In this document: piece by piece, positions 1 to 64,000 of the stretch
How positions within the stretch are numbered: position 1 is the stretch's first letter
Layout of the letters: every line of letters begins with the position of its first letter
NCBI RefSeq assembly: GCF_001971705.1
Contig: NZ_CP019327.1
Coordinates: 2,542,001-2,606,000, forward strand
Reading direction: 5' to 3'
Length of the DNA stretch: 64,000 bases
Origin: Natronorubrum daqingense
GTDB taxonomy: Archaea > Halobacteriota > Halobacteria > Halobacteriales > Natrialbaceae
The notes under the pieces: generated by a model
Databases searched by the model: none
What the model saw: the letters and a program-made list of their open reading frames with translations, nothing else
Told to the model about the DNA's origin: nothing
Program-made: the position numbers and the translations under genes

Positions 1-371
1 ACCTCGAGGTCGCCGTCGAGGCGATCGAGTGCGTCCTCGAGTGTCGCAGTCGCCCGCTCGTACCGTTCGCTGGTTCCCCGGCGGAAGTCCTCGATCGGTT
101 CTACGCGGGTGAACGCGAGTGACGTTTCGCCGTCGAACGCGACCGCACGACCGCCGACATCGCGCTCGACCGGGACGAATTCGCGTTCTCGAGCACGCTC
201 ACGGGCCTGCTCGTAGCCCTCCCGTCGCTGATCTCGCCGACCGAACGCGACCTGCCGGTGGGGTCGCCAGACGCGGATCGCCGACTCGTCGTCTGTAACG
301 CTCGAGTACAGTCGGCGACTGAGTTCCCGGTCCGCATCGACGGTCGCCCCCCGGCCGCGAATCACGCGCAT
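1..371 (-). CDS. lipoate--protein ligase family protein, C-terminus cut off by window edge
   Basis: This minus-strand frame is open from ATG at 371 to the window edge (123 codons seen). It reads MRVIRGRGATVDADRELSRR and then a biotin/lipoate A/B ligase signature around residues 68-90 (ERDVGGRAVAFDGETSLAF), the lipoyl-AMP binding stretch of LplA-type enzymes. Such enzymes attach lipoate to E2 or GCVH proteins in the cytoplasm. Two competing frames overlap the region, but only this one has haloarchaeal codon use and a family motif. The rest of the protein lies outside the window, so substrate (lipoate or octanoate) cannot be judged. Confidence 0.72.
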   Translation of the reverse strand, partial: MRVIRGRGATVDADRELSRRLYSSVTDDESAIRVWRPHRQVAFGRRDQRREGYEQARERAREREFVPVERDVGGRAVAFDGETSLAFTRVEPIEDFRRGTSERYERATATLEDALDRLDGDLE

Positions 372-543
372 CGTCTCGGTGATCGTTCCGTGGTGAGTTA
401 TGTCCTTCTTCCCACGGGATGTTTGTCACGCCATGGTCTCGAGGTCCTATCCTTCTCGTGAGCAGAGAGTCGACCGAGAGACAACGGAGAGCGAATCGTG
501 TGAAGGACAAAAGATTTAGTGCTATCGTCTCGTAGGGTGACGT

Positions 544-705
544 ATGGATAAAGGACAGAATACCGGTGGGCTGATGTCCAGTGCCGGGCTCGTTCGGTAC
601 TTCGACGCAGAGGACTCCAACTCGATCAAGATTGACCCGAAGACGATCATCGCGACCGGCGTACTCATCGGCGTGTTGATCCAACTTCTCACCTTCGTCG
701 CGTAA
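544..705 (+). CDS. secG: preprotein translocase subunit Sec61beta
   Basis: A 53-residue protein beginning [20 protein letters not shown], with an acidic middle and one C-terminal membrane helix (about residues 34-52). This is the archaeal Sec61beta/SecG-type subunit, a tail-anchored partner of SecYE in the protein-conducting channel of the cell membrane. Length and the N-terminal glycine/serine-rich stretch match the haloarchaeal family closely. The start is the first ATG, about 26 bp after the A/T-rich stretch aaaagatttagtgct, consistent with a leaderless or short-leader transcript. It stands alone as a monocistronic gene, divergent from the neighbouring ligase gene. Confidence 0.93.
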
Positions 706-800
706 TCGCTCGCCCGTCTTTTCACCGACCACCGCACCGCATCGACTACCATCTCCCTCGAGGGAGCACCAGCTTTCTCGCCCATTTCGACCGCTCGCGG

Positions 801-1550
801 TTAGTTAGACCCGACCGTGTCCTCCCACTCGATCCACTCTTGCTCCCAGCCCCGCCGTGATTCGCTTCGCCGGATGGCGTGCTCGCGATCCTCTCGAGCC
901 GTTCGATTCCGCTCGACGGCACCCGACTGCTCACCGTCGACCAGTAACGGCTTCACCGAGACGGCTGCGAACGTTCGTCGCTCCCTGTTTGCCGACACTG
1001 CTTCGAGTCGCTGGCGCTGCGTTCCACGAGGATAGACCAGTCTCCCGCCGTCGGCCAGTTGCTCGAGCAACGCTTCCGGCGGGTCGACGGCGGCCGCCTC
1101 GAGCAAGATTCGATCGAACGGCGCGTATTCGGGGAGTCCGCGCGCTCCGTCGCGCCGATCGACGAGGACGCCGCCGTAGCCCGCTCGTTCGAGGTTCTGG
1201 CGAGCGTCGATGACGAGCGGTCGGGAGATGTCGATGGCGTGGACGTTGGTGTCGCCGACGATTTCGGCCGCGACGGCGGCCGTGTAGCCCACGCCAGCAC
1301 CGACGATCAATACGTCGTCGCCGTCCTCGAGGTCGAGCGCTTGCAGGAATCGTGCGGCCGTACTCGGGGCGAGCACGCGGGTTCCGAGCACGTCGTGGAC
1401 TCGGTCCGCGTAGGCCGTCTGTTCGTCTGGGAGAAACTCGTGGCGCGGAACGTCGCGCATCGCGACGGCGACGGTCTCATCGTGGAGGACGTCCTTCGCA
1501 GCGGACTCGAGCCCGTCGACCATATCCTCTCGCAGTACCGCGGGGTCCAT
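801..1550 (-). CDS. protein-L-isoaspartate O-methyltransferase family protein (atypical)
   Basis: A 249-residue SAM-dependent methyltransferase of the PCMT family. Visible features are the family block VPRHEFLPDEQTAYADR (residues 34-50), SAM motif I VLIVGAGVGYTAA (80-92) and an acidic motif II HAIDIS (104-109). The start was set at the ATG at 1550 because an upstream in-frame ATG at 1652 adds a basic, low-complexity extension that is not family-like. In classical PIMT the active-site stretch is Q-T-I-S-A-P; here the aligned residues are T-R-V-L-A-P, so the catalytic serine position is leucine. It may therefore methylate something other than isoaspartate. Haloarchaea usually carry two such paralogues; only this one is in the window. 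Confidence 0.85.
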   Translation of the reverse strand: MDPAVLREDMVDGLESAAKDVLHDETVAVAMRDVPRHEFLPDEQTAYADRVHDVLGTRVLAPSTAARFLQALDLEDGDDVLIVGAGVGYTAAVAAEIVGDTNVHAIDISRPLVIDARQNLERAGYGGVLVDRRDGARGLPEYAPFDRILLEAAAVDPPEALLEQLADGGRLVYPRGTQRQRLEAVSANRERRTFAAVSVKPLLVDGEQSGAVERNRTAREDREHAIRRSESRRGWEQEWIEWEDTVGSN

Positions 1551-1657
1551 ACCCCGGCTATCGGTTTGGTGGTTATCAATGGCCCGCTTGCGCGAGCGTT
1601 GTACAGACTGCAACAACCGAAAAACGGTGGGAAGAGGGGCTCTCGAGGCCAAATTTC

Positions 1658-2317
1658 CTACCAGGCCGACCAGGCGCTGGTCTGTTCGTCGTACGCGTAG
1701 ACGCGTTTCGTGTCCTTGGCGAAGACCGCGTCGCCGTCCATTTCGAAGCGCTTGCGTCGGTATCCCGTCGCGTCGTCGCGCACGACGACGGCGTCGATTT
1801 CGAACTCGTCGTCGCCGAACGAGTCGACCGCGCCGACCTCGAACTCGTAGTCGCCGGGGACGTGGACAGTAATACTTCGGCTGTCGTTTCGCGATCCGTC
1901 TTGCGGGTGGACGGTCACGTTGACGGCGACGTTGTCGACTTCCCGCGTCCAGACCGTCTCCACATCGTCCACGACTGCCTCCTCTCGTCGCTTCTGTTGG
2001 TCGAGTTCGAGACTCGTTACCCGAACCGTCGAGAGCACCTCGTCGGTCTCGAGGATGAACTCGTCGCCGGTCTCGATCGTCTCGCCTTCAGCCGTCGTGA
2101 CGTTCGCGGTAAAGGACTCGCCTTCCTGCGAGACGACGACGTCGAGCGTGACTTCGCTCTCTTGTTCGGGTTGGACCTTGTGGACGTGCGAACACTCACT
2201 ACAGCGAACCGTAACCGTCCCGCCGCCTTCCGTCGTCGTCAGGACCTCGTGAACCGTCTCGAGGTCCGGCGAACACGACGGACACGCCGTCGGAACTCGA
2301 TCCGGAATATCGTTCAT
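1658..2317 (-). CDS. HVO_0476-type zinc finger protein
   Basis: A 219-residue soluble protein with an N-terminal zinc ribbon: C12-x2-C15 and C39-x2-C42. After it come beta-rich segments with TxxGE repeats (EGESFTANV, EGETIETGDEF) that look like small OB/SH3-like barrels, and a C-terminal part ending in ETSAWSAW-like aromatic residues. This matches the haloarchaeal family annotated as HVO_0476 zinc finger protein (recalled, not searched). Function is unknown; the architecture suggests nucleic-acid or translation-factor binding. It ends about 107 bp before the methyltransferase start on the same strand, so the two may be cotranscribed. Confidence 0.8.
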   Translation of the reverse strand: MNDIPDRVPTACPSCSPDLETVHEVLTTTEGGGTVTVRCSECSHVHKVQPEQESEVTLDVVVSQEGESFTANVTTAEGETIETGDEFILETDEVLSTVRVTSLELDQQKRREEAVVDDVETVWTREVDNVAVNVTVHPQDGSRNDSRSITVHVPGDYEFEVGAVDSFGDDEFEIDAVVVRDDATGYRRKRFEMDGDAVFAKDTKRVYAYDEQTSAWSAW

Positions 2318-2466
2318 ACCACGTCCTAACGGCTGCGTCCCTAAAAGCCGATTGAACCTGTGACTGGAGCAGATTCAGATACACGCCCCGTTGTGCTACC
2401 GACCACCCACTGTTTTCCCCCACCCGCCGTTTTCCCTCTCTTGCCGTCTTCCCCTCCCACGGCCGA

Positions 2467-3417
2467 CTACTCGGCCTGCGGTAGATCGATTTCGACGCCG
2501 TCAGCGAAGACGGTCGGCTCCCGCAAGATACCGTCGAGGTGGATCGGGGCTTCCGTCTCGCCGCCGATTCCCGCGTTGTCTCCGACCGCGATGTGGACGG
2601 TACCACCGGCTTTCTCGTCCAACAATACCGAGCCGACGAGTTCGGTGACCGCGACGTTCGTTCCGATCCCCAACTCCGCGAGGTTGTAGGCGGCATCACC
2701 AACCTCGTCTGCGGCCGTTTCGACCGTTTCCCGAATTTCGTCATCCGAGATGTGCGTTACGAGCCCGTCTTCGACCTCGAACGTCAACTGCTGACCGTCC
2801 TCGAGCAATCCGTGGGGACGCATCGTGCCGTCGACGACGAACGTTCCCTCGGCCGTTTCGGGGCTGATGAACACCTCTCCTGCGGGGAGGTTCGACATGA
2901 TCCCCGGTTCGTGGACGATTCCGGTATCCGAGAGCCACGCTCGACTCCCCACCGCGAACGTGATATCCGTGCCGACCGGCGTCGTTACGCGAACCGTTTC
3001 GGCGTCTGCAACCTGCTCGCGGACGTTTTCGCAGTGGGCGGCGATCGACTCGTAATCGGCGTCCAACCCCGTCGTAAACACGTCTTCGGTAATTCCCGGC
3101 AGCGTCGCGACTCGCGCACCTGCGTCGTTCGCTTCGGTGCGAGCGCGGGTGTGACTCAGACTCTTCGTCGTCGGCGCGAGGACGACGTCCGCACCGGCCA
3201 TCGCCGCCGCGACTGGCGCTGGCGGTTCGCCCCCGTGTGTCTCCCCGGGTGGATATCGGATGATGCTGGCATCGTCGGTGATCTCGCTTGCGACCGCGTA
3301 CAGCGACTCGCCGATCGGTTCGCGTTTGTCGTCGGTCACGATCACACAGGATTCGTCCGACTCGAGCGCCAGACACTGTCGAACAGCGGTCTCGGCAGCA
3401 CTCTTACGTGTCGTCAT
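2467..3417 (-). CDS. aminopeptidase, M29-like (AmpS/aminopeptidase T type)
   Basis: A 316-residue cytoplasmic peptidase of the M29-like fold, slightly shorter than typical AmpS/AmpT (about 360-410). The metal-ligand motifs of the family are recognisable: GEVFISP (about 177-183), AELGIGTN, GTVHIAVGDN and PIHLDGIL near the C-terminus, supplying Glu, Glu, His and His/Asp. These cobalt/zinc enzymes remove N-terminal residues from peptides. The N-terminal third looks more like a CoA-ligase/Rossmann-type segment and diverges from the second M29 protein at 62115-63209. The gene is monocistronic; the start ATG at 3417 has a short A/T element upstream. Confidence 0.8.
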   Translation of the reverse strand: MTTRKSAAETAVRQCLALESDESCVIVTDDKREPIGESLYAVASEITDDASIIRYPPGETHGGEPPAPVAAAMAGADVVLAPTTKSLSHTRARTEANDAGARVATLPGITEDVFTTGLDADYESIAAHCENVREQVADAETVRVTTPVGTDITFAVGSRAWLSDTGIVHEPGIMSNLPAGEVFISPETAEGTFVVDGTMRPHGLLEDGQQLTFEVEDGLVTHISDDEIRETVETAADEVGDAAYNLAELGIGTNVAVTELVGSVLLDEKAGGTVHIAVGDNAGIGGETEAPIHLDGILREPTVFADGVEIDLPQAE

Positions 3418-3487
3418 TGCCGTATATGTTCGTCACGTCCCCGAAAGTGTTCGTGTTTTCTCCCCCTGTCCGGCTACGACAGCGTTT

Positions 3488-4687
3488 TCAGGATGGAGTC
3501 ATCGTCGAGAGCGACTCGAGTTCCGCGGGCGTCGCGAGCACGTACGCCGTGTCACCAGCCCGGAGAGCTTCACTCTCCGCCGGGAGCGCCACCTCTTCCC
3601 CGTCTCGGTCGAGCAAAAGGACAGTTCCCGGAACCCAGTCGACGAACTCGCTTTCGAGCGGTCCGTCCGCGTCGATTTCGATCGCGACGACCGTTTCGGC
3701 TGCGCCTCGAATTGCAGCGACGAGCGCGTGCCAATCGTCCGGCGTCTCCGGTCGCGTCGTCAGCCGATATCGCTTTCGGGGTTCGAACGCGTTCGCATCG
3801 TCTTCCTCGACGAGGAGCGTCACGACCGATCCGGAACTCGAGCGAAGCGTTCCCGTGGCGACTAACTGGCTCGAGTCGCCCTCGTCCGTCCAGACTTCGA
3901 TCGGATCGCCCGCGCTCGCGTTCGCCGAGAGAGTGCCTGCGATAGCGACGGCGACCTGATCCGGCCCGAGCGTCGGGCTGATTCCGGATCGCTTTCCACC
4001 CACCGAGACCGACGAGACGGTCCCGTCGGCTGCGAGTTCGACGCGAACGTAGCCCACGTCGAAGTCCGTCTCGATTCGGTCTTCGATCCTGGTGCGACGA
4101 TCTTCGAGGGACAACCCACTCGGGAGGAGAAACCGTCGTCCCTCGAGCACCCGCGGCACCGATTCGTCGACCGCCGGATACCCCTCGGCCTTGTCGATCG
4201 ACGACGGGAGGGTAACGACGACGGCGAGTCCTGCCGACTGGAGTAATTCGGTGACGGTCCCGGATCCGGTGGCATCGAATCGCCGTATCTCGTAGCTCCC
4301 ACACGCCAGTCGATCACCGAGTCGGTGGCCCCCGACCGCCGCGACCGTTCCGGCCGCCAGCACTCCGAAGAGAAACGTTCCGGACGTGTAGTGCGTCAAC
4401 GGCGCATCGGCGATGACGGCGTCGTGGCGAATCGCAACCGCAGTGAGCCAACTCGCCGGCAGCACCAGACCCGCGAGCACTGCGGGTCCAGCGGACAGTT
4501 TCCGTACGGTCATCGCTCGGTAGCCAAACGCACCGACGAGTGCGACGATACCGGCGACCACGCCGTACCCGAAGATGTCGAGCAACGCCACGCGGGTCCA
4601 CTCGAGCGTCGTTCCGTCTCCGACCGAGACGCTGCTCGAGAGTCCACCGTCGGCGCTAAGCGCTTCGAGACCGATGGTTGCGACCAT
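3488..4687 (-). CDS. membrane protein with TrkA-C-like domain (second of a pair)
   Basis: A 399-residue protein. Three to four hydrophobic helices occupy roughly residues 30-135 (for example LLDIFGYGVVAGIVALVGAF and AVLAGLVLPASWLTAVAI). A soluble region follows, and the last 70 residues (WVPGTVLLLDRDGEEVALPA...LRAGDTAYVLATPAELESL) resemble TrkA-C/RCK-C ligand domains of potassium transport systems. It starts one base after the stop of the upstream gene (4689-6008), and the two share an internal block (EGYP...R..LEGR.FLLP.GL...R.RIEDR), so they are tandem paralogues. Haloarchaeal annotations often call these potassium transporter TrkA; no pore signature is visible, so a channel role is unproven. 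Confidence 0.72.
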   Translation of the reverse strand: MVATIGLEALSADGGLSSSVSVGDGTTLEWTRVALLDIFGYGVVAGIVALVGAFGYRAMTVRKLSAGPAVLAGLVLPASWLTAVAIRHDAVIADAPLTHYTSGTFLFGVLAAGTVAAVGGHRLGDRLACGSYEIRRFDATGSGTVTELLQSAGLAVVVTLPSSIDKAEGYPAVDESVPRVLEGRRFLLPSGLSLEDRRTRIEDRIETDFDVGYVRVELAADGTVSSVSVGGKRSGISPTLGPDQVAVAIAGTLSANASAGDPIEVWTDEGDSSQLVATGTLRSSSGSVVTLLVEEDDANAFEPRKRYRLTTRPETPDDWHALVAAIRGAAETVVAIEIDADGPLESEFVDWVPGTVLLLDRDGEEVALPAESEALRAGDTAYVLATPAELESLSTMTPS

Positions 4688-4688
4688 C

Positions 4689-6008
4689 TTAGTCGCTCAC
4701 CTCGGGCTGTCGCGCATCTCGATCTGCGATCGGAGCCATGTGCTCAGCACGCTGTGGGCCGAACGGATTTCCATCCGGTCCGAGCAAAAACGCGTCCGTG
4801 CCATCCTCGAGCTCGTCCTCACCGGGGAAGAATACCCACTCTGACGCAGGTTCCGCTGGCTTCGTACCGGCGGCCCTGGCTCCGTGGACCGCAGCGATCG
4901 TACGTTCGTGTTCGTCGTCCAAAACGGCCGACTTCACGCTCTCGGTGATCGATACCTGCCGGATCGATGTTCCCGCTCGCTCGAGCAACGAGACTGCCTC
5001 GAACGCTGGTGCGGTATCGTTGGGCGTCGCGACAATTCGGGCTCGAGACGCCTCGAGAAGAGTGCTCGCGTCGACCGTCGGAACGGCGACGGTTACGAAC
5101 CCAGGACTCTCACTCGCCGTCGAACTGAGTGGGTGAGCGTGGCCCCGTTTCTCGAGTCGGTCGACCGTCGTTCCGGTGGCAGTGTCCGGTTCGGTCGCCC
5201 GTGTAGGCGCTTCACCGCCACACGTCTCGTCGATGACCCCGAGTCCAGCCTCGTTGGTGACGCCGAGTACCGTTCCGACGACCGAACCAGACGCCGTTTC
5301 GACGACAACTGTATCGCCGCGAGCCAATCCCGCCGGAAGCAGGGATCGAACCGAGACGGCGCGGTAGCCGTTAGGGACGTGCTTCGACGTTCCGTTGGCG
5401 GGCGGAGCAGCCCTGATGGTTGCACGGCCGCGACCGTCGATGGTGACGGCGACCGCCTCGAGACCGTCTCTCGTTCGGAGTCGGTCCTCGAGTCGACTCT
5501 CGAGGGCGCACAGTGGGAGGTCGGCGGGGAGTCGCCAGGCCCCGTCCTCGAGTGTGCGCCGTCGTTGCGGTGTCAACGGCGGATACCCCTCGAACTCGCG
5601 GATCTCGCCGCTCGAGCGAATCGTGACCTGCCCCATTGCGTCGACCGCATCGATCGCATCGGCGCTGAGCGGCTGCGCTCGTTCGACCGATTCGCCGGCA
5701 AACTGTGGCAGATCGAGCGCGAGTTGTCGCCCCCAACTCGTCGCGTAGACGCCGAGGAGCACGCTGAACCCGAGTCCGAGCAGCCCCTCGAGTGGCGATG
5801 TCTGCAGGTCGAGCACACCGGCAGCCGTGCCCGTGGTTGCGGCGAGGAGCGCGGTTCCGAGACCACCGACGAGGACGGGAACTGTCTTGGCTGTCACCTG
5901 CGTGACTACGAAACTGAGACCGCCATTGAGCGTGGCGAAGACGACCGAACACAGGAGAACGAACGAGACGGTCGTCAGCACCTCGACGGGGGTGAAGAGC
6001 TGCTCCAT
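4689..6008 (-). CDS. membrane protein with TrkA-C-like domain (first of a pair)
   Basis: A 439-residue protein starting MEQLFTPVEVLTTVSFVLLC; the ATG at 6008 follows a G-rich stretch GGGGGTGCTA and was preferred to the in-frame ATG at 6032. Hydrophobic helices lie at about residues 10-110, followed by the shared block EGYPPLTPQRRRTLEDGAWRLP, a middle domain that could bind ligand, and a C-terminal TrkA-C-like end (EWVFFPGEDELEDGTDAFLL). The gene downstream is its paralogue. The two probably form one membrane complex. Link to potassium is inferred only from the TrkA-C-like fold; no Rossmann TrkA-N motif (GxGxxG) is present. Confidence 0.72.
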   Translation of the reverse strand: MEQLFTPVEVLTTVSFVLLCSVVFATLNGGLSFVVTQVTAKTVPVLVGGLGTALLAATTGTAAGVLDLQTSPLEGLLGLGFSVLLGVYATSWGRQLALDLPQFAGESVERAQPLSADAIDAVDAMGQVTIRSSGEIREFEGYPPLTPQRRRTLEDGAWRLPADLPLCALESRLEDRLRTRDGLEAVAVTIDGRGRATIRAAPPANGTSKHVPNGYRAVSVRSLLPAGLARGDTVVVETASGSVVGTVLGVTNEAGLGVIDETCGGEAPTRATEPDTATGTTVDRLEKRGHAHPLSSTASESPGFVTVAVPTVDASTLLEASRARIVATPNDTAPAFEAVSLLERAGTSIRQVSITESVKSAVLDDEHERTIAAVHGARAAGTKPAEPASEWVFFPGEDELEDGTDAFLLGPDGNPFGPQRAEHMAPIADRDARQPEVSD

Positions 6009-6241
6009 TAGCACCCCCTCGGTTGCTGCCACCGAGTCCTCGTCCCACCTGAACGAGGCGAACGCTCAGCAGTACTCGAGAGCGCTCTCGAGTCGGGCGA
6101 TTCACTCGGATCGATGCCGATTGCTGCTGGTCCCCGTCGGTTCGCTGGCTGGTCTGATTTCGGCGACTTTAGTAGATCAACTGACCTGTGTGGCGGTCTC
6201 GTCGGTTGTGTACTGATTGAACCCATCGTTCCAATCGACCG

Positions 6242-6835
6242 TTAGGACTCGACCCGGATCTCCGGGTTCGGCTGTTCGTCGATGTAGTTACTGTCCGACG
6301 GCGGGACGACCTCGAGCTCGAGCGTCCCGATATCTTGATCCGCACGCAGACTCTGATTGCCGTCGAATTTGAGGACCGCCTGGTGGTCGTCGATGCCCGA
6401 ATGCCCCTGTGCGTCGTCGTCGTCGCCGGTATCTGCGGCGACAACGCCGTCGAGTTGGGCGTCGCCGGCCGTCGCAATTACCGTCGCGTCTTCGACGTTG
6501 TTCCCGTTTTCATCGATGACGTCGACCAGCACTTCGTCGTCTCCTGATCCGTCCGAACCGTCCACTCCGGCCTCGATTATCTGATCCTCGTCGTTGACCT
6601 CGACGGTCACTTCGGTGTCGCCGACGTCGCCGATACCGCCGAGCATGTTCAACATGAGTGCGAGTGCCGCGACGCCGACGACCAGGGCGATGACGAGCCG
6701 AATTGGCAACCCCTCGATCGCCCGATCGTCTCGAGTGAACGACGTTCGTGAGTGGTTTCGTAAGCGCGAACGCGACGATCGATCGGTCGTCGCCGACCGC
6801 TCAGTTCGCTCCGAAGAGTGCGTGTCCGATAGCAT
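6242..6835 (-). CDS. pilin-like membrane protein, carboxypeptidase-regulatory-like domain
   Basis: A 197-residue protein. A charged N-terminus (residues 1-37) leads into GLPIRLVIALVVGVAALALM, one membrane helix, and then an acidic extracellular beta domain (EVTVEVNDEDQIIEAG...VDVIDENGNNVEDATVIATAG) of the Ig/carboxypeptidase-regulatory type. The arrangement resembles haloarchaeal type IV pilin-like proteins with the helix near the N-terminus. The start at 6835 has a strong AAGGAGG Shine-Dalgarno and avoids overlap with the divergent gene; an upstream ATG at 7033 lies inside that gene. It sits beside the filament ATPase cluster, which supports a role on the cell surface. Not a classical prepilin-peptidase site, so pilin assignment is inferred. 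Confidence 0.7.
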   Translation of the reverse strand: MLSDTHSSERTERSATTDRSSRSRLRNHSRTSFTRDDRAIEGLPIRLVIALVVGVAALALMLNMLGGIGDVGDTEVTVEVNDEDQIIEAGVDGSDGSGDDEVLVDVIDENGNNVEDATVIATAGDAQLDGVVAADTGDDDDAQGHSGIDDHQAVLKFDGNQSLRADQDIGTLELEVVPPSDSNYIDEQPNPEIRVES

Positions 6836-6910
6836 GCCCCTCCTTGGCTGCGTCTTTGCACTTAAACTCTCGACCCACGGTTCAAGTACGAATCCGCGCC
6901 AGTTCCCTGC

Positions 6911-7963
6911 GTGAGTTTCATACTCGGCCGTCGCGGTGCGCTCGAAGCGGGACCGGTGGGGCGACTCGGTTCGTATCGCGCCCGCGATGGCAGCGAAGGT
7001 GCACCGCTGCACGTCGATTTTGACGGGCCCCACGCGATGTTGGTCGTCGGGAAACGTGGATACGGGAAATCCTACACGCTGGGCGTCCTCGCGGAAGGGC
7101 TCGCTCGAGCGTGCGGCGTCGCACCGGTAATCGTCGATCCGATGGGCGTCTTCGACACGCTCGCCGCCCCGTCGACCGGATCACCGGTTCCGGCGGCGGT
7201 GATCGCAGAGCCGGCCGTCGCGCCGAAAGCACTCGACCCCAGCTCGTGGTGTGCGCTGCTCGGCCTCTCGCCAGAGAGCGGCGCAGGGGGACTGATCTGG
7301 CGTGCAGCGCAGCGCGAAACGACGCTCTCGGGAATGCTGGCTCACGTCGAGAACGCTGGCGCACCGTCCGCCGATACGCGAGCCGCGAGTAACCACCTGC
7401 GACTCGCCGAGGCGTGGGACGTCTTCGATTCAGACGGACTCGAGGCAGCGGCGCTCGCCGGGCCCGAAGTCACGGTACTCGACGTTTCGGGACTCGAGTC
7501 CGCGCCGATGAACGTCGTCTGTCGTGGCGTCGCGGAGACGCTCTATCGCGCTCGCGTCACGGAGGCCATCGACCGACTGCCGTGGGTGCTCCTCGACGAG
7601 GCGCACACGTTCTTCGACGGAGTCGCTGAACCGGCGCTTCGACGGATCCTGACGCGCGGGCGTGCACCCGGTGTGAGCCTCGTCTCGGCGACCCAGCGCC
7701 CGAGTGCGATTCCGCCGGTCGGCATCTCCCAGGCTGATATTCTGGTTTCCCATCGGCTGACAGCCCAGGCGGACCTCGAGGCGCTGGAACGAGCACAACC
7801 GACGTACCTGAACGGGTCGTTATCGGACGCGGATCGACTGCCCGAAGCCCCCGGTGCGGTCGTCATCATCGACGACACGACCGAGACGATTCACTCGGCA
7901 CAGATACGAACGCGGGACACACCACACGGTGGTGACAGTCCACGTGCGAGCGATGTCGTGTAA
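6911..7963 (+). CDS. small HerA/VirB4-like P-loop ATPase
   Basis: A 350-residue protein starting at GTG 6911. It has a Walker A motif (VVGKRGYGKSY, about residues 47-57), a Walker B motif (WVLLDEAHTFF, about 225-235) and a sensor-like SLVSATQRPSAIPP after it, the order typical of HerA/FtsK-clade ATPases annotated as DUF87. It lacks the N-terminal HAS barrel of full HerA (about 500 residues), so it is a minimal ATPase. HerA relatives move DNA or assemble on membranes. It diverges from the pilin-like gene; the next gene starts after a new TATA box. Probably conserved with the filament cluster, but substrate unknown. Confidence 0.8.
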   Translation: MSFILGRRGALEAGPVGRLGSYRARDGSEGAPLHVDFDGPHAMLVVGKRGYGKSYTLGVLAEGLARACGVAPVIVDPMGVFDTLAAPSTGSPVPAAVIAEPAVAPKALDPSSWCALLGLSPESGAGGLIWRAAQRETTLSGMLAHVENAGAPSADTRAASNHLRLAEAWDVFDSDGLEAAALAGPEVTVLDVSGLESAPMNVVCRGVAETLYRARVTEAIDRLPWVLLDEAHTFFDGVAEPALRRILTRGRAPGVSLVSATQRPSAIPPVGISQADILVSHRLTAQADLEALERAQPTYLNGSLSDADRLPEAPGAVVIIDDTTETIHSAQIRTRDTPHGGDSPRASDVV

Positions 7964-7984
7964 TATCTCTGGTAATATCTCTGG
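7961..7984 (+). repeat. 12-bp tandem duplication that includes a stop codon
   Basis: TAATATCTCTGG occurs twice head to tail (7961-7972 and 7973-7984). The first TAA is the stop codon of the HerA-like gene, so the duplication regenerates the end of the gene plus a second stop. It is probably replication slippage. Confidence 0.9.
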
Positions 7985-8025
7985 TGGCTGACGCTGTTCT
8001 CGGACCTGAATCGTCCGTGATGGTC

Positions 8026-8033
8026 TTTAAATA
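8026..8033 (+). promoter_or_regulatory. TATA box of the filament ATPase operon
   Basis: TTTAAATA is centred 26 bp before the ATG at 8056, so transcription should begin at or next to the start codon (leaderless mRNA). It marks the start of the unit 8056-12861, separating it from the HerA-like gene. Confidence 0.6.
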
Positions 8034-8055
8034 CGATGGCGCGGCCAACACCCCC

Positions 8056-8718
8056 ATGACCGATATCGAGCGGATCGACCAGCGACTTTCCGCGCTCGAG
8101 CGCGCGGTCGTCGACAACGATCTCGAGTTCGATCGACTCGAGGATCTCGCCACGCTAACAGCAACCGTCGACCGACTCGAAGCGCGCCTCGAGGAACACG
8201 AGCGCCGACTCGCCGAACTCGAGGGCTCCGTCGATGCCGTTAGCGGGTTCGTCGACAATGTGGGGGCGGTCAACGACGGCGTCGAGCAACGAGCCGATGC
8301 GGCGATTGCAGCCGTCGACCGACTCGAGTACCGTTTGGACGAGTTCGAGCGCGTCCTCGCGAACCGAGACGCAGCGGATCCGACAGCAGACCGCGTTGAC
8401 GAAGCACCCGGCGTTTTCCCAGTCAGGTCGAGCGAGGCTGTGCAAGCCGAGTCTGACGTGGCCGTCTCGGCGGAGTCGGCGGCCCAATCCGAACGCGACG
8501 GAATTTCGGCCCCGAGTACACTCGAGGAGCGGCCAGATCGGGTGACAGCCAGCGCCGAAGCCGTCGCATCGGACCTTCTCGACGACGCTGCCGGCGAGGT
8601 GGGATCGGAGAGGGTATCACCAGCCATCGACGAGCACGCGTCGAACTCGTCCGAGGACGGTGGAAACGAATCTGACTCGAGGTCGTTCGTCGCCTCCTTG
8701 CGGGCCCGGTTCGCGTGA
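8056..8718 (+). CDS. coiled-coil protein, first gene of the filament ATPase operon
   Basis: A 220-residue acidic protein. Residues about 1-110 are heptad-like with many leucines (RIDQRLSALERAVVDNDLEF, RLEARLEEHERRLAELEGS), a clear coiled coil; the second half is low-complexity and disordered, ending in SFVASLRARFA. No catalytic motif. It resembles the haloarchaeal family labelled DUF7310 (recalled, not searched). Its stop overlaps the next start as GTGA, so it is translationally coupled to the membrane protein downstream. A structural or adaptor role at the ATPase complex is inferred from position only. Confidence 0.75.
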   Translation: MTDIERIDQRLSALERAVVDNDLEFDRLEDLATLTATVDRLEARLEEHERRLAELEGSVDAVSGFVDNVGAVNDGVEQRADAAIAAVDRLEYRLDEFERVLANRDAADPTADRVDEAPGVFPVRSSEAVQAESDVAVSAESAAQSERDGISAPSTLEERPDRVTASAEAVASDLLDDAAGEVGSERVSPAIDEHASNSSEDGGNESDSRSFVASLRARFA

Positions 8719-9179
8719 TTCGCTACGTCCTCATCGTGTTGGTGACAGTTGCGCTGCTCGTACTTTCGATGCCCGCGATCGACCGGGCAGCGACGCTCAA
8801 CAGCGAGCGACAGGTCGATACCACGCTCGCGTCGATCGACGACGCCGCGACCGATCTCGAGTCGAACGAGGAGGTGACACCGGCGGGCCATCCCGATCCA
8901 CAGCGCGTCGTCGACCTGGCGCTTCCCGCGAGTACGCTCACCACGGAAGGAGTTGACCACTTCGAACTGGATCCACACGAGAGTAGCGGCTACACCCACG
9001 CCCGGTACGTCCTCGCGGACGGGACGACGCGTGAACGGACGATCGACGCGACCATCGTCTGGAACGATCCTGATCGCACCGATGCGACCGAAATCGGTGG
9101 CAGCAGCGACCAACAACTCGTCTTTCGCCTCGTCGAAACCGACGACGGCGACCCCATCGTCGTCGCATCCTATGCCTGA
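8715..9179 (+). CDS. secreted one-helix protein of the filament cluster
   Basis: A 154-residue protein starting at GTG 8715, which overlaps the previous stop (GTGA). The N-terminus MIRYVLIVLVTVALLVLSMP is a membrane helix with almost no charged leader, followed by an extracellular soluble part with a DATYLDST-like helical stretch and beta strands. This is the layout of a minor pilin or signal-anchored protein, though no prepilin cleavage motif precedes the helix. Its end overlaps the ATPase start by eight bases. Recalled as DUF7311-like; function unknown. Confidence 0.72.
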   Translation: MIRYVLIVLVTVALLVLSMPAIDRAATLNSERQVDTTLASIDDAATDLESNEEVTPAGHPDPQRVVDLALPASTLTTEGVDHFELDPHESSGYTHARYVLADGTTRERTIDATIVWNDPDRTDATEIGGSSDQQLVFRLVETDDGDPIVVASYA

Positions 9180-11136
9180 GTTTAAACCGGATCACGCGGC
9201 CAGTATCGGCATGTCTCAGGATGGTGTCACGAACGCACTCAGGTCCGTTTTCGCCGACCTCGAGTGGCTCTCGCTGTTCGACGACGGCGAGATGGGGGCT
9301 GCGTGTACGTGTCGACTTACGTTCGAAGATGACCGGTTGCTCATCGACGCAGACGGGTGCGACGGTGACCTCGCGAGTTCCCCGACATGTCGACACGCCG
9401 CCGTCGAAGCCCTCTCGGACCGTGACGTCTCGGGAATCCGCACCCGCTCGAACGGGATCGAACACCGCTACGACCAGCGAGGTGTGGACCTCCTCGGTGC
9501 AGCAGGCCGCTTCCTCGAGTTGCTCGGAGACCGAGACGAACGCCTCGCTGAAGCCGTTACGCGCGACCCGCTCTCAGTGACGACGAACATCACCGACCAA
9601 ATTGGCCCCGTCGGCGACGTCGCACTCGAGTCGGGCCTTCTCGAGGCAGTCCGTGCCGTCGATAGCTACGAATCGGCGCTCTACTCGGCCACCGGCCTCA
9701 CCATCGGTCACTACTTCCTCGATCACCGACTGGGCGACGACGGGCGTCTGGAGGACGCCCGGACGCTCGAGACCGGCAGCGAAGCCCGAATCTACGCCCG
9801 GCCGGATAGCGTTCCGCTGTACGTCCTCGACGTCGTCGATCAGACGCTTTCAGCGGCTGAGCGAGGTCACCTCCTCGCGGGTTACGAAGCCATCGCAGAG
9901 GGGTACGTCGAGGGTGATCGGGCGGCCTCTCGTGCGATCGAGTACGCGACGGACGAGCCAGCAGATCCGGTACTGGCTCGCGTCCTCGCCAAACACACGA
10001 GCGGATACGGCATTCTCGAGGATTTATTCGCCGACGAACGGGTGACGGACGTCTACGTGACCTCGCCCGTGTCGAGGAACCCGATTCGCGTCGTCGTCGA
10101 CGGCGAGTCCATGACGACGAACGTCCACTTGACATCGGATGGCGCTGGTGCGCTGGCCTCTCGCGTGCGCCGAACCAGCGGGCGCGCGTTCTCGAGAGCG
10201 AACCCGACGGTCGATGCGGTCGCGACGCTCGAGAACGGCACGGGCATTCGCGTCGCAGGTGTGACCGAACCGGTCGCGTCGGGAGTCGGATTCGCGTTTC
10301 GCGAGGAAGCTGGGGACCGCTTCACGCTCCCCGCGCTCGTCGCGAACGGGACCATGTCTGTCGCGGTCGCGGGCTTTCTCTCGGTCGCCATCGAGCGAAA
10401 CGCCGCCGCGTTGATCGCCGGCACTCGAGGTTCGGGCAAGACGACGCTGCTCGGAACGCTGTTGTACGAACTGACACCGGACACGCGAACCGTGTTGATC
10501 GAGGACACGCCGGAACTCCCCGTCGAGTCGCTCCAGTCGGTCGACCGGGACGTTCAGGCGCTTCGAACCGGCTCGGACGACGGTCCGGAAATCTCCCCGG
10601 ATGAAGCGCTCAGGACGGCTCTCAGGCTGGGCGATGGTGCGCTCGTAGTCGGCGAAATTCGCGGGGACGAGGCGCACGTCCTCTACGAGGCGATGCGCGT
10701 CGGTGCGAACGCGAACGCAGTGCTCGGAACGATCCACGGCGACGGTGGCGACGACGTCTACGAACGCGTCGTCTCCGACCTCGCCGTCGAGCCCTCGTCG
10801 TTCGGTGCGACGGATCTCGTCGTGACGGTCCAAGCCCACGAGACGGAGACTGGACGGAGCCGCCGCGTCGCGACGGTCGAGGAGGTCATCACCAACGGCG
10901 AGAATATCTGGTTCGAGTCGTTGTACGAACTGGAGGGCGAACAGGCCGCCTCGACCGGTCGGATCGATCGCGGTGAGAGTCGACTCGTCGATCACCTGGC
11001 CGGACCGACCGAGGCGTACGCGTCGGTTCGTCGGGAAATTGCCGACCGAACCGAGGAAATTTCGGCTCTCGTTTCCGACGGACGGACCACTCCGCGTGAC
11101 GTCGCAGCGGCGTACGCCGATCGGAGGCTCGAGTGA
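9172..11136 (+). CDS. type II/IV secretion system ATPase (PilB/VirB11/TadA-like)
   Basis: A 654-residue secretion/filament ATPase. Walker A is GTRGSGKTT (about 417-425), the Asp box IEDTPELP follows (about 443), Walker B is ALVVGEIRGDEA (about 487-498) and the His box is TIHGDGGDDVYERV (about 520). It powers polymerisation or retraction of pilins through the TadC-like protein encoded 3 bases downstream. I chose ATG 9172 because it overlaps the previous gene by eight bases; ATG 9211 (MSQDGVTNAL) is an alternative. The N-terminal 250 residues include C-rich segments (ACTCRLTF, GCDGDLASSPTC) not found in bacterial PilB. Archaeal archaellum ATPase FlaI is related but this is a separate clade. Confidence 0.9.
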   Translation: MPEFKPDHAASIGMSQDGVTNALRSVFADLEWLSLFDDGEMGAACTCRLTFEDDRLLIDADGCDGDLASSPTCRHAAVEALSDRDVSGIRTRSNGIEHRYDQRGVDLLGAAGRFLELLGDRDERLAEAVTRDPLSVTTNITDQIGPVGDVALESGLLEAVRAVDSYESALYSATGLTIGHYFLDHRLGDDGRLEDARTLETGSEARIYARPDSVPLYVLDVVDQTLSAAERGHLLAGYEAIAEGYVEGDRAASRAIEYATDEPADPVLARVLAKHTSGYGILEDLFADERVTDVYVTSPVSRNPIRVVVDGESMTTNVHLTSDGAGALASRVRRTSGRAFSRANPTVDAVATLENGTGIRVAGVTEPVASGVGFAFREEAGDRFTLPALVANGTMSVAVAGFLSVAIERNAAALIAGTRGSGKTTLLGTLLYELTPDTRTVLIEDTPELPVESLQSVDRDVQALRTGSDDGPEISPDEALRTALRLGDGALVVGEIRGDEAHVLYEAMRVGANANAVLGTIHGDGGDDVYERVVSDLAVEPSSFGATDLVVTVQAHETETGRSRRVATVEEVITNGENIWFESLYELEGEQAASTGRIDRGESRLVDHLAGPTEAYASVRREIADRTEEISALVSDGRTTPRDVAAAYADRRLE

Positions 11137-11139
11137 CCG

Positions 11140-12861
11140 ATGTCGTCGCTCGACGCACTCGTTTTGCACCTTTCTGCGTTCTACCCCTACGAGGTCGATA
11201 CGAGCGAGGAACTCGCCGAGTCGCTTTCGTTTATCGAATCGCCCCACGACGCCGAGACGATCGTTCGGGCGGGGTACGGCGGCGGGATTCTCGGTGCGGT
11301 GATTCCACTCCCGCTACTGCTGACGGAGACGCCACTCTCGTTCGTCTTGTTCTTCGTGCTGGTGACGCCGCTCGCGGCGATTCACTCGATTCACTCGCTG
11401 CCACACCTGCAGGCGGCGTTTCGCCGAACGGAGGCCCTCGGCGACACGCCGAACCTCGTCGGGCGCGCCGTGTTACGGATGCAGGTCCAGCCGGCTCTCG
11501 AGAGCGCCGTTCGCTTCGCTGCCGATACCGGTCGGGGCCCGCTCGCGGCGAGTCTCAACGGCCACATCGACCGATCGATGGGGACCGCCCAGACCGGTCT
11601 CCTCTCCTTCGCCGAGGAGTGGGCGACGTGGTTTCCCGCATTGCGCCGCTCTGCACACCTGCTCGCGACGGCACAAGACGCTCCTGATGGGGAACGAATT
11701 CGGACGCTCGATCGGGCGCTTTCGGCCGTCCTGACCGGGACGCGAAATCAGATGGCGGACTTCACGGCTGCGATTCGCGGGCCGACGACGGCATTGTTCG
11801 CGTTCGGAATCATGGTTCCACTCGCACTGATCGCGCTCGTGCCTGCCGTCCCGATGGTCGGCATTCCGGTCAACATCTGGATCTTCGTCCTGTTGTACAA
11901 TGTCGTTCTCCCGGCGTGTCTCGTCGCTGCGAGCCTCTGGTTGCTCACCCGTCGCCCGGTCGCCTTTCCGCCACCGAACGTCAGTCACGACCATCCCGAC
12001 GTTCCCGACCGGCTCTGGATTCGCGGCCTCTGGGGCGTACTCGCAGCGGTGGGTGGCTATACGATCACGGCGTCGTTCGGACCGTCCCATCTGGCACCGG
12101 TCATCGGCGTCGGCCTCGGTCTGGGGACGGCTCTCTTCGCGATTTTCACACCCATTCTCGCGGTTCGAAACGACGTCCGGGCCGTCGAAGCGCACCTCAC
12201 CGACGCCCTCTACATCGTCGGTCGACAGGTCGCCGAAGGCGAGTCCGTCGAGTCGGCCATCGAACTCGCCGCCGAACGGGTCCCGGCCGAAACTGGCGCG
12301 GTCTTCGAACACGCGGCTGGCGTTCAGCGTCGCCTTCATGCAAGCGTCGAAGCGGCGTTCCTCGGCGAGTACGGCGCACTGAAGGCCGTTCCGAGTCCTC
12401 GAGCCCACGGCACTGCTGCCTTGCTCGCGATCGCCGCCGAAGAAGGTAAACCGGCGGGGAGAGCCATCGTTTCGATGGCCGACCACCTCGAGGAACTCGA
12501 CGAGGTCGAAGCCAAGACCAAACGGAGTCTCAAACAGGTGACGGAGACCCTCGACAATACGGCGGCGTACTTCGGGCCGCTCGTCGCCGGCGCGACGGTC
12601 GCGATGGCTGAAATGATTGCCGATGAGAATATGATGGACACGACGGATCTCGACGCCGCGGCGTTTCCCGCCGAATCGCTCGCGGTCGTCGTCGGCGTCT
12701 ACCTGATCGCGCTCTGCGTGATCCTTCTCCCGCTTTCGATCGCACTCCGATATGGTATGGACCGTGCGCTCTTTGGGTATCACGTCGGCCGCGCGCTCAT
12801 CGCGTCGATGATCATCTACGGCCTCTCCGTCTCGGTTCTCGAGTACGTACTCGTGTTCTGA
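11140..12861 (+). CDS. type II secretion system F family protein (TadC/PilC-like)
   Basis: A 573-residue integral membrane protein with about eight or nine helices in two halves. Hydrophobic groups fall near residues 47-75, 207-275, 295-350 and 490-573. Between them lie cytoplasmic T2SSF domains containing the typical GLSLxxAL-like stretches (VAEGESVESAIELAAERVP; ALLAIAAEEGKPAGRAIVSM). It is the platform on which the ATPase encoded 3 bases upstream acts to insert or remove pilin subunits. Archaeal TadC proteins are typically a fused double T2SSF as here. No own promoter seen, so it is part of the 8056-12861 operon. Confidence 0.9.
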   Translation: MSSLDALVLHLSAFYPYEVDTSEELAESLSFIESPHDAETIVRAGYGGGILGAVIPLPLLLTETPLSFVLFFVLVTPLAAIHSIHSLPHLQAAFRRTEALGDTPNLVGRAVLRMQVQPALESAVRFAADTGRGPLAASLNGHIDRSMGTAQTGLLSFAEEWATWFPALRRSAHLLATAQDAPDGERIRTLDRALSAVLTGTRNQMADFTAAIRGPTTALFAFGIMVPLALIALVPAVPMVGIPVNIWIFVLLYNVVLPACLVAASLWLLTRRPVAFPPPNVSHDHPDVPDRLWIRGLWGVLAAVGGYTITASFGPSHLAPVIGVGLGLGTALFAIFTPILAVRNDVRAVEAHLTDALYIVGRQVAEGESVESAIELAAERVPAETGAVFEHAAGVQRRLHASVEAAFLGEYGALKAVPSPRAHGTAALLAIAAEEGKPAGRAIVSMADHLEELDEVEAKTKRSLKQVTETLDNTAAYFGPLVAGATVAMAEMIADENMMDTTDLDAAAFPAESLAVVVGVYLIALCVILLPLSIALRYGMDRALFGYHVGRALIASMIIYGLSVSVLEYVLVF

Positions 12862-12936
12862 CCATCGTCGCCGACGCCGTCTCGCTGTCGGTGCCAACGG
12901 CCGCGGGTTCAAAAAGGAAGCCGCACCAGTCACCCT

Positions 12937-14292
12937 ATGATCGCCATCGCCGGTGCGAAAGGTGGATGTGGAAAGACAGTAACGACGCTCGGGCTCACGG
13001 AGGCGTTCGCTCGAGAAGGCACGCCAGCTATCGCGATCGACGCCGACAGACAGCTCCCGAATTTACACGTCGCAGGCGGTGTCGACAGGGAACCGACACT
13101 TGCAATGATCTCGACTGACGCTGGACGTAGCGACCGAACAGGTGACGCTGGCGGCGTCGATCTTCGATCGATCGCCCAGGTGAGTCCGCGAACCACGAGC
13201 GCCGGCATCGTTCCGGCTCCGGCCCCCACCGACTCACTCGACCTCGAGTCCGTACTCGAGGGTCTCGAGAGCGAAACCGGTCAGCTTCTCGTGGACTGTC
13301 CGTCCGGTGCGGGGCCGGACGTGGTGGAACCGCTCTCGGCGGCCGACGGCGTCGTCGTCACGACTGATGGGGATCGAAGTCTGCGGGCTGCCAAAACGAC
13401 GGTCGCGATGGCTCGTCGACTCGGCGTGCGCGTCCTCGGCGTCGTGGTGAACAGGTGCTCGAGCGTTCCACCGGCGATCGAGTCGTGGGTCGACGTACCG
13501 GTCCTCGGTGTGGTTCCGGAGGCGACGTCGCCGCTGACGGACGAGGCGACGACGAGTGCCTACGCGGACGTAGTCGAAACGCTGCGGACGCGACACGCGA
13601 CCGATCGAACGGCGGTTGCGTACGACGACGACCGATTGCCGACGGGGATTGCGCCGCTCGACCGCCATCTCGGCGGTGGCCTCGTTCCGGGTTCCGTCCT
13701 CGCGGTGACGGCTGAGCCTGCCAGCCAGTCCGAACACCTGGTCTACGAGGCCACGGCTCCTCGCGGAACGCTGTATCTGACGACCGACCGATCGGCCGAC
13801 AACGTTCGACGGGCGCTCGAGACGACTACCGTCGACACTGGTACCCCGACGATCCGCCGCGTCACTGGTGACGACCGACTCGAGGATGCGACGGCCTTCA
13901 TCGAGAAACTACCAACGGGTGCGACCCTCGTCGTCGACGTGATGGGCCCACTGGAACGCCACGGTCGAGAAGCGTACGTCTCGTTCTTGAACGATCTGAA
14001 GGATCGACTGGTCGAAACCGAGAGTATCGCGTTGTTGCACTGTCTCGAGGGCGCTGTCCGTCCCGAGCACAGAATCGCGACGATTCACGCGGCTGACGCA
14101 GTCGTCGCCGTCGAGTCGGCACCATCGGTCCGCGACTCGGCGAGCGGACGCGAACTCACGATTCGGAAGTGCCGGCACGAACGAGTGAGTTCTGCGCCGA
14201 TCGACCTCGAGGGAACGGACGCCCGCTCGACTCTCCACGAATCGACGTCAGCGTCGACGGCCACTCGAGACGCGGAGGCTCCGGATCAGTAA
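12937..14292 (+). CDS. ParA/MinD-type ATPase fused to a P-loop-less RecA/KaiC-like domain
   Basis: A 451-residue two-domain protein. Residues 1-220 are a MinD/ParA fold with the deviant Walker A AKGGCGKT (7-14) and DADRQLPNLHVAG. Residues 230-420 begin PTGIAPLDRHLGGGLVPGSV, exactly how KaiC/RadA-like domains begin, but where G-x-x-G-x-G-K-S/T should follow there is TAEPASQSE (258-266), so this domain cannot bind ATP in the usual way. Walker-B-like TLVVDVMG is retained. It lies 75 bp after the TadC gene on the same strand, suggesting it positions or regulates the filament machine. Recalled as DUF7125-like. Confidence 0.78.
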   Translation: MIAIAGAKGGCGKTVTTLGLTEAFAREGTPAIAIDADRQLPNLHVAGGVDREPTLAMISTDAGRSDRTGDAGGVDLRSIAQVSPRTTSAGIVPAPAPTDSLDLESVLEGLESETGQLLVDCPSGAGPDVVEPLSAADGVVVTTDGDRSLRAAKTTVAMARRLGVRVLGVVVNRCSSVPPAIESWVDVPVLGVVPEATSPLTDEATTSAYADVVETLRTRHATDRTAVAYDDDRLPTGIAPLDRHLGGGLVPGSVLAVTAEPASQSEHLVYEATAPRGTLYLTTDRSADNVRRALETTTVDTGTPTIRRVTGDDRLEDATAFIEKLPTGATLVVDVMGPLERHGREAYVSFLNDLKDRLVETESIALLHCLEGAVRPEHRIATIHAADAVVAVESAPSVRDSASGRELTIRKCRHERVSSAPIDLEGTDARSTLHESTSASTATRDAEAPDQ

Positions 14293-14345
14293 TTTGCCAG
14301 AGACGTACTCGCCAGAGAGGCCGAACCGATACGCGAGACGGCTGG

Positions 14346-15041
14346 TCACAGGACGCCAACGCGACCCGAGAGGCGCTTTTCACAGCGTTCGATCGCTCGC
14401 CCGAGCGATTCGAAGTCGGCGGTTCCCTCACAGGTGGGGTTCCAGTCACGTACTGGTCGCCACTGGGACATCGCCTCGTCGATCGCCGCTCGTTCCTCGA
14501 TTACCGTCGTTTTCGCCCCGAACCTTCGTTCGACTCGAGTCGCGAGTTCGTCGTCTGGCTTTCTGACGCGATTGAGAACGACCGCCGCAATTGGGGTCTC
14601 GAGGTCGCGCGCGAGTGCTCGCGTTCTGAGCGCATCGACGAGTGCGGATTCGGTCGGCGTCGTGACGAGGACTGCGGCGTGTACGCTGTGTAACTGGGTT
14701 CCGACGTCGCGTGCCAGCCCTGCCGGGCAATCGACGACGACGCGGCCACACGATCGCTCGAGTCGCCCGAGTGCGTCCTCGAGCGCAGAGAGGTTCGCCG
14801 CGCGAGCACCGGCGAGCGTTCGCCCACAGGGCAGGACGCGAACCGAGCCAAACGAGTCGACGGCCTCGAGCGGGGTTGCCCGGCCCGCGAGCACGTCGTG
14901 GAGGTCGGGGCCGTGCCCGCGAGGGAGGTCCGCCGTCGAGAGGTCGGCGTCGACGACGACGGCGTCGAGTTCTCGAGCGAGGTTCAACGAGACGGTCGAT
15001 TTGCCGACGCCGCCTTTCCCGCCGGTAACGGCGACGATCAT
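14346..15041 (-). CDS. MinD/ParA-family ATPase
   Basis: A 231-residue protein starting MIVAVTGGKGGVGKSTVSLN; the deviant Walker A is GGKGGVGKST (7-16), with VVDADLSTADLP and VVVDCPAG (Walker B) in order. These ATPases dimerise on membranes or DNA to position complexes. It lacks a recognisable C-terminal amphipathic MinD helix. The start was chosen at ATG 15041, overlapping the upstream stop as ATGA; an ATG at 15077 lies inside that gene. It is convergent with the ParA-RecA fusion gene, 53 bp away, so the two ParA-like proteins share a terminator region. Confidence 0.86.
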   Translation of the reverse strand: MIVAVTGGKGGVGKSTVSLNLARELDAVVVDADLSTADLPRGHGPDLHDVLAGRATPLEAVDSFGSVRVLPCGRTLAGARAANLSALEDALGRLERSCGRVVVDCPAGLARDVGTQLHSVHAAVLVTTPTESALVDALRTRALARDLETPIAAVVLNRVRKPDDELATRVERRFGAKTTVIEERAAIDEAMSQWRPVRDWNPTCEGTADFESLGRAIERCEKRLSGRVGVL

Positions 15042-15403
15042 GGCGCCGGTGGCAACACGTCGGCAGGAGGTGCCCACCCCTCGAGTTCGGCGAGCGTTTC
15101 CGTTGGCGTCTCCCTCTCGTCGTCGGAACTGCGATTCTGGTCACTGAGTTCGAGCGGTGGCTCTGTCGGCTGGGCTGGACTCGCGAATCCGATTCCTCGA
15201 GTGCGTCCCGGTTTGATCGTTCCGTTCCACGTCTTCCCGTCCCACTCGGGTGCGGTGACGCCGTCGCGTCGTGGCGGCCAGACCGGCCCCTCGAGTCGAC
15301 TCTCGAGACGGACCGTCTGGGGCGTCGTCTGCGTGTTTCGAACGAGTGCCGTCACGAACGTGACGCCATCGCGGCGCGTCACGTCGTAGTCGAGTGTAAC
15401 CAT
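15038..15403 (-). CDS. conserved haloarchaeal protein of unknown function
   Basis: A 121-residue protein with no hydrophobic helix. The first 75 residues are beta-rich (MVTLDYDVTRRDGVTFVTAL, RLESRLEGPVWPPRRDGV) with a GKTWNG-type loop, resembling a CARDB/Ig-like fold; the C-terminal 45 are proline- and acid-rich and probably disordered. It is coupled by ATGA overlap to the MinD-type ATPase downstream, so the pair likely works together. I do not recognise a characterised relative; the coupling is the main clue. Confidence 0.68.
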   Translation of the reverse strand: MVTLDYDVTRRDGVTFVTALVRNTQTTPQTVRLESRLEGPVWPPRRDGVTAPEWDGKTWNGTIKPGRTRGIGFASPAQPTEPPLELSDQNRSSDDERETPTETLAELEGWAPPADVLPPAP

Positions 15404-15587
15404 GCCGATGGTTTCCGGCGTCTTTTCCTAAAAAGTCACACACGAACGAGCGGACGATCACTGGTTCTCGTCGGCGACGGTACGTCCCGAAATACTCACG
15501 ATAGCCGACGTAAAACTCTCTTCTGAGTAACAATCGATCGCGAAGCCTCGAAACGGTTATCCCGTTCGGTAGTGCAGTTTCGGACAT

Positions 15588-16601
15588 ATGATTCAGGTCG
15601 CCATTAACGGCTACGGCACGATCGGCAAACGCGTCGCGGACGCCGTTCGAGCACAACCAGACATGGAGGTTCTCGGCGTTGCCAAGACGCGACCCAACTT
15701 CGAGGCCGAGACGGCACTCGAGAAGGACTTCGACCTCTACGCCGCGATCGAAGAACGCGCTGGCCAGTTCGCCGAGGCCGGCCTCGAGATCGCGGGCCCC
15801 GTCGAGGACCTCGTCGACGCAGCCGATATCGTCGTCGACGCCACGCCCTCCGGAATCGGTGCCGAGAACAAGGCCCTCTACGAGGAGTACGACACGCCCG
15901 CACTCTATCAGGGTGGCGAGGACGCCGACCTCGTCGAGACGAGTTTCAACGCCCGATCGAACTTCGAGGACGCCGTCGGTGCCGACCACGTCCGCGTCGT
16001 CTCTTGTAACACGACCGGTCTCTCCCGTGTGATCGCACCGCTTCGCGAAGCCTACGGCGTCGAGAAGGTCCGCGCAACCCTCGTTCGCCGCGGTGGCGAC
16101 CCCGGACAGACCGGCCGCGGCCCGATCAACGACATTCTGCCGAATCCGGTGACGATTCCCTCCCATCACGGGCCCGACGTCGAGACCATCTTCGACGACC
16201 TCGACATCGACACGCTCGGGATGAAAGTCCCCGCGACGCTGATGCACATGCACAGCCTCAACGTCACCCTCGAGGCCGATGTCGACGCTGCAGACGTTCG
16301 CGAACTGTTGGCCGAGGAGTCGCGTCTATTCTTGATCCCCGAGTCGATGGCCATCGACGGCAGCGGGAAACTCAAGGAGTACGCGATGGACGTCGGTCGC
16401 CCGCGCGCCGACATCTGGGAGAACTGCATCTGGGAGGAATCCATCTCGACCGTCGGGCGCGACCTCTACCTCTTCCAAGGGATCCACCAGGAGAGCGACG
16501 TCGTCCCCGAGAACGTCGACGCGATCCGTGCAGTCCTTGGCGAAGCCGACGCCGAAGAGAGCATCGAGTTGACCAACGAAACGATGGGTGTCGGGCTGTA
16601 A
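15588..16601 (+). CDS. gap: type II glyceraldehyde-3-phosphate dehydrogenase
   Basis: A 337-residue archaeal type II GAPDH. The Rossmann motif [14 protein letters not shown] begins at residue 7, and the catalytic cysteine is C140 in [11 protein letters not shown]-rich [12 protein letters not shown] (about 217-228) is the conserved substrate region. It interconverts glyceraldehyde 3-phosphate and 1,3-bisphosphoglycerate with NAD(P) in the cytoplasm; in haloarchaea the type II enzyme is mainly used in gluconeogenesis. The start is the first ATG, just after atcccgttcggtagtgcagt. Length and motifs are normal, and no neighbour is functionally linked. Confidence 0.96.
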
Positions 16602-16720
16602 TCGCCGGCTTTCCGATCTCTACTCGAGGGTTTCGCCGCCGTTACGGTCGGTGCCTTCGTTCACCCCGAACAACTAGTGACGACAGAAAGTTTTTGCCTC
16701 GCGGTCTACTACCTTCTCGT

Positions 16721-17122
16721 ATGCGCCGAGACGACCGCGACGAACCCTTCGATGATCTGTTTCGCGAGATCGAGCGGATGATGAACGAGATGATGAACGG
16801 TGCAGACGGGAACGTCGATTTCGCCTCCTCGGGTGACGTCGACAACGGCTTCGGCATGGACACGCACGTCGACATCCACGAAACCGACGAGGAGATCCGC
16901 GTCATCGCAGACCTTCCCGGCGTCGAGAAACACAACATCGACCTCGAGTGTGACGGCAAGTCACTGACCATCTCCGCCTCGAGCGACCACCGTGAGTACG
17001 ACGAACGCGTCTCGCTCCCACAGCGCGTCAACGAACACTCCGCCGCCGCGACCTACAACAACGGCGTCCTCGAGGTCGTCTTCGATCTCGCAGAACAGTC
17101 GTCCGGAATCAGTCTCGAATAA
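16721..17122 (+). CDS. Hsp20/alpha-crystallin family small heat shock protein
   Basis: A 133-residue protein with an N-terminal MRRDDRDEPFDDLFREIERM helix (typical of sHsp), an alpha-crystallin domain from about residue 45 (MDTHVDIHETDEEIRVIADL; GVEKHNIDLECDGKSLTISA) and the family-conserved AAATYNNGVLEVVF near the end. The terminal I-x-I/V tail motif that links oligomers is present only as GISLE. It binds unfolded proteins. Start ATG 16721 is preferred to an in-frame ATG at 16694 because the sHsp N-terminus begins there. A run agtttttgcc about 30 bp upstream may be its TATA. Confidence 0.9.
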   Translation: MRRDDRDEPFDDLFREIERMMNEMMNGADGNVDFASSGDVDNGFGMDTHVDIHETDEEIRVIADLPGVEKHNIDLECDGKSLTISASSDHREYDERVSLPQRVNEHSAAATYNNGVLEVVFDLAEQSSGISLE

Positions 17123-17221
17123 CGACGCTCGCGGTCGCGTGTCGCCGTTTCTGTCGACTCGTTCGCTCACGCACACTCCGTCTCGCAGTACGGTCGCCGA
17201 CCCTGGTTCGCTCGTTTTAGT

Positions 17222-18097
17222 TCAGTTCCGATCGGCAGCGTTTCGAATCGCCGCTGTGAGTCGATCGTAGAAGTCCGGTTCGTACTTCGTCTCCTCGTCG
17301 ATCGTCGGTCGTGCGTTCGTCTCGTTGACCACCAGTTTCTCGCCCGTCTCGAGCAAATCGACCCCGAGGAAGGGAATCTCGAGTTCCCTCGCGACGGATT
17401 CGGCGAGGTCTCGCCAGACGTGGGGGAGGTCGACGCCGGTGGCCACCGCACCGCGGTGGACGTTGTGCTTCCACTGGCCCTCCGAAACGGCGTCCTCGGG
17501 GAGTCGCCGTTCGACGGCACCCACGTACTCGCCCTCGAGGACCATCACCCGATAGTCGGTCGCCTCGGGGAGGTACTCCTGAACCAGGAAGGACCGATCA
17601 CCCGTCGCGCGGTAGTCGTGGACCAGCGAGAGGTAATCACAGATGCCCAGAAACGAATCGAGGTCGTGGGCTTTCGCGACGCCCACTCCTCGCGTCGTCG
17701 AATTCGGTTTGACGACGACCGGCGGCTCGAACCGTTCGAACGCGTCGGTTAGTTCCGCCTCTCCGACCTCGTTCGAGACGTAGACCGACTTCGGAACCGG
17801 CAGATCGGCTCGCTCGAGGCGGGCGAGCACCTCGGCTTTGTTCCGCGAGGTGAGGACCGTTTCGTGGTCGTTGAGCCACGGCACCTCGAGCAAGGCGTCT
17901 GCGACTCCCCCTTCCATCAGTCGACCGGGGTAGACGAAGCCGGCGTCGTACTCCTCGCCCGACCACGGCGCGTTCTCTCCCAGCGAAACGACGCGTTCAC
18001 TCGCGGGCACGTGGTGAACTCGTATTCCCCGTTCTGCCAACGGTTCGCGCATCCGTTGGAACGTCTCCTGGTCGTTGGCGACCGCGAGATCGATCAT
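17222..18097 (-). CDS. ATP-grasp ligase, RimK family
   Basis: A 291-residue ATP-grasp enzyme. The N-terminal preATP-grasp part (MIDLAVANDQETFQRMREPL) is followed by the central domain: VVVKPNSTTRGVGVAK (about 143-158) and FLVQEYLPEATDYRVMVLEG, and the metal site LEIPFLGVDLLETGEKLVVNETNARPT near 250-275. RimK/LysX-like enzymes join an amino acid (often glutamate) to a carboxyl via acyl phosphate. The substrate is not evident; it is not the arginine ligase ArgX, which is present separately at 47777-48697. Start is ATG 18097; an ATG at 18163 adds 22 atypical residues. Monocistronic. Confidence 0.84.
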   Translation of the reverse strand: MIDLAVANDQETFQRMREPLAERGIRVHHVPASERVVSLGENAPWSGEEYDAGFVYPGRLMEGGVADALLEVPWLNDHETVLTSRNKAEVLARLERADLPVPKSVYVSNEVGEAELTDAFERFEPPVVVKPNSTTRGVGVAKAHDLDSFLGICDYLSLVHDYRATGDRSFLVQEYLPEATDYRVMVLEGEYVGAVERRLPEDAVSEGQWKHNVHRGAVATGVDLPHVWRDLAESVARELEIPFLGVDLLETGEKLVVNETNARPTIDEETKYEPDFYDRLTAAIRNAADRN

Positions 18098-18221
18098 ACT
18101 CGAGTGTGGGGTGAGACGGGTAAAAAGGTGCCTCGAAGGTGGTGAGGAGTACGGTGTCGCCATCGAATAACGAACGACATATACTGGTCGTTTCCCTACA
18201 TTCGACTATCGTGGGAGACGA

Positions 18222-19067
18222 ATGGTAGCGGTCCCCGTCGATGCGATTGTGGATGTCGCGACGACCGTTTTCGTTCTGTCGACGATGCTCGCGATGGGGT
18301 TCGAACTCGCGCCCGCTCAGTTAGTGAACGCGCTCAGGAAGCGACGGCTTCTGGCGAAGTCGCTGTTGGTAAATCTCGCCCTCGTCCCGCTGGCCGCGTA
18401 CGCTATCGTTCGGATCGTCCCGATGAGTAGGGGACATGCGGTCGGTATCTTGCTGATAGCCATGGCACCGGGCGCTCCCTTCGGGCCGAAAATCGCGGAG
18501 ATCTCCGAGAGCGACATCGCGTTTGCAAGCGGGCTCATGGCCGTGTTAGGAATACTCTCCGTCGTCTCGGTTCCGATAACGGCGGCGCTGCTCATCCCCG
18601 GCGACGCCGCAGCCGACCCCGTCGGGATCGCTCAGTTAGTTATCGCCGTCCAACTCGTTCCGCTGGTCGTCGGACTCGCCATCGACATCCGGTACGAATC
18701 CGTTTCCGGCCGCCTGTATCCACCGACTCAGCGACTTTCTGATTATTCGTTCGCCTTCTTGCTCGTCCTGTTAGTGGTCGTCTACATCGACGACATGCTC
18801 AGTCTCGTCGGCACCGGGACGCTATTGGCCTCGAGTCTCATCGTCGTCGTCGCACTCCTGGCCGGGTACGTCCTCGGCGGACCGACTCGCGGTACGCGTG
18901 AAGTGCTGGCGACGACGACCGCCGCCCGAAACGCGGCACTCGCGTTGTTCATCGCGACGACGAGCTTTTCGGACCCGAACGTCCTCACGATGGTTCTCGC
19001 CTTCTCCTTTATCGGCGTCCTCGTTCCCGTCTTGGTCGCTGGCGCGTGGCGACGCCGTCCTCGATAG
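18222..19067 (+). CDS. bile acid:sodium symporter (BASS) family transporter
   Basis: A 281-residue polytopic protein with about nine to ten helices. Two signature-like regions of the BASS/sodium-symporter fold are visible: MAPGAPFGPKIAEISESDIA (about 86-105) and TTTAARNAALALFIATTSFS (about 227-246), which in the family form the crossover cation sites. It probably imports an organic anion with Na+. Substrate is unknown; no enzyme neighbours suggest one. The start ATG 18222 follows gacatatactggtcg, a weak TATA-like stretch. The length is near the 300 typical of the family. Confidence 0.82.
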   Translation: MVAVPVDAIVDVATTVFVLSTMLAMGFELAPAQLVNALRKRRLLAKSLLVNLALVPLAAYAIVRIVPMSRGHAVGILLIAMAPGAPFGPKIAEISESDIAFASGLMAVLGILSVVSVPITAALLIPGDAAADPVGIAQLVIAVQLVPLVVGLAIDIRYESVSGRLYPPTQRLSDYSFAFLLVLLVVVYIDDMLSLVGTGTLLASSLIVVVALLAGYVLGGPTRGTREVLATTTAARNAALALFIATTSFSDPNVLTMVLAFSFIGVLVPVLVAGAWRRRPR

Positions 19068-19214
19068 TCGCTTTCGTCCCGAGCGCCCCATCCGGTACAG
19101 AATTCGATAGGGAGACAGACGATCGACGCAGACGGTCGTCACTGAGCGTCGAGAGACACCTGATCGCACGACGAGTGTGCGAACAGTGTACAAAACGTGT
19201 CGGTTGGCGCGATA

Positions 19215-19745
19215 TTACGCGATGAGTTGCTCTTCGCCCTTCTCGACGATGACGCGACACGGCGGCGAGATCTTGTTGTAGGCGCGTCGGAGCGCGTCCT
19301 TGGCGAACTCGGCGTCGTCGACGTCACACCAGATCGTGAAGATACGTTCGCCGGCGTCGATTCGCGCTGCGGTGCCAACGATCTTCCCGAAGGACTGGCG
19401 CATCCCGTCGGAAACACGGTCTGCACCCGCACCCGTCGCCTGCTTGTTTTCACGGATGACGTGGTGGGGGAACTTTCGGAGAATCATCTTGTAGTTGTGC
19501 TCTCCGGCGTTTTTCAGCATGTGGCGGTTAGCCGAAAGACGCGAGGCCTCGAGGCTGCCGTGGCGAATCTGGACTTCTTCCTCGGTGACGAGGCTGATCT
19601 GGACCGGATATTCTTCGGGGTCGGCACGGACGTCGCCCATCTTGTGCTGTGCGATCTTCGAACCAGGGATCCCAGTAATGTACTCCCGGCGGGTGTACGC
19701 CGGCTTACTGATTTCCCGATACATTGAGGCGGGTTTGTCGGACAT
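19215..19745 (-). CDS. rpl10e: 50S ribosomal protein L10e (L16)
   Basis: A 176-residue ribosomal protein starting [20 protein letters not shown], with the family motif [16 protein letters not shown] (about 23-38) and [20 protein letters not shown] (about 93-112). It is a large-subunit protein at the base of the peptidyl-transferase region, the archaeal homologue of eukaryotic L10 and bacterial uL16. The high identity, absence of acid-rich tail and standard length leave no doubt. Start is the first ATG at 19745; the gene is alone, convergent with the BASS transporter. Confidence 0.97.
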
Positions 19746-19939
19746 GGTTGTGATTACTTACGAAAACGCAGGCCTACCGTGCGGATAAAGGCTTCGAACC
19801 ACGCTCTGGGTGTGTCGGGCGGTCTCGTACCGACGTTCTCCCCTCGAGTACGTGTTCGCTCGACCAGCTTGCGGACACCACTCACAGCAAACGGCGTTCT
19901 GGCGGCGCGTTTAAGGCCTTTCCGGAGGTACCATGGGGC

Positions 19940-21121
19940 ATGATGAAGAGCTTCCGGATCGGCTCTCTGTTCGGGATCCCGATCAGGTTGGATCTGACGT
20001 TCTTACTGGTGTTGCCGCTGTTCGCCTACCTCATCGGCGCTCAGATCGACCCAGTCGTGGAGCTTCTCAACTTGAGTATGGGTGCCGGTATCGACAGCGA
20101 CGCCTTGACCGCCGAGTGGTGGCTGCCGTACGTCGTCGGTCTCGCTGCGGCGATCGGCCTGTTCGTCGGCGTCGTCTTACACGAACTCGGTCACTCGCTG
20201 ACGGCCCAACGGTACGGTTTTCCGATCGACTCGATTACGCTCTGGCTGTTCGGTGGCATCGCCGCGCTCTCGGAGATGCCAGAAGACTGGCGAAAGGAGT
20301 TCACGATCGCCATCGCCGGACCGATCGTCTCCGTGCTCGTCGGCATCGGTTCCTACGCGCTCTTTATCCTCACGCCGGAAACGTTCGACAGCACGCGCTT
20401 CGTGCTCGGCTATCTGGCCGTGTTGAACGTCGCGTTAGCGATTTTCAACATGATCCCGGCGTTTCCGATGGACGGCGGTCGCATCCTCCGGGCGTTACTC
20501 GCCCGCAGCCAACCCTACGCGAAAGCGACCCAGCAGGCGGCGTCCATCGGGAAGATGTTCGCGATCTTCATGGGGCTGTTCGGACTGCTCCAGTTCAACA
20601 TCATCCTCATCGGCGTCGCCTTCTTCGTCTACATCGCCGCCTCGAGTGAAGCCCAGCAGGTGACGATGAAGGCTGCGTTCCAGGACGTGACCGTCGGCGA
20701 CATCATGACGCCGGTTCGCGACCTGCACACGGTCGAACCCCAGACGTCGGTAGCGACGTTGATCCAGCGAATGTTCACCGAACGCCACACGGGCTACCCG
20801 GTCATCGACACGAACGGGTTCGACTCCGGCCGCCTCGTGGGCCTCGTTACGCTGTCGGACGCCCGCGAGATCAAACCGGTCGAACGGGACGCCTACACGG
20901 TCGAGGAAGTGATGACGAGCGACCTCAAGACGATTTCTCCCGACTCCGACGCGATGACGGCGATCGACCAGATGCGCGAGGACAACATCGGCCGTCTACT
21001 CGTCGTCGAAAACGGCGACCTCGTCGGTCTCATCTCGAGGTCTGACGTGATGACGGCCTTCGATATCGTCCAGAAGAGCGGCTCGGTCAACCCGGCCGGG
21101 CAGCCGTGGACGGCAGACTGA
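19940..21121 (+). CDS. site-2 protease family metalloprotease with tandem CBS domains
   Basis: A 393-residue intramembrane zinc protease. Zinc motif HELGH lies at 81-85 inside a helix, and FPMDGGRILR (about 173-182) supplies the third ligand Asp. Four to six helices fill residues 1-235; residues 245-380 hold two CBS domains (VGDIMTPVRDLHTVEPQTSV; TVEEVMTSDLKTISPDSDAM) that bind nucleotides and probably gate the protease. Such enzymes cut membrane-bound regulators. Two ATGs begin the frame (19940, 19943); the first is used here. Length is normal. Confidence 0.93.
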   Translation: MMKSFRIGSLFGIPIRLDLTFLLVLPLFAYLIGAQIDPVVELLNLSMGAGIDSDALTAEWWLPYVVGLAAAIGLFVGVVLHELGHSLTAQRYGFPIDSITLWLFGGIAALSEMPEDWRKEFTIAIAGPIVSVLVGIGSYALFILTPETFDSTRFVLGYLAVLNVALAIFNMIPAFPMDGGRILRALLARSQPYAKATQQAASIGKMFAIFMGLFGLLQFNIILIGVAFFVYIAASSEAQQVTMKAAFQDVTVGDIMTPVRDLHTVEPQTSVATLIQRMFTERHTGYPVIDTNGFDSGRLVGLVTLSDAREIKPVERDAYTVEEVMTSDLKTISPDSDAMTAIDQMREDNIGRLLVVENGDLVGLISRSDVMTAFDIVQKSGSVNPAGQPWTAD

Positions 21122-21369
21122 CTCGTCGCCCCTCGCTCTCCTCGGCCGCTGTTTCCGTTGAGTACCCACTCTCGTCGATCCCCGCCCCGTTTCTCGCCGG
21201 TTCACTCGAGTGGATCGGTGGACGAATGACGGTCAACGAGTGGACGAGAAGCCGAGCGAATCGGTAGGCGGGTCGGTGAATGCGAGCGGTTCCCAACGTT
21301 CGTCCCCGCATTCGGGCGGGAGTACCGCTTTCAACATTCTTAACCGCGGCCGGGGCTGATACTGCGCCG

Positions 21370-22455
21370 ATGCCACCGGCAATCGAGACCGCCGATCTCG
21401 TGAAGGAATACGGCGATCTGCGGGCTCTACAGGAACTGTCGTTGACCGTCGAGGAGGGGGAATTCTTCGGGCTGCTCGGACCGAACGGTGCCGGGAAGAC
21501 GACGTTCATCAACACGCTGGTCGGGTTGGTTCGAAAGACCGGCGGCGAGGCCCACGTCTTCGGCTACGACGTCGAAACCGAGTACCAACAGGCTCGAGAC
21601 GCGATCGGCGTGGCTCCCCAGGAGTTCAACGTCGATCGATTCTTCCCCATTAAGGAGGTGCTCCAGCACAAGGCTGGCTACCACGGAATTCCCGAAGAGG
21701 AGGCCGCCGAGCGAGCCGACGAGGTGCTCAAACGCGTGGGGATCTACGACAAGCGAAACGAGCGCTTCGACTGGCTCTCGGGCGGAATGAAACGCCGTCT
21801 GCTGCTCGCTCGCGCGCTCGTCACCGATCCCGATCTCCTGATCCTGGACGAACCGACGGCCGGCGTCGACGTCCAGTTGCGCCACGACCTCTGGGACCTC
21901 GTCACCGAACTCAACGAGGAAGGGACGACCATCCTGTTGACGACTCACTACATCGAGGAAGCCGAACGCCTCTGTGACCGCGTCGCGATCATGAACGAGG
22001 GCCGGAAGGTAACCGTCGCGACGCCCGACGACCTGAAAACTCGCGGAACGGATACGATCTCGGTCCGTCTCGAGTCGCCAGTCACCTCGGCCGCGGCGGC
22101 CGATATAGAGTCCGAACTCGAGGCGTACGCCCACGGCGTCGAGCCCTCTCCGGCCGGTGACGGGCTCGACGTTCGCGTCGACGACGGCGGTTCGAGCGCG
22201 CCGCGGCTCTTGAACGATCTCGAGGCGCGAGGATACGAAATCGCTGATCTCGAGATCTCGCGAACGTCGCTCGAGGAGATTTTCGTCGACCTGACGCGAA
22301 GCGAGGATCGGACCGTCACGCGCTCGTCGGCGTCGGACGCCGAAGACGCCGTAGACGATGCGGACCACGAAAACGACGAAAGCGAAGCGATGGAAGCGGA
22401 CACAGGAGATGAAACCGCAGAACCGAGCGAGCCGGAGCAAGGGGGTGTCGTCTGA
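21370..22455 (+). CDS. ABC transporter ATP-binding protein
   Basis: A 361-residue ABC ATPase. Walker A GPNGAGKTT is at 37-45, signature LSGGMKRRLLLA near 138-149 and Walker B LLILDEPTAG near 160. A DUF4162-like C-terminal region follows (SVRLESPVTSA...RTSLEEIFVDLTRSED), typical of drug/polyketide or lantibiotic exporters, and a 60-residue acidic tail. ATG 21370 was chosen over 21280 because the family N-terminus starts there. It is followed with one base overlap (TGATG) by the permease, so the two form one transporter; efflux of an unknown compound is inferred. Confidence 0.92.
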   Translation: MPPAIETADLVKEYGDLRALQELSLTVEEGEFFGLLGPNGAGKTTFINTLVGLVRKTGGEAHVFGYDVETEYQQARDAIGVAPQEFNVDRFFPIKEVLQHKAGYHGIPEEEAAERADEVLKRVGIYDKRNERFDWLSGGMKRRLLLARALVTDPDLLILDEPTAGVDVQLRHDLWDLVTELNEEGTTILLTTHYIEEAERLCDRVAIMNEGRKVTVATPDDLKTRGTDTISVRLESPVTSAAAADIESELEAYAHGVEPSPAGDGLDVRVDDGGSSAPRLLNDLEARGYEIADLEISRTSLEEIFVDLTRSEDRTVTRSSASDAEDAVDDADHENDESEAMEADTGDETAEPSEPEQGGVV

Positions 22456-23255
22456 TGTTCTCGGTTGGCTTTCGCGCGCTCTTCAAGCGAGAGCTGTTGC
22501 GGTTCATCCGTCGCCCGAAGAACACGTTCATGCCGCCGGCGATCACGAACGTACTCTACTTCGCCGTCTTCGGGCTCATTCTGGGTGGGCGAATCGAGGA
22601 ACCGGTCGATGGAATCGGCTACATCCTCTTTCTCGTCCCCGGCCTCGTCGTGTTAGGAACGATCTCGAACTCGTTTGAGAACGCCTCGTTCTCCATCTTC
22701 CACGGTCGCTGGAACGAGTACATCCACGAGACGCTCACGTCGCCGCTTTCCTACGCCGAGATGGTCGTCGCCTACGTCGGTGCGAGCGCCGTTCGCGGCC
22801 TGATCGTCGGTGTCATCGTCGCCGTCATCGGCCGGGTGTTCGTCCCCATCTCGATCGAACACGGACTCTTTCTCGTGGTCACGATGGTCGTCATCGCCGC
22901 CCTCTTCGCCGGCTTCGGAATCATCGGCGGCCTCGTGGCCCGCGACTTCGACGATCTAACGGTGATGAACCAGTTCATCTTGCGCCCGCTCGTGTTCTTC
23001 GGGGCCGTCTTCTACTCCCTCGAGATGTTCGAGCAGGCCTGGCAGGTGTACCTCTCGCTGTTGAATCCGATGGTGTACATGGTCGATAGCGTTCGATACG
23101 GACTGATCGGGCACTCGGACATGCACTCCGTCGCGCCGGCCGCCTACGCGGAGTTCGCACCGTACGCGTCGCTCGCCGTGTTGAGCACCCTCACCGCCGT
23201 CGTCATCGCGCTCGACGTCTACCTGTTCAAAATTGGATACGGGTTGACGGACTGA
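22455..23255 (+). CDS. ABC-2 type permease
   Basis: A 266-residue membrane protein with six helices, starting MFSVGFRALFKRELLRFIRR. The ABC-2 family feature is visible around residues 95-150 and 165-190 (EMVVAYVGASAVRGLIVGVI; FILRPLVFFGAVFYSLEMF). Its ATG overlaps the stop of the ATPase gene by one base, so translation is coupled. ABC-2 systems with a DUF4162-type ATPase usually export lipids, drugs or polysaccharides; the substrate cannot be read from sequence. Confidence 0.9.
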   Translation: MFSVGFRALFKRELLRFIRRPKNTFMPPAITNVLYFAVFGLILGGRIEEPVDGIGYILFLVPGLVVLGTISNSFENASFSIFHGRWNEYIHETLTSPLSYAEMVVAYVGASAVRGLIVGVIVAVIGRVFVPISIEHGLFLVVTMVVIAALFAGFGIIGGLVARDFDDLTVMNQFILRPLVFFGAVFYSLEMFEQAWQVYLSLLNPMVYMVDSVRYGLIGHSDMHSVAPAAYAEFAPYASLAVLSTLTAVVIALDVYLFKIGYGLTD

Positions 23256-23307
23256 CGAACCGACGGAATAACGGACCGGCGAGTTCGGGCCGCTGCCGGC
23301 GTCCGCG

Positions 23308-24324
23308 TTATCGCTCGTACTCGGCTACCTGCACCACTTGCTTCCCGATATTCTCACCCTCGAACAGGCCGAGGAATGCGTCCGGGGCGTTCTCGAAGCC
23401 CTCGACGACGTTCTCACGGTAGCGGACGTCGTCGTTCTGGATGAACGTCGAGAGTCGCTGCAGGGCCTCGCCCCAGCGGGGTTGATAGTCGCTGACGAGC
23501 AGTCCTTCGACCGTCGCGCGACTCTCGATGAGTTTGGCGAGTTTTCGCGGGCCGGTCGGCACCGACGTCTCGTTGTAGAGGGCGATCTGTCCGCAGACGG
23601 CGACGCGGGCGTCGACGTTCAGCCGGGGCCAGACGGCGTCCGTGATCGGGCCGCCGACGTTGTCGAAGTAGACGTCGACGCCGTCCGGACAGGCCGCGTC
23701 GACCGCACCGGAGAGGTCGTCGGTCTCCTTGTAGTTGATCGCCGCGTCGAAACCGAGGTCCTCCGTGAGCCAGTCTACTTTCGCCTCGCTGCCGGCCGTC
23801 CCGACGACGCGTGCGCCCGAGAGTTTGGCGAGTTGGCCGACGACGGAGCCGACGGCACCCGCCGCGGCGGAGACGACGACAGTGTCGCCGGGGATCGGAT
23901 CGCAGACGTCGTTGAGCCCCCAGTAGGCCGTGACGCCGGGCATGCCGAGGACGCCGAGCGCCGTCGAGATCGGTCCGTGGTCCGGATTCACCGACTGGAG
24001 CTCGTCCGCGCTCGCGACGGCGTGTTCGGCCCACAGGAGATCTCCGGTGACGATATCGCCCTCGTCGTACTCGGCGGCGTTGGACTCGAGGACTTCGCCG
24101 ACGACGCTCGCCTTCATGGGGTCGCCGACGTCCCACGGTTCGGCGTAGGACTCCGCATCCCGCATCCGGCCGCGCATGTAGGGGTCGACGGACTGGTACA
24201 GCGTCCGCACGAGCACTTCGTTCGCGTCTGGTTCGGGTCGGTCTACGGTGACGAGTTCGAAGTTTTCGTGCGTCGGCTCTCCGACGGGACGACTCGCGAG
24301 CTGCCACTGTCTGGTTTCTGCCAT
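23308..24324 (-). CDS. NADP-dependent oxidoreductase, MDR superfamily (YncB/CurA-like)
   Basis: A 338-residue zinc-free medium-chain reductase. The N-terminus MAETRQWQLASRPVGEPTHE is that of the leukotriene B4 dehydrogenase/YncB group, and the Rossmann motif VSAAAGAVGSVVGQLAKLSG is at about 150-169; YFDNVGGPITDAVW follows. These enzymes reduce 2-alkenals or related enones with NADPH. No zinc-binding cysteines are seen. Start ATG 24324 is the first in frame. Monocistronic and convergent with the ABC permease gene. Confidence 0.9.
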   Translation of the reverse strand: MAETRQWQLASRPVGEPTHENFELVTVDRPEPDANEVLVRTLYQSVDPYMRGRMRDAESYAEPWDVGDPMKASVVGEVLESNAAEYDEGDIVTGDLLWAEHAVASADELQSVNPDHGPISTALGVLGMPGVTAYWGLNDVCDPIPGDTVVVSAAAGAVGSVVGQLAKLSGARVVGTAGSEAKVDWLTEDLGFDAAINYKETDDLSGAVDAACPDGVDVYFDNVGGPITDAVWPRLNVDARVAVCGQIALYNETSVPTGPRKLAKLIESRATVEGLLVSDYQPRWGEALQRLSTFIQNDDVRYRENVVEGFENAPDAFLGLFEGENIGKQVVQVAEYER

Positions 24325-24576
24325 ATGCCAGTGAAAGGATGGGCTAGTAAGTGACTATTTGGGTCCCGGAACCAGTTAGCGACGGTAATTTTCGACCGTC
24401 GACGTAGGCGACTCGAGCGATCCTGCTCCCTCCCAATCGTCTGGACGGTCCGACGTCCAGGCGCGCTTCGTGGGCTCGAACCGGTCGGACGGGTCGACGC
24501 TCCATCGCGTCTCGTGGATAGCGCAAATTCGGACCGAACAGAAACCGTTTTGCTGGGGATCCGTCACTAGCTGTGT

Positions 24577-25284
24577 ATGGACGCGGATCACGACGTTCTC
24601 GAGGAGTTGCTCGCTGGAAATGAGCGCCACGTCACGGGACTTCCCGAGGAGTACTTCGGCACGGTACAAACCGGGCAAGAGCCGGACGTCGTCACGATTT
24701 GTTGTTCCGACTCGCGGGTTCCACAGGAACGGATGTGGGGGACGGACGGGCCGGGAACGGTCTTCACCCCGAGCAACATCGGCAATCAGGTCTGGGACGA
24801 CGACGCCGGTGAGCGGATCGTCGACGGTGGCCTCCTGTACCCGATCCACCACACCGGCACCGACGCCGTCGCGGTCGTCGGTCACACTGGCTGCGGGGCG
24901 GTCACCGCAGCCTACAACGCTGCGACGGGTGGTGACCTTCCCGGCCCGGCGGGCGTCTCCAAGTGGGTCGAGCTACTCGTTCCGGTCGTCGAGGAGGCCC
25001 TCGAGAGCGGCTTGATCGACACTGATGCGGACGAGAGTCAGATCATCAATCAACTCGTCGAGTACAACGTCGAGTATCAGACGCAGTTCTTACGAGCCGC
25101 GGACGACGACGTCGTTCCCGCCGACCTCGACATCTACGGCTTCGTCTACGACTTTCAGGGCGTCTACGGCGACGAGCACGGTCGCGCGTATCTCGTCACC
25201 GTCAACGGCGAAACCGACCCCGACGTGATCGTCGACGACGTCCCCGACTCCTACGACGCGACGGTTCGGAGTTTGCTTCACTAA
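24577..25284 (+). CDS. beta-class carbonic anhydrase
   Basis: A 235-residue enzyme with the beta-carbonic anhydrase zinc ligands: C43 in ICCSDSRVPQ and H103/C106 in VGHTGCGAVT, with D45 and R47 forming the usual dyad. It interconverts CO2 and bicarbonate. The first 40 residues (MDADHDVLEELLAGNERHVT) and overall length match archaeal beta-CA of the plant-type clade. Start ATG 24577. No link to neighbours. Confidence 0.93.
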   Translation: MDADHDVLEELLAGNERHVTGLPEEYFGTVQTGQEPDVVTICCSDSRVPQERMWGTDGPGTVFTPSNIGNQVWDDDAGERIVDGGLLYPIHHTGTDAVAVVGHTGCGAVTAAYNAATGGDLPGPAGVSKWVELLVPVVEEALESGLIDTDADESQIINQLVEYNVEYQTQFLRAADDDVVPADLDIYGFVYDFQGVYGDEHGRAYLVTVNGETDPDVIVDDVPDSYDATVRSLLH

Positions 25285-25412
25285 CGACCATCACTCAGCG
25301 AGTCGGTGACACAGCGCTTCGATGCTGACGGTGCCCACGCGAGCGCAACCGGTCGAGGCGTTCGAGGTATGAACCCGGTAGGTTTTTGCGCTTCGCAGTA
25401 AACTGTTGACGT

Positions 25413-25631
25413 ATGCGGAAGTTCCTCGAGTCCGATCCGGGATTTTACTACGCCATCGGATTCTTCATCATCGCGATCTTCGTCGTCGCGTTAGCCGTGC
25501 TCGTGGTGATCTCGCCGGGCTCTCTCGGTGCCGTCGAACTCGTCGGGTTCGTTGGTGGATTCGTCCTCTTCATGCTCGTGTACTTCGTCGCGATTTCGGT
25601 GCACCGACTCGAGGGCCGTAACGAGACGTAG
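25413..25631 (+). CDS. small two-helix membrane protein
   Basis: A 72-residue protein beginning MRKFLESDPGFYYAIGFFII. Two long hydrophobic helices lie at about 12-37 and 42-64, with a basic/acidic C-terminal tail. ATG 25413 follows agtaaactgttgac. I do not recognise the family; it is likely a haloarchaeal conserved protein. Codon use is typical of the genome and there is no competing frame of this quality on either strand. Confidence 0.65.
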   Translation: MRKFLESDPGFYYAIGFFIIAIFVVALAVLVVISPGSLGAVELVGFVGGFVLFMLVYFVAISVHRLEGRNET

Positions 25632-25739
25632 CACTGGCGTAGCGAATTCTCGAGGCAGAGGGTGTCAACAGCGCCGTTGTGGGCGATACTGGTCGAGTCC
25701 GGAGGGTTTATCACTGTTGCCCGCTTTTGTTCAAAAGCA

Positions 25740-25934
25740 ATGGCGAAAGGAACCGTTGATTTCTTCAACGACACTGGCGGCTACGGATTCATCGAAACTG
25801 AGGACGCGGACGACGACGTGTTCTTCCACATGGAAGACATCGGCGGCCCGGACCTTGAGGAAGGACAGGAGCTCGAGTTCGACATCGAGCAGGCCCCAAA
25901 AGGCCCACGCGCGACGAACGTCGAGCGCCTGTAA
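25740..25934 (+). CDS. cspA: cold-shock domain protein
   Basis: A 64-residue cold-shock protein: MAKGTVDFFNDTGGYGFIET and VFFHMEDI contain the RNP1 (GYGFIE) and RNP2 (VFFHM) motifs that bind single-stranded RNA or DNA. Acidic residues around them fit high salt. The ATG at 25740 is chosen; an ATG at 25662 adds non-family residues. A TTTATC element about 33 bp upstream may be its promoter. Confidence 0.95.
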   Translation: MAKGTVDFFNDTGGYGFIETEDADDDVFFHMEDIGGPDLEEGQELEFDIEQAPKGPRATNVERL

Positions 25935-26067
25935 GGCGAATTCGCGGAGGTATCGGCACTTCAGAACTGTATTTTACACCCCTGAGCGACAGCGCCGTCG
26001 CTCGCGATACGATCGCCCGGTTCCCGGCTCGATGAACGTTTAGTACCATCAGCGCGTACGTCCCGGT

Positions 26068-26469
26068 ATGACCGACGCAACTGCAGATTCCGAGGACCGA
26101 GCGGGTGCCGAGGCGTTGCTTCGACGCGGCGACGAAATCGACTACGCAGCCGTCGACGCAGCGGACGGCCTCGAGAAGGGCGTCTTGATCGCCGACGAAC
26201 ACGGTGCACCGAACTTCGCGATCCGCCGATTCGTCCTCGAGGCGGGCGCGGCGGTACCCGAGCACACGAACGAGGTCGAACACGAGCAGTACGTTCTCGA
26301 GGGCGAGTACACGGTGGGCGTCGGGGACGAGGAGCACACCGTCGAAGCGGGCGACTCGCTCTTGATTCCCGCCGGAACGGTCCACTGGTATCGCAACGAG
26401 GGCGACGAGCCGGGTGCGTTCCTCTGTGCCGTTCCCAACGGTGACGACGAGATCGAGTTGCTCGAGTAA
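26068..26469 (+). CDS. cupin domain protein
   Basis: A 133-residue protein with a single cupin barrel from about residue 45. Motif 1 is PEHTNEVEHEQYVLEGEYTV (72-91) with two histidines and a glutamate, and motif 2 is GDSLLIPAGTVHWYRN (105-120). The fold is used by dioxygenases, isomerases and binding proteins; this one has a full set of likely metal ligands (H, H, E, H). Substrate unknown. ATG 26068, monocistronic, tightly before the reductase-UbiA fusion but with a clear promoter between. Confidence 0.85.
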   Translation: MTDATADSEDRAGAEALLRRGDEIDYAAVDAADGLEKGVLIADEHGAPNFAIRRFVLEAGAAVPEHTNEVEHEQYVLEGEYTVGVGDEEHTVEAGDSLLIPAGTVHWYRNEGDEPGAFLCAVPNGDDEIELLE

Positions 26470-26540
26470 CGACCGAGCAGCGAGTTGGGACGCTGCCTGC
26501 AGGTAGGTCGTTTCGCGTGGGGCACCCCTTCGAGGAGGAC

Positions 26541-26550
26541 AACGTTATTT
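26541..26550 (+). promoter_or_regulatory. TATA-like box of the reductase-UbiA gene
   Basis: AACGTTATTT is centred about 31 bp before the GTG at 26577, which supports a leaderless transcript starting near that GTG rather than the upstream GTG at 26517. Confidence 0.45.
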
Positions 26551-26576
26551 CCCGGGCCAGTGACGAACGAGACGAC

Positions 26577-28100
26577 GTGAACGTCCTCGTCATCTTGGGC
26601 CACCCTCGAAACGAGAGTTTTGGCGGTGCGCTGGCCGACGCGTACCGTGAGGGCTGCGTGCAGGCGGGCGTCGACGTTCGCTCGCTCGCCGTCGCCGACC
26701 TCGAGTTCGACCCCGACGTCCACGCCGGGTGTCCGAGCGACCAGCCACTCGAGGACGATCTGCTGGCGGCCCAGCGGGACATCGAGTGGGCGGATCATCT
26801 CGTCTTCGTCTATCCGAACTGGTGGGGGACGATGCCCGCGCGCCTCAAGGGCTTTTTCGACCGCGTCTTCGAACCCGGTTTCGCGTTCGCGGAGTACGAC
26901 GAGGGCGAGGGCGCGGGCCACGTGGAACTACTGGACGACAAAACCGCCGAACTGATTGTCACGATGGACATGCCGCCGTGGGTCTATCGCTGGATCTACC
27001 GCCAGCCCGGGACGAACGCGCTCAAGCGCGCGACCCTCGGCTACGCGGGCATCGAGACGACGCGGGTGACCGAGATCGGTCCGATCGAGGACTCTTCGCT
27101 CGAGGAGCGCAACGAGTGGCTCGCGGACGTCGAGGAGCTGGGTCGTTCGCTGGCGACGGGTCCGAAATCGAGGGCCACTCGAGCGAAGCAGAAACTGACG
27201 GCGTGGATGGGTGCGCTCCGTCTGCAGTTCTATCCGATGGCGTGGCTCGCCTACACGATCGGGGCGCTGGCCGCAGCGGACTTGAGCGCGGTCTTCAGTT
27301 CGGCCGCCTACTGGCTCGGATTGGGATTCTTGTTCTTCCTCGAGGCGGCGACCGTGTTCACGAACGAGTATTTCGACTACGAGACGGATCGCGAGAATAC
27401 GTTCGCCGGACCGTTTACGGGTGGTTCGCAGGTTCTGGTCGACGGCCAGCTATCGTTCGAGGAACTCCGGCGGGCAATTGGGGCGACACTCGTTCTCAGT
27501 GCGCTATTTGGGGTGGGAACGCTCTTCGCAGCAGCGGGGTCGCCGATCGCCCTCTCGAGTGCGATGGTCGTCCTCGCAGCGTTGGCACTTGGCTACACGG
27601 CACCGCCGCTGAAGCTGTCGTATCGAACCCTGGGGGAGGCGACGGTCGCCTGGACGCACAGTATCGGCGTGTTGGTGATCGGTTTTCTCGCCGTTGGCGG
27701 ATCGTGGCACGTTCCGGAGCCGTGGCTGCTCGGTGTCCCCTTCTTGCTCTCCGTCCTGCCGTCAATCACGCTGGCCGGCGTTCCCGACTACGCGGCCGAT
27801 CGAGCCGTCGGAAAGCAGACGATCGCCGTTCGCTTCGGACTCGCGGGCGCTGGGGCTTTCGCGATGGGAACGGCGCTGCTGGCTGCGCTGGTCGGACTCG
27901 TCTGGTACGGACGCAGTGTGGCTTCTCACGCGTACGGGCCAGTGATTTCACTGAGTCTCGGCCACGCTCTCGTGCTCTGTTGGCTGATCCACCGTCGATT
28001 GGACGCCACGGCTGGCTCCCAACGCATCGACGGTCTCATGCTCGCTTCCTTGAGCTATATCGGCTGGTTTGCCGTCGTCCCCGTGATTACTCTCGTGTAG
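26577..28100 (+). CDS. fusion: NAD(P)H quinone reductase-like flavodoxin domain + UbiA prenyltransferase
   Basis: A 507-residue protein of two normally separate enzymes. Residues 1-190 are a flavodoxin-fold quinone reductase (NVLVILGHPRNESFGGALAD; FVYPNWWGTMPARLKGFFDR, 76-97 region), of the KefF/NQO1 type. Residues 210-507 are a UbiA-type integral prenyltransferase with about eight helices and Asp-rich motifs NEYFDYETDRE (263-273) and DYAADRAVGK (404-413). UbiA enzymes attach isoprenoid chains to quinone or lipid precursors; the reductase could supply or regenerate the reduced acceptor. The start is GTG 26577 (VNVLVI, normal flavodoxin N-terminus); GTG 26517 is possible. Likely membrane-bound in menaquinone or related metabolism; inferred. 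Confidence 0.86.
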   Translation: MNVLVILGHPRNESFGGALADAYREGCVQAGVDVRSLAVADLEFDPDVHAGCPSDQPLEDDLLAAQRDIEWADHLVFVYPNWWGTMPARLKGFFDRVFEPGFAFAEYDEGEGAGHVELLDDKTAELIVTMDMPPWVYRWIYRQPGTNALKRATLGYAGIETTRVTEIGPIEDSSLEERNEWLADVEELGRSLATGPKSRATRAKQKLTAWMGALRLQFYPMAWLAYTIGALAAADLSAVFSSAAYWLGLGFLFFLEAATVFTNEYFDYETDRENTFAGPFTGGSQVLVDGQLSFEELRRAIGATLVLSALFGVGTLFAAAGSPIALSSAMVVLAALALGYTAPPLKLSYRTLGEATVAWTHSIGVLVIGFLAVGGSWHVPEPWLLGVPFLLSVLPSITLAGVPDYAADRAVGKQTIAVRFGLAGAGAFAMGTALLAALVGLVWYGRSVASHAYGPVISLSLGHALVLCWLIHRRLDATAGSQRIDGLMLASLSYIGWFAVVPVITLV

Positions 28101-28173
28101 CGACCCCTTCTATCCGCACTCTTCGTGCCTTTTCGCGCCATCGGACGCAGCATCGTCGTTCTCCTCACACTCA

Positions 28174-28189
28174 TTTAGGTGGTCCTAAA
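28174..28189 (+). promoter_or_regulatory. upstream DtxR/IdeR-like palindrome
   Basis: TTTAGGTGGTCCTAAA is a 16-bp site whose half-sites TTTAGG/CCTAAA are exact inverted repeats. It sits directly upstream of the TATA box at 28198-28204 and resembles the metal-dependent DtxR/IdeR/SirR operator. It probably makes iron uptake depend on iron. Confidence 0.6.
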
Positions 28190-28197
28190 ACGATGTG

Positions 28198-28204
28198 CTT
28201 TTAA
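28198..28204 (+). promoter_or_regulatory. TATA box of the iron ABC transporter operon
   Basis: TTTTAAA is centred 26 bp before the start codon at 28227, so the transcript should be leaderless or have a very short leader. Confidence 0.55.
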
Positions 28205-28207
28205 ACT

Positions 28208-28223
28208 ATTAGGCTAGCCTAAT
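28208..28223 (+). promoter_or_regulatory. downstream DtxR/IdeR-like palindrome overlapping the transcription start
   Basis: ATTAGGCTAGCCTAAT is a perfect 16-bp palindrome between the TATA box and the ATG. The core TTAGG-CTAG-CCTAA is close to known DtxR/IdeR consensus (TTAGGTTAGCCTAA), so a metal-loaded repressor bound here would block polymerase. Confidence 0.68.
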
Positions 28224-28226
28224 CCT

Positions 28227-29336
28227 ATGCACACGACAGTGACACGGCGCGCCGTTCTCGCAACTGGTATCGCAACGACAGGGTTGCTCGCCGGCTGTGT
28301 AAGCGGGACGGAAGACGGTGACGACGGCACCGATGGAGAGCCAACATCGGTAACGATGGAACCGGTCGGTTCCGTCGAGTTCGATTCGGCTCCCGACACC
28401 TGGCTCGCCTACGAGAGCGACTACGCCGACATGGGCGTCGCACTCGGCGTCGGCGAGGGGTTGCAAGCGGTCGGCGAGGGATATCGATATCATCCACACT
28501 ACTACGAGGAACTGGACATTCCACACGTCGACGAGCCGACGGAGCTGTGGGCCGACGGGGTCGACACGGAACTGTTCTACGAACTCGACGTCGACGTCCA
28601 CCTCGTCGATCCCAACTGGCTCGAGCACAACGCCGCCTTCGGACTCGACGCCGAGGACGTCGACGAACTCGAGGAGAACGTCGCGCCCTTCGTCGGGAAC
28701 ACGATCTTCCGACAGACCGACGAGTGGCACGATTACGAGTACTACACGCTCTACGAAGCCTTCGAGAAGATCGCGCAAGTGTTCGGTCGCGAAGATCGAT
28801 ACGAGGCGTTCGCCGACGTTCGCGAGGACCTGCTCGGGGAAATCGAGTCGTCGCTCCCACCGGAGGAAGACCAACTCGACGGCGTGCTCGTCTGGGCCGA
28901 GAACGATCCCGACGAGTTCACGGCGATGCGAATCAGCGACGAGGGGGCGGCCAATCAGCATTTCCGCGATCTCGACATCGGCGACGCCTTCGAAGGGACG
29001 GACGTTGACGGCCGAAGCACGGGTGATTCGGCCACGATCAACTTCGAGACGATGCTCGAGATCGATCCGGAGGCGATTTTCATCTCCGAACGCGAACAGG
29101 AGAGTCGCGAAGAGTTCGAGGAGGGGTTCGTCTCCTCACTCCGCGATCATCCGATTGGGAGCGACCTGAGGGCCGTTCAGGAAGACCGCGTCTTCCGAGG
29201 TGGCCCGATCTACCAGGGGCCGATATACAACCTGTTCGTGACCGAGCGCACGGCGCTCGAGTGTTATCCGGATCACTTCGAGGGCGAACTGTTCGATCGC
29301 GATCGGGTCTCGGAAATCGTCCGGAACGGTGCGTAA
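28227..29336 (+). CDS. Fe(III)-siderophore ABC transporter substrate-binding lipoprotein
   Basis: A 369-residue extracellular binding protein. The N-terminus has a twin-arginine motif (TRRAVL, about 6-11), a hydrophobic stretch and a lipobox LLAGC (20-24), so it is exported by Tat and lipid-anchored at C24. A long acidic linker follows, then a periplasmic-binding type II fold (PeripBP_2/FecB) with WLAYESDYADMGVALG and the IDPEAIFISERE-like ending. It hands Fe(III)-siderophore to the FecCD permease encoded next. Two DtxR-like boxes in its promoter imply iron repression. The stop codon ends one base before the permease start. Confidence 0.92.
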   Translation: MHTTVTRRAVLATGIATTGLLAGCVSGTEDGDDGTDGEPTSVTMEPVGSVEFDSAPDTWLAYESDYADMGVALGVGEGLQAVGEGYRYHPHYYEELDIPHVDEPTELWADGVDTELFYELDVDVHLVDPNWLEHNAAFGLDAEDVDELEENVAPFVGNTIFRQTDEWHDYEYYTLYEAFEKIAQVFGREDRYEAFADVREDLLGEIESSLPPEEDQLDGVLVWAENDPDEFTAMRISDEGAANQHFRDLDIGDAFEGTDVDGRSTGDSATINFETMLEIDPEAIFISEREQESREEFEEGFVSSLRDHPIGSDLRAVQEDRVFRGGPIYQGPIYNLFVTERTALECYPDHFEGELFDRDRVSEIVRNGA

Positions 29337-29337
29337 G

Positions 29338-30549
29338 ATGGGAGAGGACGGCTCGACGGTCGTCGACGATCGATCTGACTCCGGGGCGTCGGCCGGAATT
29401 AGCGGTATCGCCCCATCGATACGACGCGGCCACTTCGAGCGGATCGACTCGAGTCTGCTCGCGCTCGCGCTCGCGAGCACGGGCATCGTGCTCGCTTCGC
29501 TGTTCGTACAGGTCAGCTACGGAACGTACACGATGTCGATCACCGACGCTTGGTTCGCACTGTTAGACGCCGACATCTGGCACGACCCGCGGATGCTCCT
29601 CTCGTTCGTGCTCGGAGAGGAACTGATGCGAACCGTTCTGTTCGTCTCCGAAAGTTATCAGGTCCCGGAGCTAGCGACGAACACCAACATCGTCTGGAAC
29701 ATGCGGTTCCCGCGGGTTCTCGTCGCGATTTTCGTCGGAATGAACCTCGCTATCTCGGGTGCGATCTTTCAGGCGGTCACCCGGAACGAACTCGCGAGTC
29801 CGTACATCCTCGGCGTCTCCTCGGGTGCCGGACTGGCGATATTGTTGACCCTCGTCGTCTTCTCGAGTGCGAACACGCTGCTCCCGATCACGGCCGCGGC
29901 CGGCGGGACGGGTGCGTTCGTGATCGTCTACGCGATCGCCTGGAAAGGCGGGACGAGTCCGATTCGACTCGTTCTCGCGGGCGTCATCGTGGCCACCGTC
30001 TGTACCTCCTTGCAGACCGCACTCTACCTCTTCGCCGAGGATATTTCGACCGTCCAGTCGGCCGTCGCGTGGACGACGGGCTCGCTCACAGGTGCCGACT
30101 GGGGCGACGTCCGTCTCGTCTTCCCCTGGACCGTACTCGCGATCTGTCTCGCTCTCGCCGGCTCGAGACAGCTCAACGTCCTCTTACTCGGCGAGCAGAC
30201 TGCCGGCGCGCTCGGAATGTCGGTCGAACGGGTTCGGTTCGCCCTCTCGGCAGTGGCGATTCTCGCCGCCGCAGCCTCCATCGCCGTCGCCGGAATCGTC
30301 GGGTTCGTCGGGCTCATCGTCCCCCACGTCGTCCGGACGATCGTCGGGAGCGACTACAAGCGGTTGATGATCGGCTGTCTCTTCGTCGGCCCGGCACTGC
30401 TCGTCTCGGCTGACGTCGGCGCTCGACTCGGTATGCAGGTCCTCTTCGACAGCCCGAATCAGCTTCCGGTCGGCATTCTGACCGGCCTGATCGGCGGCCC
30501 GTACTTCCTCTATCTCATGCGCAAACGCGAGCAACTCGGTGAACTATGA
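29338..30549 (+). CDS. FecCD-type iron ABC transporter permease
   Basis: A 403-residue polytopic permease. About nine to ten helices start near residue 40. The FecCD motif region is FPRVLVAIFVGMNLAISGAI (about 123-142), with ASPYILGVSSGAGLAIL after it, the conserved loop of the family. The gene begins at ATG 29338 (an in-frame GTG at 29329 overlaps the previous stop). It carries a longer acidic N-terminus than bacterial FecD. It forms the transmembrane pore for siderophore-iron uptake with the neighbouring proteins. Confidence 0.92.
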   Translation: MGEDGSTVVDDRSDSGASAGISGIAPSIRRGHFERIDSSLLALALASTGIVLASLFVQVSYGTYTMSITDAWFALLDADIWHDPRMLLSFVLGEELMRTVLFVSESYQVPELATNTNIVWNMRFPRVLVAIFVGMNLAISGAIFQAVTRNELASPYILGVSSGAGLAILLTLVVFSSANTLLPITAAAGGTGAFVIVYAIAWKGGTSPIRLVLAGVIVATVCTSLQTALYLFAEDISTVQSAVAWTTGSLTGADWGDVRLVFPWTVLAICLALAGSRQLNVLLLGEQTAGALGMSVERVRFALSAVAILAAAASIAVAGIVGFVGLIVPHVVRTIVGSDYKRLMIGCLFVGPALLVSADVGARLGMQVLFDSPNQLPVGILTGLIGGPYFLYLMRKREQLGEL

Positions 30550-31442
30550 GCAACGACTCACCTACACCCACGACAAAATCGAGGCCAGACAGTGAATCAA
30601 CTGAAACGTCGTCCTCGCCGCTCCCCAACCAGCACGAGAGTGACCCGACCGACTCGAGTCGCCTCGTCGGTGACGCACTCGCGATCGGCTATCCGACGAC
30701 TGACGAACCGGTCGTCGAGGTCGACCGACTCGATCTCCCTGCGGGAGAGGTGACGGCGCTCGTCGGTCCGAACGGCAGCGGCAAGTCGACGCTGTTGAAG
30801 TCCCTCGCCCGCCAGCACGCACCCGACGCCGGCAGCATCTTTTTCGACGGCGAGGACATCGATACGTTTGGCTCGAAAGCGTTCGCCAGGCGCGTCGGCT
30901 TGCTCTCACAGGAACACGACTCGCCGGGCAGCATGTCCGTCGAGGAGTTGATCTACTACGGCCGGTACCCCCATCGCGGGTTTTTCGAGACCGTCGATGC
31001 CGACGACGAAGCGGCCGTCGAACGATCGATCGATCTCGCAGGTATCGAGCACCTCAGAAACGACGATGTCGGCAACCTGAGCGGCGGGCAGAAACAACTC
31101 GTCTGGATCGCGATGGTCCTCGCACAGGAGACGGATATCCTCCTCCTCGACGAGCCGACGACGTACCTCGACTTGCACCACCAACTTCGAGTGATGGACG
31201 TGGTCGAGACGCTCAACGACGAACGCGACGTGACGGTCGGTATCGTCCTTCACGACATCTCCCAGGCGGCACGCTACGCGGACAACCTCGTCGCGCTCAA
31301 AGACGGCTCCGTCTTCGATTGGGGGCCGCCGAGTGAAGTCGTCACCGACGAACTGCTCGAGGACGTCTTCGGCGTCGTCGCAACCGTCGGATACGACGAA
31401 GACGGCCCGACGATCAGACCCCACCATCCGGTCGAGGAGTAA
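30546..31442 (+). CDS. Fe(III)-siderophore ABC transporter ATP-binding protein
   Basis: A 298-residue ABC ATPase of the FecE/BtuD type. Walker A is GPNGSGKST (74-82), signature LSGGQKQLVWIAMV around 179, Walker B DILLLDEPT and H-loop LHDISQAARY. It follows the permease with a 4-base ATGA overlap. The first 38 residues are a disordered S/T/P/E-rich extension. It hydrolyses ATP to drive import. Three genes, binding protein-permease-ATPase, make a complete importer. Confidence 0.93.
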   Translation: MSNDSPTPTTKSRPDSESTETSSSPLPNQHESDPTDSSRLVGDALAIGYPTTDEPVVEVDRLDLPAGEVTALVGPNGSGKSTLLKSLARQHAPDAGSIFFDGEDIDTFGSKAFARRVGLLSQEHDSPGSMSVEELIYYGRYPHRGFFETVDADDEAAVERSIDLAGIEHLRNDDVGNLSGGQKQLVWIAMVLAQETDILLLDEPTTYLDLHHQLRVMDVVETLNDERDVTVGIVLHDISQAARYADNLVALKDGSVFDWGPPSEVVTDELLEDVFGVVATVGYDEDGPTIRPHHPVEE

Positions 31443-31504
31443 TCGTCTGCGGTGTCTGAACTGAGTCCGAATCGCTCAAGTACGCGACGCTACTACCTGC
31501 TGTC

Positions 31505-33571
31505 GTGTCGAAGCAGGTCCAGGATGTCGAGACGATCTTCTGTCACGAGGTCGGCAACGACTACCTGATCGTCGTCCAGCGTGACGGAAAGCGATTGTTC
31601 CGAGCGAAACTCGGACTCTCGGAAACCTCGGCCGGTCCCCGTCCGGCGAAGTTCCGGCTCAAAGACGGCTCGAGCGAAGAGCCTCGCCAACCCGACGAGT
31701 TCGTCGAACTCGCCCGCCGAGCGAAGCGAATCCGAATTTCAGAGCAGACGTCGTCCTCGGGCCGCCAGGACCTCACCGAGATGTTCGGCGGCTACCAACT
31801 CGAGGACAAAGTCAAGGCCGTCCGGACCTGCCGTTACTGTGCGTCTGCGGGGCGATACTCGCCGATCACGACGGAGACGGCGATCAAAGATGACAACGAC
31901 TGGATCTGTACGGACTGCGCTCGCCAGGAACTCGAGCGCCAACTCAGCTACTCCGGCGGCGGCGAGGTCACCGGTGCCGCGAAAGACCGACTCGAGGACC
32001 TCATGCTCGAGGTTCAGGAGTTAGATCGGATCATCAACCTGCTGAAGGGGCAACTCGATCCAGATCTAACGAAGTTCGATACCATCTCGGCGACGACCGA
32101 GGAGGTCGACCCCGTCCGCGTCGACTCGCTCGATTTGCACCCGGGCTTACAGGGACTGCTCGAGGATCGATTCGAGACGCTATTACCGGTTCAGAGTCTC
32201 GCGGTTGAGAACGGACTGTTCGATGGTGACGACCAGATGGTCGTCTCGGCGACCGCAACCGGGAAGACCCTCGTCGGCGAGATGACCGGCCTCAACCGCG
32301 TTCTCAACGGAAAAGGGAAGATGCTCTTTCTCGTACCCCTCGTCGCGCTGGCCAATCAGAAACACGAGGATTTCGAGGACGAGTACGGCCACCTCGTCGA
32401 CGTCTCCATCCGCGTTGGCGCGAGTCGAATTTCGGACAACGGGAACCAGTTCGATCCGAACGCCGACGTCATCGTCGGCACCTACGAGGGGATCGATCAC
32501 GCCCTGCGAACGGGCAAGGACATGGGCGACATCGGCACCGTCGTCATCGACGAGGTTCACACCCTCAAAGAAGAAGAGCGCGGTCACCGACTCGACGGCC
32601 TCATCTCGCGGCTCAAATATACGTGTGAGCAACGAGTGAAGCGCCGAGACGATTACGGCGGCGCACAGTGGGTCTACCTCTCCGCAACTGTCGGCAACCC
32701 CGAACAGTTAGCGAGTGCCCTCGAGTCGACGCTCATCGAGTTCGAGGAACGACCCGTCCCCATCGAACGCCACGTCACGTTCGCCGACGGGCAGGAGAAG
32801 GTCCGCATCGAGAACAAACTCGTCAAACGCGAGTTCGATACGGAGTCCTCGAAGGGGTATCGCGGGCAGACGATCATCTTCACGAACTCCCGCAGACGGT
32901 GTCACGAAATCTCGCGGAAACTAGATTACTCCGCCGCGCCCTACCACGCCGGATTGGACTACAAGCGTCGAAAGACGGTCGAACGCCAGTTCGGCGACCA
33001 GGACCTCGCGGCCGTCGTGACGACCGCTGCACTTGCCGCGGGTGTCGACTTCCCGGCCTCGCAGGTCGTCTTCGACTCGCTCGCGATGGGTATCGAGTGG
33101 CTCTCCGTCCAGGAGTTCCACCAGATGCTCGGGCGCGCGGGCCGTCCCGACTACCACGACGAGGGGAAAGTGTACGTCCTCGTCGAACCCGACACCGCCT
33201 ACCACAACTCGATGGAGATGTCGGAAGACGAAGTCGCGTTCAAACTGCTGAAAGGCGACATGGAGTCGGTGATGACCCACTACGACGAGGGCGCGGCCGT
33301 CGAGGAGACGCTCGCGAACATCACCGTCGGTGGGAAGGCCGCGAAGGGACTCAACGACCGCATGCTCGGCGACGTCCCGACGAAACACGCTATCGGTAAA
33401 CTCCTCCAGTACGAGTTCATCGACGGCTTCGAGCCCACGCCACTCGGTCGGGTCATCACCGAACACTTCTTAGAGCCCGGCGAAGCGTTCTCGCTCGTCG
33501 ACGGCATACGAAAGGACGCTCACCCCTACGAACTGATCGCGGAGATCGAACTTCGCGAGACGGAACTCTAA
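31505..33571 (+). CDS. DEAD/DEAH box helicase, Ski2-like, with zinc ribbon
   Basis: A 688-residue superfamily-2 helicase starting at GTG 31505. An N-terminal zinc ribbon is built of C109-x2-C112 and C135-x2-C138. Helicase motifs: Walker A SATATGKT (248-255), DEVH (349-352), motif III LSATVGN, and motif VI QMLGRAGRPDY. The spacing resembles Hel308/Ski2-like archaeal enzymes, but the N-terminal extension and zinc ribbon distinguish it from Hel308 proper. The likely role is unwinding RNA or branched DNA; no partner is visible nearby. Start codon assumed from a haloarchaeal-like leaderless layout. Confidence 0.88.
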   Translation: MSKQVQDVETIFCHEVGNDYLIVVQRDGKRLFRAKLGLSETSAGPRPAKFRLKDGSSEEPRQPDEFVELARRAKRIRISEQTSSSGRQDLTEMFGGYQLEDKVKAVRTCRYCASAGRYSPITTETAIKDDNDWICTDCARQELERQLSYSGGGEVTGAAKDRLEDLMLEVQELDRIINLLKGQLDPDLTKFDTISATTEEVDPVRVDSLDLHPGLQGLLEDRFETLLPVQSLAVENGLFDGDDQMVVSATATGKTLVGEMTGLNRVLNGKGKMLFLVPLVALANQKHEDFEDEYGHLVDVSIRVGASRISDNGNQFDPNADVIVGTYEGIDHALRTGKDMGDIGTVVIDEVHTLKEEERGHRLDGLISRLKYTCEQRVKRRDDYGGAQWVYLSATVGNPEQLASALESTLIEFEERPVPIERHVTFADGQEKVRIENKLVKREFDTESSKGYRGQTIIFTNSRRRCHEISRKLDYSAAPYHAGLDYKRRKTVERQFGDQDLAAVVTTAALAAGVDFPASQVVFDSLAMGIEWLSVQEFHQMLGRAGRPDYHDEGKVYVLVEPDTAYHNSMEMSEDEVAFKLLKGDMESVMTHYDEGAAVEETLANITVGGKAAKGLNDRMLGDVPTKHAIGKLLQYEFIDGFEPTPLGRVITEHFLEPGEAFSLVDGIRKDAHPYELIAEIELRETEL

Positions 33572-33614
33572 GCGAGGACTCGAGCGGCCCGCGAAAAATT
33601 GTGGAACGCGATAC

Positions 33615-33869
33615 TTATGGGACGAACGCGACGCCCAGCAGTGCCAACAAGATGACGGCGCCCGCGCCGACGACGCCGCCGAGGGCGACGATGACGAGCA
33701 CGAGCGGCGTCACCGCGATGGGGAGCCCGAACACCGCACTGGTCAGGAACAAGACGAGCAACCCGACCACCGCGTTGACGATGAAGGGGGCGATTGCACG
33801 GACGATCGTTGCCGCGCCGAGAACGCCTATGAGAACGAGGATCAACAAGATGATCTCGAGGCCAGTCAT
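33615..33869 (-). CDS. BofA family small membrane protein
   Basis: An 84-residue protein starting MTGLEIILLILVLIGVLGAA, three hydrophobic helices with FIVNAVVGLLVLFLTSAVFG in the middle and a short polar tail. The family is the pro-sigma-K processing inhibitor BofA type; in archaea no sigma-K exists, so its function is different and unknown. The ATG at 33869 was chosen; upstream in-frame sequence reads through the tRNA and is not coding. It is antiparallel to the helicase and ends 44 bp after it. Confidence 0.75.
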   Translation of the reverse strand: MTGLEIILLILVLIGVLGAATIVRAIAPFIVNAVVGLLVLFLTSAVFGLPIAVTPLVLVIVALGGVVGAGAVILLALLGVAFVP

Positions 33870-33955
33870 GGGACCTGTTAATTCCACCTCGATCGGTAAA
33901 ACCGTTCGGTCCGGAACGAAACCCTTTATGCAATGCGGCGGAAAGGTGGAGGTAC

Positions 33956-34028
33956 GGGATCGTGGGTTAGCTTGGTATACTTCGGGCCTTGGGTGCCCGT
34001 GACCCCGGTTCAAATCCGGGCGATCCCA
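33956..34028 (+). tRNA. tRNA-Pro (anticodon TGG)
   Basis: A 73-nt cloverleaf. The acceptor stem is GGGATCG/CGATCCC with discriminator A at 34028. The anticodon stem CGGGC/GCCCG encloses the loop CTTGGGT, so the anticodon is TGG. The T arm is CCCGG-TTCAAAT-CCGGG. A TATA-like CTTTATG lies about 30 bp upstream. No intron and no encoded CCA. An A/T-rich scar follows, but no duplicated 3' end (att) is seen nearby. Confidence 0.94.
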
Positions 34029-34302
34029 TACGGTATATAAGTAAAGCAGATTATTTCGCCGCTTTACTTCATTCGTTCTCACACCGACCAGCGACTGCTT
34101 TCTCGAGGCGGTCTGCGTGACGGTCGTCCCTGGCCGTCGACCGGCAGTGACTTGACGTGTCGCCATCGTGGATCGTCCGTCACGAACCAGTTCGGTCGCA
34201 TCTTCGCACTTCGAAAACGCCACGTGCCACTCCTTCAATCGTATTTGAACACCGAGTCTGATCCACAGCAAAGTTTAATACAGCCAAGAAGGGGCTGGGA
34301 TT

Positions 34303-34740
34303 ATGGGGATTCACGAAAAAGCTACAAGACTATGGAACGACGAATCATGGCGATATCCCCTTATTGTAGGCGGTATTTCGGTTCCAATATTGATTTCACT
34401 CCAAACGATGACCGATGGAAGTTTCACTTCATTACTTCCTCTCCTGGCGGGGTTTCTCGTGGGTTTTTGGCCTTCAAAAAACAACGTATCCAGCAAACGT
34501 GTTGGATGGCGAGCGGGACTGGTAAGTGGATTTGCGCTCGTATATCAAGGTGCGATATTCTCCACATTGATCCCATATGACGCTCAGCCATTATTTGCTT
34601 CTATTTTCACCCTTGTGGCATTAGTATTCGTTGTCGCTCTCGCTGTCGTTGTTTATGGTGTCATCGGCGCGATCGGCGGAATGATCGGAGATTGGCTATT
34701 TGAAAATACGAAATTACGTCCCGGGAGTTTGTCCGCGTAG
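34303..34740 (+). CDS. membrane protein of a tRNA-adjacent island (DUF5518-like?)
   Basis: A 145-residue protein with four hydrophobic helices (for example WRYPLIVGGISVPILISLQT and VALVFVVALAVVVYGVIGAI), starting at ATG 34303. It resembles haloarchaeal DUF5518-type small membrane proteins (GxxSGLVSGF and GAIGGMIGDWL features), but this is only a guess. Codon use is much more A/T-rich than its neighbours (many ATA, AAA, TTA codons), so it is probably acquired with the tRNA-Pro-adjacent segment. Function unknown. Confidence 0.6.
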   Translation: MGIHEKATRLWNDESWRYPLIVGGISVPILISLQTMTDGSFTSLLPLLAGFLVGFWPSKNNVSSKRVGWRAGLVSGFALVYQGAIFSTLIPYDAQPLFASIFTLVALVFVVALAVVVYGVIGAIGGMIGDWLFENTKLRPGSLSA

Positions 34741-35187
34741 AGTTATCAAGCTGAGGCACTATATTGATTAGGGAATCACTGGAAGGTATCGACTATCTCG
34801 GACATTGACGTGCTGTCGTATCCCACAGTGGGCTCATGGATACCGTCCGAGGTTTGCCGTGGCCGTCCGAAAGCTAAACAAGAGCCCTCAGGGCAAGAAC
34901 GAGAATCGATTCAACCAAGAGCGAACTGGAGCGGACTCGTCCGGTCATCCTCGAGGTGATCTAAACGGGTCAAGTCACTACCACACGCCCATAGTTGATT
35001 TCATCGTCCACTGGCGGCTCGGACTCTGGCTCAGGACTTGGAGATGATCGAACGAGTTTGCCATCGCCATCCTCGGTTCCACGACGGGCAATGAACACCT
35101 CTGCATTCGGGACAAAATATGTCAAGCTATCGAATGAAAACTTTGAAACTGGCCATCTTCATAAGCACCCTCCGTTACTCTGCAGTT
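34741..35187 (+). mobile_element. degraded A/T-rich segment, possible remnant of an IS200/IS605 (IS1341-type) tnpB 3' end
   Basis: No intact gene. Around 34800-34960 a plus-strand sequence with a small hairpin (GAGCCCTCAGGGC, 34881-34893) and the stretch RGLPWPSES in one frame resembles what follows tnpB in haloarchaeal IS1341-type elements, where an omega-like RNA is made. On the minus strand 34977-35149 is an open C-terminal-like stretch ending ...INYGRVVVT with no start, which looks like a gene remnant. Both are weak; they suggest decay of an inserted element behind tRNA-Pro. Confidence 0.3.
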
Positions 35188-35847
35188 ATGACAGCATCTC
35201 ACAGACGTGGAACAACGCTCCTCAAGCGGTGGCTGATCAACGGCATCGCGATCACGATTCCGCTCGTGATCACGATCCTGGTGTTAGTCGTCGTCCTCAA
35301 CTTCGTCCTGAACATCTTGTCTCCGGTCGTCCAGGGAATCGTCTATGTCCTTCCGAACGACCCACCGACGGTCGTCGTCGAACTCGTGACACTGCTATCC
35401 CTGATTGGGTTCTTTTTACTGGTCGGGATCGTCGCCGAGTACACCCCCGGCAGATACATCTCACAGCGCTTAGACGCGACGATGGAAACGATTCCGGGCG
35501 TGAGTACGGTCTACGAGAGCGTCCGTCGAGCGAGTAACATGCTAATCGACGACGATACGGAGCAGTTCCAAGACGTGAAAGTTGTCGAGTTCCCGCACAA
35601 AGACGCCTACATGCTCGGTTTTCTCACCGCGGGTACTCCGCCTGCGATCGAAAATCGCGTCGACAATAGTACGTTAGTCACGATCATGGTTCCGCTCGGC
35701 CCGAATCCGACGACGAACGGCTTCGTCATGCACATGCCTGCTGAGCACGTCTACGACGTCGATATCACTGTCGAAGAAGCAATTCGATCGATCGCAACGC
35801 TCGGCGTCGACTCGAGCGACCTCGGGAACGAAATGCGACCCGAGTAG
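35188..35847 (+). CDS. DUF502 family membrane protein
   Basis: A 219-residue protein starting MTASHRRGTTLLKRWLINGI; the ATG at 35188 is preferred to 35119. Two long N-terminal helices lie at about 15-45 and 65-85, then a soluble domain with GRYISQRLDATMETIPGVST and ADAYMLGFLTAGTPPAIENR, the typical DUF502 pattern (PGxxxIY and GF-T). Function unknown; plant relatives regulate membrane surface processes (COV family). Base use is normal for the genome, so it borders the tRNA island. Confidence 0.88.
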   Translation: MTASHRRGTTLLKRWLINGIAITIPLVITILVLVVVLNFVLNILSPVVQGIVYVLPNDPPTVVVELVTLLSLIGFFLLVGIVAEYTPGRYISQRLDATMETIPGVSTVYESVRRASNMLIDDDTEQFQDVKVVEFPHKDAYMLGFLTAGTPPAIENRVDNSTLVTIMVPLGPNPTTNGFVMHMPAEHVYDVDITVEEAIRSIATLGVDSSDLGNEMRPE

Positions 35848-36085
35848 GTGGAGACCTGAATATAATCCGTACTGTCCGCCTCAGCCAATACGAATCGGGC
35901 ATACATACATATGGGTGCTGTCCCGATTGGAACTGTGGCAATGGTGACTGGAGTGAAACAGGGGACAGGAACACGGCGTGTGTGCCCCAGCACTCTGCTG
36001 GTGGCGATCGGTGAACGAACGGTTCGGATATCCGATTCGTTCTCCGGTAGCATTCGACGATCAGTTTCGCTCTGCTTTACCACCA

Positions 36086-36092
36086 TTTATAC
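36086..36092 (+). promoter_or_regulatory. TATA box of mcm
   Basis: ATTTATA is centred about 28 bp before the ATG at 36118, so the mcm mRNA is probably leaderless. Confidence 0.5.
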
Positions 36093-36117
36093 CCGGTGGC
36101 GCACCTAGGAGTGTCTA

Positions 36118-39100
36118 ATGGCGCAAGCGGGAAATTCGGAACTCGTCGACGCATTCGAGCAGTTCTTCCGCAACTACTACGACAACCAGATCAAGCAACT
36201 TGCCCAGCGATATCCGAACGAACAGCGCTCGCTTCACGTCGACTGGCAGGACCTCTATCGGTACGACCCCGACCTCGCGGATGACTTTCTCAATCAGCCC
36301 GAACAGCTCCAGCGCTACGCCGAAGAGGCGCTTCGACTGTACGACCTCCCCATCGACGTGAGTCTCGGGCAGGCACACGTCCGAGTGAAGAACCTTCCCG
36401 ACACCGAAACCCCGGAAATCCGTGACATTCGCGCGCGGGATATGAACTCGCTCGTACAGGTTCACGGTATCGTCCGAAAGGCGACGGACGTCCGTCCGAA
36501 GATCGAAGAAGCCGCTTTCGAGTGTCAACTCTGTGGCACGCTCTCGAGAATCCCCCAATCCAGCGGTGACTTTCAGGAACCCCACGAGTGTCAGGGCTGT
36601 GAACGACAGGGCCCCTTCCGCGTCAACTTCGATCAATCGGAGTTCATCGACTCGCAGAAGCTCCGGATGCAGGAGAGTCCGGAGGGACTGCGCGGCGGCG
36701 AGACGCCACAGTCACTCGACGTTCACATCGAAGACGACATCACCGGCGAAGTCACGCCCGGTGATCACGTCTCCGCCACCGGCGTCCTCAGACTCGAGCA
36801 ACAGGGCAACGAGCAGGAGAAATCGCCCGTCTTCGACTTCTACATGGAAGGCATGTCCGTCGACATCGACGAAGAACAGTTCGAGGACATGGACATCACC
36901 GACGAGGACAAAGAAGAGATCGTCCGCCTCTCCTCGAGTGAGGGTATCTACGAGAAGATGATCGCCTCCATCGCACCCTCCATCTACGGCTACGATCAGG
37001 AGAAACTCGCGATGATTCTCCAGTTGTTCTCGGGCGTCACGAAGCAGTTGCCAGACGGCTCGCGGATTCGTGGTGACCTGCACATGCTCCTCATCGGGGA
37101 TCCAGGTACCGGTAAGTGCGTTCGCGGAGATACGAAAGTCGCCCTCGCAGACGGTCGCAACGTTTCGATACGTGAGATCGTCGAGTCGAATCTCGAGGAC
37201 CCGAAACCAATCGACGACGGCTGGTACGACGAGATCGATCTCGAGGTACCGTCGCTACAGAGCGATGGATCGATCGCGCCCCAGCGGGCGACCAAAGTTT
37301 GGAAACGAGAAGCTCCCGAGCAGATGTATCGGATACAGACCTCGAGTGGACGAGAACTCGAGGTGACGCCGTCTCATCCGCTGTTCGTACAGCGTGATGG
37401 GCAGTTCGAACCGGTTGTTGCGAGTGACCTCACTGAAGGACAATTCATCGCCACACCGCGAGCCCTCCCCACAGAAGGCGAGAACGTGCTCGACGTTGAT
37501 TTCCGCCAATCGCAATCGAGAAATGCAGTTCAATTGGACCTGCCAACGGAATGGACTCCGTCGTTGGCTCGATTGATTGGATATATCATCGCAGAAGGGT
37601 ACGTCGAACAGCGGGACGACAATACTGGATTTGTTTCGATTACGAATAACGACAGAGAGGTATTGGACGACGCTGCCAATGCACTCGAGGAACTGGGCCT
37701 CAACACGACAGAACGCAGTCCTTGCGAGTCAAAGGAGGCACGCGAACTACGTTGTTCGGCGGGAGAGTTCGTCAGCTTTCTCGAGACGCTCGAGCCGTGT
37801 ATTCTCCAGTCATCCAAAAAGCAACGCGTCCCAGATGCTATCTTCACGGCTTCTGAGTCGGCGAAATCCGGATTCCTCACGGCCTTCATCGAAGGGGAAA
37901 GTCATGTTTCGGAGTCTCAGCGAGAGATTACTGTCGCTTCAATGAGTCGTGAGTTGCTCGAGAACGTTCGAACGTTACTGCTCTCAGTTGGAATTCGCTC
38001 ACAGCTTTACGAACGACGGAACGACAGTTATCGACTCAGAATAAGCGGGAACGAATTTTCAAAATACGTCTCTCAAATTGGGTTTGTGACCCAGCGAAAG
38101 CGAGAAACTGTGTCACAGCACGCAAATACAGCCCGAAATACGAATCTCGATATCGTCCCGAATCTGGGTTCGGAACTCCGGCAAATTCGGGAATCACTAT
38201 CGCTTACGCAAGCTGACTGTCGGCTTCCTCGATCGACGTACCAGAACTACGAACGCGGATCGAAAAACCCGAGTCGAGAGAGTCTCCGAAAGGTCATCTC
38301 GGCATTCAAAGACGCACTACCAGCGAAAGCTGACCAAAGCGAAGCGGACAATGTCGTAGCTGACGGTGGGTCCATAGAAACGAGCATTGCGGCTCTCGAG
38401 CCATTCGCTGAAGGAGATGTCTGCTGGGAATGCATCGAGTCGATCGACAGAATTGAACCAGATTACGACTGGGTATACGATCTCGAGGTTGAGGAAACCC
38501 ACAACTATGTCTCGAACGGGGTTATCTCGCATAACTCCCAGATGCTGGGCTACATCCAGAATATCGCGCCTCGAGCGGTCTACACCTCGGGGAAGGGCTC
38601 TTCGTCTGCAGGGCTGACCGCGGCTGCCGTACGCGACGACTTCGGTGACGGCCAGCAGTGGACGCTCGAGGCTGGGGCGCTCGTCCTCGCCGATCAGGGA
38701 ATCGCGGCGGTCGACGAGCTCGATAAAATGCGAAGTGAGGACAGGAGTGCCATGCACGAGGCCCTAGAGCAACAGAAGATCTCGGTCTCCAAGGCCGGAA
38801 TCAACGCGACGCTCAAGTCTCGGTGCTCACTACTTGGCGCGGCGAACCCAAAGTACGGGCGATTCGACCACTACGAGCCGATCAGCGAGCAGATCGACCT
38901 CGAGCCGGCGCTCATCTCGCGATTCGACCTGATCTTCACGGTCACGGACCAGCCAGACGAAGAGAAAGATCGGAACCTCGCCGAACACATCATCACCACC
39001 AACTACGCGGGTGAGTTAACCACCCAGCGCGAGCAGATGACGTCGATGGACGTCTCGAGCGAGGAAATCGAGGAGATGACGGAGCAAGTCGACCCCGAAA

Positions 39101-39639
39101 TCGACTCGGAACTCCTGCGAAAGTACATCGCGTACTCCAAGCAAAACTGTCACCCCCGCATGACAGAAGCCGCCCGAGAGGCGATTCGAGACTTCTACGT
39201 CGATCTCCGTTCACAGGGAACAGACGAGGACGCTGCCGTTCCGGTGACGGCACGAAAACTCGAGGCTCTCGTCCGATTGTCGGAGGCCAGTGCCCGCGTT
39301 CGACTTTCGGATACGGTCGAGGAGACGGACGCGACTCGCGTCATCGAGATCGTTCGCTCGTGTCTTCAGGACATCGGTGTCGATCCCGAAACCGGCGAGT
39401 TCGACGCGGACATCGTCGAGGCCGGAACCTCGAAATCGCAGCGCGATCGGATCAAGAATCTCAAACAACTCATTAGCGACATCGAAGAGGAGTACGACGA
39501 CGGTGCACCGGTTGATATCGTCTTAGAGCGCGCCGAGGAGGTTGGAATGGACCACTCGAAGGCAGAACACGAAATCGAGAAACTCAAACAGAAAGGCGAG
39601 GTCTACGAACCGAGTACGAACACTCTCCGGACGACCTAA
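36118..39639 (+). CDS. mcm: replicative DNA helicase MCM, interrupted by an intein
   Basis: A 1173-residue reading frame: about 700 residues of MCM plus a 473-residue intein. The N-terminal part (residues 1-300) includes a zinc finger CQLCG...CQGC (about 139-162) that helps hexamer formation. The Walker A LLIGDPGTGK ends at K333 where the intein begins, and MCM resumes at S807 with SQMLGYIQ. Walker B AAVDELDKM and the arginine finger SRFDLIF follow, then a C-terminal winged helix. The protein unwinds DNA ahead of the replication fork. With the intein in place the P-loop is split, so activity needs splicing. Gene is monocistronic with its own TATA. Confidence 0.96.
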   Translation: MAQAGNSELVDAFEQFFRNYYDNQIKQLAQRYPNEQRSLHVDWQDLYRYDPDLADDFLNQPEQLQRYAEEALRLYDLPIDVSLGQAHVRVKNLPDTETPEIRDIRARDMNSLVQVHGIVRKATDVRPKIEEAAFECQLCGTLSRIPQSSGDFQEPHECQGCERQGPFRVNFDQSEFIDSQKLRMQESPEGLRGGETPQSLDVHIEDDITGEVTPGDHVSATGVLRLEQQGNEQEKSPVFDFYMEGMSVDIDEEQFEDMDITDEDKEEIVRLSSSEGIYEKMIASIAPSIYGYDQEKLAMILQLFSGVTKQLPDGSRIRGDLHMLLIGDPGTGKCVRGDTKVALADGRNVSIREIVESNLEDPKPIDDGWYDEIDLEVPSLQSDGSIAPQRATKVWKREAPEQMYRIQTSSGRELEVTPSHPLFVQRDGQFEPVVASDLTEGQFIATPRALPTEGENVLDVDFRQSQSRNAVQLDLPTEWTPSLARLIGYIIAEGYVEQRDDNTGFVSITNNDREVLDDAANALEELGLNTTERSPCESKEARELRCSAGEFVSFLETLEPCILQSSKKQRVPDAIFTASESAKSGFLTAFIEGESHVSESQREITVASMSRELLENVRTLLLSVGIRSQLYERRNDSYRLRISGNEFSKYVSQIGFVTQRKRETVSQHANTARNTNLDIVPNLGSELRQIRESLSLTQADCRLPRSTYQNYERGSKNPSRESLRKVISAFKDALPAKADQSEADNVVADGGSIETSIAALEPFAEGDVCWECIESIDRIEPDYDWVYDLEVEETHNYVSNGVISHNSQMLGYIQNIAPRAVYTSGKGSSSAGLTAAAVRDDFGDGQQWTLEAGALVLADQGIAAVDELDKMRSEDRSAMHEALEQQKISVSKAGINATLKSRCSLLGAANPKYGRFDHYEPISEQIDLEPALISRFDLIFTVTDQPDEEKDRNLAEHIITTNYAGELTTQREQMTSMDVSSEEIEEMTEQVDPEIDSELLRKYIAYSKQNCHPRMTEAAREAIRDFYVDLRSQGTDEDAAVPVTARKLEALVRLSEASARVRLSDTVEETDATRVIEIVRSCLQDIGVDPETGEFDADIVEAGTSKSQRDRIKNLKQLISDIEEEYDDGAPVDIVLERAEEVGMDHSKAEHEIEKLKQKGEVYEPSTNTLRTT
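37117..38535 (+). mobile_element. intein in the Walker A motif of MCM, with LAGLIDADG endonuclease and HTH
   Basis: The intein runs from Cys334 (CVRGDTKVALADGRNVSIRE, N-block A) to Asn806 (VISHN, C-block G) followed by Ser807 as nucleophile, so all splicing residues are present. Block B is SHPLFVQ-like. Homing endonuclease blocks: LARLIGYIIAEGY (block C) and SGFLTAFIEGES (block E, where the usual second Asp is altered to Glu-Ser). A Xre-like helix-turn-helix (LGSELRQIRESLSLTQAD) lies at about residue 683-730. Base composition is more A/T-rich than MCM, a sign of independent transfer. The second endonuclease aspartate looks changed, so nuclease activity may be weakened or lost. Confidence 0.93.
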
Positions 39640-39706
39640 CGGTGGCGGTGCTCGGACTCGAACGTGGGTTTCATACGCAGAAAATCATCGAGTACTCGAG
39701 CGCGCG

Positions 39707-40606
39707 TTACAAGTCGTCGATGAGCGTGACTGTCGACCGGATCGTTGCCGGTGCAACGTCGGCAACGTCGGCTGCCTGAGCTTGCGTGACGGTCGGCCAC
39801 TCGTCGCGTTCACCGGCAGCTTTGTACAGACAGGCTGCGGCGACACCGCTTGGATTTCGCCCGCTCATGACTTCCGCCTCGAGCAATGCGGAGGCGTGTA
39901 CGTTGGCTCGCTGTTCGACGGCACTCTCGAGGTCGAGTTTCGATGCGTACCGAGGCAAATACTGAGTCGGCTCGATCGGACCGGTTGGAAGTCCCAGTTC
40001 ACGATTCAACGCGTCGTAGGCGACCTGCAGTTCGTCGCTGTCGGCGCGGGAAACGGCCGTGACTTCGTCGACCGTTCGTGCGAGTGAGCACGTTCGACAG
40101 ATCGCGTACATCGATGCAGCGGCGAACCCCTCGAGAGAGCGTCCCTGAAAGAGTCCCTCCGATTGGGCTGATTTGAAGAGCGTACAGGCCTGTTCTTTCG
40201 CACTCTTGGGAAGCGAAAGCGACGCGGTGATGCGACGAATTTCGCTAAACCCGTAGACCTGGTTGCGTTTCGCTTTCGTCGAAATTCGGGCGCGATTGTG
40301 CTCTCGACGAAGGCGGGCGATCTGTCGTCGCTTTCGGCCGGTGAGTCGAGCCCGGTAGCTGGCATTCGATCCAGTCCCGAATCCGATTTCGGTCGATAGC
40401 CCACGGTCGTGTCTCGAGCGCGTCAGGGGTGCTCCGGTTCGTCGTCGGTCGGTTTCTTCGTCGTCGAACGATCGCCACTCCGGCCCTCGGTCGATCGTAT
40501 CCTCCGCGGATACGAGTCCGCAATCTTCACAAACCGTTTCTGTTCCGTTGGTTCGTAATCTACCGTCACACTCGGGGCAGACGGCAGTTGAATCGGCAAT
40601 CTGCAT
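39707..40606 (-). CDS. tfb: transcription initiation factor TFIIB (TFB)
   Basis: A 299-residue TFB. The zinc ribbon is C10-x2-C13 and C26-x2-C29, then the B-reader (EWRSFDDEETDRRRTGAPLT), and two cyclin repeats (about 120-200 and 215-299). It recruits RNA polymerase to TATA/BRE promoters with TBP. Haloarchaea carry several tfb paralogues that divide the regulon; which one this is cannot be told. Its own promoter includes a striking palindrome (40629-40644) between TATA and start, so it may be regulated. Gene starts at ATG 40606. Confidence 0.95.
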   Translation of the reverse strand: MQIADSTAVCPECDGRLRTNGTETVCEDCGLVSAEDTIDRGPEWRSFDDEETDRRRTGAPLTRSRHDRGLSTEIGFGTGSNASYRARLTGRKRRQIARLRREHNRARISTKAKRNQVYGFSEIRRITASLSLPKSAKEQACTLFKSAQSEGLFQGRSLEGFAAASMYAICRTCSLARTVDEVTAVSRADSDELQVAYDALNRELGLPTGPIEPTQYLPRYASKLDLESAVEQRANVHASALLEAEVMSGRNPSGVAAACLYKAAGERDEWPTVTQAQAADVADVAPATIRSTVTLIDDL

Positions 40607-40628
40607 TATTGTGTCGTACGTGATGAAT

Positions 40629-40644
40629 TACTAACTTGTTAGTA
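40629..40644 (-). promoter_or_regulatory. palindromic operator in the tfb promoter
   Basis: TACTAAC-TT-GTTAGTA, a 16-bp inverted repeat with exact 7-bp arms, lies between a TATA-like ATTTTAAAT (40643-40653 on the plus strand, read from the minus side) and the ATG at 40606. A repressor bound here would block initiation at tfb. Confidence 0.6.
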
Positions 40645-40803
40645 TTTAAAATATTGGAAATTGAAGGGAATACTACTTGATGGATGCGGGTTCGATCGCA
40701 AACGAGTCTTCCTTTCGCTGGTCGAACGACGTTGGTGGACGATTCGACTAACAGTGTGGACTCCAGAACTGAATCGTGCTCGAGGATTGTGCCGCCTGAT
40801 CGC

Positions 40804-42069
40804 TTACGCGTCGTCGCTCAACGTCTCGAGCACGCCGTCGAAATCACCGGGAACCGGTTCGGGATCGCCGCCTGCAGCGGCTGCGGCGTCCGGATCTTTG
40901 AGCAGGTGACCGGTGGTGAGACAGGCGACGCGTTCGTCGGCGTCGACGATACCCGCGTTTCGAAGTTTTCGGAGTCCGGCGACGGAGGCGGCGGAGGCTG
41001 GCTCGACACCGATGCCCTCGCCGGCGAGGTCACGTTGAGCGGCCGTTATTTCTTCGTCGGAAACCGAGACCGCCGTCCCGTCGGTCTCGCGAATACCCGG
41101 GAGCGCCTTCGGTGCGTTGACCGGGTTTCCAATCCGGATCGCCGTTGCGCGCGTTTCGACGTCGTCCCACCGTCGGACTTCGTCTGCACCATTTTCGATC
41201 GCTTCGACCATCGGCGCTGCGCCGTCGGCTTGGACGCCGGTCAGCTTCGGCACGTCTGCTTCCGCGAGTTCGCCCGCCTGGACGAGTTCGCGGAAGGCCT
41301 TGTACAGCGCGGACGTGTTCCCGGCGTTGCCGACCGGCAGGACGATTCGATCCGGAACGGCCTCGTAATCCGCGAGGAACCCCTCGAGAATCTCGAGTCC
41401 GATCGTTTTCTGGCCCTCGAGTCGGAACGGATTCAACGAGTTCAGGAGGTACGCCTCGCCTCGGCTGGCCAGTTCTTGCACGAAGTCGAGGCAGGTGTCG
41501 AAATTGTCGTCGACCTCGAGAATGCGAGCGCCGTGCAGGCTGGCCTGGGCGATCTTCCCCGCGGCGACCTTGCCGGCGGGGAGGAGGACGAGCGTTTCCA
41601 TTCCCCCGCGGGAACCGTACGCTGCGAGTGCGGCGCTCGTGTTGCCCGTCGACGCGCAGGCGAGGCGACCGACGCCGAGTTCCTTCGCGACGCGAACGCC
41701 GACTGTCATGCCGCGGTCTTTGAACGACCCCGTCGGGTTCATCCCTTCGTGTTTGATTCGCAGCGTCTCGACGCCGATATCGTCCTCGAGACGCGGTACT
41801 TCGTACAGCGGCGTGTCGCCTTCCTGAATCGAAACTCCCTCGTCGAATGGGAGCGCGTCGGCGTAGCGCCAGACGCCACGTCCTTCAAAGTCGTCGAACG
41901 TCGGCAACTCGTCGTAGCGTACCTCGAGCAGGCCGTCGCACTCGTCGCAAGTGTATCGGATGTCGTCGAACGGGGCGAACGTCTCGCCACACTCGATACA
42001 CTCGAGCCAGACGCCGTCGTCGGCGTTGGCAGGCACTGCCGGTTGATCAGCGGAGAGGCTGAGACTCAT
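40804..42069 (-). CDS. thrC: threonine synthase
   Basis: A 421-residue PLP enzyme. A short N-terminal zinc-ribbon-like segment (CIECGETFAPFDDIRYTCDE, C24/C27 and C40/C43) is followed by the PLP lysine motif NPTGSFKDRGM (about 111-121) and the phosphate-binding loop ASTGNTSAALAAYGS. It converts O-phosphohomoserine to threonine. The zinc ribbon and length match class-I archaeal ThrC. Start ATG 42069 gives MSLSLSADQP. Monocistronic; the next small ORF upstream is separate. Confidence 0.94.
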   Translation of the reverse strand: MSLSLSADQPAVPANADDGVWLECIECGETFAPFDDIRYTCDECDGLLEVRYDELPTFDDFEGRGVWRYADALPFDEGVSIQEGDTPLYEVPRLEDDIGVETLRIKHEGMNPTGSFKDRGMTVGVRVAKELGVGRLACASTGNTSAALAAYGSRGGMETLVLLPAGKVAAGKIAQASLHGARILEVDDNFDTCLDFVQELASRGEAYLLNSLNPFRLEGQKTIGLEILEGFLADYEAVPDRIVLPVGNAGNTSALYKAFRELVQAGELAEADVPKLTGVQADGAAPMVEAIENGADEVRRWDDVETRATAIRIGNPVNAPKALPGIRETDGTAVSVSDEEITAAQRDLAGEGIGVEPASAASVAGLRKLRNAGIVDADERVACLTTGHLLKDPDAAAAAGGDPEPVPGDFDGVLETLSDDA

Positions 42070-42205
42070 TATCGCTCGAGAGGGGGGCGAGGGGGAAAAA
42101 GGACGTGGGTTCGTGGGGCGTTCGGGGCAAACGCGTTCGTCGTGAACTCTCGCGTTTGGACGATTGGTCCGCTACTTTCGGGTCGATACAGTAAGTCGAG
42201 ATCGC

Positions 42206-42283
42206 TCACGCTACGACGAGGATAAGGAGTGCCGCCGGCACGATCATCATCAATAGCGTGGCGAGCAGTGCTTTGAACCACAT
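42206..42283 (-). CDS. possible 25-residue single-helix membrane peptide
   Basis: A minus-strand ORF reads MWFKALLATLLMMIVPAALL and five more residues, so almost entirely one hydrophobic helix. A TATA-like TATTATA (42314-42322) lies about 33 bp upstream of the ATG at 42283, as expected for a leaderless gene. It is upstream of thrC, 136 bp before it, on the same strand. No family is recognised; the short length makes chance possible. Confidence 0.4.
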   Translation of the reverse strand: MWFKALLATLLMMIVPAALLILVVA

Positions 42284-42313
42284 GATCTCGACTGCGAGGT
42301 CCCGATCCGTTGG

Positions 42314-42322
42314 TATAATATT
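42314..42322 (-). promoter_or_regulatory. TATA-like box upstream of the tiny membrane ORF
   Basis: The plus-strand TATAATATT here reads AATATTATA on the minus strand, about 33 bp from the ATG at 42283. It could start a leaderless mRNA for the peptide and thrC. Confidence 0.4.
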
Positions 42323-42424
42323 CCGTCACTGTCTCAGGCATCGAAAATAACTCACTGCAAGAAACTTGGAATTTACTCGAGTAGGGCCCGCCTTGTGCCT
42401 CGAGAGAGTCGTCCAGCCAAAATC

Positions 42425-42506
42425 TGGACCAAAACGGTCGCTCGTTTCGCTCGTGTGTCGACTACTCGAGTAGCCAACTCAACAACGCCTTCTGTGCGTG
42501 CAGTCG
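42425..42506 (-). repeat. downstream duplicate of the argF 3' end (gene tail and terminator)
   Basis: Positions 42462-42506 match 42671-42715, the last 15 codons and stop of argF, with one mismatch; the flank 42425-42461 also matches 42630-42670 more loosely (GAGCGAAACGAGCG and T-run). The copy is 209 bp downstream of the original, and in frame still encodes NRLHAQKALLSWLLE and stop. 42284-42461 and 42507-42629 otherwise show no gene. Confidence 0.85.
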
Positions 42507-42629
42507 ATTCTACAACCCACCTTTTTCCACTCGGGTTCACTTCGCTCACGGCGTCGCCGTTCGCTGTCGCGATTCTCACTCACCTCGTTCGTCCCGAATC
42601 GCGCCTCGCTCACCCGTCGCGCAAAAACC

Positions 42630-42670
42630 TGGACTAAAAAGCCACCCGCTCGTTTCACTCGCGGTCGGTA
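42630..42670 (-). terminator. likely argF terminator
   Basis: Downstream of the argF stop the minus strand reads CCGC-GAGTGAAACGA-GCGG then GTGGC and TTTTT, a short hairpin with a T-run. It is repeated in diverged form at 42425-42461. Confidence 0.45.
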
Positions 42671-43591
42671 CTACTCGAGCAGCCAACTCAACAACGCCTT
42701 CTGTGCGTGCAGTCGGTTTTCAGCCTGATCGAACACGACCGAGTGCTCGCTCTCGACGACATTGTCGGTGATCTCCTCGCCGCGGTGGGCGGGTAGACAG
42801 TGCATAACGGAGGCTTCCGGTGCGTGCTCGAGCAAACTCGAACAGACCTGGAAGCCCTCGAAGGCGTCCATTCGGACGTCACGTTCGTCCTCCTGGCCCA
42901 TGCTGATCCAGACGTCGGTGTAGATGACATCGACGCCCGAGACGGCGTCAACGGGATCGCTCGTGACCGTCGGGTCGCCGCCGAGTTCGCGCGCTCGCTC
43001 GAGGACGGCGTCGTCGACGCCGTAGCCCTCGGGGGTGGCGACCGTCAGATCGATGCCGGCGAGCGCACAGCCGAGGACGAACGACTGGGCGACGTTGTTG
43101 CCGTCGCCGACCCACGCCGCCGAGACGCCCTCGAAGCCGCCTTCTTGCTCGCGGATCGTCAACAGATCGGCGAGCGTCTGGCAGGGGTGGGCGTCGTCGG
43201 TCAGGCCGTTGACGACCGGCACCGAGGCGTACTCCGCGAACACTTCGATGTTCTCGTGTTTGAAGACGCGAGCCATCACGGCGTCGACGTACCGCGAGAG
43301 CGTTCGCGAGGTGTCTTTGAGCGGTTCGCCTCGCCCGAGTTGGATGTCGTCCTCGCCGAGGAAGACGGCGTGGCCGCCGAGTTGGGTCATCCCCGTCTCG
43401 AAGGAGACGCGAGTTCGCGTACTCGGCTTCTGGAAGATCATGCCCAGGGTCTGGCCAGCGAGATCCGCGTGGTCTTCGCCGCGTTCCTGAGCGCGCTTGT
43501 ACGTCGCCGCGCGTTCGAGGACCGTCTCGAGTTCGGCTTGCGAGAGGTCGGTGATCTCGAGGAAGTGACGGACGTCAGTGGTTGTGGCCAT
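42671..43591 (-). CDS. argF: ornithine carbamoyltransferase
   Basis: A 306-residue transcarbamoylase. The carbamoyl-phosphate motif FQKPSTRTRVSFE is at 53-65 (STRTR 57-61), the ornithine loop MHCLPAHRGEE is near 262. It condenses carbamoyl phosphate and ornithine to citrulline, the first step after ornithine. The start is ATG 43591, overlapping the stop of argE (TGATG); a GTG at 43594 is possible. It is the last gene of the LysW-arginine operon. Its last 15 codons recur 209 bp downstream. Confidence 0.96.
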   Translation of the reverse strand: MATTTDVRHFLEITDLSQAELETVLERAATYKRAQERGEDHADLAGQTLGMIFQKPSTRTRVSFETGMTQLGGHAVFLGEDDIQLGRGEPLKDTSRTLSRYVDAVMARVFKHENIEVFAEYASVPVVNGLTDDAHPCQTLADLLTIREQEGGFEGVSAAWVGDGNNVAQSFVLGCALAGIDLTVATPEGYGVDDAVLERARELGGDPTVTSDPVDAVSGVDVIYTDVWISMGQEDERDVRMDAFEGFQVCSSLLEHAPEASVMHCLPAHRGEEITDNVVESEHSVVFDQAENRLHAQKALLSWLLE

Positions 43592-44700
43592 CACTCCTCA
43601 CCTCCGCGAAGCGTTGTCGAAACCCCTTCTAAGACCGCAACGGAGCGGTCGAATTCCGCGAGCGAGAGTCGTTCGTCCGGCGCGTGATCGAGGTCCGAGT
43701 TGCCGGGGCCGTAGGTAACCATCGGACAGTCCCACTCGCCGGCATAGAGGTTCATGTCGCTGGTCCCGGTCTTGCGCAGGAGTCGGGGGTCACCGACCTC
43801 GTTGCGGATCGCAACGCGGAACGCGCGAGCGACCTCGGTCCGTGGACTTTCCATGACCGGTGGGATCGGTTCGGCCCAGGAGACGGTCCCGATCTCGAGG
43901 CCGGCTTCGGCTGTCTCGCGGACGGATTCGGCGTCCAGTGACGGCGGAATCCGCAACTGAACGTCGAGGGTCGCCTCGACTGAAAGCCCGTCCTCGCTGA
44001 TCCCGCCGTCGATATCGACGGGTTTGGCGGTGACGCGTTCGAAGACGGCCGTGTACTCGTCGTTCTCGAAGGCCGCTTCGACGCCGTTCCACCAGTTCGT
44101 CGCGTGTTGGATCGCGTTCGGCTCCGGCCGTGACGTGTGGCCGGATTCGCTGGTCGCGACGTAGGTGCCTGCGAGAAAGCCACGATAGCCGAGCGTAATC
44201 CCAGTGGTTCCGCTGGGTTCGCCGTTGACGACGGCATCGGGCTCCGATCGCTCGTCGACCAGGTGCCGTGCGCCGCGCGAACTGGTCTCCTCGCCGACGA
44301 CGCCGACGAAGGAGACGCCGGTTCGAACGGCTGCTGCGGCCATCGCGGCCAACGGGCCGGTGGCGTCGACGCTGCCACGACCCCAGAGGACGTCTTCGCC
44401 GAGTTCGTCGGCAACGTCTTGCTCGAGGTCGTTCTCGTCCGCTGGCTCGACTTCGACCGGAATTTCGCCGGGCACGGTATCGACGTGTGAGGTCAACAGC
44501 ACGGAATCGTCTGCCGGTGCCCGTACGTTGCCGACCTCGTCCAGCCACGCCTCGCGGCCGTAGCTCTCGAAGAATTCGACGAGGACCTCGGCCGCGTCGG
44601 TTTCTGCATCCGATGGTGAGGGTGTCGATACGAGGTCGATCAGAAGTTGGCGGGCGTCTGCGGCCGAAACGTCGGTCTGATCGGTCATGCTCGCGTTCAT
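43591..44700 (-). CDS. argE: [LysW]-ornithine/lysine hydrolase (LysK/ArgE type)
   Basis: A 369-residue M20 peptidase. Metal residues: LLTSHVDTVPGEIPVEVEP (H73 zone), WGRGSVDATGPLAAM, GVVGEETSSRGARHL (EE), and GTSDMNLYAGEWDCPMVTYG near the C-terminus. It releases free ornithine (or lysine) from the LysW carrier protein. Start ATG 44700 overlaps the argD stop as ATGA. Bacterial ArgE-type length (about 375) fits. Confidence 0.93.
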   Translation of the reverse strand: MNASMTDQTDVSAADARQLLIDLVSTPSPSDAETDAAEVLVEFFESYGREAWLDEVGNVRAPADDSVLLTSHVDTVPGEIPVEVEPADENDLEQDVADELGEDVLWGRGSVDATGPLAAMAAAAVRTGVSFVGVVGEETSSRGARHLVDERSEPDAVVNGEPSGTTGITLGYRGFLAGTYVATSESGHTSRPEPNAIQHATNWWNGVEAAFENDEYTAVFERVTAKPVDIDGGISEDGLSVEATLDVQLRIPPSLDAESVRETAEAGLEIGTVSWAEPIPPVMESPRTEVARAFRVAIRNEVGDPRLLRKTGTSDMNLYAGEWDCPMVTYGPGNSDLDHAPDERLSLAEFDRSVAVLEGVSTTLRGGEE

Positions 44701-45845
44701 GATTCCTCGTCGGAGCCGATAACCGCCGTCAGCGCGGTGACGAGTTGGTCCGCCTCCGCCTCGTCGATCACGAGTGGCGGCAGCAGCCGCAATACGGTTC
44801 GACCCGCGGGCAAGGCAAGCACCTGGTGGTTCATCGCCAGATCACGCGCTGCGCGGTTTGCCCCGCGTTTCAACTCGAGGCCGATAAGCAGGCCCTCACC
44901 ACGGACCTCACGCACGTCGTCACCGAGTGCGGCCTCGAGTTCGGTCGTGAGATAGTCGCCCATCTCGGCGGCGTGGGCGGGCCACTCCTCCTCGACGAGC
45001 GTCGAGATGGTTGCATGGACTGCGGCGGTAACGACGGGCCCGCCGCTGAACGTGGCGTTGTGGGATGCTGCGCCGTTTGCGATCCAGTCTTGGACCGCAA
45101 CCGCGCCGATTGGCAGCCCGTTACCGAGCCCTTTCGCGGTCGTGAGGATGTCGGGTGTGACACCCGCGTTCTGACAGGCCCACATCTGTCCCGTCCGGCC
45201 CATGCCGGTCTGGACCTCGTCGAAGACGAGCGCTGCACCGACTTCCTCGGTACAGTCACGAGCCGTCTCGAGGTAGCCCGCCGGCGGGACGTTGATCCCC
45301 CCTTCGCCCTGAATCGGCTCCAAGATCACCGCAGCGGTCTCGTCGTCCACAGCCTCCGCGAGTTCCTCGCTGTCGCCGTAAGGGACGAACTCGATGTCGC
45401 CGACGAGCGGTTCGTATGGCTCTTTGTACTTGTCTTTCCACGTCGCCGCCAGCGACCCCATCGTCCGTCCGTGGAACGAGCGAGTCGCGGCGATGATCTT
45501 CGAGTTGCCGGTCGCCGAGCGGGCGAACTTCAGTGCTGCCTCGTTGGATTCGGTCCCGGAGTTACAGAACCACGCCTGCTCGAGGCCGTCGGGTGTCGAG
45601 GCCACGAACGCGGCGTAGGCGTCCGCCCGTGACTGGACTGGGAACGAGGAGTCGACGAACGTTAGGTCTTCGACCTGTGTCGTGACGGCGTCGACGACCG
45701 CTGGATGGGAGTGGCCAAGCGGCGTACACGCGAAACTCGCGCCAGCATCGAGGTACTCCGTTCCGTCCGCGGTGTACAGCGAGACGCCCTCACCGCGTTC
45801 GATTCCGATCGGCTTGCTTCCGGAAATGAAATCGTCGTCGCTCAT
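44697..45845 (-). CDS. argD: [LysW]-aminoadipate/acetylornithine semialdehyde transaminase
   Basis: A 382-residue class-III PLP aminotransferase. Motif GVSLYTADGTEYLDAGASFA starts near residue 19; the PLP Lys is in ILTTAKGLGNGLPIGA (about K235), and DEVQTGMGRTGQMWA precedes. It transaminates LysW-gamma-glutamate/aminoadipate semialdehyde with glutamate. Overlaps argB by 4 bases. Length and motifs normal. Confidence 0.94.
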   Translation of the reverse strand: MSDDDFISGSKPIGIERGEGVSLYTADGTEYLDAGASFACTPLGHSHPAVVDAVTTQVEDLTFVDSSFPVQSRADAYAAFVASTPDGLEQAWFCNSGTESNEAALKFARSATGNSKIIAATRSFHGRTMGSLAATWKDKYKEPYEPLVGDIEFVPYGDSEELAEAVDDETAAVILEPIQGEGGINVPPAGYLETARDCTEEVGAALVFDEVQTGMGRTGQMWACQNAGVTPDILTTAKGLGNGLPIGAVAVQDWIANGAASHNATFSGGPVVTAAVHATISTLVEEEWPAHAAEMGDYLTTELEAALGDDVREVRGEGLLIGLELKRGANRAARDLAMNHQVLALPAGRTVLRLLPPLVIDEAEADQLVTALTAVIGSDEES

Positions 45846-46702
45846 TTTGCAGTCTCCGTTTCCATTTCGTCTGCGAGTACGTCTGGCTCGAGCGTCGTGC
45901 CCTCGCCTGCGAGCGCGCTCGTAATCGGTGCGTCCGCGTTGGCGGTCGCGACGATCACCGAGGACGCGCCGCCCTCGAGTGCCTCTTCGGCGGCCATGAC
46001 CTTCTTGGTCATGAAGCCTTCTGCAGCCGATTTGACCTGCTCGAATTCGTCGGGGGTTGCAGCCGAATCGATCTTGGTCGACTCGTCGTCGGGGTCCTCG
46101 TAGATCCCGGATACGTCGGTGAGGACGACCAGATCGGCCTCGAGCGCGCCAGCAATCGCTGCGGCCGCGCGGTCGGCGTCGGCGTTGACCGCCGTGTAGC
46201 TCCCGTCTTTCTCCTTTCCGAGTACGGGAACGGAGACAACGGGCGTGTAACCGCCCGCGAGGACGGTCTCGAGCAAGTCTGCGTTGACCGACTCGATCTT
46301 CCCCGAGTGGTCGCCGCGTTTGATCTTCTTCTTGCCGTCTTCTTTCACGCGGACGGCCGACTTGCGTTTCCCCTCGAGGAGTTTCCCATCGGTACCCGAG
46401 AGGCCGACGGCGTCGACGCCCTCGTTTTGGAGGCTCTCGACCAGATCGGTGTTGAGCTTGCCGGGCATGACCATCTTGAACACGTCCATCGTGTCCGCGT
46501 CGGTAAAGCGCCCGACAACGCCGCCGGGGGTCTCGACGTAGGTTGGCTCCTGCCCGAGGTCCTCGAGCGTCTCGTCGACGGCGGTCGACCCGCCGTGGGT
46601 CAACACCACGTCCTCGCCGTCGGCGACGAGGCTCGCGACGTCCGCCAGTGCGCCTTCGGGATCGACGGCGCGTGCGCCGCCGATCTTGATTACTGTCGTC
46701 AT
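45842..46702 (-). CDS. argB: [LysW]-aminoadipate/glutamate kinase
   Basis: A 286-residue amino-acid kinase. The N-terminal glycine loop MTTVIKIGGARAVDPEG and LTHGGSTAVDET (about 54-65), then VVLTDVSGIYEDPDD (about 193-207) and ADRAAAAIAGALEADLVVLT. It phosphorylates the carrier-bound glutamate or aminoadipate side-chain carboxyl. The stop overlaps the argD start as ATGA. The gene order and LysW nearby indicate the carrier-dependent (not acetyl) pathway. Confidence 0.94.
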   Translation of the reverse strand: MTTVIKIGGARAVDPEGALADVASLVADGEDVVLTHGGSTAVDETLEDLGQEPTYVETPGGVVGRFTDADTMDVFKMVMPGKLNTDLVESLQNEGVDAVGLSGTDGKLLEGKRKSAVRVKEDGKKKIKRGDHSGKIESVNADLLETVLAGGYTPVVSVPVLGKEKDGSYTAVNADADRAAAAIAGALEADLVVLTDVSGIYEDPDDESTKIDSAATPDEFEQVKSAAEGFMTKKVMAAEEALEGGASSVIVATANADAPITSALAGEGTTLEPDVLADEMETETAK

Positions 46703-46703
46703 C

Positions 46704-47777
46704 TCAGGGGGCCCCCACTGGATGGAGTCCTGCGAACTCGAGTCCGGCCGTCTCCTCGAGTCCGAGTGCGATGTTGGCCGCGTGGACGGCCTGTCCCGCG
46801 GAGCCTTTCATCATGTTGTCGATGGCCGAAAAGACGACGATCCGTTTGTTCGAGGGGTCGAGTTCGAAGCCGACCTCGGCGAGGTTCGTCCCGGCGACCG
46901 ATTTGGGTTCGGGGTAGCGATAGACGCCGGAGCCGCCGGCGGCCATCCGGACGAACGGCTCGTCCTCGTAACAGCCGCGATAGGCTTGCCAGAGGTCGCC
47001 TTTCGAGACTGGTCCAGTCGGGAAGACGTGGCTCGTCGCGCTCGCGCCGCGGATCATGTCCACGGCGTGGCAGGTAAAGGAGACGCTCGTGCCGAGGAAC
47101 TGCTCGATCTCGGCCTCGTGGCGGTGTCCCGTCGGTGCGTACGGACGGATGACACCCGAGCGTTCGGGGTGACTCGAGGCCTCGCCGCCGCCTGCGCCAC
47201 CTTCCGAGGAGCCGACTTTCACGTCGACGACGACCTGTTCTCCCCCCTCCAAAATGCCGTGCTCGAACAGCGGATAGAGGCCCAAAATCGTCGCCGTGGC
47301 GTTACAGCCGCCGCCGGCGATCAGTTCTGCGCCCGCGAGGTTCTCGCGGTTGATCTCAGGTAAGGCGTACTCCGCTTTCTCTAAGTATTCCGGCGCGTCG
47401 TGGCCGTCGTACCACTCGTCGTACTGCGCTTCCGTCTCGAGGCGGAAGTCGGCCGAGAGGTCGACGACGGTGTCGGCGATCTCGAAGAACTCGTCGATCT
47501 GTCCCATGGAGACGCCGTGGGGCGTCGCGGCGAACAGGACGTCGACGGACTCGAGATCGTCTGGTTCCGTAAAGCGAAGGTCCGCCCCGCGCAGCGGCGG
47601 GTGGACCGAGCCAACGCTCTTGCCCGCTTTCGATCGGCTGGTGACTTCGGCGATTTCGATGGTCGGGTGCCCCGCGAGCAGGCGAAGCAGTTCGCCGCCC
47701 GTAAAGCCCGACCCACCGATGATGCTCGCGGTGACCGTCTCGGCTGCCTCGGCGTCGGTCTCGGCTTCGATCGCCAT
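46704..47777 (-). CDS. argC: [LysW]-aminoadipate/glutamate semialdehyde dehydrogenase (ArgC-type)
   Basis: A 357-residue reductase. Rossmann motif SIIGGSGFTGGELLRLLAGH starts near 18, the catalytic cysteine is in AGGGCNATATILGLYP (about C162), and a conserved His-containing GHRHEAEIEQF follows. It reduces the carrier-linked gamma-glutamyl/aminoadipyl phosphate with NADPH. The ATG overlaps the argX stop by one base (TGATG). The first 14 residues are an acidic extension of typical haloarchaeal form. Confidence 0.94.
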   Translation of the reverse strand: MAIEAETDAEAAETVTASIIGGSGFTGGELLRLLAGHPTIEIAEVTSRSKAGKSVGSVHPPLRGADLRFTEPDDLESVDVLFAATPHGVSMGQIDEFFEIADTVVDLSADFRLETEAQYDEWYDGHDAPEYLEKAEYALPEINRENLAGAELIAGGGCNATATILGLYPLFEHGILEGGEQVVVDVKVGSSEGGAGGGEASSHPERSGVIRPYAPTGHRHEAEIEQFLGTSVSFTCHAVDMIRGASATSHVFPTGPVSKGDLWQAYRGCYEDEPFVRMAAGGSGVYRYPEPKSVAGTNLAEVGFELDPSNKRIVVFSAIDNMMKGSAGQAVHAANIALGLEETAGLEFAGLHPVGAP

Positions 47778-48697
47778 CAGACGCTCACCTCGAGTTCGTC
47801 AGCCTCGGCGGCCGCTTTCTCCTCGAGCCAGTCGACGACGGTGCCGGCGATATCGGTCTCGACGGCGCCATCGAGCGCTTTGAACTCGACGGTGTGGTTG
47901 ACTTCGTGGACGGTGTATCGCTGGCCAGACTCCGTCTGGCTACCCTCCGAGGGTTCCTCGGAGACCTCTTCAGTCTCCATCAGATCGATCCCGAGCAGAC
48001 CGCCGCCGACGGCGTCACTCGCCTTCTGGACGAGTTCTCGAGCCTCGTCGTCGACCTCGAAGACGTCCGTCTCCGCACCTTTCGCAGCGTTGGTGATCCA
48101 GTGATCCGAGGAGCGAACCATCGCGGCGATGGGCTCGCCGTCGGTCGCGACGACGCGGATGTCCCGACCCGGTTTCTCGACGAACTCCTGGACGTAGAAC
48201 ACCTTGTGCTCGTAGTGGCCGAGCGTCGCCTTGTGCTCGAGGATGGCCTCGGCGGCGTCGGGCGAGTCGATTTTGGCCATCAATCGGCCCCAGGACCCGA
48301 CGACGGGTTTGAGGACGCAGGGGTAGCCAAACTCCTCGATAGCCTCCATCGCGCTCTCTTTGGTGAACGCGACTTTCGTCTCCGGCGTCGGAACGCCGGC
48401 TTGCTCGAGTGCGAGGCTGTTCTTCACCTTGTCCGCGCAGATGTCCGCCGTCTCGTGGCTGTTGACGACGGGAATGTCGTAGGCCTCGAAGAACTGCGTG
48501 GCGTAGAGGCTCCGGCTCGTGGCGAGACAGCGATCGACGACGATGTCGAGGTCAGCGAACGAGTCGGGTGCCTCGCTGATGTCGAAGTCGTGTTTGCGGA
48601 CGTCGATCTTTTCGATCTCGTGATCGCGCTCGCGAAGCTCGTTGAGCAGGAGCTTCTCGTCTTTTCGAATACGGGAGTAGAGTATTCCTACCTTCAT
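47777..48697 (-). CDS. argX: glutamate--LysW ligase (ArgX)
   Basis: A 306-residue ATP-grasp ligase starting MKVGILYSRIRKDEKLLLNE. ATP-grasp motifs: PCVLKPVVGSWGRLMAKIDS (about 123-142), FYVQEFVEKPGRDIRVVATD, LGIDLMETEE near 234 and VNHTVEFKAL (about 270-280). It ligates glutamate (possibly also aminoadipate) to the C-terminal Glu of LysW. Its N-(E/F)-type motif could decide substrate: this VNHTVEFK matches ArgX rather than LysX-only enzymes, a cautious inference. The lysW gene is 58 bp upstream. Confidence 0.93.
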   Translation of the reverse strand: MKVGILYSRIRKDEKLLLNELRERDHEIEKIDVRKHDFDISEAPDSFADLDIVVDRCLATSRSLYATQFFEAYDIPVVNSHETADICADKVKNSLALEQAGVPTPETKVAFTKESAMEAIEEFGYPCVLKPVVGSWGRLMAKIDSPDAAEAILEHKATLGHYEHKVFYVQEFVEKPGRDIRVVATDGEPIAAMVRSSDHWITNAAKGAETDVFEVDDEARELVQKASDAVGGGLLGIDLMETEEVSEEPSEGSQTESGQRYTVHEVNHTVEFKALDGAVETDIAGTVVDWLEEKAAAEADELEVSV

Positions 48698-48755
48698 GCG
48701 AACCACCCGTGATCAGGGCGTGCAGGGAGTACTGTGGTTGTGGCCGTCTGCAAGG

Positions 48756-48920
48756 TCACTCACCCCAGTCCTCTTCGAGCTCGGGGGCTCGCTCGAGGAC
48801 TGGCGGCTCGGTGTCGACGACTTCCAGTTCGGCTCCGCACGTGGTACAGTCAACGATCTCTCCAACTTCCAGATCGTCGTGCAGGGACACTTCTGCCCCA
48901 CACTCGACGCATTCGGTCAT
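48756..48920 (-). CDS. lysW: LysW/ArgW amino-group carrier protein
   Basis: A 54-residue protein starting MTECVECGAEVSLHDDLEVG and ending EDWGE. It has a zinc ribbon (C4-x2-C7, C25-x2-C28) and the conserved C-terminal Glu to which ArgX attaches the substrate. The protein carries intermediates of arginine (and possibly lysine) synthesis through the cluster. It starts at ATG 48920 with a TATA-like TTTAAG about 30 bp upstream (48949-48955), so it heads the six-gene unit to argF. Confidence 0.92.
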   Translation of the reverse strand: MTECVECGAEVSLHDDLEVGEIVDCTTCGAELEVVDTEPPVLERAPELEEDWGE

Positions 48921-49060
48921 TGTACCTGCAACTGAGAGCCCAGGTCCCTTAAAGCCTTCGAACTTAACAGCAAAGTTATACTATCTGTACCGGTCGCTAC
49001 CGGGCCGAGAAAAGCGCCTCACCGCGAATTCAATTTGACATATCATGTAGTAGGTAGCTT

Positions 49061-49076
49061 GTCCCCGGGCGGGGAC
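49061..49076. terminator. GC hairpin between argH and lysW
   Basis: GTCCCC-GGGC-GGGGAC is a 6-bp stem with 4-nt loop, 40 bp beyond the argH stop. It has no T-run, so terminator function is weak; it could simply be structural. The rest of this 195-bp gap holds the lysW promoter. Confidence 0.3.
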
Positions 49077-49115
49077 GGCCGCGGTAACTCCGACAAGAAC
49101 GACCGGCTACTCCCC

Positions 49116-50588
49116 TCAGACATAGCCGCTCACCTCGTCGCGAAGGTCGGTGTGTGCCTCCTCGAGTGCGTCACTCGTCTCCTCGAGTGTCACTTCCGCA
49201 GCCTCGAGCGCCTCTCGGGCTGACTCGAGTTGAGCCGCCACGGAAGCGGGAGCAGGCCCACCCTGTGAGTCGCGACTCGCGACGCTTTCGGCCGGATCGA
49301 GGGCGGCTTCGACGGCTGCGGGGTCGACGACCGACTCGAGTGGCTCACCGAGGACGTCCTCGGCGGCGGTCTCGAGGGCGTCGTAGTCGGCCCCGTTTTC
49401 GGCGGCGATGGCGACCAGTTCGTGCGCCGTCCGGAACGGCAGTCCGTTCGCCGCGAGCACGTCGGCGACGCCGGTCGCCGTCGAGAAGCCCTCGCCGGCT
49501 TCGGCGGCCAGCGTCTCCTCGTTCCACTCGGCCGTTGCAACCGCCCCCGCGGCGACCTCGCCGGCGTCCGTCACGGCGTCGACGGTCTCCCAAGCGTGGG
49601 TCGTCGCCCGCTGAAGGTCGCGGTTGTACGCGCGGGGAAGTCCCTTGAGCGTCGTTGTCAACCCCTGGACCGACCCCGCCGCGTCTCCCGCGACCGCACG
49701 AACCAACTCGAGCGTGTCCGGGTTCTTCTTCTGGGGCATGATCGACGACGTCGAGGAGTAGTCGTCCGATAGCTCTACGAAGCCGCGATTCGCGAAGACG
49801 ATCACGTCTTCCGCGAGTCCTGACAGCGTCGTCGCGTGCGTCGACAGCGCCTGCGTCGTCTCGAGCAAGAAATCTCGACTCGAGGAGGCGTCCATCGAAT
49901 TTTCGACGACCCCCGCGAATCCGAGCAGTTCGGCGGTACGCTCGCGGTCGATGTCGAACGTGGTTCCCGCGAACGCGGCCCCGCCGAGGGGCGACTCGTT
50001 GATTCTGCCGTAGGCCTCGAGCAGGCGCGCCGTGTCGCGACGGACCGCACCCTCGTAGGAGAGCGCCCAGTGTGCGACGGTGATCGGCTGGGCGGGCTGA
50101 AGGTGCGTGTAACCGGGCATGATCGTCTCCGCGTTCGCCTCGGCGACCTCGACCAGCGCCTCGCGCAGGGCAAGCGTCGTCTCGATGGCGTCGAGAACGT
50201 CCTCGCGCAGGCGGTAGCGAATGCACGCGGCGACCTCGTCGTTTCTCGAGCGCGCGGTGTGCATCTTTCCGCCGTCGTCACCGATGCGTTCGATCACGGC
50301 CGTCTCGATGGCTTCGTGTACGTCCTCGCCGTCGGGAAGCGAGTCGTGGCCGTCGACTTCGATCGCATCCAGCGCCGTGAGGATTTCGCCGGCGACGTCG
50401 TCGTCGACGATTCCTTGTTCGGCGAGCATGACGACGTGGGCGCGATCGACCGCGAGATCGGCCTCGAAGATCCGTTCATCCGCTGCGAGCGAGGAGAGGA
50501 ACCCTCGAGCGGGGCCGCCGCTGAAGCGGTCTCGTCGGACGACCGACTCGTCTTCCTCGGCTCCGTCGGGAGTGCTCTCCTCTGGCAT
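49116..50588 (-). CDS. argH: argininosuccinate lyase
   Basis: A 490-residue fumarase/aspartase family lyase. The signature region is SSIMPQKKNPDTLELVRAVA (about 280-299) and DRAHVVMLAEQ...; MHTARSRNDEVAACIRYRL holds a substrate site. It splits argininosuccinate into arginine and fumarate. The gene follows argG by 2 bp (50588 and 50591), so argGH is one operon. It has a long acidic N-terminus (MPEESTPDGAEEDESVVRRD). Confidence 0.96.
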   Translation of the reverse strand: MPEESTPDGAEEDESVVRRDRFSGGPARGFLSSLAADERIFEADLAVDRAHVVMLAEQGIVDDDVAGEILTALDAIEVDGHDSLPDGEDVHEAIETAVIERIGDDGGKMHTARSRNDEVAACIRYRLREDVLDAIETTLALREALVEVAEANAETIMPGYTHLQPAQPITVAHWALSYEGAVRRDTARLLEAYGRINESPLGGAAFAGTTFDIDRERTAELLGFAGVVENSMDASSSRDFLLETTQALSTHATTLSGLAEDVIVFANRGFVELSDDYSSTSSIMPQKKNPDTLELVRAVAGDAAGSVQGLTTTLKGLPRAYNRDLQRATTHAWETVDAVTDAGEVAAGAVATAEWNEETLAAEAGEGFSTATGVADVLAANGLPFRTAHELVAIAAENGADYDALETAAEDVLGEPLESVVDPAAVEAALDPAESVASRDSQGGPAPASVAAQLESAREALEAAEVTLEETSDALEEAHTDLRDEVSGYV

Positions 50589-50590
50589 GG

Positions 50591-51826
50591 TTATTCGTCC
50601 TCGTCGGTTCCGCTCCCGTCTGTCGCGAGTTCGACTTCCTCGTCCGCGTCGTCGTCGATCACCGAGTTCGCGAGACGGCGCTGGAAGCCGTGGTACTTCG
50701 CGACGCCCGTGGCGTCTTCCTGGTCGATCTTGCCGACCGTCTCCGTGTCGAAGGAGGCGTGTTCAGCCGAGTACGCCGCGTACTCACTGTCGCGTCCAAC
50801 CGCACGAGCCTGACCGCCCTCGAAGCGAATCGTGACGGTCCCGGTCACGCGCTGTTGGGTCTCGTCGATGAAGCCCTCGAGTGCGCTCACGAGGGGTGCG
50901 TCGACCAGTCCTTCGTAGCCCTTCTTCGACCAGCGCTGGTCGATGAGCTGTTTGAACTCGCGTTCTTCCTGGGTAAGGACGAGCCCCTCGAGGGCCTCGT
51001 GGGCGTTGAGCAGCGTCGTCGCGGCCGGGTGCTCGTAGTTTTCGCGGACCTTCAGTCCGAGCATGCGGTCTTCCATCGAATCGGTACGGCCGACGCCGTA
51101 GGCACCGGCGACCTCGTTCAGGTGCTGAACGAGCTCGACCGGCTCGTACTCGACGCCGTCGATGGCGACGGGGTAGCCCTCCTCGAAGGCGATTTCGATC
51201 TCTTGGGTCTCGCCGGTAGGGGCCTGCGTCCAGTTGTAGATCTCCTCGCCCGGAACGTAGCTCGGATCCTCGAGTTCGGAGCCCTCGACCGAGCGACTCC
51301 AGATGTTGGTGTCGACCGACCACTTGCCGCCGTCGCCGCCCTCGACGGGCAGGTCCTTCTCCTCGGCGTACTCGTTTTCCCACTCGCGCGTGAGTCCGAG
51401 TTCGCGGACGGGCGCGATAACCTCGAGGTCGGAGTCGCGCCAGACGGCTTCGAAGCGGAGCTGGTCGTTTCCTTTGCCCGTACAGCCGTGGGCGATACCG
51501 GTACAGCCCTGTTCTTCTGCGACCTCGAGAATCGCGTTCGCGATTACGGGGCGGGCGAGCGCCGTTCCGAGCGGGTAGCCCTGGTACGTCGCGTTCGCGC
51601 GGACGCTGTCGAGACACAGCTGTGCAAATTCGTCTTTCGCGTCGACGACGTAGTGTTCGAGGCCGAGCGCTTCGGCGGTTTCTTCTGCTTCGTCGAATTC
51701 GGACGCCGGCTGGCCCACGTCGACCGTGACGCCGATGACGTCGTCGTATCCATATTCTTCCTCGAGCAGCGGGACACAGACAGTCGTGTCCAGTCCGCCC
51801 GAGAACGCAAGTGCCACGCGTGTCAT
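50591..51826 (-). CDS. argG: argininosuccinate synthase
   Basis: A 411-residue PP-loop enzyme: MTRVALAFSGGLDTTVCVPL contains the ATP motif SGGLDTT (9-15). It condenses citrulline and aspartate. It starts at ATG 51826, with CTTAAG (51856-51861 region) about 30 bp upstream, a possible near-leaderless promoter; a second, stronger promoter with a leader ORF lies further upstream (52098-52106). It is followed by argH. Confidence 0.96.
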   Translation of the reverse strand: MTRVALAFSGGLDTTVCVPLLEEEYGYDDVIGVTVDVGQPASEFDEAEETAEALGLEHYVVDAKDEFAQLCLDSVRANATYQGYPLGTALARPVIANAILEVAEEQGCTGIAHGCTGKGNDQLRFEAVWRDSDLEVIAPVRELGLTREWENEYAEEKDLPVEGGDGGKWSVDTNIWSRSVEGSELEDPSYVPGEEIYNWTQAPTGETQEIEIAFEEGYPVAIDGVEYEPVELVQHLNEVAGAYGVGRTDSMEDRMLGLKVRENYEHPAATTLLNAHEALEGLVLTQEEREFKQLIDQRWSKKGYEGLVDAPLVSALEGFIDETQQRVTGTVTIRFEGGQARAVGRDSEYAAYSAEHASFDTETVGKIDQEDATGVAKYHGFQRRLANSVIDDDADEEVELATDGSGTDEDE

Positions 51827-51981
51827 ATCGTGTTCGAGGGAAACGTCAGGAGGGACTTAAGCACATTGGTTTCCAATCCGAAAAATAGCGCGAGAGATGC
51901 TGCTAACCAAGAATTCGGGGTTTCCTGATCGTGTCGAACGGTGAAATGAACCGGTCTCGGGAGGTAAAGTAGTAGTCGGGC

Positions 51982-52074
51982 TCAACGGCCCGGCCGCCGC
52001 CGTCGTGGTCGCCGCGGCGAGACGGTCCCGTCGGTACCGAAAAGGGTGAGCGCGGTACCGACGGTGGGACGCAT
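51982..52074 (-). CDS. candidate arginine-rich leader peptide upstream of argG
   Basis: ATG at 52074 opens a 30-residue frame, starting MRPTVGTALTLF and ending SPRRPRRRRPGR with TGA at 51982. Seven of the last ten residues are arginine (codons CGG, CGA and one CGT). The ORF begins 28 bp after a TATA box (52098-52106), as for a leaderless mRNA, and ends 155 bp before argG. A perfect 12-bp inverted repeat lies within it. No homologue is known to me. It could be a chance ORF in GC-rich DNA, but the position, promoter and composition together suggest translational control by arginine. Confidence 0.45.
   Translation of the reverse strand: MRPTVGTALTLFGTDGTVSPRRPRRRRPGR
52028..52064 (-). promoter_or_regulatory. 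12-bp perfect hairpin inside the argG leader
   Basis: CCGTCGGTACCG (52028-52039) and CGGTACCGACGG (52053-52064) are exact reverse complements with a 13-nt loop containing AAAAGGG. In RNA this would be a very stable stem spanning codons 4-16 of the leader ORF. Confidence 0.65.
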
Positions 52075-52097
52075 ACCCGAGTCTATGCGAGCGATCG

Positions 52098-52106
52098 ATA
52101 TTAAAA
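52098..52106 (-). promoter_or_regulatory. TATA box of the argG leader transcript
   Basis: ATATTAAAA on the plus strand (TTTTAATAT on the transcribed side) is centred 28 bp upstream of the leader ATG at 52074. Confidence 0.55.
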
Positions 52107-52150
52107 CCTGCTACATGGCGATCTAACACGTTTCCGTGGTGAGAGCGATT

Positions 52151-52217
52151 GTGATCAGGGTTGTAGTCAGCGGTGTGATCGGCGAGTTCGGACAAACACA
52201 GTGATCAGCGAGTTTGG
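52151..52217 (-). repeat. three GTGATC repeats upstream of the argG promoter
   Basis: GTGATC occurs at 52151, 52175 and 52201, 24 and 26 bp apart. The last two extend to a 17-bp direct repeat, GTGATC-R-GCGAGTT-Y-GG, with two mismatches. The phasing, about 2.5 helical turns, is 45-120 bp upstream of the TATA box and may be a regulator-binding array. The rest of 51827-52291 has no further gene. Confidence 0.45.
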
Positions 52218-52291
52218 GTCAGCCCGGTCGCCGTACTCGTTTCCCCTCGAGGAGTGGTGAGCGTTCCTCCAAAATAGCGGGCGTGGGTCGG

Positions 52292-53392
52292 TTACAGCGG
52301 TTCGTCTCCGTCTTCGTCGTCCGGGATCGCCAGCACGTTTTCCCGGCCGATGCGGAAGACTTCGATCTCGTCGTCTTCCCGGAGGCTGCCGACGACCTGA
52401 CTCGTCTTCGCCTCGGTCCACTCGAGTTCGGCGACGACTTCCTGCTGTTTGATCCGTCCACCGCGGTTTTCGAGTAACTGCAGCACGCGTTCTTCGTTGC
52501 TGAGGAGTTCGGGCGGTGGGCCGCCGCCGTCGTCCGGAGTGGCCGCCCCACCTGCCGGCGGTGGCGAGACGCTGCCGGTGTCGGTGACGGAACTCGAGTC
52601 GTTGCCGTGTCTGAGCCACCAGCCGACCGCACCACCGGTCGCGAGCAAGCCGAGTGCGGCGACGACGGCGAGCCAGCGCGTCGGCAACTCGTCATCGTCG
52701 TCCGTTGTCGTGCCCTCCTCGCCGTCATCTTCGATGAAGACGACTCGCGGCTCGTCGTCGCCGAACTCGGTCTCCTCGCCATCCCATTCAACCGAGTCGG
52801 TTTCGGAACTGTCCGGTGACGGCTGTGCGTCGTCGAGGACGTAGTCGTCAGGGGCATTGATCTGTAACGACGTATCGTCCACGAGTGTCAGCCCCGAGAG
52901 TTCGGAGCCGGCTTCGATCTCGTCGACCATGACGGTCGCAAAGGAATCCCACTCGAAGGTGAACTTGACGTGCCCGATGTGTACCGGTGCCGAATTATCT
53001 TCGACCGAGACGTTTTCGTTCGAGATGACCTCTTCTTCGAGGTCGTCACCGTTTCGCGTATCGTTCCAATCGGAAATCTCCGCGTCGGTGTACGATTCCG
53101 GGTTGGACTCAATCTCTTCGCGAAGCTCTTCGAACGCCTCCTCGGAGTTGTTCTCGTCCTCGAGGTGATAGCGGTAGTCGACTTCGAACGTCGCCGTCTC
53201 GTCTTTCGTGAGGTGGACGTTGATGTGCACCTCGTCGGCGTCCTCGAGTTCCTGACGTTCTTCTGACTCTTGGATCGCTGCGCCAGTGTCTGCAACAGCA
53301 CCAGCAGACGCGCCCAACACCAACGCAACTGCACCACCGACAACCACGAGCACCCAGAACAGGGCCCAAAGCCCCTTCGCTTCCATTACCAT
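52292..53392 (-). CDS. membrane-anchored HTH transcriptional regulator
   Basis: A 366-residue protein. N-terminal signal/anchor helix (about 8-30), extracellular beta domain (residues 45-210, DADEVHINVHLTKDETATFE), an acidic linker, one internal helix (RWLAVVAALGLLATGGAVGW, about 238-258) and a cytoplasmic C-terminal winged helix (ELLSNEERVLQLLENRGGRI...VGSLREDDEIEVFRI). So it may sense outside and regulate inside. This architecture corresponds to haloarchaeal DUF7345/DUF7343-type regulators (recalled). ATG at 53392; a second at 53386 is possible. CTATTTAG at about 27 bp upstream. Confidence 0.82.
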   Translation of the reverse strand: MVMEAKGLWALFWVLVVVGGAVALVLGASAGAVADTGAAIQESEERQELEDADEVHINVHLTKDETATFEVDYRYHLEDENNSEEAFEELREEIESNPESYTDAEISDWNDTRNGDDLEEEVISNENVSVEDNSAPVHIGHVKFTFEWDSFATVMVDEIEAGSELSGLTLVDDTSLQINAPDDYVLDDAQPSPDSSETDSVEWDGEETEFGDDEPRVVFIEDDGEEGTTTDDDDELPTRWLAVVAALGLLATGGAVGWWLRHGNDSSSVTDTGSVSPPPAGGAATPDDGGGPPPELLSNEERVLQLLENRGGRIKQQEVVAELEWTEAKTSQVVGSLREDDEIEVFRIGRENVLAIPDDEDGDEPL

Positions 53393-53472
53393 GTCTTGTT
53401 GTATCCGTCTAAATAGGTCTTTCCGACCGGCCTAACGATGAACTTTTGAAACGTTCGTCCGTATCGACGATC

Positions 53473-53658
53473 ATGAACGATACCCGCGGCGAACTCGAGG
53501 TCGAAACGCTACTCAAAATCGTCCTGGCCTTGGTGGCCGTCTTGCTCGCACTCCAGATTATCGGGACAGTTGTCAGCTGGATCGCAAATCTGCTGACGCC
53601 GCTGTTGCTCCTGGCCATCGGATTGGTCATCGTCCTGTGGCTCTACGATAGCATCTAA
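53473..53658 (+). CDS. small two-helix membrane protein
   Basis: A 61-residue protein starting MNDTRGELEVETLLKIVLAL, two hydrophobic helices at about 13-35 and 39-58. It starts at ATG 53473; an ATG at 53446 would add nine polar residues. It lies 81 bp from, and diverges from, the HTH regulator gene, so it may be its target or partner. Recalled as DUF7554-like, not certain. Confidence 0.65.
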   Translation: MNDTRGELEVETLLKIVLALVAVLLALQIIGTVVSWIANLLTPLLLLAIGLVIVLWLYDSI

Positions 53659-53708
53659 GTCGGCCGAAGCGTCACACTGATAGGTCGATTTCCCCTACGG
53701 AACCTGTC

Positions 53709-54206
53709 GTGTACAGCGTCAACGTCCCGGTCCCCGGCCGCGTCCGTACGCTCGCCAACGGGCTCTACCCCGATCTCGTCAGCTTCGAGCACGTCCGCGA
53801 GGAACATTCGTGTCTCCTCAAACGCCTCGGCGAGGCCGACCACGTCGCCCAACTCCAACACCGAGCGCATCGCGCACTCGAGGGGACTCCCGCCGTCGAA
53901 GCGCGGATTACGGGGATCGAGTACTTTGCGGAGCCGCCACTGGGCTCCGCACCCGTCGTCTACTTCGCCGTCGAGAGCCCCGGCCTCGAGTCGATTCATG
54001 CCAACCTGGCGGAGACGTTCGACCCCGTCGACGACCTCGAGGGCGACGATTACGTCCCCCACGTCACGCTCGCGCGCGGCGGCGACCTCGAGACGGCGAA
54101 GCGACTCGCCGGGCGAGAGATCGAGCCGATCCGGTGGACGGTCAGCGAACTCGAGTTCTGGGACGGAACTGAAAAGCTGTCCGTGAGTCGGGTCACACTC
54201 GAGTAA
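53709..54206 (+). CDS. 2'-5' RNA ligase family protein
   Basis: A 165-residue protein of the 2H phosphoesterase superfamily starting at GTG 53709. The second HxT motif is H118-V-T-L121. The first is H33-S-C-L36 rather than H-x-T/S-x, so threonine is replaced by cysteine, a possible change in activity. Family members open or form 2'-5' phosphodiester bonds or cyclic phosphates in RNA. It is 50 bp after the small membrane protein on the same strand. Confidence 0.84.
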   Translation: MYSVNVPVPGRVRTLANGLYPDLVSFEHVREEHSCLLKRLGEADHVAQLQHRAHRALEGTPAVEARITGIEYFAEPPLGSAPVVYFAVESPGLESIHANLAETFDPVDDLEGDDYVPHVTLARGGDLETAKRLAGREIEPIRWTVSELEFWDGTEKLSVSRVTLE

Positions 54207-54247
54207 CACTTGGGTGTTGTCTTCACGTCCTGTACGACTCCAGTTTG

Positions 54248-54295
54248 TCACATCCGTGTACGCGTACGACACCATCACAGAGTATCACATCCGTG
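54248..54295 (+). repeat. direct repeat upstream of the sulfur uptake genes
   Basis: TCACATCCGTG occurs at 54248-54258 and 54285-54295, 37 bp apart, with a palindrome GTACGCGTAC (54258-54267) overlapping the first. They could be regulator sites for the next operon, about 200 bp upstream of its GTG. Confidence 0.35.
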
Positions 54296-54496
54296 CAGTT
54301 GCTGGATTTTCAAACCCGCTCTTGTGCCGCAATTCGGCCAGCCGGTCCGCTTCTCGGACTGTCCTCGCGGTCGGCCGTTTGTACACGGGTGATGCAAATA
54401 CTGCTGTTATCTCCGGGAACGACCGTCGTCGCGTTGATCGGATAGCTATCGGCATGTGCCACCTCAGACGGCGAAATTGGTGGACACAGGGCGTCA

Positions 54497-55732
54497 GTGG
54501 CCTGGGAAGATCCGGCCGTTGCACTGTGGGTTAAGGAATCCGGGTGCCTCGGCTCCAGTGTGGTTTCAGTGCTACTCGTCGCAGCGGTCGTCGGGATCGC
54601 CCTCGGAGTGTTTCTCCAGAAGGGGCGATTCTGTTTCGTCAACGCCTTCCGGGATTTCTTCGCGTACAAGGACTCCCGGGTCACGAAAGGCGTGCTCGCA
54701 GCGACGCTTCTGACGATGGTCTTCTGGGGTATTGCCTACCAGTTCGGGTACTATCAAGAGTTCTGGACACCCGAGTGGGGACTGACCGGCTTCATCGGCG
54801 GCTTCATCTTCGGGATCGGCATGACGTACGCCGGTGGCTGTGCGAGCGGGACGCTCTATCGGGCCGGTGAAGGCTACCTGCAGTTCTGGCTCACGCTGTT
54901 GTTCATGGGCGTTGGCTACGTCGCCTTTGCACTCGCCTTCCCGACGCTCGATAGCACGTACTTCGAGACGTTCACGTTCGGCGAGGGCGTGAGCCTGTTT
55001 ACCGTTTCAGAGATTCCCGCGAGCGTTCTCGCTCTCTCGATTGCGATTGGCGGACTGCTCATCTACGTGACTCTCGTTGGTCGCTCAGCGACGACTGCCG
55101 ATCTCAGCGAACGGTCCGACACGGCCCAGCTCAATCTTACTGCCTTCCTCGCACCGGTCGCGGGGCTTCGGCAGTTCGTCCGCGGGACGGAAACGTACTT
55201 CCGCGGACTCGTCGGTGCGTGGCGCGATCCACTCGCCTCGAGTAAGCAGCCGTGGGACCCCCGAACGGCCGCGCTGGGAATCACTGCTGCGGCAGTTCTC
55301 TGGTTCACGCAGGCGTCTATCGTGGGTGTAACCGGACCAGAGGCTCGCTGGTCGGGCTATCTCCTCTCGCAGGTCGGTGTCGATGTCGAATCGTACGAGT
55401 ACTGGGGTTCTGTCCTCTTTCAGGGCGAGGGCGTCGACGTGACCGTCGATATGGTGATGATCGCGTTCGTCATCGTCGGTGCGTTCCTCGCCGCCGCCTG
55501 GAGCGGTGACTTTTCGGTTCGCGTGCCAAAGCGCCGCCGTCTCCCGAACGCCGTTTTCGGTGGCCTCCTCATGGGCGCAGGCTCCCGACTTGCACCCGGC
55601 TGTAACATCGGTAACATCTACTCCGGAATTGCCAGCCTGTCTGTCCACTCGTTTATCGCCGCACTCGGCATCATCGCCGGTGTTTACGTGATGACTCACT
55701 GGATCTACCGAGAAGTCGGCTGCGCACTCTGA
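54497..55732 (+). CDS. YeeE/YedE (TsuA-like) thiosulfate/sulfur transporter
   Basis: A 411-residue polytopic protein, about nine to eleven helices, beginning GTG 54497 (MAWEDPAVALW). Cysteine-containing motifs of the family are present: KGRFCFVNAFRDF (near 42-54), YAGGCASGTLYRAGEG (about 109-124), GAGSRLAPGCNIGNIYSGIA (about 355-374). TsuA-type proteins import thiosulfate by passing sulfur along cysteines. It precedes a TusA and a rhodanese gene, so imported sulfur would be relayed to them. A middle segment (190-270) is an unusual cytosolic insertion. Confidence 0.9.
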   Translation: MAWEDPAVALWVKESGCLGSSVVSVLLVAAVVGIALGVFLQKGRFCFVNAFRDFFAYKDSRVTKGVLAATLLTMVFWGIAYQFGYYQEFWTPEWGLTGFIGGFIFGIGMTYAGGCASGTLYRAGEGYLQFWLTLLFMGVGYVAFALAFPTLDSTYFETFTFGEGVSLFTVSEIPASVLALSIAIGGLLIYVTLVGRSATTADLSERSDTAQLNLTAFLAPVAGLRQFVRGTETYFRGLVGAWRDPLASSKQPWDPRTAALGITAAAVLWFTQASIVGVTGPEARWSGYLLSQVGVDVESYEYWGSVLFQGEGVDVTVDMVMIAFVIVGAFLAAAWSGDFSVRVPKRRRLPNAVFGGLLMGAGSRLAPGCNIGNIYSGIASLSVHSFIAALGIIAGVYVMTHWIYREVGCAL

Positions 55733-55778
55733 ATCGTTCGACAACCACTTCCGACATACTAACACAACGTTAACGACA

Positions 55779-56072
55779 ATGCCATCAATTGACGACGTCA
55801 CTGACACACCGGACGAATTGAGCGACGACCAAGCCGAGGACCTGCTCGAGGACGCGGATCTCGTCCAAGATATGATGGGCGAAGTCTGTCCGTACCCACA
55901 GGTTGAGGCCAAGAAGGGACTGCAACAGATCGACTCGGGCGACTTGCTCGTCCAGGAAACCGATCACGTCCCGTGTACCGAAAACGTGCCGCGAGCGGTC
56001 GGAGACGATGCGGACGCAACCGTCTGGAGAAGCGGCGATGCAACGTACCGAATCTACCTCCGAAAACGATAA
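55779..56072 (+). CDS. TusA-family sulfurtransferase
   Basis: A 97-residue protein. The TusA signature is MGEVCPYPQVEAKKGLQQI (about 33-51) with the sulfur-carrying C37 of CPYP. An acidic N-terminal extension of about 30 residues is haloarchaeal. It carries persulfide sulfur from the transporter or a rhodanese to acceptors. It overlaps the rhodanese gene by one base (TAATG). Confidence 0.9.
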   Translation: MPSIDDVTDTPDELSDDQAEDLLEDADLVQDMMGEVCPYPQVEAKKGLQQIDSGDLLVQETDHVPCTENVPRAVGDDADATVWRSGDATYRIYLRKR

Positions 56073-56389
56073 TGGTCGACGAATTCACCCCCGAGACGGT
56101 TCGTGAACGCATCGAGTGCGAGAGCGAGTTCGATCTCATCGACATCCGCGGTCGCGAGGATTACACTGACGGGCATCTCCCCGGTGCCGAACACGCGACC
56201 ATCGAGGACCTCGAGGAGACGGTCGTCGATCGGGACTGGGCTGATGACGTGGTCGTCTACTGCTATATCGGCCAGACATCGGTCCAGGCGGCACGACTGA
56301 TCGAGGAGTACGGAGATGCCGAACAGGTCGCGAGTATGGAAGGGGGTTACGACGCCTGGGAACCGATCCACTCGTCGGCCAACGAGTGA
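56072..56389 (+). CDS. single-domain rhodanese
   Basis: A 105-residue rhodanese, starting ATG 56072, which overlaps the TusA stop. Domain features are DLIDIRGREDYTDGHLPGAE (21-40) and the active-site loop VVYCYIGQTS with C64, the persulfide cysteine; GGYDAW near the end is typical. It probably transfers sulfur from thiosulfate to TusA. Length is normal for a single-domain family member. Confidence 0.92.
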   Translation: MVDEFTPETVRERIECESEFDLIDIRGREDYTDGHLPGAEHATIEDLEETVVDRDWADDVVVYCYIGQTSVQAARLIEEYGDAEQVASMEGGYDAWEPIHSSANE

Positions 56390-56409
56390 ACGATCTGGGA
56401 TAGTCGCTG

Positions 56410-58581
56410 CTACGGCGCGGGCGTCTCGCCGTCGTAGGCGTCGTGATCGCCGTAGAAGTTGAGCATCGCGAACTTGAGTTTCTCGGGCGCGATGTCGAGA
56501 AGTTCCTCGCGTTCTTCGTGTGGAAAGGTGCCGTTGACGCTGTACTTCCCGAGATCCGACTTTGCTGAGCGCGAGTAGCGGCGATCGAGCAGTGCTCGGA
56601 CGCCGACGTCTTCCGGCGAGCGGATGACTCGACCCAGTGCCTGCCTTGTCTTGCGAACCGTTGGGATCTCGACGGCGTAGCGCCAGCCCGTTTCGGTCCC
56701 CTCGAACGCCGCGTCGTAGGCCTCCTGGACGGCCTCCGCGCGGTCGTCCAGATGCGGGTAGGGAACGCCGACGACGAGCACCGTATTGGCGTCGTCGCCG
56801 TCGAAGCTCACGCCCTCCGCGAGGGTCCCCCAGAGCGACGTACACAGGACGGCTCCCTCGTCCGCGACGAACTGTTGTCTCACTTCCTCGACGGAGGTTC
56901 CTGGTTCGTCGAGATAGACCGGCCGGTCCGAGCGTCGCTCGAGTCGTTCCGCGTAGCGATTCGCCTCGCCGTAGTTGGGGAAGAACGCGAGCGTGTTGCC
57001 GGGGGTCATCCGTGTCGCGTCGTGAATCGTCTCTGCGACCGCCTCCTGAACGTCGGGATCGTCCCGATCGGAGGAGAACAGCGGCGGCGTCTCGACGGCG
57101 TACGTTCGTCGTTTGTCCTCGGGGAACTGCAAGCCGTACGCCATCGTCACCGCATCCTCGAGGCCGAGGACGTTCTCGGTGACGTCGAAGGGCTGGAGCG
57201 TCGCGCTCATCAGGACGGTCGAGTAGACGTCGTCGAAGAGGCGTCCGGTTACCTGTCGGGGCAGACACGAGTAGAGTTCTGCCTGACCGTAGACTTCGTC
57301 CGTTCCGGCGTCTCGAGTCACGGAGACAACCGGGTAGAGCCCCTCCTTCGAACCCTCGTTCATCCACGCGCTGACGAACGCGGCGGCCTGCAGGGTCTGA
57401 CACTCCGTTCGGGTGGCCGTCTCGCCCTCGCGGTAGGCCTCCTCGTACTCCTCGTCGAGTTCCTGACCGAGTCTCATCGCCGCCTCGAGGTCGTCTTCGA
57501 TGCCCTGGCCGGCGTAGCGCTGGAGGAACTCGAGGGTCAACTCGTCGCGTCGGCCCTCGTTCGCGACGGGGACGTCCTCCCAGTTCTCGCCGATTCGCTC
57601 GCGCTCACCGAAGCCGAAGGAGTCTTCGTACGTTTCGACGAGCGCGCGGTGAAACGCCGTGAGGACGTTCGCGGCGTCGTCCGAACGGGGGTCGTCCGCG
57701 TCGGCGAGTTCGTCCAGTGCGGAGTCGATGGTTCGCTCCGAGCAGGTTCGGGTGGCGTGCTCGCGGGCCGCGTCTTCGACGTTGTGAGCCTCGTCGAAGA
57801 CGGCGATCACGTCCTCGGGGTCGCGACCGAGCCACCGGAAGAACTGCTCGCGAATCGTCGAATCGAGGAGGTGGTGGTAGTTACAGACGACGAGATCGAC
57901 GCCCTCGATCCCCTCTTTCAGAAGCTCGTACCCACAGAAGTGCTGACTTTCCGCGTACTCGTAGATCTCGTCGGGCGTCCGCACGTCGTCGAAGAGCCAC
58001 GCGAAGAAGTCGTCCGTGTCTTCGGTCAGATTGTTTCGGTAGTACTCACAGACGTTCTGGTCCTCGAGGTCGTCGAGTCGCTCCTCGAGATCCTCGAGTT
58101 CGTCCATGACGGCGCTACGGGCGTCGGCAGCCCCGCCGTCGCCGTCTTGGCTCTCGGCCAAGAGCTCTTGTTGGCGGCGCTCGAGTTGGCGTTTGTCGCG
58201 TTCGGTGTCGACGACGCTGCGCGTGTTGTCCCGAAGCGCCTGGCACTCCTCGTAGCCGACGTCGATGTGACACATCGACGACTTCCCTTTGAAGACGATC
58301 GCGCGAATATCCTCTTCGCGCGTGATCGCCCGCGCCTCGGCGACGAACTGGCGCATCTGCTGGTGGACGTTCGTCGTGATGACGACCGTCTTGTCCTGCT
58401 CGCGAGCCACCTCGAGGGCGGGTGCGAGCGACGAGAGGGTTTTGCCGGTCCCGCAGGCCCCTTCGAAGAGCACGTCCTGTCCGCGAGTGATCGCGTTGTG
58501 GATGCGATTCATCGCTTCCCGCTGGTTCTCGTAGGGCTCCTCGTAGGGGAAAAAGCGCATGTACCCGGCTGTCTCGGACAC
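56410..58581 (-). CDS. XPD/Rad3-family (DinG-like) Fe-S DNA helicase
   Basis: A 723-residue helicase. Walker A GACGTGKT (41-48), DEAH (263-266) and four cysteines C104, C113, C178, C216 that would hold a 4Fe-4S cluster; motif VI QALGRVIRSPEDVG near the C-terminus. It translocates 5'-3' on ssDNA and probably takes part in repair. The start was set at GTG 58581, 27 bp after TTTTAT in the promoter; ATG 58560 is an alternative. An upstream ATG at 58785 would run into the opposite gene. Two to three XPD-like paralogues are usual in haloarchaea. Confidence 0.9.
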   Translation of the reverse strand: MSETAGYMRFFPYEEPYENQREAMNRIHNAITRGQDVLFEGACGTGKTLSSLAPALEVAREQDKTVVITTNVHQQMRQFVAEARAITREEDIRAIVFKGKSSMCHIDVGYEECQALRDNTRSVVDTERDKRQLERRQQELLAESQDGDGGAADARSAVMDELEDLEERLDDLEDQNVCEYYRNNLTEDTDDFFAWLFDDVRTPDEIYEYAESQHFCGYELLKEGIEGVDLVVCNYHHLLDSTIREQFFRWLGRDPEDVIAVFDEAHNVEDAAREHATRTCSERTIDSALDELADADDPRSDDAANVLTAFHRALVETYEDSFGFGERERIGENWEDVPVANEGRRDELTLEFLQRYAGQGIEDDLEAAMRLGQELDEEYEEAYREGETATRTECQTLQAAAFVSAWMNEGSKEGLYPVVSVTRDAGTDEVYGQAELYSCLPRQVTGRLFDDVYSTVLMSATLQPFDVTENVLGLEDAVTMAYGLQFPEDKRRTYAVETPPLFSSDRDDPDVQEAVAETIHDATRMTPGNTLAFFPNYGEANRYAERLERRSDRPVYLDEPGTSVEEVRQQFVADEGAVLCTSLWGTLAEGVSFDGDDANTVLVVGVPYPHLDDRAEAVQEAYDAAFEGTETGWRYAVEIPTVRKTRQALGRVIRSPEDVGVRALLDRRYSRSAKSDLGKYSVNGTFPHEEREELLDIAPEKLKFAMLNFYGDHDAYDGETPAP

Positions 58582-58739
58582 GCTAGTCGAGTTGTTCCCG
58601 ATACGATAAAAGGATTCGTCTCGGTGTCGGTCTCCGATGTGCGCCCGTTGTTCACACCACTCACGTCCGCGCCGTCGGTCATCATCGGCTGGCGTACGCG
58701 CGCTACAGGGCCAAAGGGATCGAGGGCTTCGCCTCGAGT

Positions 58740-59156
58740 ATGGCCATCCCCGGGTACGATTCGAGCAGCGTCGCCGAGTACACACTCGAGCGCGCGGGTG
58801 CGACCGTCGCCGTCGTCGCCGGCGTCGTCCCCGACGCGTTCGACCTCGAGAAAAGCGGTCGCGACCCGCCGGTCGACGGACTCGCAGCTCCCGTCGACCT
58901 CGTCAACGTCGAGGAACTGAAGGCGGTCGAAGCGATCAGCATCGAACTCGTCTACGATCCCTCCAGACTCCCGCCGGGTGCGAGCCCGACCGACGTGTCG
59001 GTCGCCGTCGAGACGGCTGAGGGTTGGACGCCCCTCGAGTCGACCGTCGACCTCGAGTCGACGACGGTGACGGCGACGCTGAACGACCACCCTCCCGGCT
59101 CGACGGTGGTCGCGGGATACGACGACAGCGACGACAGCGACGTTCCGTCTGCGTAA
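58740..59156 (+). CDS. conserved haloarchaeal protein of unknown function
   Basis: A 138-residue acidic protein starting MAIPGYDSSSVAEYTLERAG. Residues 1-110 look like a beta-sandwich (VEAISIELVYDPSRLPPGAS, STVDLESTTVTATLNDHPPG) with no hydrophobic helix; the C-terminus has a DDSDDSD repeat (from GACGACAGC duplicated). No catalytic motif. ATG 58740. It diverges from the XPD helicase gene, with 158 bp between them. I do not recognise it. Confidence 0.55.
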   Translation: MAIPGYDSSSVAEYTLERAGATVAVVAGVVPDAFDLEKSGRDPPVDGLAAPVDLVNVEELKAVEAISIELVYDPSRLPPGASPTDVSVAVETAEGWTPLESTVDLESTTVTATLNDHPPGSTVVAGYDDSDDSDVPSA

Positions 59157-59252
59157 CGCCCTCGGTGAGCAACACGTCGTTCTGGCGCTGGCTCCCAGCG
59201 CGTCGCGACCGATGGCGAAAGGACCGTTAGCGCGGAGTCAGTAGCCACCGGC

Positions 59253-59789
59253 ATGATCGCGATTTTTTCGGATACGCACAGTACCAGCGGGCACGAACTC
59301 ACGGGCGACGCACTGAACGCGGCCCGCGAAGCAGACGCCGTCGTCCACGCGGGTGATTTCACGAGCGAAGCCGCACTCGAGGCCTTTCAATCGGAGTGTG
59401 ACCACCTGTTTCCGGTCCACGGAAACGCGGACGACCCGTCCGTCAAAGACCGACTTCCGACGGCTCGCGTCGTCGAGGCGGACGGAATCCGAATCGCCCT
59501 TACGCACCGTCGAGAGGGCGGCCAGACGGGACTGGCGATGTTCGGCCGCTCGCGCGACGCCGACGTGGTCGTCTCCGGTCACACGCACCGACCGACGGTG
59601 ATCGAGACCGACGATGTCTTGCTATTGAACCCCGGCAGTCACGCTGACCCGCGCGGGAATCGACCCGGGTTCGCCGTGCTCGAGCCTCGAGGGACCGACG
59701 ACGCGGACGATTCCGCGACGCAAATCGAGGGAGAGATTCGAACGCCGGAGGGCACACCACTCGCGTCGATCGACTACTCGAACGAGTGA
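59253..59789 (+). CDS. MJ0936/YfcE-type metallophosphoesterase
   Basis: A 178-residue phosphodiesterase. Metal motifs: IFSDTHS (D7, H9), VVHAGDFTS (D35), HGNADD (N58 zone) and VSGHTHRPT (H108-x-H110) plus NPGSHADPRG. The family hydrolyses phosphodiesters such as bis-pNPP or 2',3'-cyclic compounds. Length and all ligands are standard. ATG 59253, about 100 bp after the previous gene and possibly cotranscribed. Confidence 0.92.
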   Translation: MIAIFSDTHSTSGHELTGDALNAAREADAVVHAGDFTSEAALEAFQSECDHLFPVHGNADDPSVKDRLPTARVVEADGIRIALTHRREGGQTGLAMFGRSRDADVVVSGHTHRPTVIETDDVLLLNPGSHADPRGNRPGFAVLEPRGTDDADDSATQIEGEIRTPEGTPLASIDYSNE

Positions 59790-60486
59790 CGAGGACCGTC
59801 TTCGGTCGTCGGAACACGTGATCAGTAGTCGAAGCACGTGATCTGGTCGCTTCTCGAAAATAGCCTTCTCGAGGCTCAGTCGGGACGAGAGTCCGTTTTC
59901 GATTCGCCCTCGAGATAGATCGTGGCGTCAACGGGGTCCGGCCGAGTTGTGAGGCGGTTCGTAAGGGGCTCTTGGAGGGTGTTTGGAGGGTGTCCGGAAG
60001 GTGTTTGGGAGGGTGTTTGGAGGGTGTCCGGAAGGTGTTTGGGAGGGTGTTTGGAGGGTGTCCGGAAGGTGTTTGGGAGGGTGTTTGGAGGGTGTCCGGA
60101 AGTGTTTGGAGGGCGTCCGGAGGGTGGTTGGTGTGAAGGTGGTGGATTGGTGCGATAGCGGGAACCTCGAGACTGCGATATCCCATACCCGGCGTGACCC
60201 GCTGGAATCGGCGTAGCTGACGTGCTGAGGCATCCATGGAGGGGGACTCCAACGGGTTGATGGCCCCGACCGGCGGGGTGGAATCACCGGATCGGGACAG
60301 ATCGCACTTCGCTGGCGATCCCGATATAGGCGGCGTAAGGTGAAAACGTCGTTTTAGCTACGGTACGTCCGACGAACAGGATACTCCGTCGACACGAGTC
60401 AACCGTCTTCCGATTACGAGTTATAGTTCCGGACACCGCCGCTTCGGTCGAAACGGTTTTGCATACTGACACGGTATCGATCGATT
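59790..60486. other. gene-free region containing a 34-bp repeat
   Basis: About 700 bp without a convincing gene. It holds the G-rich tandem repeat at 59972-60126. Sequence 60180-60320 has GC blocks with possible stems but no RNA family I recognise. All open frames here read in low-complexity repeat or have atypical composition. Confidence 0.6.
59972..60126 (+). repeat. 34-bp G-rich tandem repeat, about 4.5 copies
   Basis: A 34-bp unit (GTGTTTGGGAGGGTGTTT then GGAGGGTGTCCGGAAG) repeats with exact offset: GTGTCCGGAAG begins at 59990, 60024, 60058 and 60092. Within the unit are three 11-12-bp sub-repeats (GTGTTTGGGAG, GGTGTTTGGAGG, GTGTCCGGAAG). The plus strand has many G-runs and could form quadruplexes. 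34 is not a multiple of 3, so it cannot encode one repeated peptide in a constant frame. Confidence 0.93.
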
Positions 60487-60612
60487 ATGCTGGGTTTCCT
60501 CCCCGACGACCCCGTTATCCTCGCGATCGTAGTGATCTTGCTGTCGCTCGTGTTCTTCTCGTATCTCCTCTTGCGAAAGACGATCCTCGAGTTCCGCGAA
60601 GGAATGCAGTAG
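60487..60612 (+). CDS. 41-residue single-helix membrane protein
   Basis: ATG 60487 opens a 41-residue frame, MLGFLPDDPVILAIVVILLS followed by a second half LVFFSYLLLRKTILEFREGM and Q. One helix about 9-29, then a basic-acidic amphipathic tail. The clean ending and typical haloarchaeal small-protein composition argue for a real gene; recalled as DUF7859-like, not certain. It is upstream of, and convergent with, the threonine aldolase gene. Confidence 0.6.
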   Translation: MLGFLPDDPVILAIVVILLSLVFFSYLLLRKTILEFREGMQ

Positions 60613-60664
60613 ACGACTGTCTTCTCCTCTTCCAATCGGTTTAAATCGCTGTTCAGAGTCCGTT

Positions 60665-61687
60665 CTACGCCGTATTGAGGGCCGATTCGACTCCCTCGAG
60701 CGCCCGCTCGATATCGCCGTCGGACAGGTCCCGGTGCGTACAGAACCGTACCGTCGTCGGGCCGAACGGCGAGGCTCCCACGCCGTGGTCGCGACAGCGC
60801 TCGAGGAGCGCATCCGGCTCGAGGCCGGTCTCGGCCACGTCGACGAGCACGATGTTGGTCTCCGGTTCCTGCACGTCGAAGCCGTCGAACTCGGCCAGCC
60901 CCGCGGCTAACACGCGCGCGTGATCGTGATCGTTCTCGAGGTCGGCTCTGTTCTCGAGCGCTTCCAAGCCGGGCGCGGCGATGATCCCGGCCTGGCGCAT
61001 GCCGCCGCCGAGGAGCTTGCGCGTTCGTCGGGCCTGCGCGACGAACTCCTCGCTACCGGCCAGCATCGAGCCGACGGGTGCGCCCAGTCCCTTCGAGAGA
61101 CAGCACATCACCGAGTCGACGGGGGCGGTGAGTTCGGCGGCGGAAACGTCGAGGGCCGCGGCGGCGTTGAACAGACGCGCGCCGTCGACGTGCACGGGCA
61201 CGTCGCGTTCGTGGGCCGCGTCGGCCGCCGCTGCGATCCGTTCGGGTTCGATGGCGAGTCCGCCTCGAGCGTTGTGCGTGTTCTCGAGCCAGAGCAGCCC
61301 CGTTCCCGGGCGGTGGAGGTCTTCTTCGACGTACTCCTCCGCCACCTGTTCGGGGGTGGGGACGCCGCGGTCGGCCTCGAGCATCCGAACCTGGAGGGCG
61401 GCGTGTTGGGCGAGGCCGCCGAGTTCGTACGTGACGACGTGGCTCTCCGTGTCCGCGAGGAGTTCTTGGCCTCGTTCGGTGTGGACACGTGCCGCGATCT
61501 GATTGCCCATCGTCCCCGAGGGGACGTAGAGGGCGGCTTCCATCCCGACTAATTCGGCGGCGCGAGCCTCGAGTTCGTTCACCGTCGGGTCCTCTTCGTA
61601 GACGTCGTCGCCGACCTCGGCCGCTCGAGCGGCCTCGCGCATCGCCTCATCGGGTTTCGTCACGGTATCGGAGCGAAGATCGATCAT
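60665..61687 (-). CDS. L-threonine aldolase (low-specificity)
   Basis: A 340-residue PLP enzyme starting MIDLRSDTVTKPDEAMREAA. The beta-eliminating-lyase family features: VGDDVYEEDPTVNELEARAA, VYVPSGTMGNQIA-like, HVDGARLFNAAAALDVSA, and the PLP lysine in SVMCCLSKGLGAPVGSMLAG (about K200). It splits threonine into glycine and acetaldehyde. Longer in-frame upstream sequence to 62149 reads through another gene and is not coding. It is a single gene. Confidence 0.93.
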   Translation of the reverse strand: MIDLRSDTVTKPDEAMREAARAAEVGDDVYEEDPTVNELEARAAELVGMEAALYVPSGTMGNQIAARVHTERGQELLADTESHVVTYELGGLAQHAALQVRMLEADRGVPTPEQVAEEYVEEDLHRPGTGLLWLENTHNARGGLAIEPERIAAAADAAHERDVPVHVDGARLFNAAAALDVSAAELTAPVDSVMCCLSKGLGAPVGSMLAGSEEFVAQARRTRKLLGGGMRQAGIIAAPGLEALENRADLENDHDHARVLAAGLAEFDGFDVQEPETNIVLVDVAETGLEPDALLERCRDHGVGASPFGPTTVRFCTHRDLSDGDIERALEGVESALNTA

Positions 61688-61846
61688 GCCTCGAGATCCG
61701 AACTCGGTGGTGAAATAGGCGACGACCGTCTTCCACGATTCGACGTCGAGTTCGAGCGACGACTCCTCGGCGTAGAATCGCCGACGGCCGCCGCGAACAC
61801 ATCGAAACACCAACCTTTTCCTGGGGGATCGCCCAGGTTCGAACGT

Positions 61847-62056
61847 ATGGCCGATCGAACCGATCCCGGGGTCCGCCTCGTCTCTGCGCTTCGCCTCGCA
61901 GCGGTCGTCTTGCTCGCGGTGGGATTTAGCGGCTGGCTGTTCGACGACGGCGGTGAAGTGTCCCTCGAGTCGCCGTTCACCCTCGCGTTCGGCGCGGGCG
62001 TCGCGTGCGCGTTCGCGTCGATCTACCTCGGGATCTTTCTGGCGAATCGGGAGTAA
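61847..62056 (+). CDS. small two-helix membrane protein
   Basis: A 69-residue protein starting MADRTDPGVRLVSALRLAAV, helices at about 11-30 and 45-66 separated by an acidic loop (FDDGGEVSLESPF). ATG 61847. Unknown function. It lies 58 bp before the aminopeptidase gene on the same strand and could be cotranscribed. Confidence 0.62.
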   Translation: MADRTDPGVRLVSALRLAAVVLLAVGFSGWLFDDGGEVSLESPFTLAFGAGVACAFASIYLGIFLANRE

Positions 62057-62114
62057 TTCTCGCGAGTAGTTTCGATTCGAAAGCGGTATCCCAGCGCCGA
62101 GAGACGTGTGTCGC

Positions 62115-63209
62115 ATGGACGCACGCATCCGCGAACACGCCGAAATCATCGCGAATCACTCCGTCGATTTGCAGGAGGGAGACAACGTTATCGTCGACGC
62201 ACACCCCGTCGCCGAGGACCTGGTCGTCGCGCTCCACGAAGTGATCGGCGACGCCGGCGCGAACCCGCTCACCACGAGCCAGCGAACGGGCGCCCGCCAG
62301 CGACGCGCGTTCCTCCGCGCCGGTGACGACGAGTACGAGACGCCGGAACACGAACTCGCCTTGATCCAGAACACCGACGTCTACATCGCGATTCGGGCGG
62401 GCGACAACGCGACCCAGACCGCCGACGTCGACCCCGAGACGCAGGCGGCCTACCAGCAGTCCCATCGCCCGATTCTCGAGGAGCGACTCTCGACGCGGTG
62501 GTGTCTCACACAGTATCCGGCCCCGGCGAACGCCCAACTCGCCGAGATGAGCACGGAGGGCTACGAGAACTTCGTCTGGGACGCCGTCAACAAGGACTGG
62601 GACGAACAGCGCGCCCATCAGGCCAACATGGTCGAGATTATGGACCCCGCCGAAGAGATTCGAATCAAGAGCGGCGAGACGACCGACGTGACGATGTCCA
62701 TCGACGGCAATCCGACGCTCAACGACCACGGCGAGCACAACCTTCCCGGCGGCGAAGTCTTCACCGCTCCCGTCCCCGACAGCGTCGAGGGCGAGGTGCT
62801 GTTCGACATGCCGCTGTACCACCAGGGCCGGGAGATCACGGACGTGTACCTCGAGTTCGATGGCGGCGAAGTCGTCGACCACGCGGCGGCGAAAAACGAG
62901 GACGTCCTCACCGAGGTCCTGAACACGGACGACGGTGCCCGCCGACTCGGCGAACTCGGCATCGGCATGAATCGAGATATCGACCAGTTCACCTACAACA
63001 TGCTCTTCGACGAGAAGATGGGCGATACGGTCCACATGGCCGTCGGCCGCGCCTACGATGACACCGTCGCCGAGGGCAACGAGCAGAACGATTCCGCCGT
63101 CCACGTCGACATGATCGTCGACATGAGCGACGACTCGTTCATCGAGGTCGACGGCGAGGTCGTCCAGCGCAACGGGACGTTCCGGTTCGAGGACGGCTTC
63201 GAGGACTAA
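62115..63209 (+). CDS. M29 family aminopeptidase
   Basis: A 364-residue peptidase of the AmpT/AmpS type. Metal-binding sequence in family order: PGGEVFTAPVPDSVEGEVLF (E about 218), RLGELGIGMN (E about 284), GDTVHMAVG (H about 309), SAVHVDMIVD (H, D about 336-338). The start ATG 62115 is preferred to ATG 62106. It is full length, unlike the shorter paralogue at 2467-3417. The final 24 codons (63132-63203) are repeated 173 bp downstream. Confidence 0.93.
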   Translation: MDARIREHAEIIANHSVDLQEGDNVIVDAHPVAEDLVVALHEVIGDAGANPLTTSQRTGARQRRAFLRAGDDEYETPEHELALIQNTDVYIAIRAGDNATQTADVDPETQAAYQQSHRPILEERLSTRWCLTQYPAPANAQLAEMSTEGYENFVWDAVNKDWDEQRAHQANMVEIMDPAEEIRIKSGETTDVTMSIDGNPTLNDHGEHNLPGGEVFTAPVPDSVEGEVLFDMPLYHQGREITDVYLEFDGGEVVDHAAAKNEDVLTEVLNTDDGARRLGELGIGMNRDIDQFTYNMLFDEKMGDTVHMAVGRAYDDTVAEGNEQNDSAVHVDMIVDMSDDSFIEVDGEVVQRNGTFRFEDGFED

Positions 63210-63211
63210 TT

Positions 63212-63245
63212 ACCGCGAGCGACCAACGGGAGCGAGCGGTTTTTT
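63212..63245 (+). terminator. hairpin and T-run after the M29 aminopeptidase
   Basis: ACCGC (63212-63216) and GCGGT (63236-63240) form a stem around GAGCG-rich loop, followed by six T. It is the likely end of transcription of the aminopeptidase gene, and sits between the two tail copies. Confidence 0.5.
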
Positions 63246-63304
63246 CATCGAAGTTTTTGCGTGAGCGGTTGCCGAAGGCGACCCGAACGGAAAAAGTTCG
63301 GAAT

Positions 63305-63376
63305 GACTCGTTCATCGAAGTCGACGGCGAGGTCGTCCAGCGCAACGGGACGTTCCGGTTCGAGGACGGCTTCGAG
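63305..63376 (+). repeat. duplicate of the M29 aminopeptidase 3' end
   Basis: 63305-63376 equals 63132-63203 in 71 of 72 bases (one silent GAG to GAA change) and still encodes DSFIEVDGEVVQRNGTFRFEDGFE; it then diverges (CAG TAG instead of GAC TAA). Without a start codon it is a non-functional tail copy. The sequence 63210-63304 between is the terminator and GTTTTTGCG/GGAAAAAG motifs. Confidence 0.95.
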
Positions 63377-63499
63377 CAGTAGTACTCGAGAGTCATTTCG
63401 TTCGTTGTAACGCGTTCTCGTGTCTGTAATCGTCTCGAGGAGCGCGAGTGCCACGTTCGTCGACCGGATTTATGCCGCGCGAGCGAGTATCGACGGGTG

Positions 63500-63916
63500 A
63501 TGACAGTCCTCGTCGCGTACGACGGTTCGGAACCGGCACAGAAGGCAGTGAAGCAAGCGTTCGACGAGCATGGAGACGAGGAACTCGTCTTGTTGCGCGT
63601 CGTCGAACTCGCCGACGGGTACACGGAGGCGAGCATCAAGGCGGTGCAGGACGTGCTCGGGGATCGACGGGAGTCGGCCGCGGAAGAACTCCGCGCGGAT
63701 CTCCCGGACCTCGTCGACACCGAGTCGGTCGACTTTCGGACGGAAGTCGCCACCGGCAACCCGGCTCGAGAGATCGTCTCCGCCGCCGAGGAGTACGACG
63801 TCGACCAGATCGTAATCGGAAGCCACGGCCGGTCGGGCGTTTCTCGAGTCCTGCTGGGGAGCGTCGCCGAGTCGGTCGTTCGCCGCTCGCCGGTCTCCGT
63901 GACCGTCGTTCGATAG
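63500..63916 (+). CDS. universal stress protein UspA family
   Basis: A 138-residue single-domain Usp. It starts MTVLVAYDGSEPAQKAVKQA and ends with the ATP-binding pattern IVIGSHGRSGVSRVLLGSVA (about 111-130), Gly-x2-Gly-x9-Gly-Ser. ATG 63500; a GTG at 63497 is adjacent. GATTTATG about 28 bp upstream marks a leaderless promoter. Usp proteins bind ATP and are induced by stress; haloarchaea have many. Confidence 0.93.
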   Translation: MTVLVAYDGSEPAQKAVKQAFDEHGDEELVLLRVVELADGYTEASIKAVQDVLGDRRESAAEELRADLPDLVDTESVDFRTEVATGNPAREIVSAAEEYDVDQIVIGSHGRSGVSRVLLGSVAESVVRRSPVSVTVVR

Positions 63917-63939
63917 GCCCGAGCGCAGGGAGGTCGAGT

Positions 63940-64000
63940 TCACCGCTCTTCGTCCTCGCTCTCGCTCTCGTCCTCGGAGTACTCGAGTTCGACGCTCTCG
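63940..64000 (-). CDS. C-terminal end of an acidic-tail protein, cut off by window edge
   Basis: A minus-strand frame reads ESVELEYSEDESESEDEER and stops at TGA (63940-63942). It is convergent with the Usp gene, as expected for a neighbouring gene. The S/E/D-rich tail is typical of haloarchaeal protein ends, but only 19 codons are visible, so the identity cannot be told. Confidence 0.4.
   Translation of the reverse strand, partial: ESVELEYSEDESESEDEER

Follow-up and report, generated by a model that had tools for sequence, protein, structure and literature searches.

The ends of housekeeping genes recur as downstream copies across an archaeal order under one fixed junction rule: the copied end begins right past the base of a short hairpin, belonging to a family that we term X, which lies between the two tails and is preceded by a terminator-like hairpin with a T-run that we term TERM. 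The two arms of X covary, the junctions are old, and the tails of one genome evolve in concert. Two such copies, at the ends of argF and of an M29 aminopeptidase gene, lie in the window studied here, by which we mean the whole stretch of 64,000 nucleotides from Natronorubrum daqingense (contig NZ_CP019327.1, positions 2,542,001 to 2,606,000). In the literature searched we came across no account of copied ends on haloarchaeal genes. These numerous natural and datable duplications provide a testbed for hairpin-linked rearrangement and for the concerted evolution of very short repeats. Furthermore, the copied ends may mark true transcript ends, and they can mislead gene-end annotation and short-read assembly.

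Two copied gene ends in the window

An ungapped scan of the window at offsets of 15-799 recovered as strong repeat pairs only argF, the aminopeptidase and a 34-bp tandem repeat, while a single order-3 Markov randomisation of the window yielded zero strong pairs at the same offsets. The argF pair has 45 of 46 bases alike (42461-42506 against 42670-42715, offset 209), bearing out a sequence-only reading of the window that had proposed a copied argF end with one mismatch; the aminopeptidase pair has 71 of 72 alike (63132-63203 against 63305-63376, offset 173). The tandem repeat, at 59974-60102, is a perfect repetition of its 34-bp unit with offsets of 34, 68 and 102.

The claim that the terminator-like flank and T-run are likewise repeated also holds, with base changes between the argF copies: tail 1 is followed by GAGTGAAACGAGCG and CTTTTT and tail 2 by GAGCGAAACGAGCG and GTTTT, and in both copies GAG(C/T)GAAACGAGCG is succeeded by a T-run and then by GTCCAG(A/G)TTTT. 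At argF and the aminopeptidase gene alike, a T-run occurs soon past the stop codon, as in archaeal U-tract terminators; TERM-X is a candidate terminator with two consecutive T-runs, that of TERM and that of X. As far as we know, neither copied gene tails nor a second hairpin whose 3' arm has an A-run belong to the definition of U-tract terminators. In the argF X, AGTCCA pairs with the GGTGGGTT side (RNA fold z=-1.94), and the remnant of a second X is a weak match (42384-42436, E=0.0043) to the covariance model R1 described below. That single model finds the middles of both loci in 464 kb of this genome (E=4.9e-13 for argF and E=5.5e-15 for the aminopeptidase), confirming the proposal that they are alike. 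Rfam has no family matching within window positions 42000-43600 at E<=0.1.

Table 1. Features of the two copied gene ends, in window coordinates
Feature	Coordinates	Strand	Basis
argF, ornithine carbamoyltransferase	42671..43594	-	ORF; NCBIfam match above curated cut-off
argF tail 1, last 15 codons	42671..42715	-	45/46 match to tail 2
argF TERM 1, GAGCG-type hairpin-like sequence and T-run past stop codon	42636..42667	-	Read from sequence; putative terminator
argF hairpin X, long internal loop; match takes in TERM T-run	42513..42641	-	Model R1, E=4.9e-13
argF tail 2, copied argF end with one synonymous mismatch	42462..42506	-	Sequence and repeat scan
argF TERM 2 and left-half remnant of second X (GGTCCAGATTTTGG)	42384..42458	-	Sequence reading
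M29 aminopeptidase gene	62106..63209	+	ORF; Pfam PF02073, E=1e-64
Aminopeptidase tail 1	63132..63203	+	71/72 match to tail 2
Aminopeptidase TERM, GAGCG-type hairpin-like sequence and T-run	63211..63245	+	Sequence reading; putative terminator
Aminopeptidase hairpin X, arms TCGAAG/GTTCGG	63240..63304	+	Model R1, E=5.5e-15; RNA fold z=-3.57
Aminopeptidase tail 2, directly abutting the end of X	63305..63376	+	Repeat scan and flank reading

The hairpin family X and its association with copied gene ends

In BLASTN searches the argF spacer partially matches many places in its own genome; seven of the matched loci are further copied gene ends that enclose a spacer resembling it, and in two of the seven a third tail and a second spacer are present. 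Thirteen spacers, including the aminopeptidase X and leaving out that of argF, were aligned with MAFFT to train R1; a covariance model was used because a strict two-arm pattern matched only two places in this genome. The alignment reveals a common architecture of an outer arm, a small internal loop, a T-run pairing with an A-run, and a GC stem. Members are 42-105 nt in size, with arm types such as TCCA/TGGA, TGGA/TCCA, CGTA/TACG, CGAA/TTCG and GCA/TGC, among others. In the alignment 88% of the cells pair and 8 of the 16 pairs have both sides changed; there are 19 doubly changed cells against a shuffled mean of 5.8 (0 of 500 shuffles as high), and sliding the structure by 1-3 columns lowers pairing to 32-61% of cells. 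Outer-arm positions 3-5 pair in 94% of cases over 52 distinct arm sets (E<1e-5) against 64% on shuffling (maximum over 2000 shuffles, 74%), a value biased toward structure as R1, the finder, already contains those pairs. A pattern imposing nothing on the inner stem gave 98 haloarchaeal matches, whose four inner positions pair in 67% (41% on shuffling), and 25 non-haloarchaeal chance matches, where they pair in 35% (37% on shuffling). Three loci (L009, L087 and L156) have an extra GGTCTC...GCGAGAGC hairpin inside the left arm of X, like a palindrome within a palindrome.

R1 matches at E<=0.1 number at least 115 in ten genomes of the genus (109 read) and at least 32 in the own genome, these counts being lower bounds as 150 of about 1,900-3,200 candidates were scored per genome. 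The tail of the upstream gene is copied at 55 of 87 matches with E<0.002 (direct repeat score >=15, which is the 95% quantile of a cross-locus null that contained orthologous loci; its 99% quantile is 34.5, and copies scoring 15 to about 20 are less sure). The downstream copy begins 0-4 nt past X in 52 of these 55 loci; that of argF starts later because its R1 match covered only the first part of a long X. In 27 genomes from other genera of the family, a copied tail accompanies 24 of the 27 best matches, and 23 of the 24 start 0-2 nt past X. From the pattern matches listed, we sorted 118 loci by the titles of their records: 25 are non-haloarchaeal, and the remaining 93 take in a few unplaced halophilic archaea, e.g. 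Actinarchaeum (L261). Among the listed matches in named genomes, with eight near locus ends set aside, the tail is copied at 43 of 91 haloarchaeal but at 0 of 24 non-haloarchaeal chance matches.

The association is also recovered from the opposite direction. A scan blind to X, covering 464 kb of the own genome and its 414 ORF-genes, detected four tail duplications: three have X, and the remaining one is a plain tandem repeat. R1, which finds both the argF and aminopeptidase middles in these 464 kb, has its three strongest matches at exactly the three X-linked duplications; the argF remnant and other places account for five weaker ones. Among the named loci, two tail duplications (L183 and L205) and a simple tandem repeat (L084) are without X. 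At 32 of the 87 matches X has no copied tail; MITE-like units belong here, as does, in several species, the spacer between dnaK and dnaJ. At six loci (L112, L113, L114, L132, L144 and L147) X occupies the same site between dnaK and dnaJ with varying arm type and no tail copy. The genes with copied ends are ordinary, such as those for ornithine carbamoyltransferase, GatB, PurH, Dph6 and thiolase, along with an IleS-like synthetase end and a phosphotransacetylase-like end; genes were named from protein parts of at most 330 residues, hence some scores fall under curated cut-offs.

Within the family, 98 of 101 genomes, representing all 29 genera, have R1 matches at E<=1e-4 (52 candidates scored per genome). 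In a sample of the phylum it matches at E<=1e-6 in 27 of 196 genomes; all 27 are among the 33 of the same order or closer, and the 163 genomes outside the order have no match at that threshold (26 candidates scored per genome). X-like hairpins with repeated gene-end flanks also occur in two archaea that are not assigned to the ordinary haloarchaea by the titles of their records, Actinarchaeum halophilum (L261) and archaeon YIM A00013 (L288), where transfer is possible.

Anatomy, age and concerted evolution of the copies

The point at which the copy starts lies, over 53 loci, 27-114 nt ahead of the last base of the stop codon. The repeats cease to resemble each other at the stop codon in some loci, and remain alike through TERM to X in others. 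The last tail may itself carry TERM plus a left half-X, as at argF and at G003:C31, where the repeated unit comprises the tail and TERM plus 27 nt of the left side of X. The spacers between tails are about 65-250 bp. Several arrays have n tails and n-1 complete copies of X; perfect arrays have a 136-bp unit in G002 and a 158-bp unit in G009, and G069 has five X spaced 124 bp apart. The second X at G005:C1:1214191 is a hybrid with left and right arms of different types. Copying of the downstream side was not detected by a flank test, full arrays excepted. Such an anatomy is better accounted for by tandem duplication of tail-TERM-X, the last X then eroding, than by X having inserted on its own. 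In the 158-bp repeats at G009:C1:3061227-3061616 (L155), a tail and TERM are joined to an X whose arms are of a different type (TACTAAATTTTGC / GCAAAATTTAG-like).

The junctions are old and common to several species and genera. Those of argF in G000 (GGTGGGTTGTAGAATCGACTGCACGC) and G002 (GGTGGGCTGTAAAACCGGCTCCACGC) match base for base when aligned; the argF copy is absent in 7 of 10 genomes, among them G005; the argF proteins of G005 and G000 are 96% identical. At purH, 12 genomes spread over seven genera share a tail copy with one junction, GGTGGATGCCGCGATGGCG or a near variant of it (13 rows compared, two being the same record). Tail 1 of purH ends in GAT TAA or GAT TAG in 12 of 12 genomes, and tail 2 in GAC TGA in 7 of 12; this copy-specific signature points to a single old event.

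Despite this age, the two tails of one genome are more alike than the same tail elsewhere, that is, they show concerted evolution. Over 40 same-junction genome pairs, which are not mutually independent, 120 informative sites group by genome, 11 by copy and 3 crosswise; for purH the figures are 118, 7 and 1. The GatB tails, for instance, are identical in G005 and differ in the G000 ortholog. A counterexample is the pair G000:C1:1678710 and G005:C2:665367, with 6 by-copy against 2 by-genome sites.

The differences between tails are concentrated at third codon positions (40/15/110 by position in 54 pairs, whose 755 codons include 97 that differ synonymously and 48 that differ otherwise, with one gap), as in the 41 pairs of named genomes (16/7/51; 52 synonymous and 19 other of 606 codons, no gap). 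The counts from the 54 pairs and those of informative sites over the 40 genome pairs leave out three matches in the G009 158-bp array, G004:C3:495435 and pairs scoring <13, and retain G007:C7:152109, G005:C2:665367 and G000:C1:1678710 despite 5-6 nonsynonymous codons. When polarised with other species as outgroup (42 pairs with an outgroup, 11 without), tail 1 changes fall 7/1/45 by position, with 45 synonymous and 8 not, and tail 2 changes 17/6/32, with 31 synonymous and 24 other. Hence, tail 2 is under relaxed, yet not absent, constraint. This is best explained by conversion from the coding tails, either in the polyploid cell or via strain exchange. Unselected gene conversion between genome copies is described as very efficient in Haloferax volcanii (PMC8223754).

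A different explanation of the same pattern is that tail 2 is functional, as a translated alternative end or as a needed 3' UTR sequence, and is maintained by selection. The mostly synonymous inter-tail differences and the retention of the purH copy, with its stop in frame, in seven genera would suit such a function, but the polarised tail 2 changes are relaxed and the copy is missing from many orthologs, and we consider it rather improbable. Translation through X into tail 2 was first suggested by open frames (phase counts 41/27/21 of 89), and was rejected since the tail frame is only as open as another frame (60, 61 and 39 of 94). Diversity-generating retroelements and silent 3' cassettes also feature a second copy of a 3' end downstream of a gene. 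Unlike in those systems, the differing codons are mostly synonymous (97 of 145 and 52 of 71) and the changes mostly in third position; amino-acid diversification of the tails was accordingly rejected.

Possible origins of the copied ends

The reading we favour, though tentatively and as something just short of probable, is a hairpin-linked tandem duplication of tail-TERM-X with later gene conversion and loss. The gene-end module would comprise the tail, the stop codon, TERM and then X as a second hairpin. X would fold on one strand just past the gene and halt copying or breakage at its 3' base; the free end would re-engage further upstream, within the tail carried by a sister copy. The segment from 27-114 nt before the gene end to the base of X would thereby be duplicated in tandem, giving (tail-TERM-X)n-tail, and the gene would survive as the first copy retains a complete tail and stop. 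Recombination between tails would then convert them mutually and expand or collapse the arrays, with the last X eroding. Haloarchaea are polyploid and recombination between tails would be easy there.

That a rearrangement should end at a hairpin base has a precedent: the replicative polymerases PolB and PolD of Pyrococcus abyssi slip in vitro at a hairpin between direct repeats to produce deletions (PMC4134008). This supports loss directly and gain by analogy alone, for the slippage is described there as deletion in vitro (PMC4134008) and the X case would be duplication in nature. Other observations also sit uneasily with hairpin-linked duplication: the copied side is the gene side, whereas symmetric slippage would copy the downstream side too; dispersed units ending at X suit a mobile element; copies as old as the family last longer than a useless tail 2 would lead one to expect; and no birth of a tail copy was observed in the genomes compared. 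The one-sidedness, unexplained by symmetric slippage, may point to transcription or a dedicated enzyme. A more speculative, on balance unlikely, version would have X as the recognition hairpin of a haloarchaeal end-processing activity, such as an HUH-type nuclease or RNA 3'-end machinery, which would act a few nt past its base and copy the adjacent gene end, with gene ends copied order-wide and maintained in concert since before the genera split.

Equally doubtful is TERM-X as a short non-autonomous mobile element: each insertion close to a gene end would duplicate a long target of variable length and so regenerate the last codons. The right terminus is common to the copies, G005 argF resembles an empty site, several arrays have n tails and n-1 complete X, and identical TERM-X units are dispersed at unrelated sites: the MITE-like pairs L130/L131, L121/L122 and L160/L162 carry TERM-X with 113-163 identical bases, and such units stop where X does on its right side, or 3-4 nt further on. 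These units are in keeping with a mobile or end-processing view. Some of them sit in longer flanks resembling inverted repeats. However, unlike the dispersed pairs, gene-tail X is mainly common to orthologs; shared junctions and near-identical X at orthologous genes indicate mainly vertical descent; the copy length varies over 27-114 nt where a fixed-length target duplication would not; X is present at gene ends without copies; and an empty site is equally explained by collapse between tails. Hence, the suggestion in the sequence-only reading that a short mobile element inserts at gene ends is unsupported in that form, the more so as the copy often takes in TERM plus the left half-X.

The bacterial REP, BIME and REPIN sequences, which go with RAYT, are comparable as short imperfect palindromes with many extragenic copies near gene ends and dispersed units, X likewise being a palindromic repeat at many extragenic places (the at least 32 own-genome matches at E<=0.1). 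Unlike these, X is 42-105 nt long, haloarchaeal, with covarying arms, and joined to the copied end of the adjacent gene. Integrative elements at gene 3' ends restore the gene end by an upstream or downstream copy. The X spacers differ from these in being, at about 65-250 bp, too short for an integrase, and the tails come from many unrelated genes.

Still less probable is RNA-templated copying, in which the base of X would be the site where the 3' part of the gene's transcript, ending at X and shortened from its 5' end, is turned into DNA. A constant right end, a variable left end and the sense orientation are all compatible with it, but a transcript could act in trans, and in the loci read the tails always come from the adjacent gene; further, we know of no reverse transcriptase common to these genomes. 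Finally, unrelated tandem duplications or chance likeness, conceivable when merely two cases were known, are rejected as extremely improbable by the excess of tail copies over chance matches among the matches listed, the recovery of X at 3 of 4 duplications in the X-blind scan, the Markov control, and the recurrence of a 3' end, a spacer and the same 3' end beyond the two sites in the genome-wide search; with the shared middle, this recurrence supports the earlier suggestion of one mechanism with common termini.

Follow-up and report, generated by a model that had tools for sequence, protein, structure and literature searches.

Leaderless arginine-codon leaders before argG in Halobacteria, with phenylalanine and tryptophan counterparts, as candidates for ribosome-mediated control by tRNA charging

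RESULTS

A short reading frame that ends in a run of arginine codons, and whose stop codon usually lies within a conserved hairpin, precedes argG in haloarchaea. We think it probable that this frame encodes a leaderless leader peptide whose translation senses charged Arg-tRNA, the position of the ribosome controlling exposure of the hairpin and of the tract that follows it and hence the operon transcript. An arginine-sensing leader had been put forward in the original prediction, and that reading is now supported by the use of rare cognate codons, by the placement of the stop codon in a covarying hairpin, and by parallel leaders for phenylalanine and tryptophan. On balance, though with somewhat less assurance, we also favor the broader view that Halobacteria use leaderless cognate-codon leaders (Arg before the argG operon, Phe before pheS, and Trp before a trpS paralogue) for ribosome-mediated control that depends on tRNA charging, possibly via factor-dependent termination.

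The leader and the operon in Natronorubrum daqingense

The DNA analyzed, referred to here as the window, is a stretch of 64,000 nt from N. daqingense (contig NZ_CP019327.1); positions given are those of the window, and features are on the reverse strand unless marked otherwise. A leaderless-type leader-peptide ORF of 30 amino acids at 52074..51982 translates as MRPTVGTALTLFGTDGTVSPRRPRRRRPGR followed by a stop codon and ends in RRPRRRRPGR, as had been read from the sequence before, and matching ORFs stand before argG in relatives. The distal promoter is marked by a TATA box, TTTTAATAT (52098..52106), ~31 nt 5′ of the ATG; the spacing was correctly described in the original prediction, and because it fits a transcript start at the ATG itself, we read the message as leaderless. 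The Arg-rich codon run that we propose as the sensor occupies codons 21 to 30 (51985..52014) and was assigned from codon bias and from the position of the arginines. A search of the whole window against Rfam returned no family above the gathering score except one tRNA (33956-34028).

The gene downstream is argininosuccinate synthase, as predicted: argG (50591..51826, starting at 51826) was identified by the NCBIfam argG model with 451 bits. It is the first of nine consecutive arginine genes in the same orientation (argG-H-W-X-C-B-D-E-F), the others being argH (49116..50588), argW for the LysW/ArgW carrier protein (48756..48920), argX for the LysX/ArgX ligase (47777..48706), argC (46704..47777), argB (45842..46702), argD (44697..45845; TIGR00707 scored below its cutoff, and the name comes partly from operon context), argE (43591..44700), and argF for ornithine carbamoyltransferase (42671..43594). 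Three other observations were made in this part of the window. The last ~30 nt of argF (AAGGCGTTGTTGAGTTGGCT...CTCGAGTAG) are repeated ~210 bp downstream (42435-42700), which resembles a 3′-end duplication. Upstream of thrC lies a hydrophobic ORF of 25 codons, MWFKALLATLLMMIVPAALLILVVA (42206-42283), possibly a small membrane protein; we do not take it for a threonine leader. The MCM helicase gene (36118-39639, forward strand) is split by an intein that carries a LAGLIDADG-type homing endonuclease domain.

The leader is conserved across haloarchaeal families

Of the 76 loci that an ArgG scan of GTDB genomes returned, one was bacterial and 75 were haloarchaeal, the window among them. A matching ORF was found before argG in all 74 haloarchaeal relatives (the ATG of locus L065 was repicked by hand). 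In these loci, as in the window, the ATG follows a TATA-like motif by ~30 to 33 nt, and the arginine-rich part precedes hairpin B. Another 50 argG loci, from other haloarchaeal families, were also analyzed, and 49 of them showed matching leader anatomy; this set consisted of 20 regions around covariance-model matches and 30 argG loci that included genomes the model had missed, and several of its ORFs were repicked by eye. The sole exception among these 50 was L187, from a small-genome family, which has no matching leader. Thus, a short ORF with an arginine run is conserved upstream of argG, contrary to the lack of conservation in relatives that the original prediction had named as the outcome that would count against it.

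The covariance model, built from 57 sequences, matched 303 of the 391 genomes of the class and 79 of its 86 genera at E ≤ 0.01. Inspected genomes without a match still carry a leader with a diverged or different hairpin, that of L187 excepted, and the figure of 303 is therefore a lower bound. Strong matches that were examined all lay before argG. Second matches, present in 20 genomes, were considered as additional leaders, and the nine that we read resembled either GC-rich coding sequence or the starts of ordinary genes. A search for argG itself on annotated plasmids gave bacterial matches only.

Four features are conserved: the TATA-ATG spacing, a covarying hairpin within the ORF (hairpin A), the run of arginine codons, and another hairpin, also covarying, in which the stop codon usually lies (hairpin B). 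In 112 of 125 loci, the first T of a TATA-like motif falls 30 to 35 nt 5′ of the ATG. In four loci (L006, L009, L011, and L016), the arginine run and hairpin B are kept and the ORF continues for 15 to 25 codons beyond B.

Two covarying hairpins flank the arginine codons

The perfect 12-bp hairpin noted earlier within the ORF is the inverted repeat CCGTCGGTACCG/CGGTACCGACGG, with its 5′ arm at 52053..52064 and its 3′ arm at 52028..52039, and it covers codons 4 to 16. The fold of this region in the window is unexceptional (z = −1.1, with 23 of 200 shuffled sequences folding equally well), so the case for the hairpin rests on comparison between species. Its arms differ between clades (CCGTCGG/CCGACGG, GGCTCCG/CGGAGCC, ACCCACCG/CGGTGGGT, and GGCTCGTCGC/GCGACGAGCC). 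When hairpin A was imposed as a fixed structure on an alignment made from sequence only, 76.7% of cells were paired, compared with 30 to 44% when the structure was slid along the alignment, and the covariation score was 0.151, compared with at most 0.101 when slid. RNAalifold returned no consensus pairs from the same sequence-only alignment because the helices shift register. The region of A was more stably folded than shuffled sequences (mean z of −1.57), unlike the 60 nt after B (0.06).

Hairpin B (CGGGC-CGTTGA-GCCCG; 51977..51992), which was absent from the original prediction, overlaps the stop codon, and its stems show compensatory changes (CGGGC/GCCCG, GGGCC/GGCCC, GGGGTC/GACCCC, CGGCC/GGCCG, GGCCC/GGGCC, and GGGGC/GCCCC). 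It is followed directly by a pyrimidine-rich tract of 18 nt without G (51959..51976). Across the 125 loci, each of the first 17 positions after B carries a G in only 0 to 8 loci, and positions 5 to 15 do so in 0 to 5. No U-tract terminator follows hairpin B; a C-rich, G-poor tract is found there instead. Nor could a conserved, mutually exclusive antiterminator pairing be demonstrated.

We modeled how a ribosome on the leader would affect hairpin B by masking a 30-nt footprint before folding. Hairpin B formed in 88% of leaders free of ribosomes; with the A site placed at codon −10, −7, or −4, the share was 87%, 21%, or 0%, respectively, and with the ribosome at the stop codon it was also 0%. 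The model is crude, and the toggling of B follows from the position of the ribosome. On this model, the site within the arginine run at which the ribosome dwells would decide whether hairpin B can exist.

Sequence between hairpin B and argG

In the window, a proximal promoter-like site, CTTAAGT, lies before argG (51855..51862); such sites occur in Natrialbaceae and some other clades. A regular-expression search found one in 79 of the 125 loci, including the window, and at least four of the other 46 seem by eye to have one, leaving ~40 without. In these ~40 loci, the leader promoter is the only apparent promoter for argG. A start only near 51833, with the leader left untranscribed, had been raised as a possible objection to the leader, and the ~40 loci without a proximal site make this unlikely as a general rule. 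In N. daqingense itself, which has a proximal site, argG transcription may start from there only, and the leader cannot be assumed to be the only control of argG.

The output of the leader could also be other than termination. According to a reading that we regard as unlikely, though deserving of weight, the leader senses Arg-tRNA, ribosome occupancy or hairpin B determines whether the message is protected, and mRNA stability or argG translation is what changes. There is no recognizable terminator after hairpin B, as this reading would have it, and in the clades without a proximal promoter argG begins ~60 to 110 nt downstream, often behind a further, variable hairpin (ACCGTC/GACGGT, TACCGCC/GGCGGTA, or GTCGCC/GGCGAC). 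However, the sequence after B varies between clades, so that no common translational target is visible, and in Natrialbaceae it contains a promoter-like site of its own. Some loci without a proximal promoter (for example, L047, L056, and L138) have overlapping stems directly ahead of the argG start, CCGCCC/GGGCGG and GTCGGGT/ACCCGAC, that are mutually exclusive or pseudoknotted.

The arginine run keeps the frame of the ATG

Between the ATG and hairpin B lie 58 to 143 nt. Over the last 33 nt ahead of B, arginine codons number 561 in the frame of the ATG, compared with 228 and 216 in the other two frames; the ATG frame is the best arginine frame in 113 of the 125 loci, and a stop codon falls within hairpin B in 114 of them. 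These loci share descent, and the counts of frame and position, including those below, are not independent trials. Several loci with a one-base phase shift have an added base in the loop of B that restores the in-frame stop. Among the 114 loci, arginine stands at positions −4, −5, −6, and −7 from the stop in 99, 71, 84, and 92, respectively. Even in the AT-rich leader of locus L182, the ORF ends TRRRRRAV before GGGCCGTTTAGGCCC. From sequence, the leader ORF appears to be read as protein.

These counts bear on the possibility that there is no translated leader and that a structured RNA or DNA-binding element contains CGA repeats that merely look like arginine codons in GC-rich genomes. CGACGA-like repeats are indeed common in haloarchaea, a short stretch alone matches scattered sites in other genomes, and the structure of hairpins A and B does not depend on translation. 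We nevertheless give this explanation very little credence in view of the agreement of the ATG frame over so many leader lengths, the fixed TATA-ATG spacing, the compensating one-base shifts that hold the stop in B, and the persistence of RRRRR in L182. The frame agreement, the TATA spacing, and the AT-rich leader likewise disfavor a simple GC-repeat artifact.

Codon choice points to tRNA supply

Within the last 12 codons of the leaders, arginine is encoded by CGA (396), CGG (143), CGT (43), CGC (29), and AGG (2). CGA and CGG together make up 88% of these codons, compared with 10% in argG, where the arginine codons of the ArgG-scan loci (n = 1,412) are CGC (71%), CGT (18%), CGG (8%), and CGA (2.5%); in eleven CDSs of the window, CGA stands at 24%. 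Runs of rare cognate codons are typical of some bacterial attenuator leaders. Local constraints of RNA structure could lie behind part of the CGA preference.

The rest of the peptide is little constrained. Among ORFs that end in hairpin B, the N-terminal part is free in sequence and in length (23 to 51 amino acids in all), and the peptide is not conserved outside the arginine run, with PG, PGR, or PGL frequent at the C terminus. Were the leader a nascent-peptide sensor like the fungal arginine attenuator peptide, with ribosomes arrested on the stop codon by the arginine-rich chain or by free arginine, so that high arginine is what stalls them, these C-terminal residues and the location of the stop within a conserved hairpin would fit. 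The lack of peptide conservation outside the run tells against such a sensor, as does the rare-codon bias, which indicates tRNA supply, and we rate it as quite improbable.

Phenylalanine and tryptophan leaders

Upstream of N. daqingense pheS (L237, near G000:C1:2709 kb) is an ORF encoding MALESPVRVRRDARRLRDRRGFGFFFAR followed by a stop codon; a T-rich TATA-like motif precedes its ATG by 30 nt. Leaders before pheS in several haloarchaeal families (L232-L258) end in GFGFFFAR, GFGFFFGA, or GFGFFFAA; they have no G-poor tract. The scan did not recover the pheS leader ORF in about half of 30 genomes, in some of which the gene start was mis-set. A trpS paralogue found in some relatives, as well as in Haloferax mediterranei and H. 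larsenii, is preceded by the leaders MVSTSHANCWRWHAFREVDSIAV and MVSTSRATCWRWRSTWEVDSIAV, each followed by a stop codon, and the motifs CWRWH, EWRWRW, and RRWRWH recur before this paralogue (L263, L266, L269, L270, L294, and L295). Here, the tryptophan codons sit in the loop of a covarying hairpin (TCCACTTCCC/GGGAAGTGGA, TCTACTTCCCA/TGGGAAGTAGA, CTCTCGAG/CTCGAGAG, and CCGCTCCCG/CGGGAGCGG). The same scan found no such ORF in five other trpS plasmid records. No comparable leader was found before argS in 17 genomes or, in the N. daqingense genome, before thrC, hisG, leuA and related genes, or the trpD-F-E operon.

Differential RNA sequencing of Haloferax volcanii had placed uORFs in the long 5′ untranslated regions of the same kinds of genes, one of 26 amino acids before pheS and one of 23 amino acids (mass, 2743) before a tryptophan--tRNA ligase gene, with no second transcription start marked at either gene in the entries concerned (PMC4983044, Table 2). 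Our Trp leaders, at 23 amino acids and 2,703 and 2,728 Da, are near the latter entry, a comparison of size alone. The table presents these uORFs as small proteins of low isoelectric point and has no entry for argG, and the section on the table does not link them to cognate codons (PMC4983044).

That the argG leader is instead a functional small basic protein, acting for instance in RNA binding, and only incidentally next to argG would be in keeping with the conserved ATG, promoter, and arginine-rich tail, but we consider it exceedingly improbable, given the variable N terminus, the retention of mainly the arginine run with its CGR bias, the location of the examined strong model matches before argG, and the existence of a Phe version at pheS and a Trp version at trpS, which fit sensing and not a common protein function.

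DISCUSSION

We propose that a leaderless mRNA would begin at the ATG near 52074 or immediately ahead of it and that the first ribosome would make a throwaway peptide, the final codons of which are mostly the rare CGA and CGG. The supply of charged Arg-tRNA would then set how long the ribosome dwells in the run between hairpins A and B. A ribosome early in the run would leave B free to form, and one nearing the end of the run or standing on the stop codon would hold it open; ribosome position would thereby govern whether the machinery of transcription or mRNA decay can reach B and the G-poor pyrimidine tract, and this access would set the amount of transcript that reaches argG and the rest of the operon. 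In the version that we favor, ample Arg-tRNA would allow the ribosome to reach the stop codon and leave, B and the tract would be exposed, and transcription would stop early, perhaps through aCPSF1/FttA acting as termination factor once the ribosome has gone. Scarcity of Arg-tRNA would hold the ribosome on the leader, coupling would be kept, and RNA polymerase would continue, so that starvation would be expected to raise expression.

Several reports from archaea bear on this scheme. It has been proposed that the ribosome and aCPSF1/FttA compete sterically for Spt4/5 (PMC8116511; PMC11616081), and interactions between RNA polymerase and the ribosome have been reported in Haloferax (PMC8576121). 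A preference of FttA for U-rich RNA has been reported (PMC11616081), and this weakens the idea that the C-rich tract is its loading site.

If the proposal is true, an Arg leader present throughout the class, together with its Phe and Trp counterparts in relatives of model organisms such as Haloferax, would allow a direct test in vivo of whether ribosome position controls what becomes of an archaeal transcript, haloarchaeal arginine synthesis would be supplied with a regulator, and attenuation would have arisen more than once or be very old. H. volcanii and Natrinema gari J7-2 are both amenable to genetics, and arg mutants of J7-2 are available (PMC10433800). No report of an archaeal leader-peptide attenuator was found in the full-text literature searched, a weak form of evidence, since most subscription papers and all of bioRxiv lie outside its scope. 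The closest archaeal counterparts are the H. volcanii uORFs, as listed in the table discussed above, which resemble our leaders in standing before pheS and a tryptophan--tRNA ligase gene and have mapped transcription starts there (PMC4983044).

Outside the Archaea, three kinds of leader invite comparison. A candidate arginine-responsive uORF before an arginine biosynthesis gene recalls the uORF of fungal arg-2/CPA1. In the fungal arginine attenuator peptide, the peptide sequence is conserved and a run of arginine codons is not needed, whereas the haloarchaeal leaders conserve arginine codons and not the peptide outside the run. The tnaC leader of Escherichia coli is Rho dependent and senses free tryptophan via its nascent peptide. 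As in tnaC, a ribosome at the end of the haloarchaeal leader could mask an unstructured C-rich tract after the stop codon; Archaea, to our knowledge, lack Rho, and the candidate factor here is, unlike that of tnaC, aCPSF1/FttA, with its reported U-rich preference.

The third kind comprises the ribosome-mediated attenuators of bacterial amino acid operons and of pheST, of the trpL, hisL, leuL, and pheM types. The haloarchaeal leaders differ from these in their leaderless initiation, TATA promoter, stop codon inside a hairpin, and G-poor pyrimidine tract, and in having neither an intrinsic U-tract terminator nor a demonstrated antiterminator. They share with them a short leader ORF, a run of cognate and often rare codons, flanking hairpins, and a position before a biosynthetic or synthetase gene. 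Marks by which attenuators are recognized were also found, namely, a run of codons for the end product before the operon and an ORF, frame, and regulatory codons conserved across species. By analogy, then, and with the intrinsic terminator set aside, the haloarchaeal arginine leader appears to work like a leader-peptide attenuator.

Follow-up and report, generated by a model that had tools for sequence, protein, structure and literature searches.

Copied gene tails behind a structured hairpin element in haloarchaea as possible scars of gene-end displacement

Haloquadratum walsbyi carries small mobile repeats (SMRs), non-coding sequences of about 80–110 bp with many haloarchaeal copies, which share inverted repeats or near-terminal palindromes with the PATEs and MITEs of the same organism (PMC3119063). 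SMRs and PATEs reportedly produce no target duplication, and SMRs target other mobile elements (PMC3119063). For arrays of T6SS immunity genes and for the orphan 3′ ends of Rhs/CDI genes, homology-facilitated illegitimate recombination has been proposed (PMC5361080), a one-sided process known elsewhere (PMC3240628). For Haloferax there is evidence of microhomology end joining (PMC7521656), and haloarchaea are well known to recombine across species boundaries (PMC4500145). The arrangement described here consists of a gene tail, a terminator hairpin (T1), a long hairpin (H2) and a decaying second copy of the same gene tail. This pattern is well supported and widespread, the gene of an M29 aminopeptidase being one case; in the part of the literature that was searched, no description of the combination of element and tail copy was found.

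The window, the whole stretch of 64,000 nt of Natronorubrum daqingense DNA analysed, contains on its forward strand a gene of the Peptidase_M29 family (62115–63209 in the list of open reading frames; PF02073, E 1e-64), whose first ATG lies at 62115, a GTG at 62106 being also a possible start. The final 72 nt ahead of its last codon and stop codon (63132–63203) recur at 63305–63376 on the same strand with 71 of 72 identical positions and a start-to-start distance of 173 bp (E 3.6e-32). The first-pass annotation of this DNA had reported this repeat, the different stops of the two copies and a hairpin with T-run plus further sequence between them, all of which was confirmed. The copies end with GAGGACTAA and GAGCAGTAG, respectively, and are separated by T1 (63212–63245, forward), a terminator hairpin formed by ACCGCGAGCGACC..GGGAGCGAGCGG and followed by six T residues, and by the further sequence, which is a second hairpin, H2 (63249–63300, forward). 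H2 has the form CGAAG-TTTTT-GCG..CGG-AAAAA-G-TTCG, its arms reading GAAGTTTTTGCG...CGGAAAAAGTTC with a T5/A5 arm pair. Four variable nucleotides (GAAT, 63301–63304, forward) form the right junction between the H2 foot and the displaced tail, which is followed by CAGTAG and then by sequence syntenic with the empty site of the congener G003. The stretch between the copies has a folding z of −4.0 and beats 200 of 200 shuffles, and both hairpins are indicated by the fold and by covariation (helices 1–3 for T1, 4–7 for H2; see below). A chance repeat was rejected on the basis of the E value and a random-position test. Whole-gene duplication, also dismissed in the first-pass annotation, was rejected because the tail alone is copied, and a paralogous start of the next gene because that gene, 3′ of M29, encodes a universal stress protein (Usp). 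The further claim that the duplication is recent is only partly secure, as exchange between copies could keep old copies alike and copy identity ranges from 68 to 100% across 89 cases.

Strong tail copies (48–72 nt, at least 95% identity) occur at two of the 44 gene ends of the window, those of M29 and argF, each preceded by an element of the T1-H2 kind; the same test at 300 random window positions gave three weak matches. The ornithine carbamoyltransferase gene argF, named from its C-terminal sequence, lies on the reverse strand (42670–43597) and is arranged as M29 is. Its 3′ side carries a T1-H2 element with an enlarged loop (42513–42665, reverse; 55.4 bits, E 2e-10 with the covariance model R1 introduced below) and a tail copy of 48 nt with 96% identity (42462–42510, reverse). 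Sequence and R1 further indicate a degenerate second unit (42369–42461, reverse) composed of a weak T1/H2 remnant (16 bits at 42384–42454) and a decayed third argF tail (..CTACTCGAGTAA). A weak repeat behind a gene at 47.5 kb was discarded as an example because it sits within the next coding region. Elsewhere in the window, overlapping open frames at 59922–60216 give a periodic peptide (GVRKVFGRVFGGCPEGVWEGVWRVSG..), suggesting a tandem DNA repeat.

The model R1 was built from 13 element copies and contains no gene-tail sequence. At E ≤ 0.001 it matches 23 times in the window's own genome and 1–17 times in nine Natronorubrum congeners, and at least one strong match is present in 110 of 146 haloarchaeal genomes of the order. 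Among 69 distinct order-wide elements, 96.9% of the pair cells are standard pairs, and double-sided changes were counted in 159 pair cells compared with 42.6 in shuffles, a value reached by none of 500 shuffles; the alignment was fitted to R1, which favours structure, but the margin is nonetheless large. One pair of H2, for example, occurs as CG (40), GC (26) and UA (3), and sliding the pair partners destroys the covariation signal. No Rfam family matches T1-H2; the sole match, at chance level, was to an unrelated model, on the opposite strand and beyond the limits of T1-H2. The T1-H2 elements, carried by about three quarters of the sampled haloarchaeal genomes, form a structured family that is apparently undescribed.

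Several relatives of the element were observed in other settings. At L186, L189, L208–L210, L227, L253 and further loci, an opposing gene has its stop codon 0–11 nt away from the H2 foot; elements in this context have no tail copy, and often an extra hairpin module lies upstream of T1 (e.g. CATACGGCGGCTTCGCCGCCGTTTC). A dispersed repeat of about 180 bp occurs in two nearly identical copies away from gene ends (L049 and L050; G000:C1 1696044 and 1738761); longer ends (AGTACAGGTAGAGACG...GTGTAGT) enclose its T1-H2-like core, and it may be a MITE sharing the T1-H2 core. Two further families of dispersed intergenic repeats (L054/L055 and L062/L065/L067) have hairpin cores and no tail copies after them. 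A longer subtype with extra hairpins (GGTCTCTTCGCGAACGG..GGTCAGCGAGAGC..GCTCTCGCCAGACAG), seen at L165 (dph6, G003), L094, L104, L175 and L177, tends to be the gene-distal last unit of an array.

The connection between element and tail copy was assessed at 89 order-wide loci that were chosen by R1 score alone and contain 95 elements. A copy of the upstream gene's own tail directly follows 38 of the 53 elements with a co-directional stop codon just upstream, compared with one of the 23 whose sole neighbouring gene end is that of an opposing gene immediately behind H2; tail copies are thus tied to gene ends behind the element. Tail copies no commoner at 3′ ends than elsewhere would, according to the first-pass annotation, have made an active inserting element unlikely. 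When all loci are taken together, the 173 non-identical elements include 89 with a tail copy, the copies having a median length of 62 nt (20–149) and a median identity of 93% (68–100%). The distance from the A-run of H2 to the start of the copy is 9–11 nt in 54 of these 89 cases, and in 35 the copied stretch extends past the stop codon into T1. The copies sit at about 30 different genes, including M29, argF, ileS, pheT, gatB-like, hisF/hisH-like, purH-like, pta-like, dph6-like and etfA-like genes, the names other than M29 being read from C-terminal sequences without a family search.

At the right junction, the gene bases just ahead of the copied stretch tend to recur after GGTGG, usually with one extra nucleotide (slips of 1–2 nt). 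In 41 non-redundant junctions the mean microhomology is 2.34 nt as against 1.52 nt with permuted gene contexts, and none of 2,000 permutations was as high. This feature points to microhomology end joining or template switching and not to a cut-and-paste transposase. Of the two origins offered in the first-pass annotation, an error-prone repair event is therefore nearer to the junction features, namely microhomology and 1–2 extra nucleotides. The other, target-site duplication by a small inserted element, holds insofar as inserted piece and duplication go together, but its classical transposon form fits poorly (see below).

Mismatches between gene tail and copy fall mostly on third codon positions (170 of 252). 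When the changes were polarised with congeners, those of the gene were distributed over the first, second and third codon positions as 5:2:25 and those of the copy as 12:11:23. The concentration of gene changes at third positions and the spread of the copy changes mark the downstream copy as the relic. The M29 gene of N. texcoconense (G005) provides a distinctive case. Its body is nearest to the sister congener G002 (0.945), whereas its end (the last ~170 columns) is nearest to G031 of another genus (0.954 versus 0.875), the informative sites switching in the last quarter-kilobase to the G031/G026 type of other genera; the downstream relic is a genus-type tail (QRDGTFTFEDGFED). Judged from these sequences, the gene end appears to have been displaced by a foreign one. 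Such a foreign end is clear only at this gene, with a weaker sign in G002. Among 27 loci, the relic is nearer to congeners than the own gene tail at nine, the reverse holds at nine and nine are ties. Between gene body and gene end, tail-copy genes lose more similarity to the sister than other genes do (medians +0.025 and −0.008, p 0.003, the pairs being not independent). A foreign donor is seen in one case; the same species or a sister chromosome may be the usual donor, and for the many tail/copy pairs that are 98–100% identical the donor could be the same chromosome.

Eight genes were compared over ten Natronorubrum congeners. At pheT, G000 and G003 have the tail-H2-tail arrangement, and in the other eight congeners the downstream sequence follows the stop codon with no such arrangement; because these eight are empty, the event is a gain, and flanking synteny is kept. 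G003, the closest relative, has an empty site at M29, so that loci lacking the insertion, whose existence among relatives had been proposed as a check, were found at both genes. Arrays of near-identical units occur at ileS of G002 and G006 and also at pta and at the L041 gene, and dph6 of G000 has tandem [tail-T1-H2] units. Tail copies were found at none of the tested genes in G001 and G008 and are missing at most genes from most congeners; where they occur, start and length vary freely between species, and the same genes, e.g. M29, have copies in different families. The tail-copy state is accordingly patchy among relatives; the same copy with similar divergence in all related species would, according to the first-pass annotation, have made an active inserting element unlikely. 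At the L041 gene, G001 (L075) has T1 and only the left H2 arm, and G008 (L092) has T1 alone, both with no tail copy; these states are consistent with a need for a complete H2.

As a tentative explanation, which we favour at somewhat less than even confidence, we infer that the pattern is the scar of a one-sided displacement of the gene end at the hairpin. An incoming DNA end carrying the 3′ part of a gene, T1 and H2 would stop at the H2 foot; it would come either from a sister chromosome within the polyploid cell or from the DNA of another haloarchaeon. Its left side would recombine homologously with the resident gene and so enter it; on the right side the H2 end would be joined, by microhomology of a few bases, 20–150 nt inside the resident tail. 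The old tail of the resident would thereby be stranded downstream and decay, and the gene would stay whole because the incoming fragment supplies its own tail, stop codon and terminator. A resident already provided with T1-H2 would give rise to tail-T1-H2-tail-T1-H2, arrays might result from repeated events or unequal crossing-over, and recombination between two tails would restore the empty site. Without a dedicated mobile enzyme, displacement would explain most of the features, namely the orientation, the intactness of the genes, the decay of the relics, the arrays, the patchy distribution and the foreign end in N. texcoconense. However, it presupposes T1-H2 alleles at each gene, their first arrival at about 30 genes being outside its reach, and it gives no reason for the incoming end to stop exactly at H2. 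We speculate, as a rather doubtful extension, that H2 is a dedicated recombination end, where some process, perhaps with its own nuclease, cuts or protects DNA behind stop codons and thereby promotes repeated exchange of 3′ ends between chromosome copies and species.

The closest rival, possible but on balance doubtful, is template switching during replication of a single molecule: the nascent strand would fold into H2, leave its template at the hairpin foot, re-anneal upstream in the tail by microhomology and copy the tail again. The fixed end at the hairpin foot, the microhomology with its slips, the tandem units at dph6 of G000 and at ileS of G002 and G006 and the many almost identical pairs would all follow, and a variant in which T1-H2 is copied from another gene would explain the appearance at new genes. 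Yet the foreign gene end next to a native-type relic in N. texcoconense is not predicted, and at M29 and pheT, where the left copy is followed by T1-H2 and the right one is not, template switching would require one further jump, to a different locus. An unknown integrase is possible as well. An unlikely alternative treats T1-H2 as a non-autonomous mobile element some 92 bp in length, which an unknown enzyme would place just after stop codons, wide staggered cuts being filled in to yield the duplications of 20–149 bp. The clean, syntenic gain at pheT, the precise right end, the hairpins near both ends and the occurrence in 110 of 146 genomes and at about 30 genes are in line with such an element. 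The sevenfold variation in duplication length and the extension into T1 in 35 of 89 cases are unlike known cut-and-paste enzymes, however, and the element is always co-directional with the copied gene. No match to a reverse transcriptase (PF00078, RVT_1) was found in any of the ten congeners, while three control genomes match. The IS200-type Y1 transposase (Y1_Tnp) has no match in G003 (17 elements) or G004 (7) and reaches its highest numbers in G001 (1 element), G006 (6) and G008 (3), so that its counts do not follow those of the elements. On these grounds a classical target duplication by a small transposon fits poorly, and mobilisation of the IS200/IS605 or REP type was dropped, Y1_Tnp being conceivable as a past source. 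Diversity-generating retroelements, TPRT or other retro-mechanisms, considered because of the copied 3′ end, the hairpin and the fixed 3′ but variable 5′ end, were likewise dropped, as the genus has no RVT_1 match and the mismatches, spread over all four bases, have no adenine bias. Finally, it is very improbable that the downstream copy serves a purpose of its own, for example in forming mRNA 3′ ends or as a spare for recombination, with selection or gene conversion maintaining its likeness to the gene. The near identity of many copies within a genome, their recurrence at the same genes in different families and the excess of third-position mismatches would agree with this reading, but at most genes the copy is missing from the majority of congeners, the changes assigned to it look relaxed, and its start and length differ freely between species.

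Haloarchaea swap genes freely across species, usually without visible traces of where exactly an exchange ended. In the present pattern every event can be read from its scar, in which a hairpin and a precise junction accompany the old gene end next to its replacement. A mechanism of small gene-end replacement thereby becomes testable at core genes such as M29, argF, ileS, pheT, pta and dph6, and the scars offer a marker for dating and counting such replacements. If displacement is the correct reading, gene-end swaps recur at core genes of these salt-loving archaea.

Compared with known systems, the pattern resembles diversity-generating retroelements in that a hairpin follows the 3′ end of a gene and a copy of this end lies further downstream, but these retroelements act with a reverse transcriptase and show adenine-specific mismatches. 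Haloarchaeal terminators of the intrinsic type share the hairpin and T-run after the stop codon, i.e. T1, but have neither an H2 module nor a copied gene tail. T1-H2 elements are similar in size to SMRs and, like SMRs, PATEs and MITEs, are non-coding, have inverted repeats or palindromes and occur in many haloarchaeal copies; their sites at stop codons and the long, variable duplication set them apart from SMRs and PATEs as published. The duplications of 20–149 nt differ both from the short target duplication of fixed length typical of DDE-transposon MITEs and from the lack of target duplication typical of IS200/IS605-derived PATEs. In homology-facilitated illegitimate recombination one side is homologous and the other illegitimate, the old 3′ end is pushed downstream and orphaned, and repeated events generate arrays; the microhomology characteristic of its illegitimate junction is also found here (2.34 versus 1.52 nt, 0 of 2,000 permutations). 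In contrast to the displacements at T6SS and Rhs loci, the genes concerned have mostly housekeeping roles and their proteins change little or not at all, the displaced piece comprises only 20–150 nt, and the illegitimate end is fixed at a single family of hairpins.
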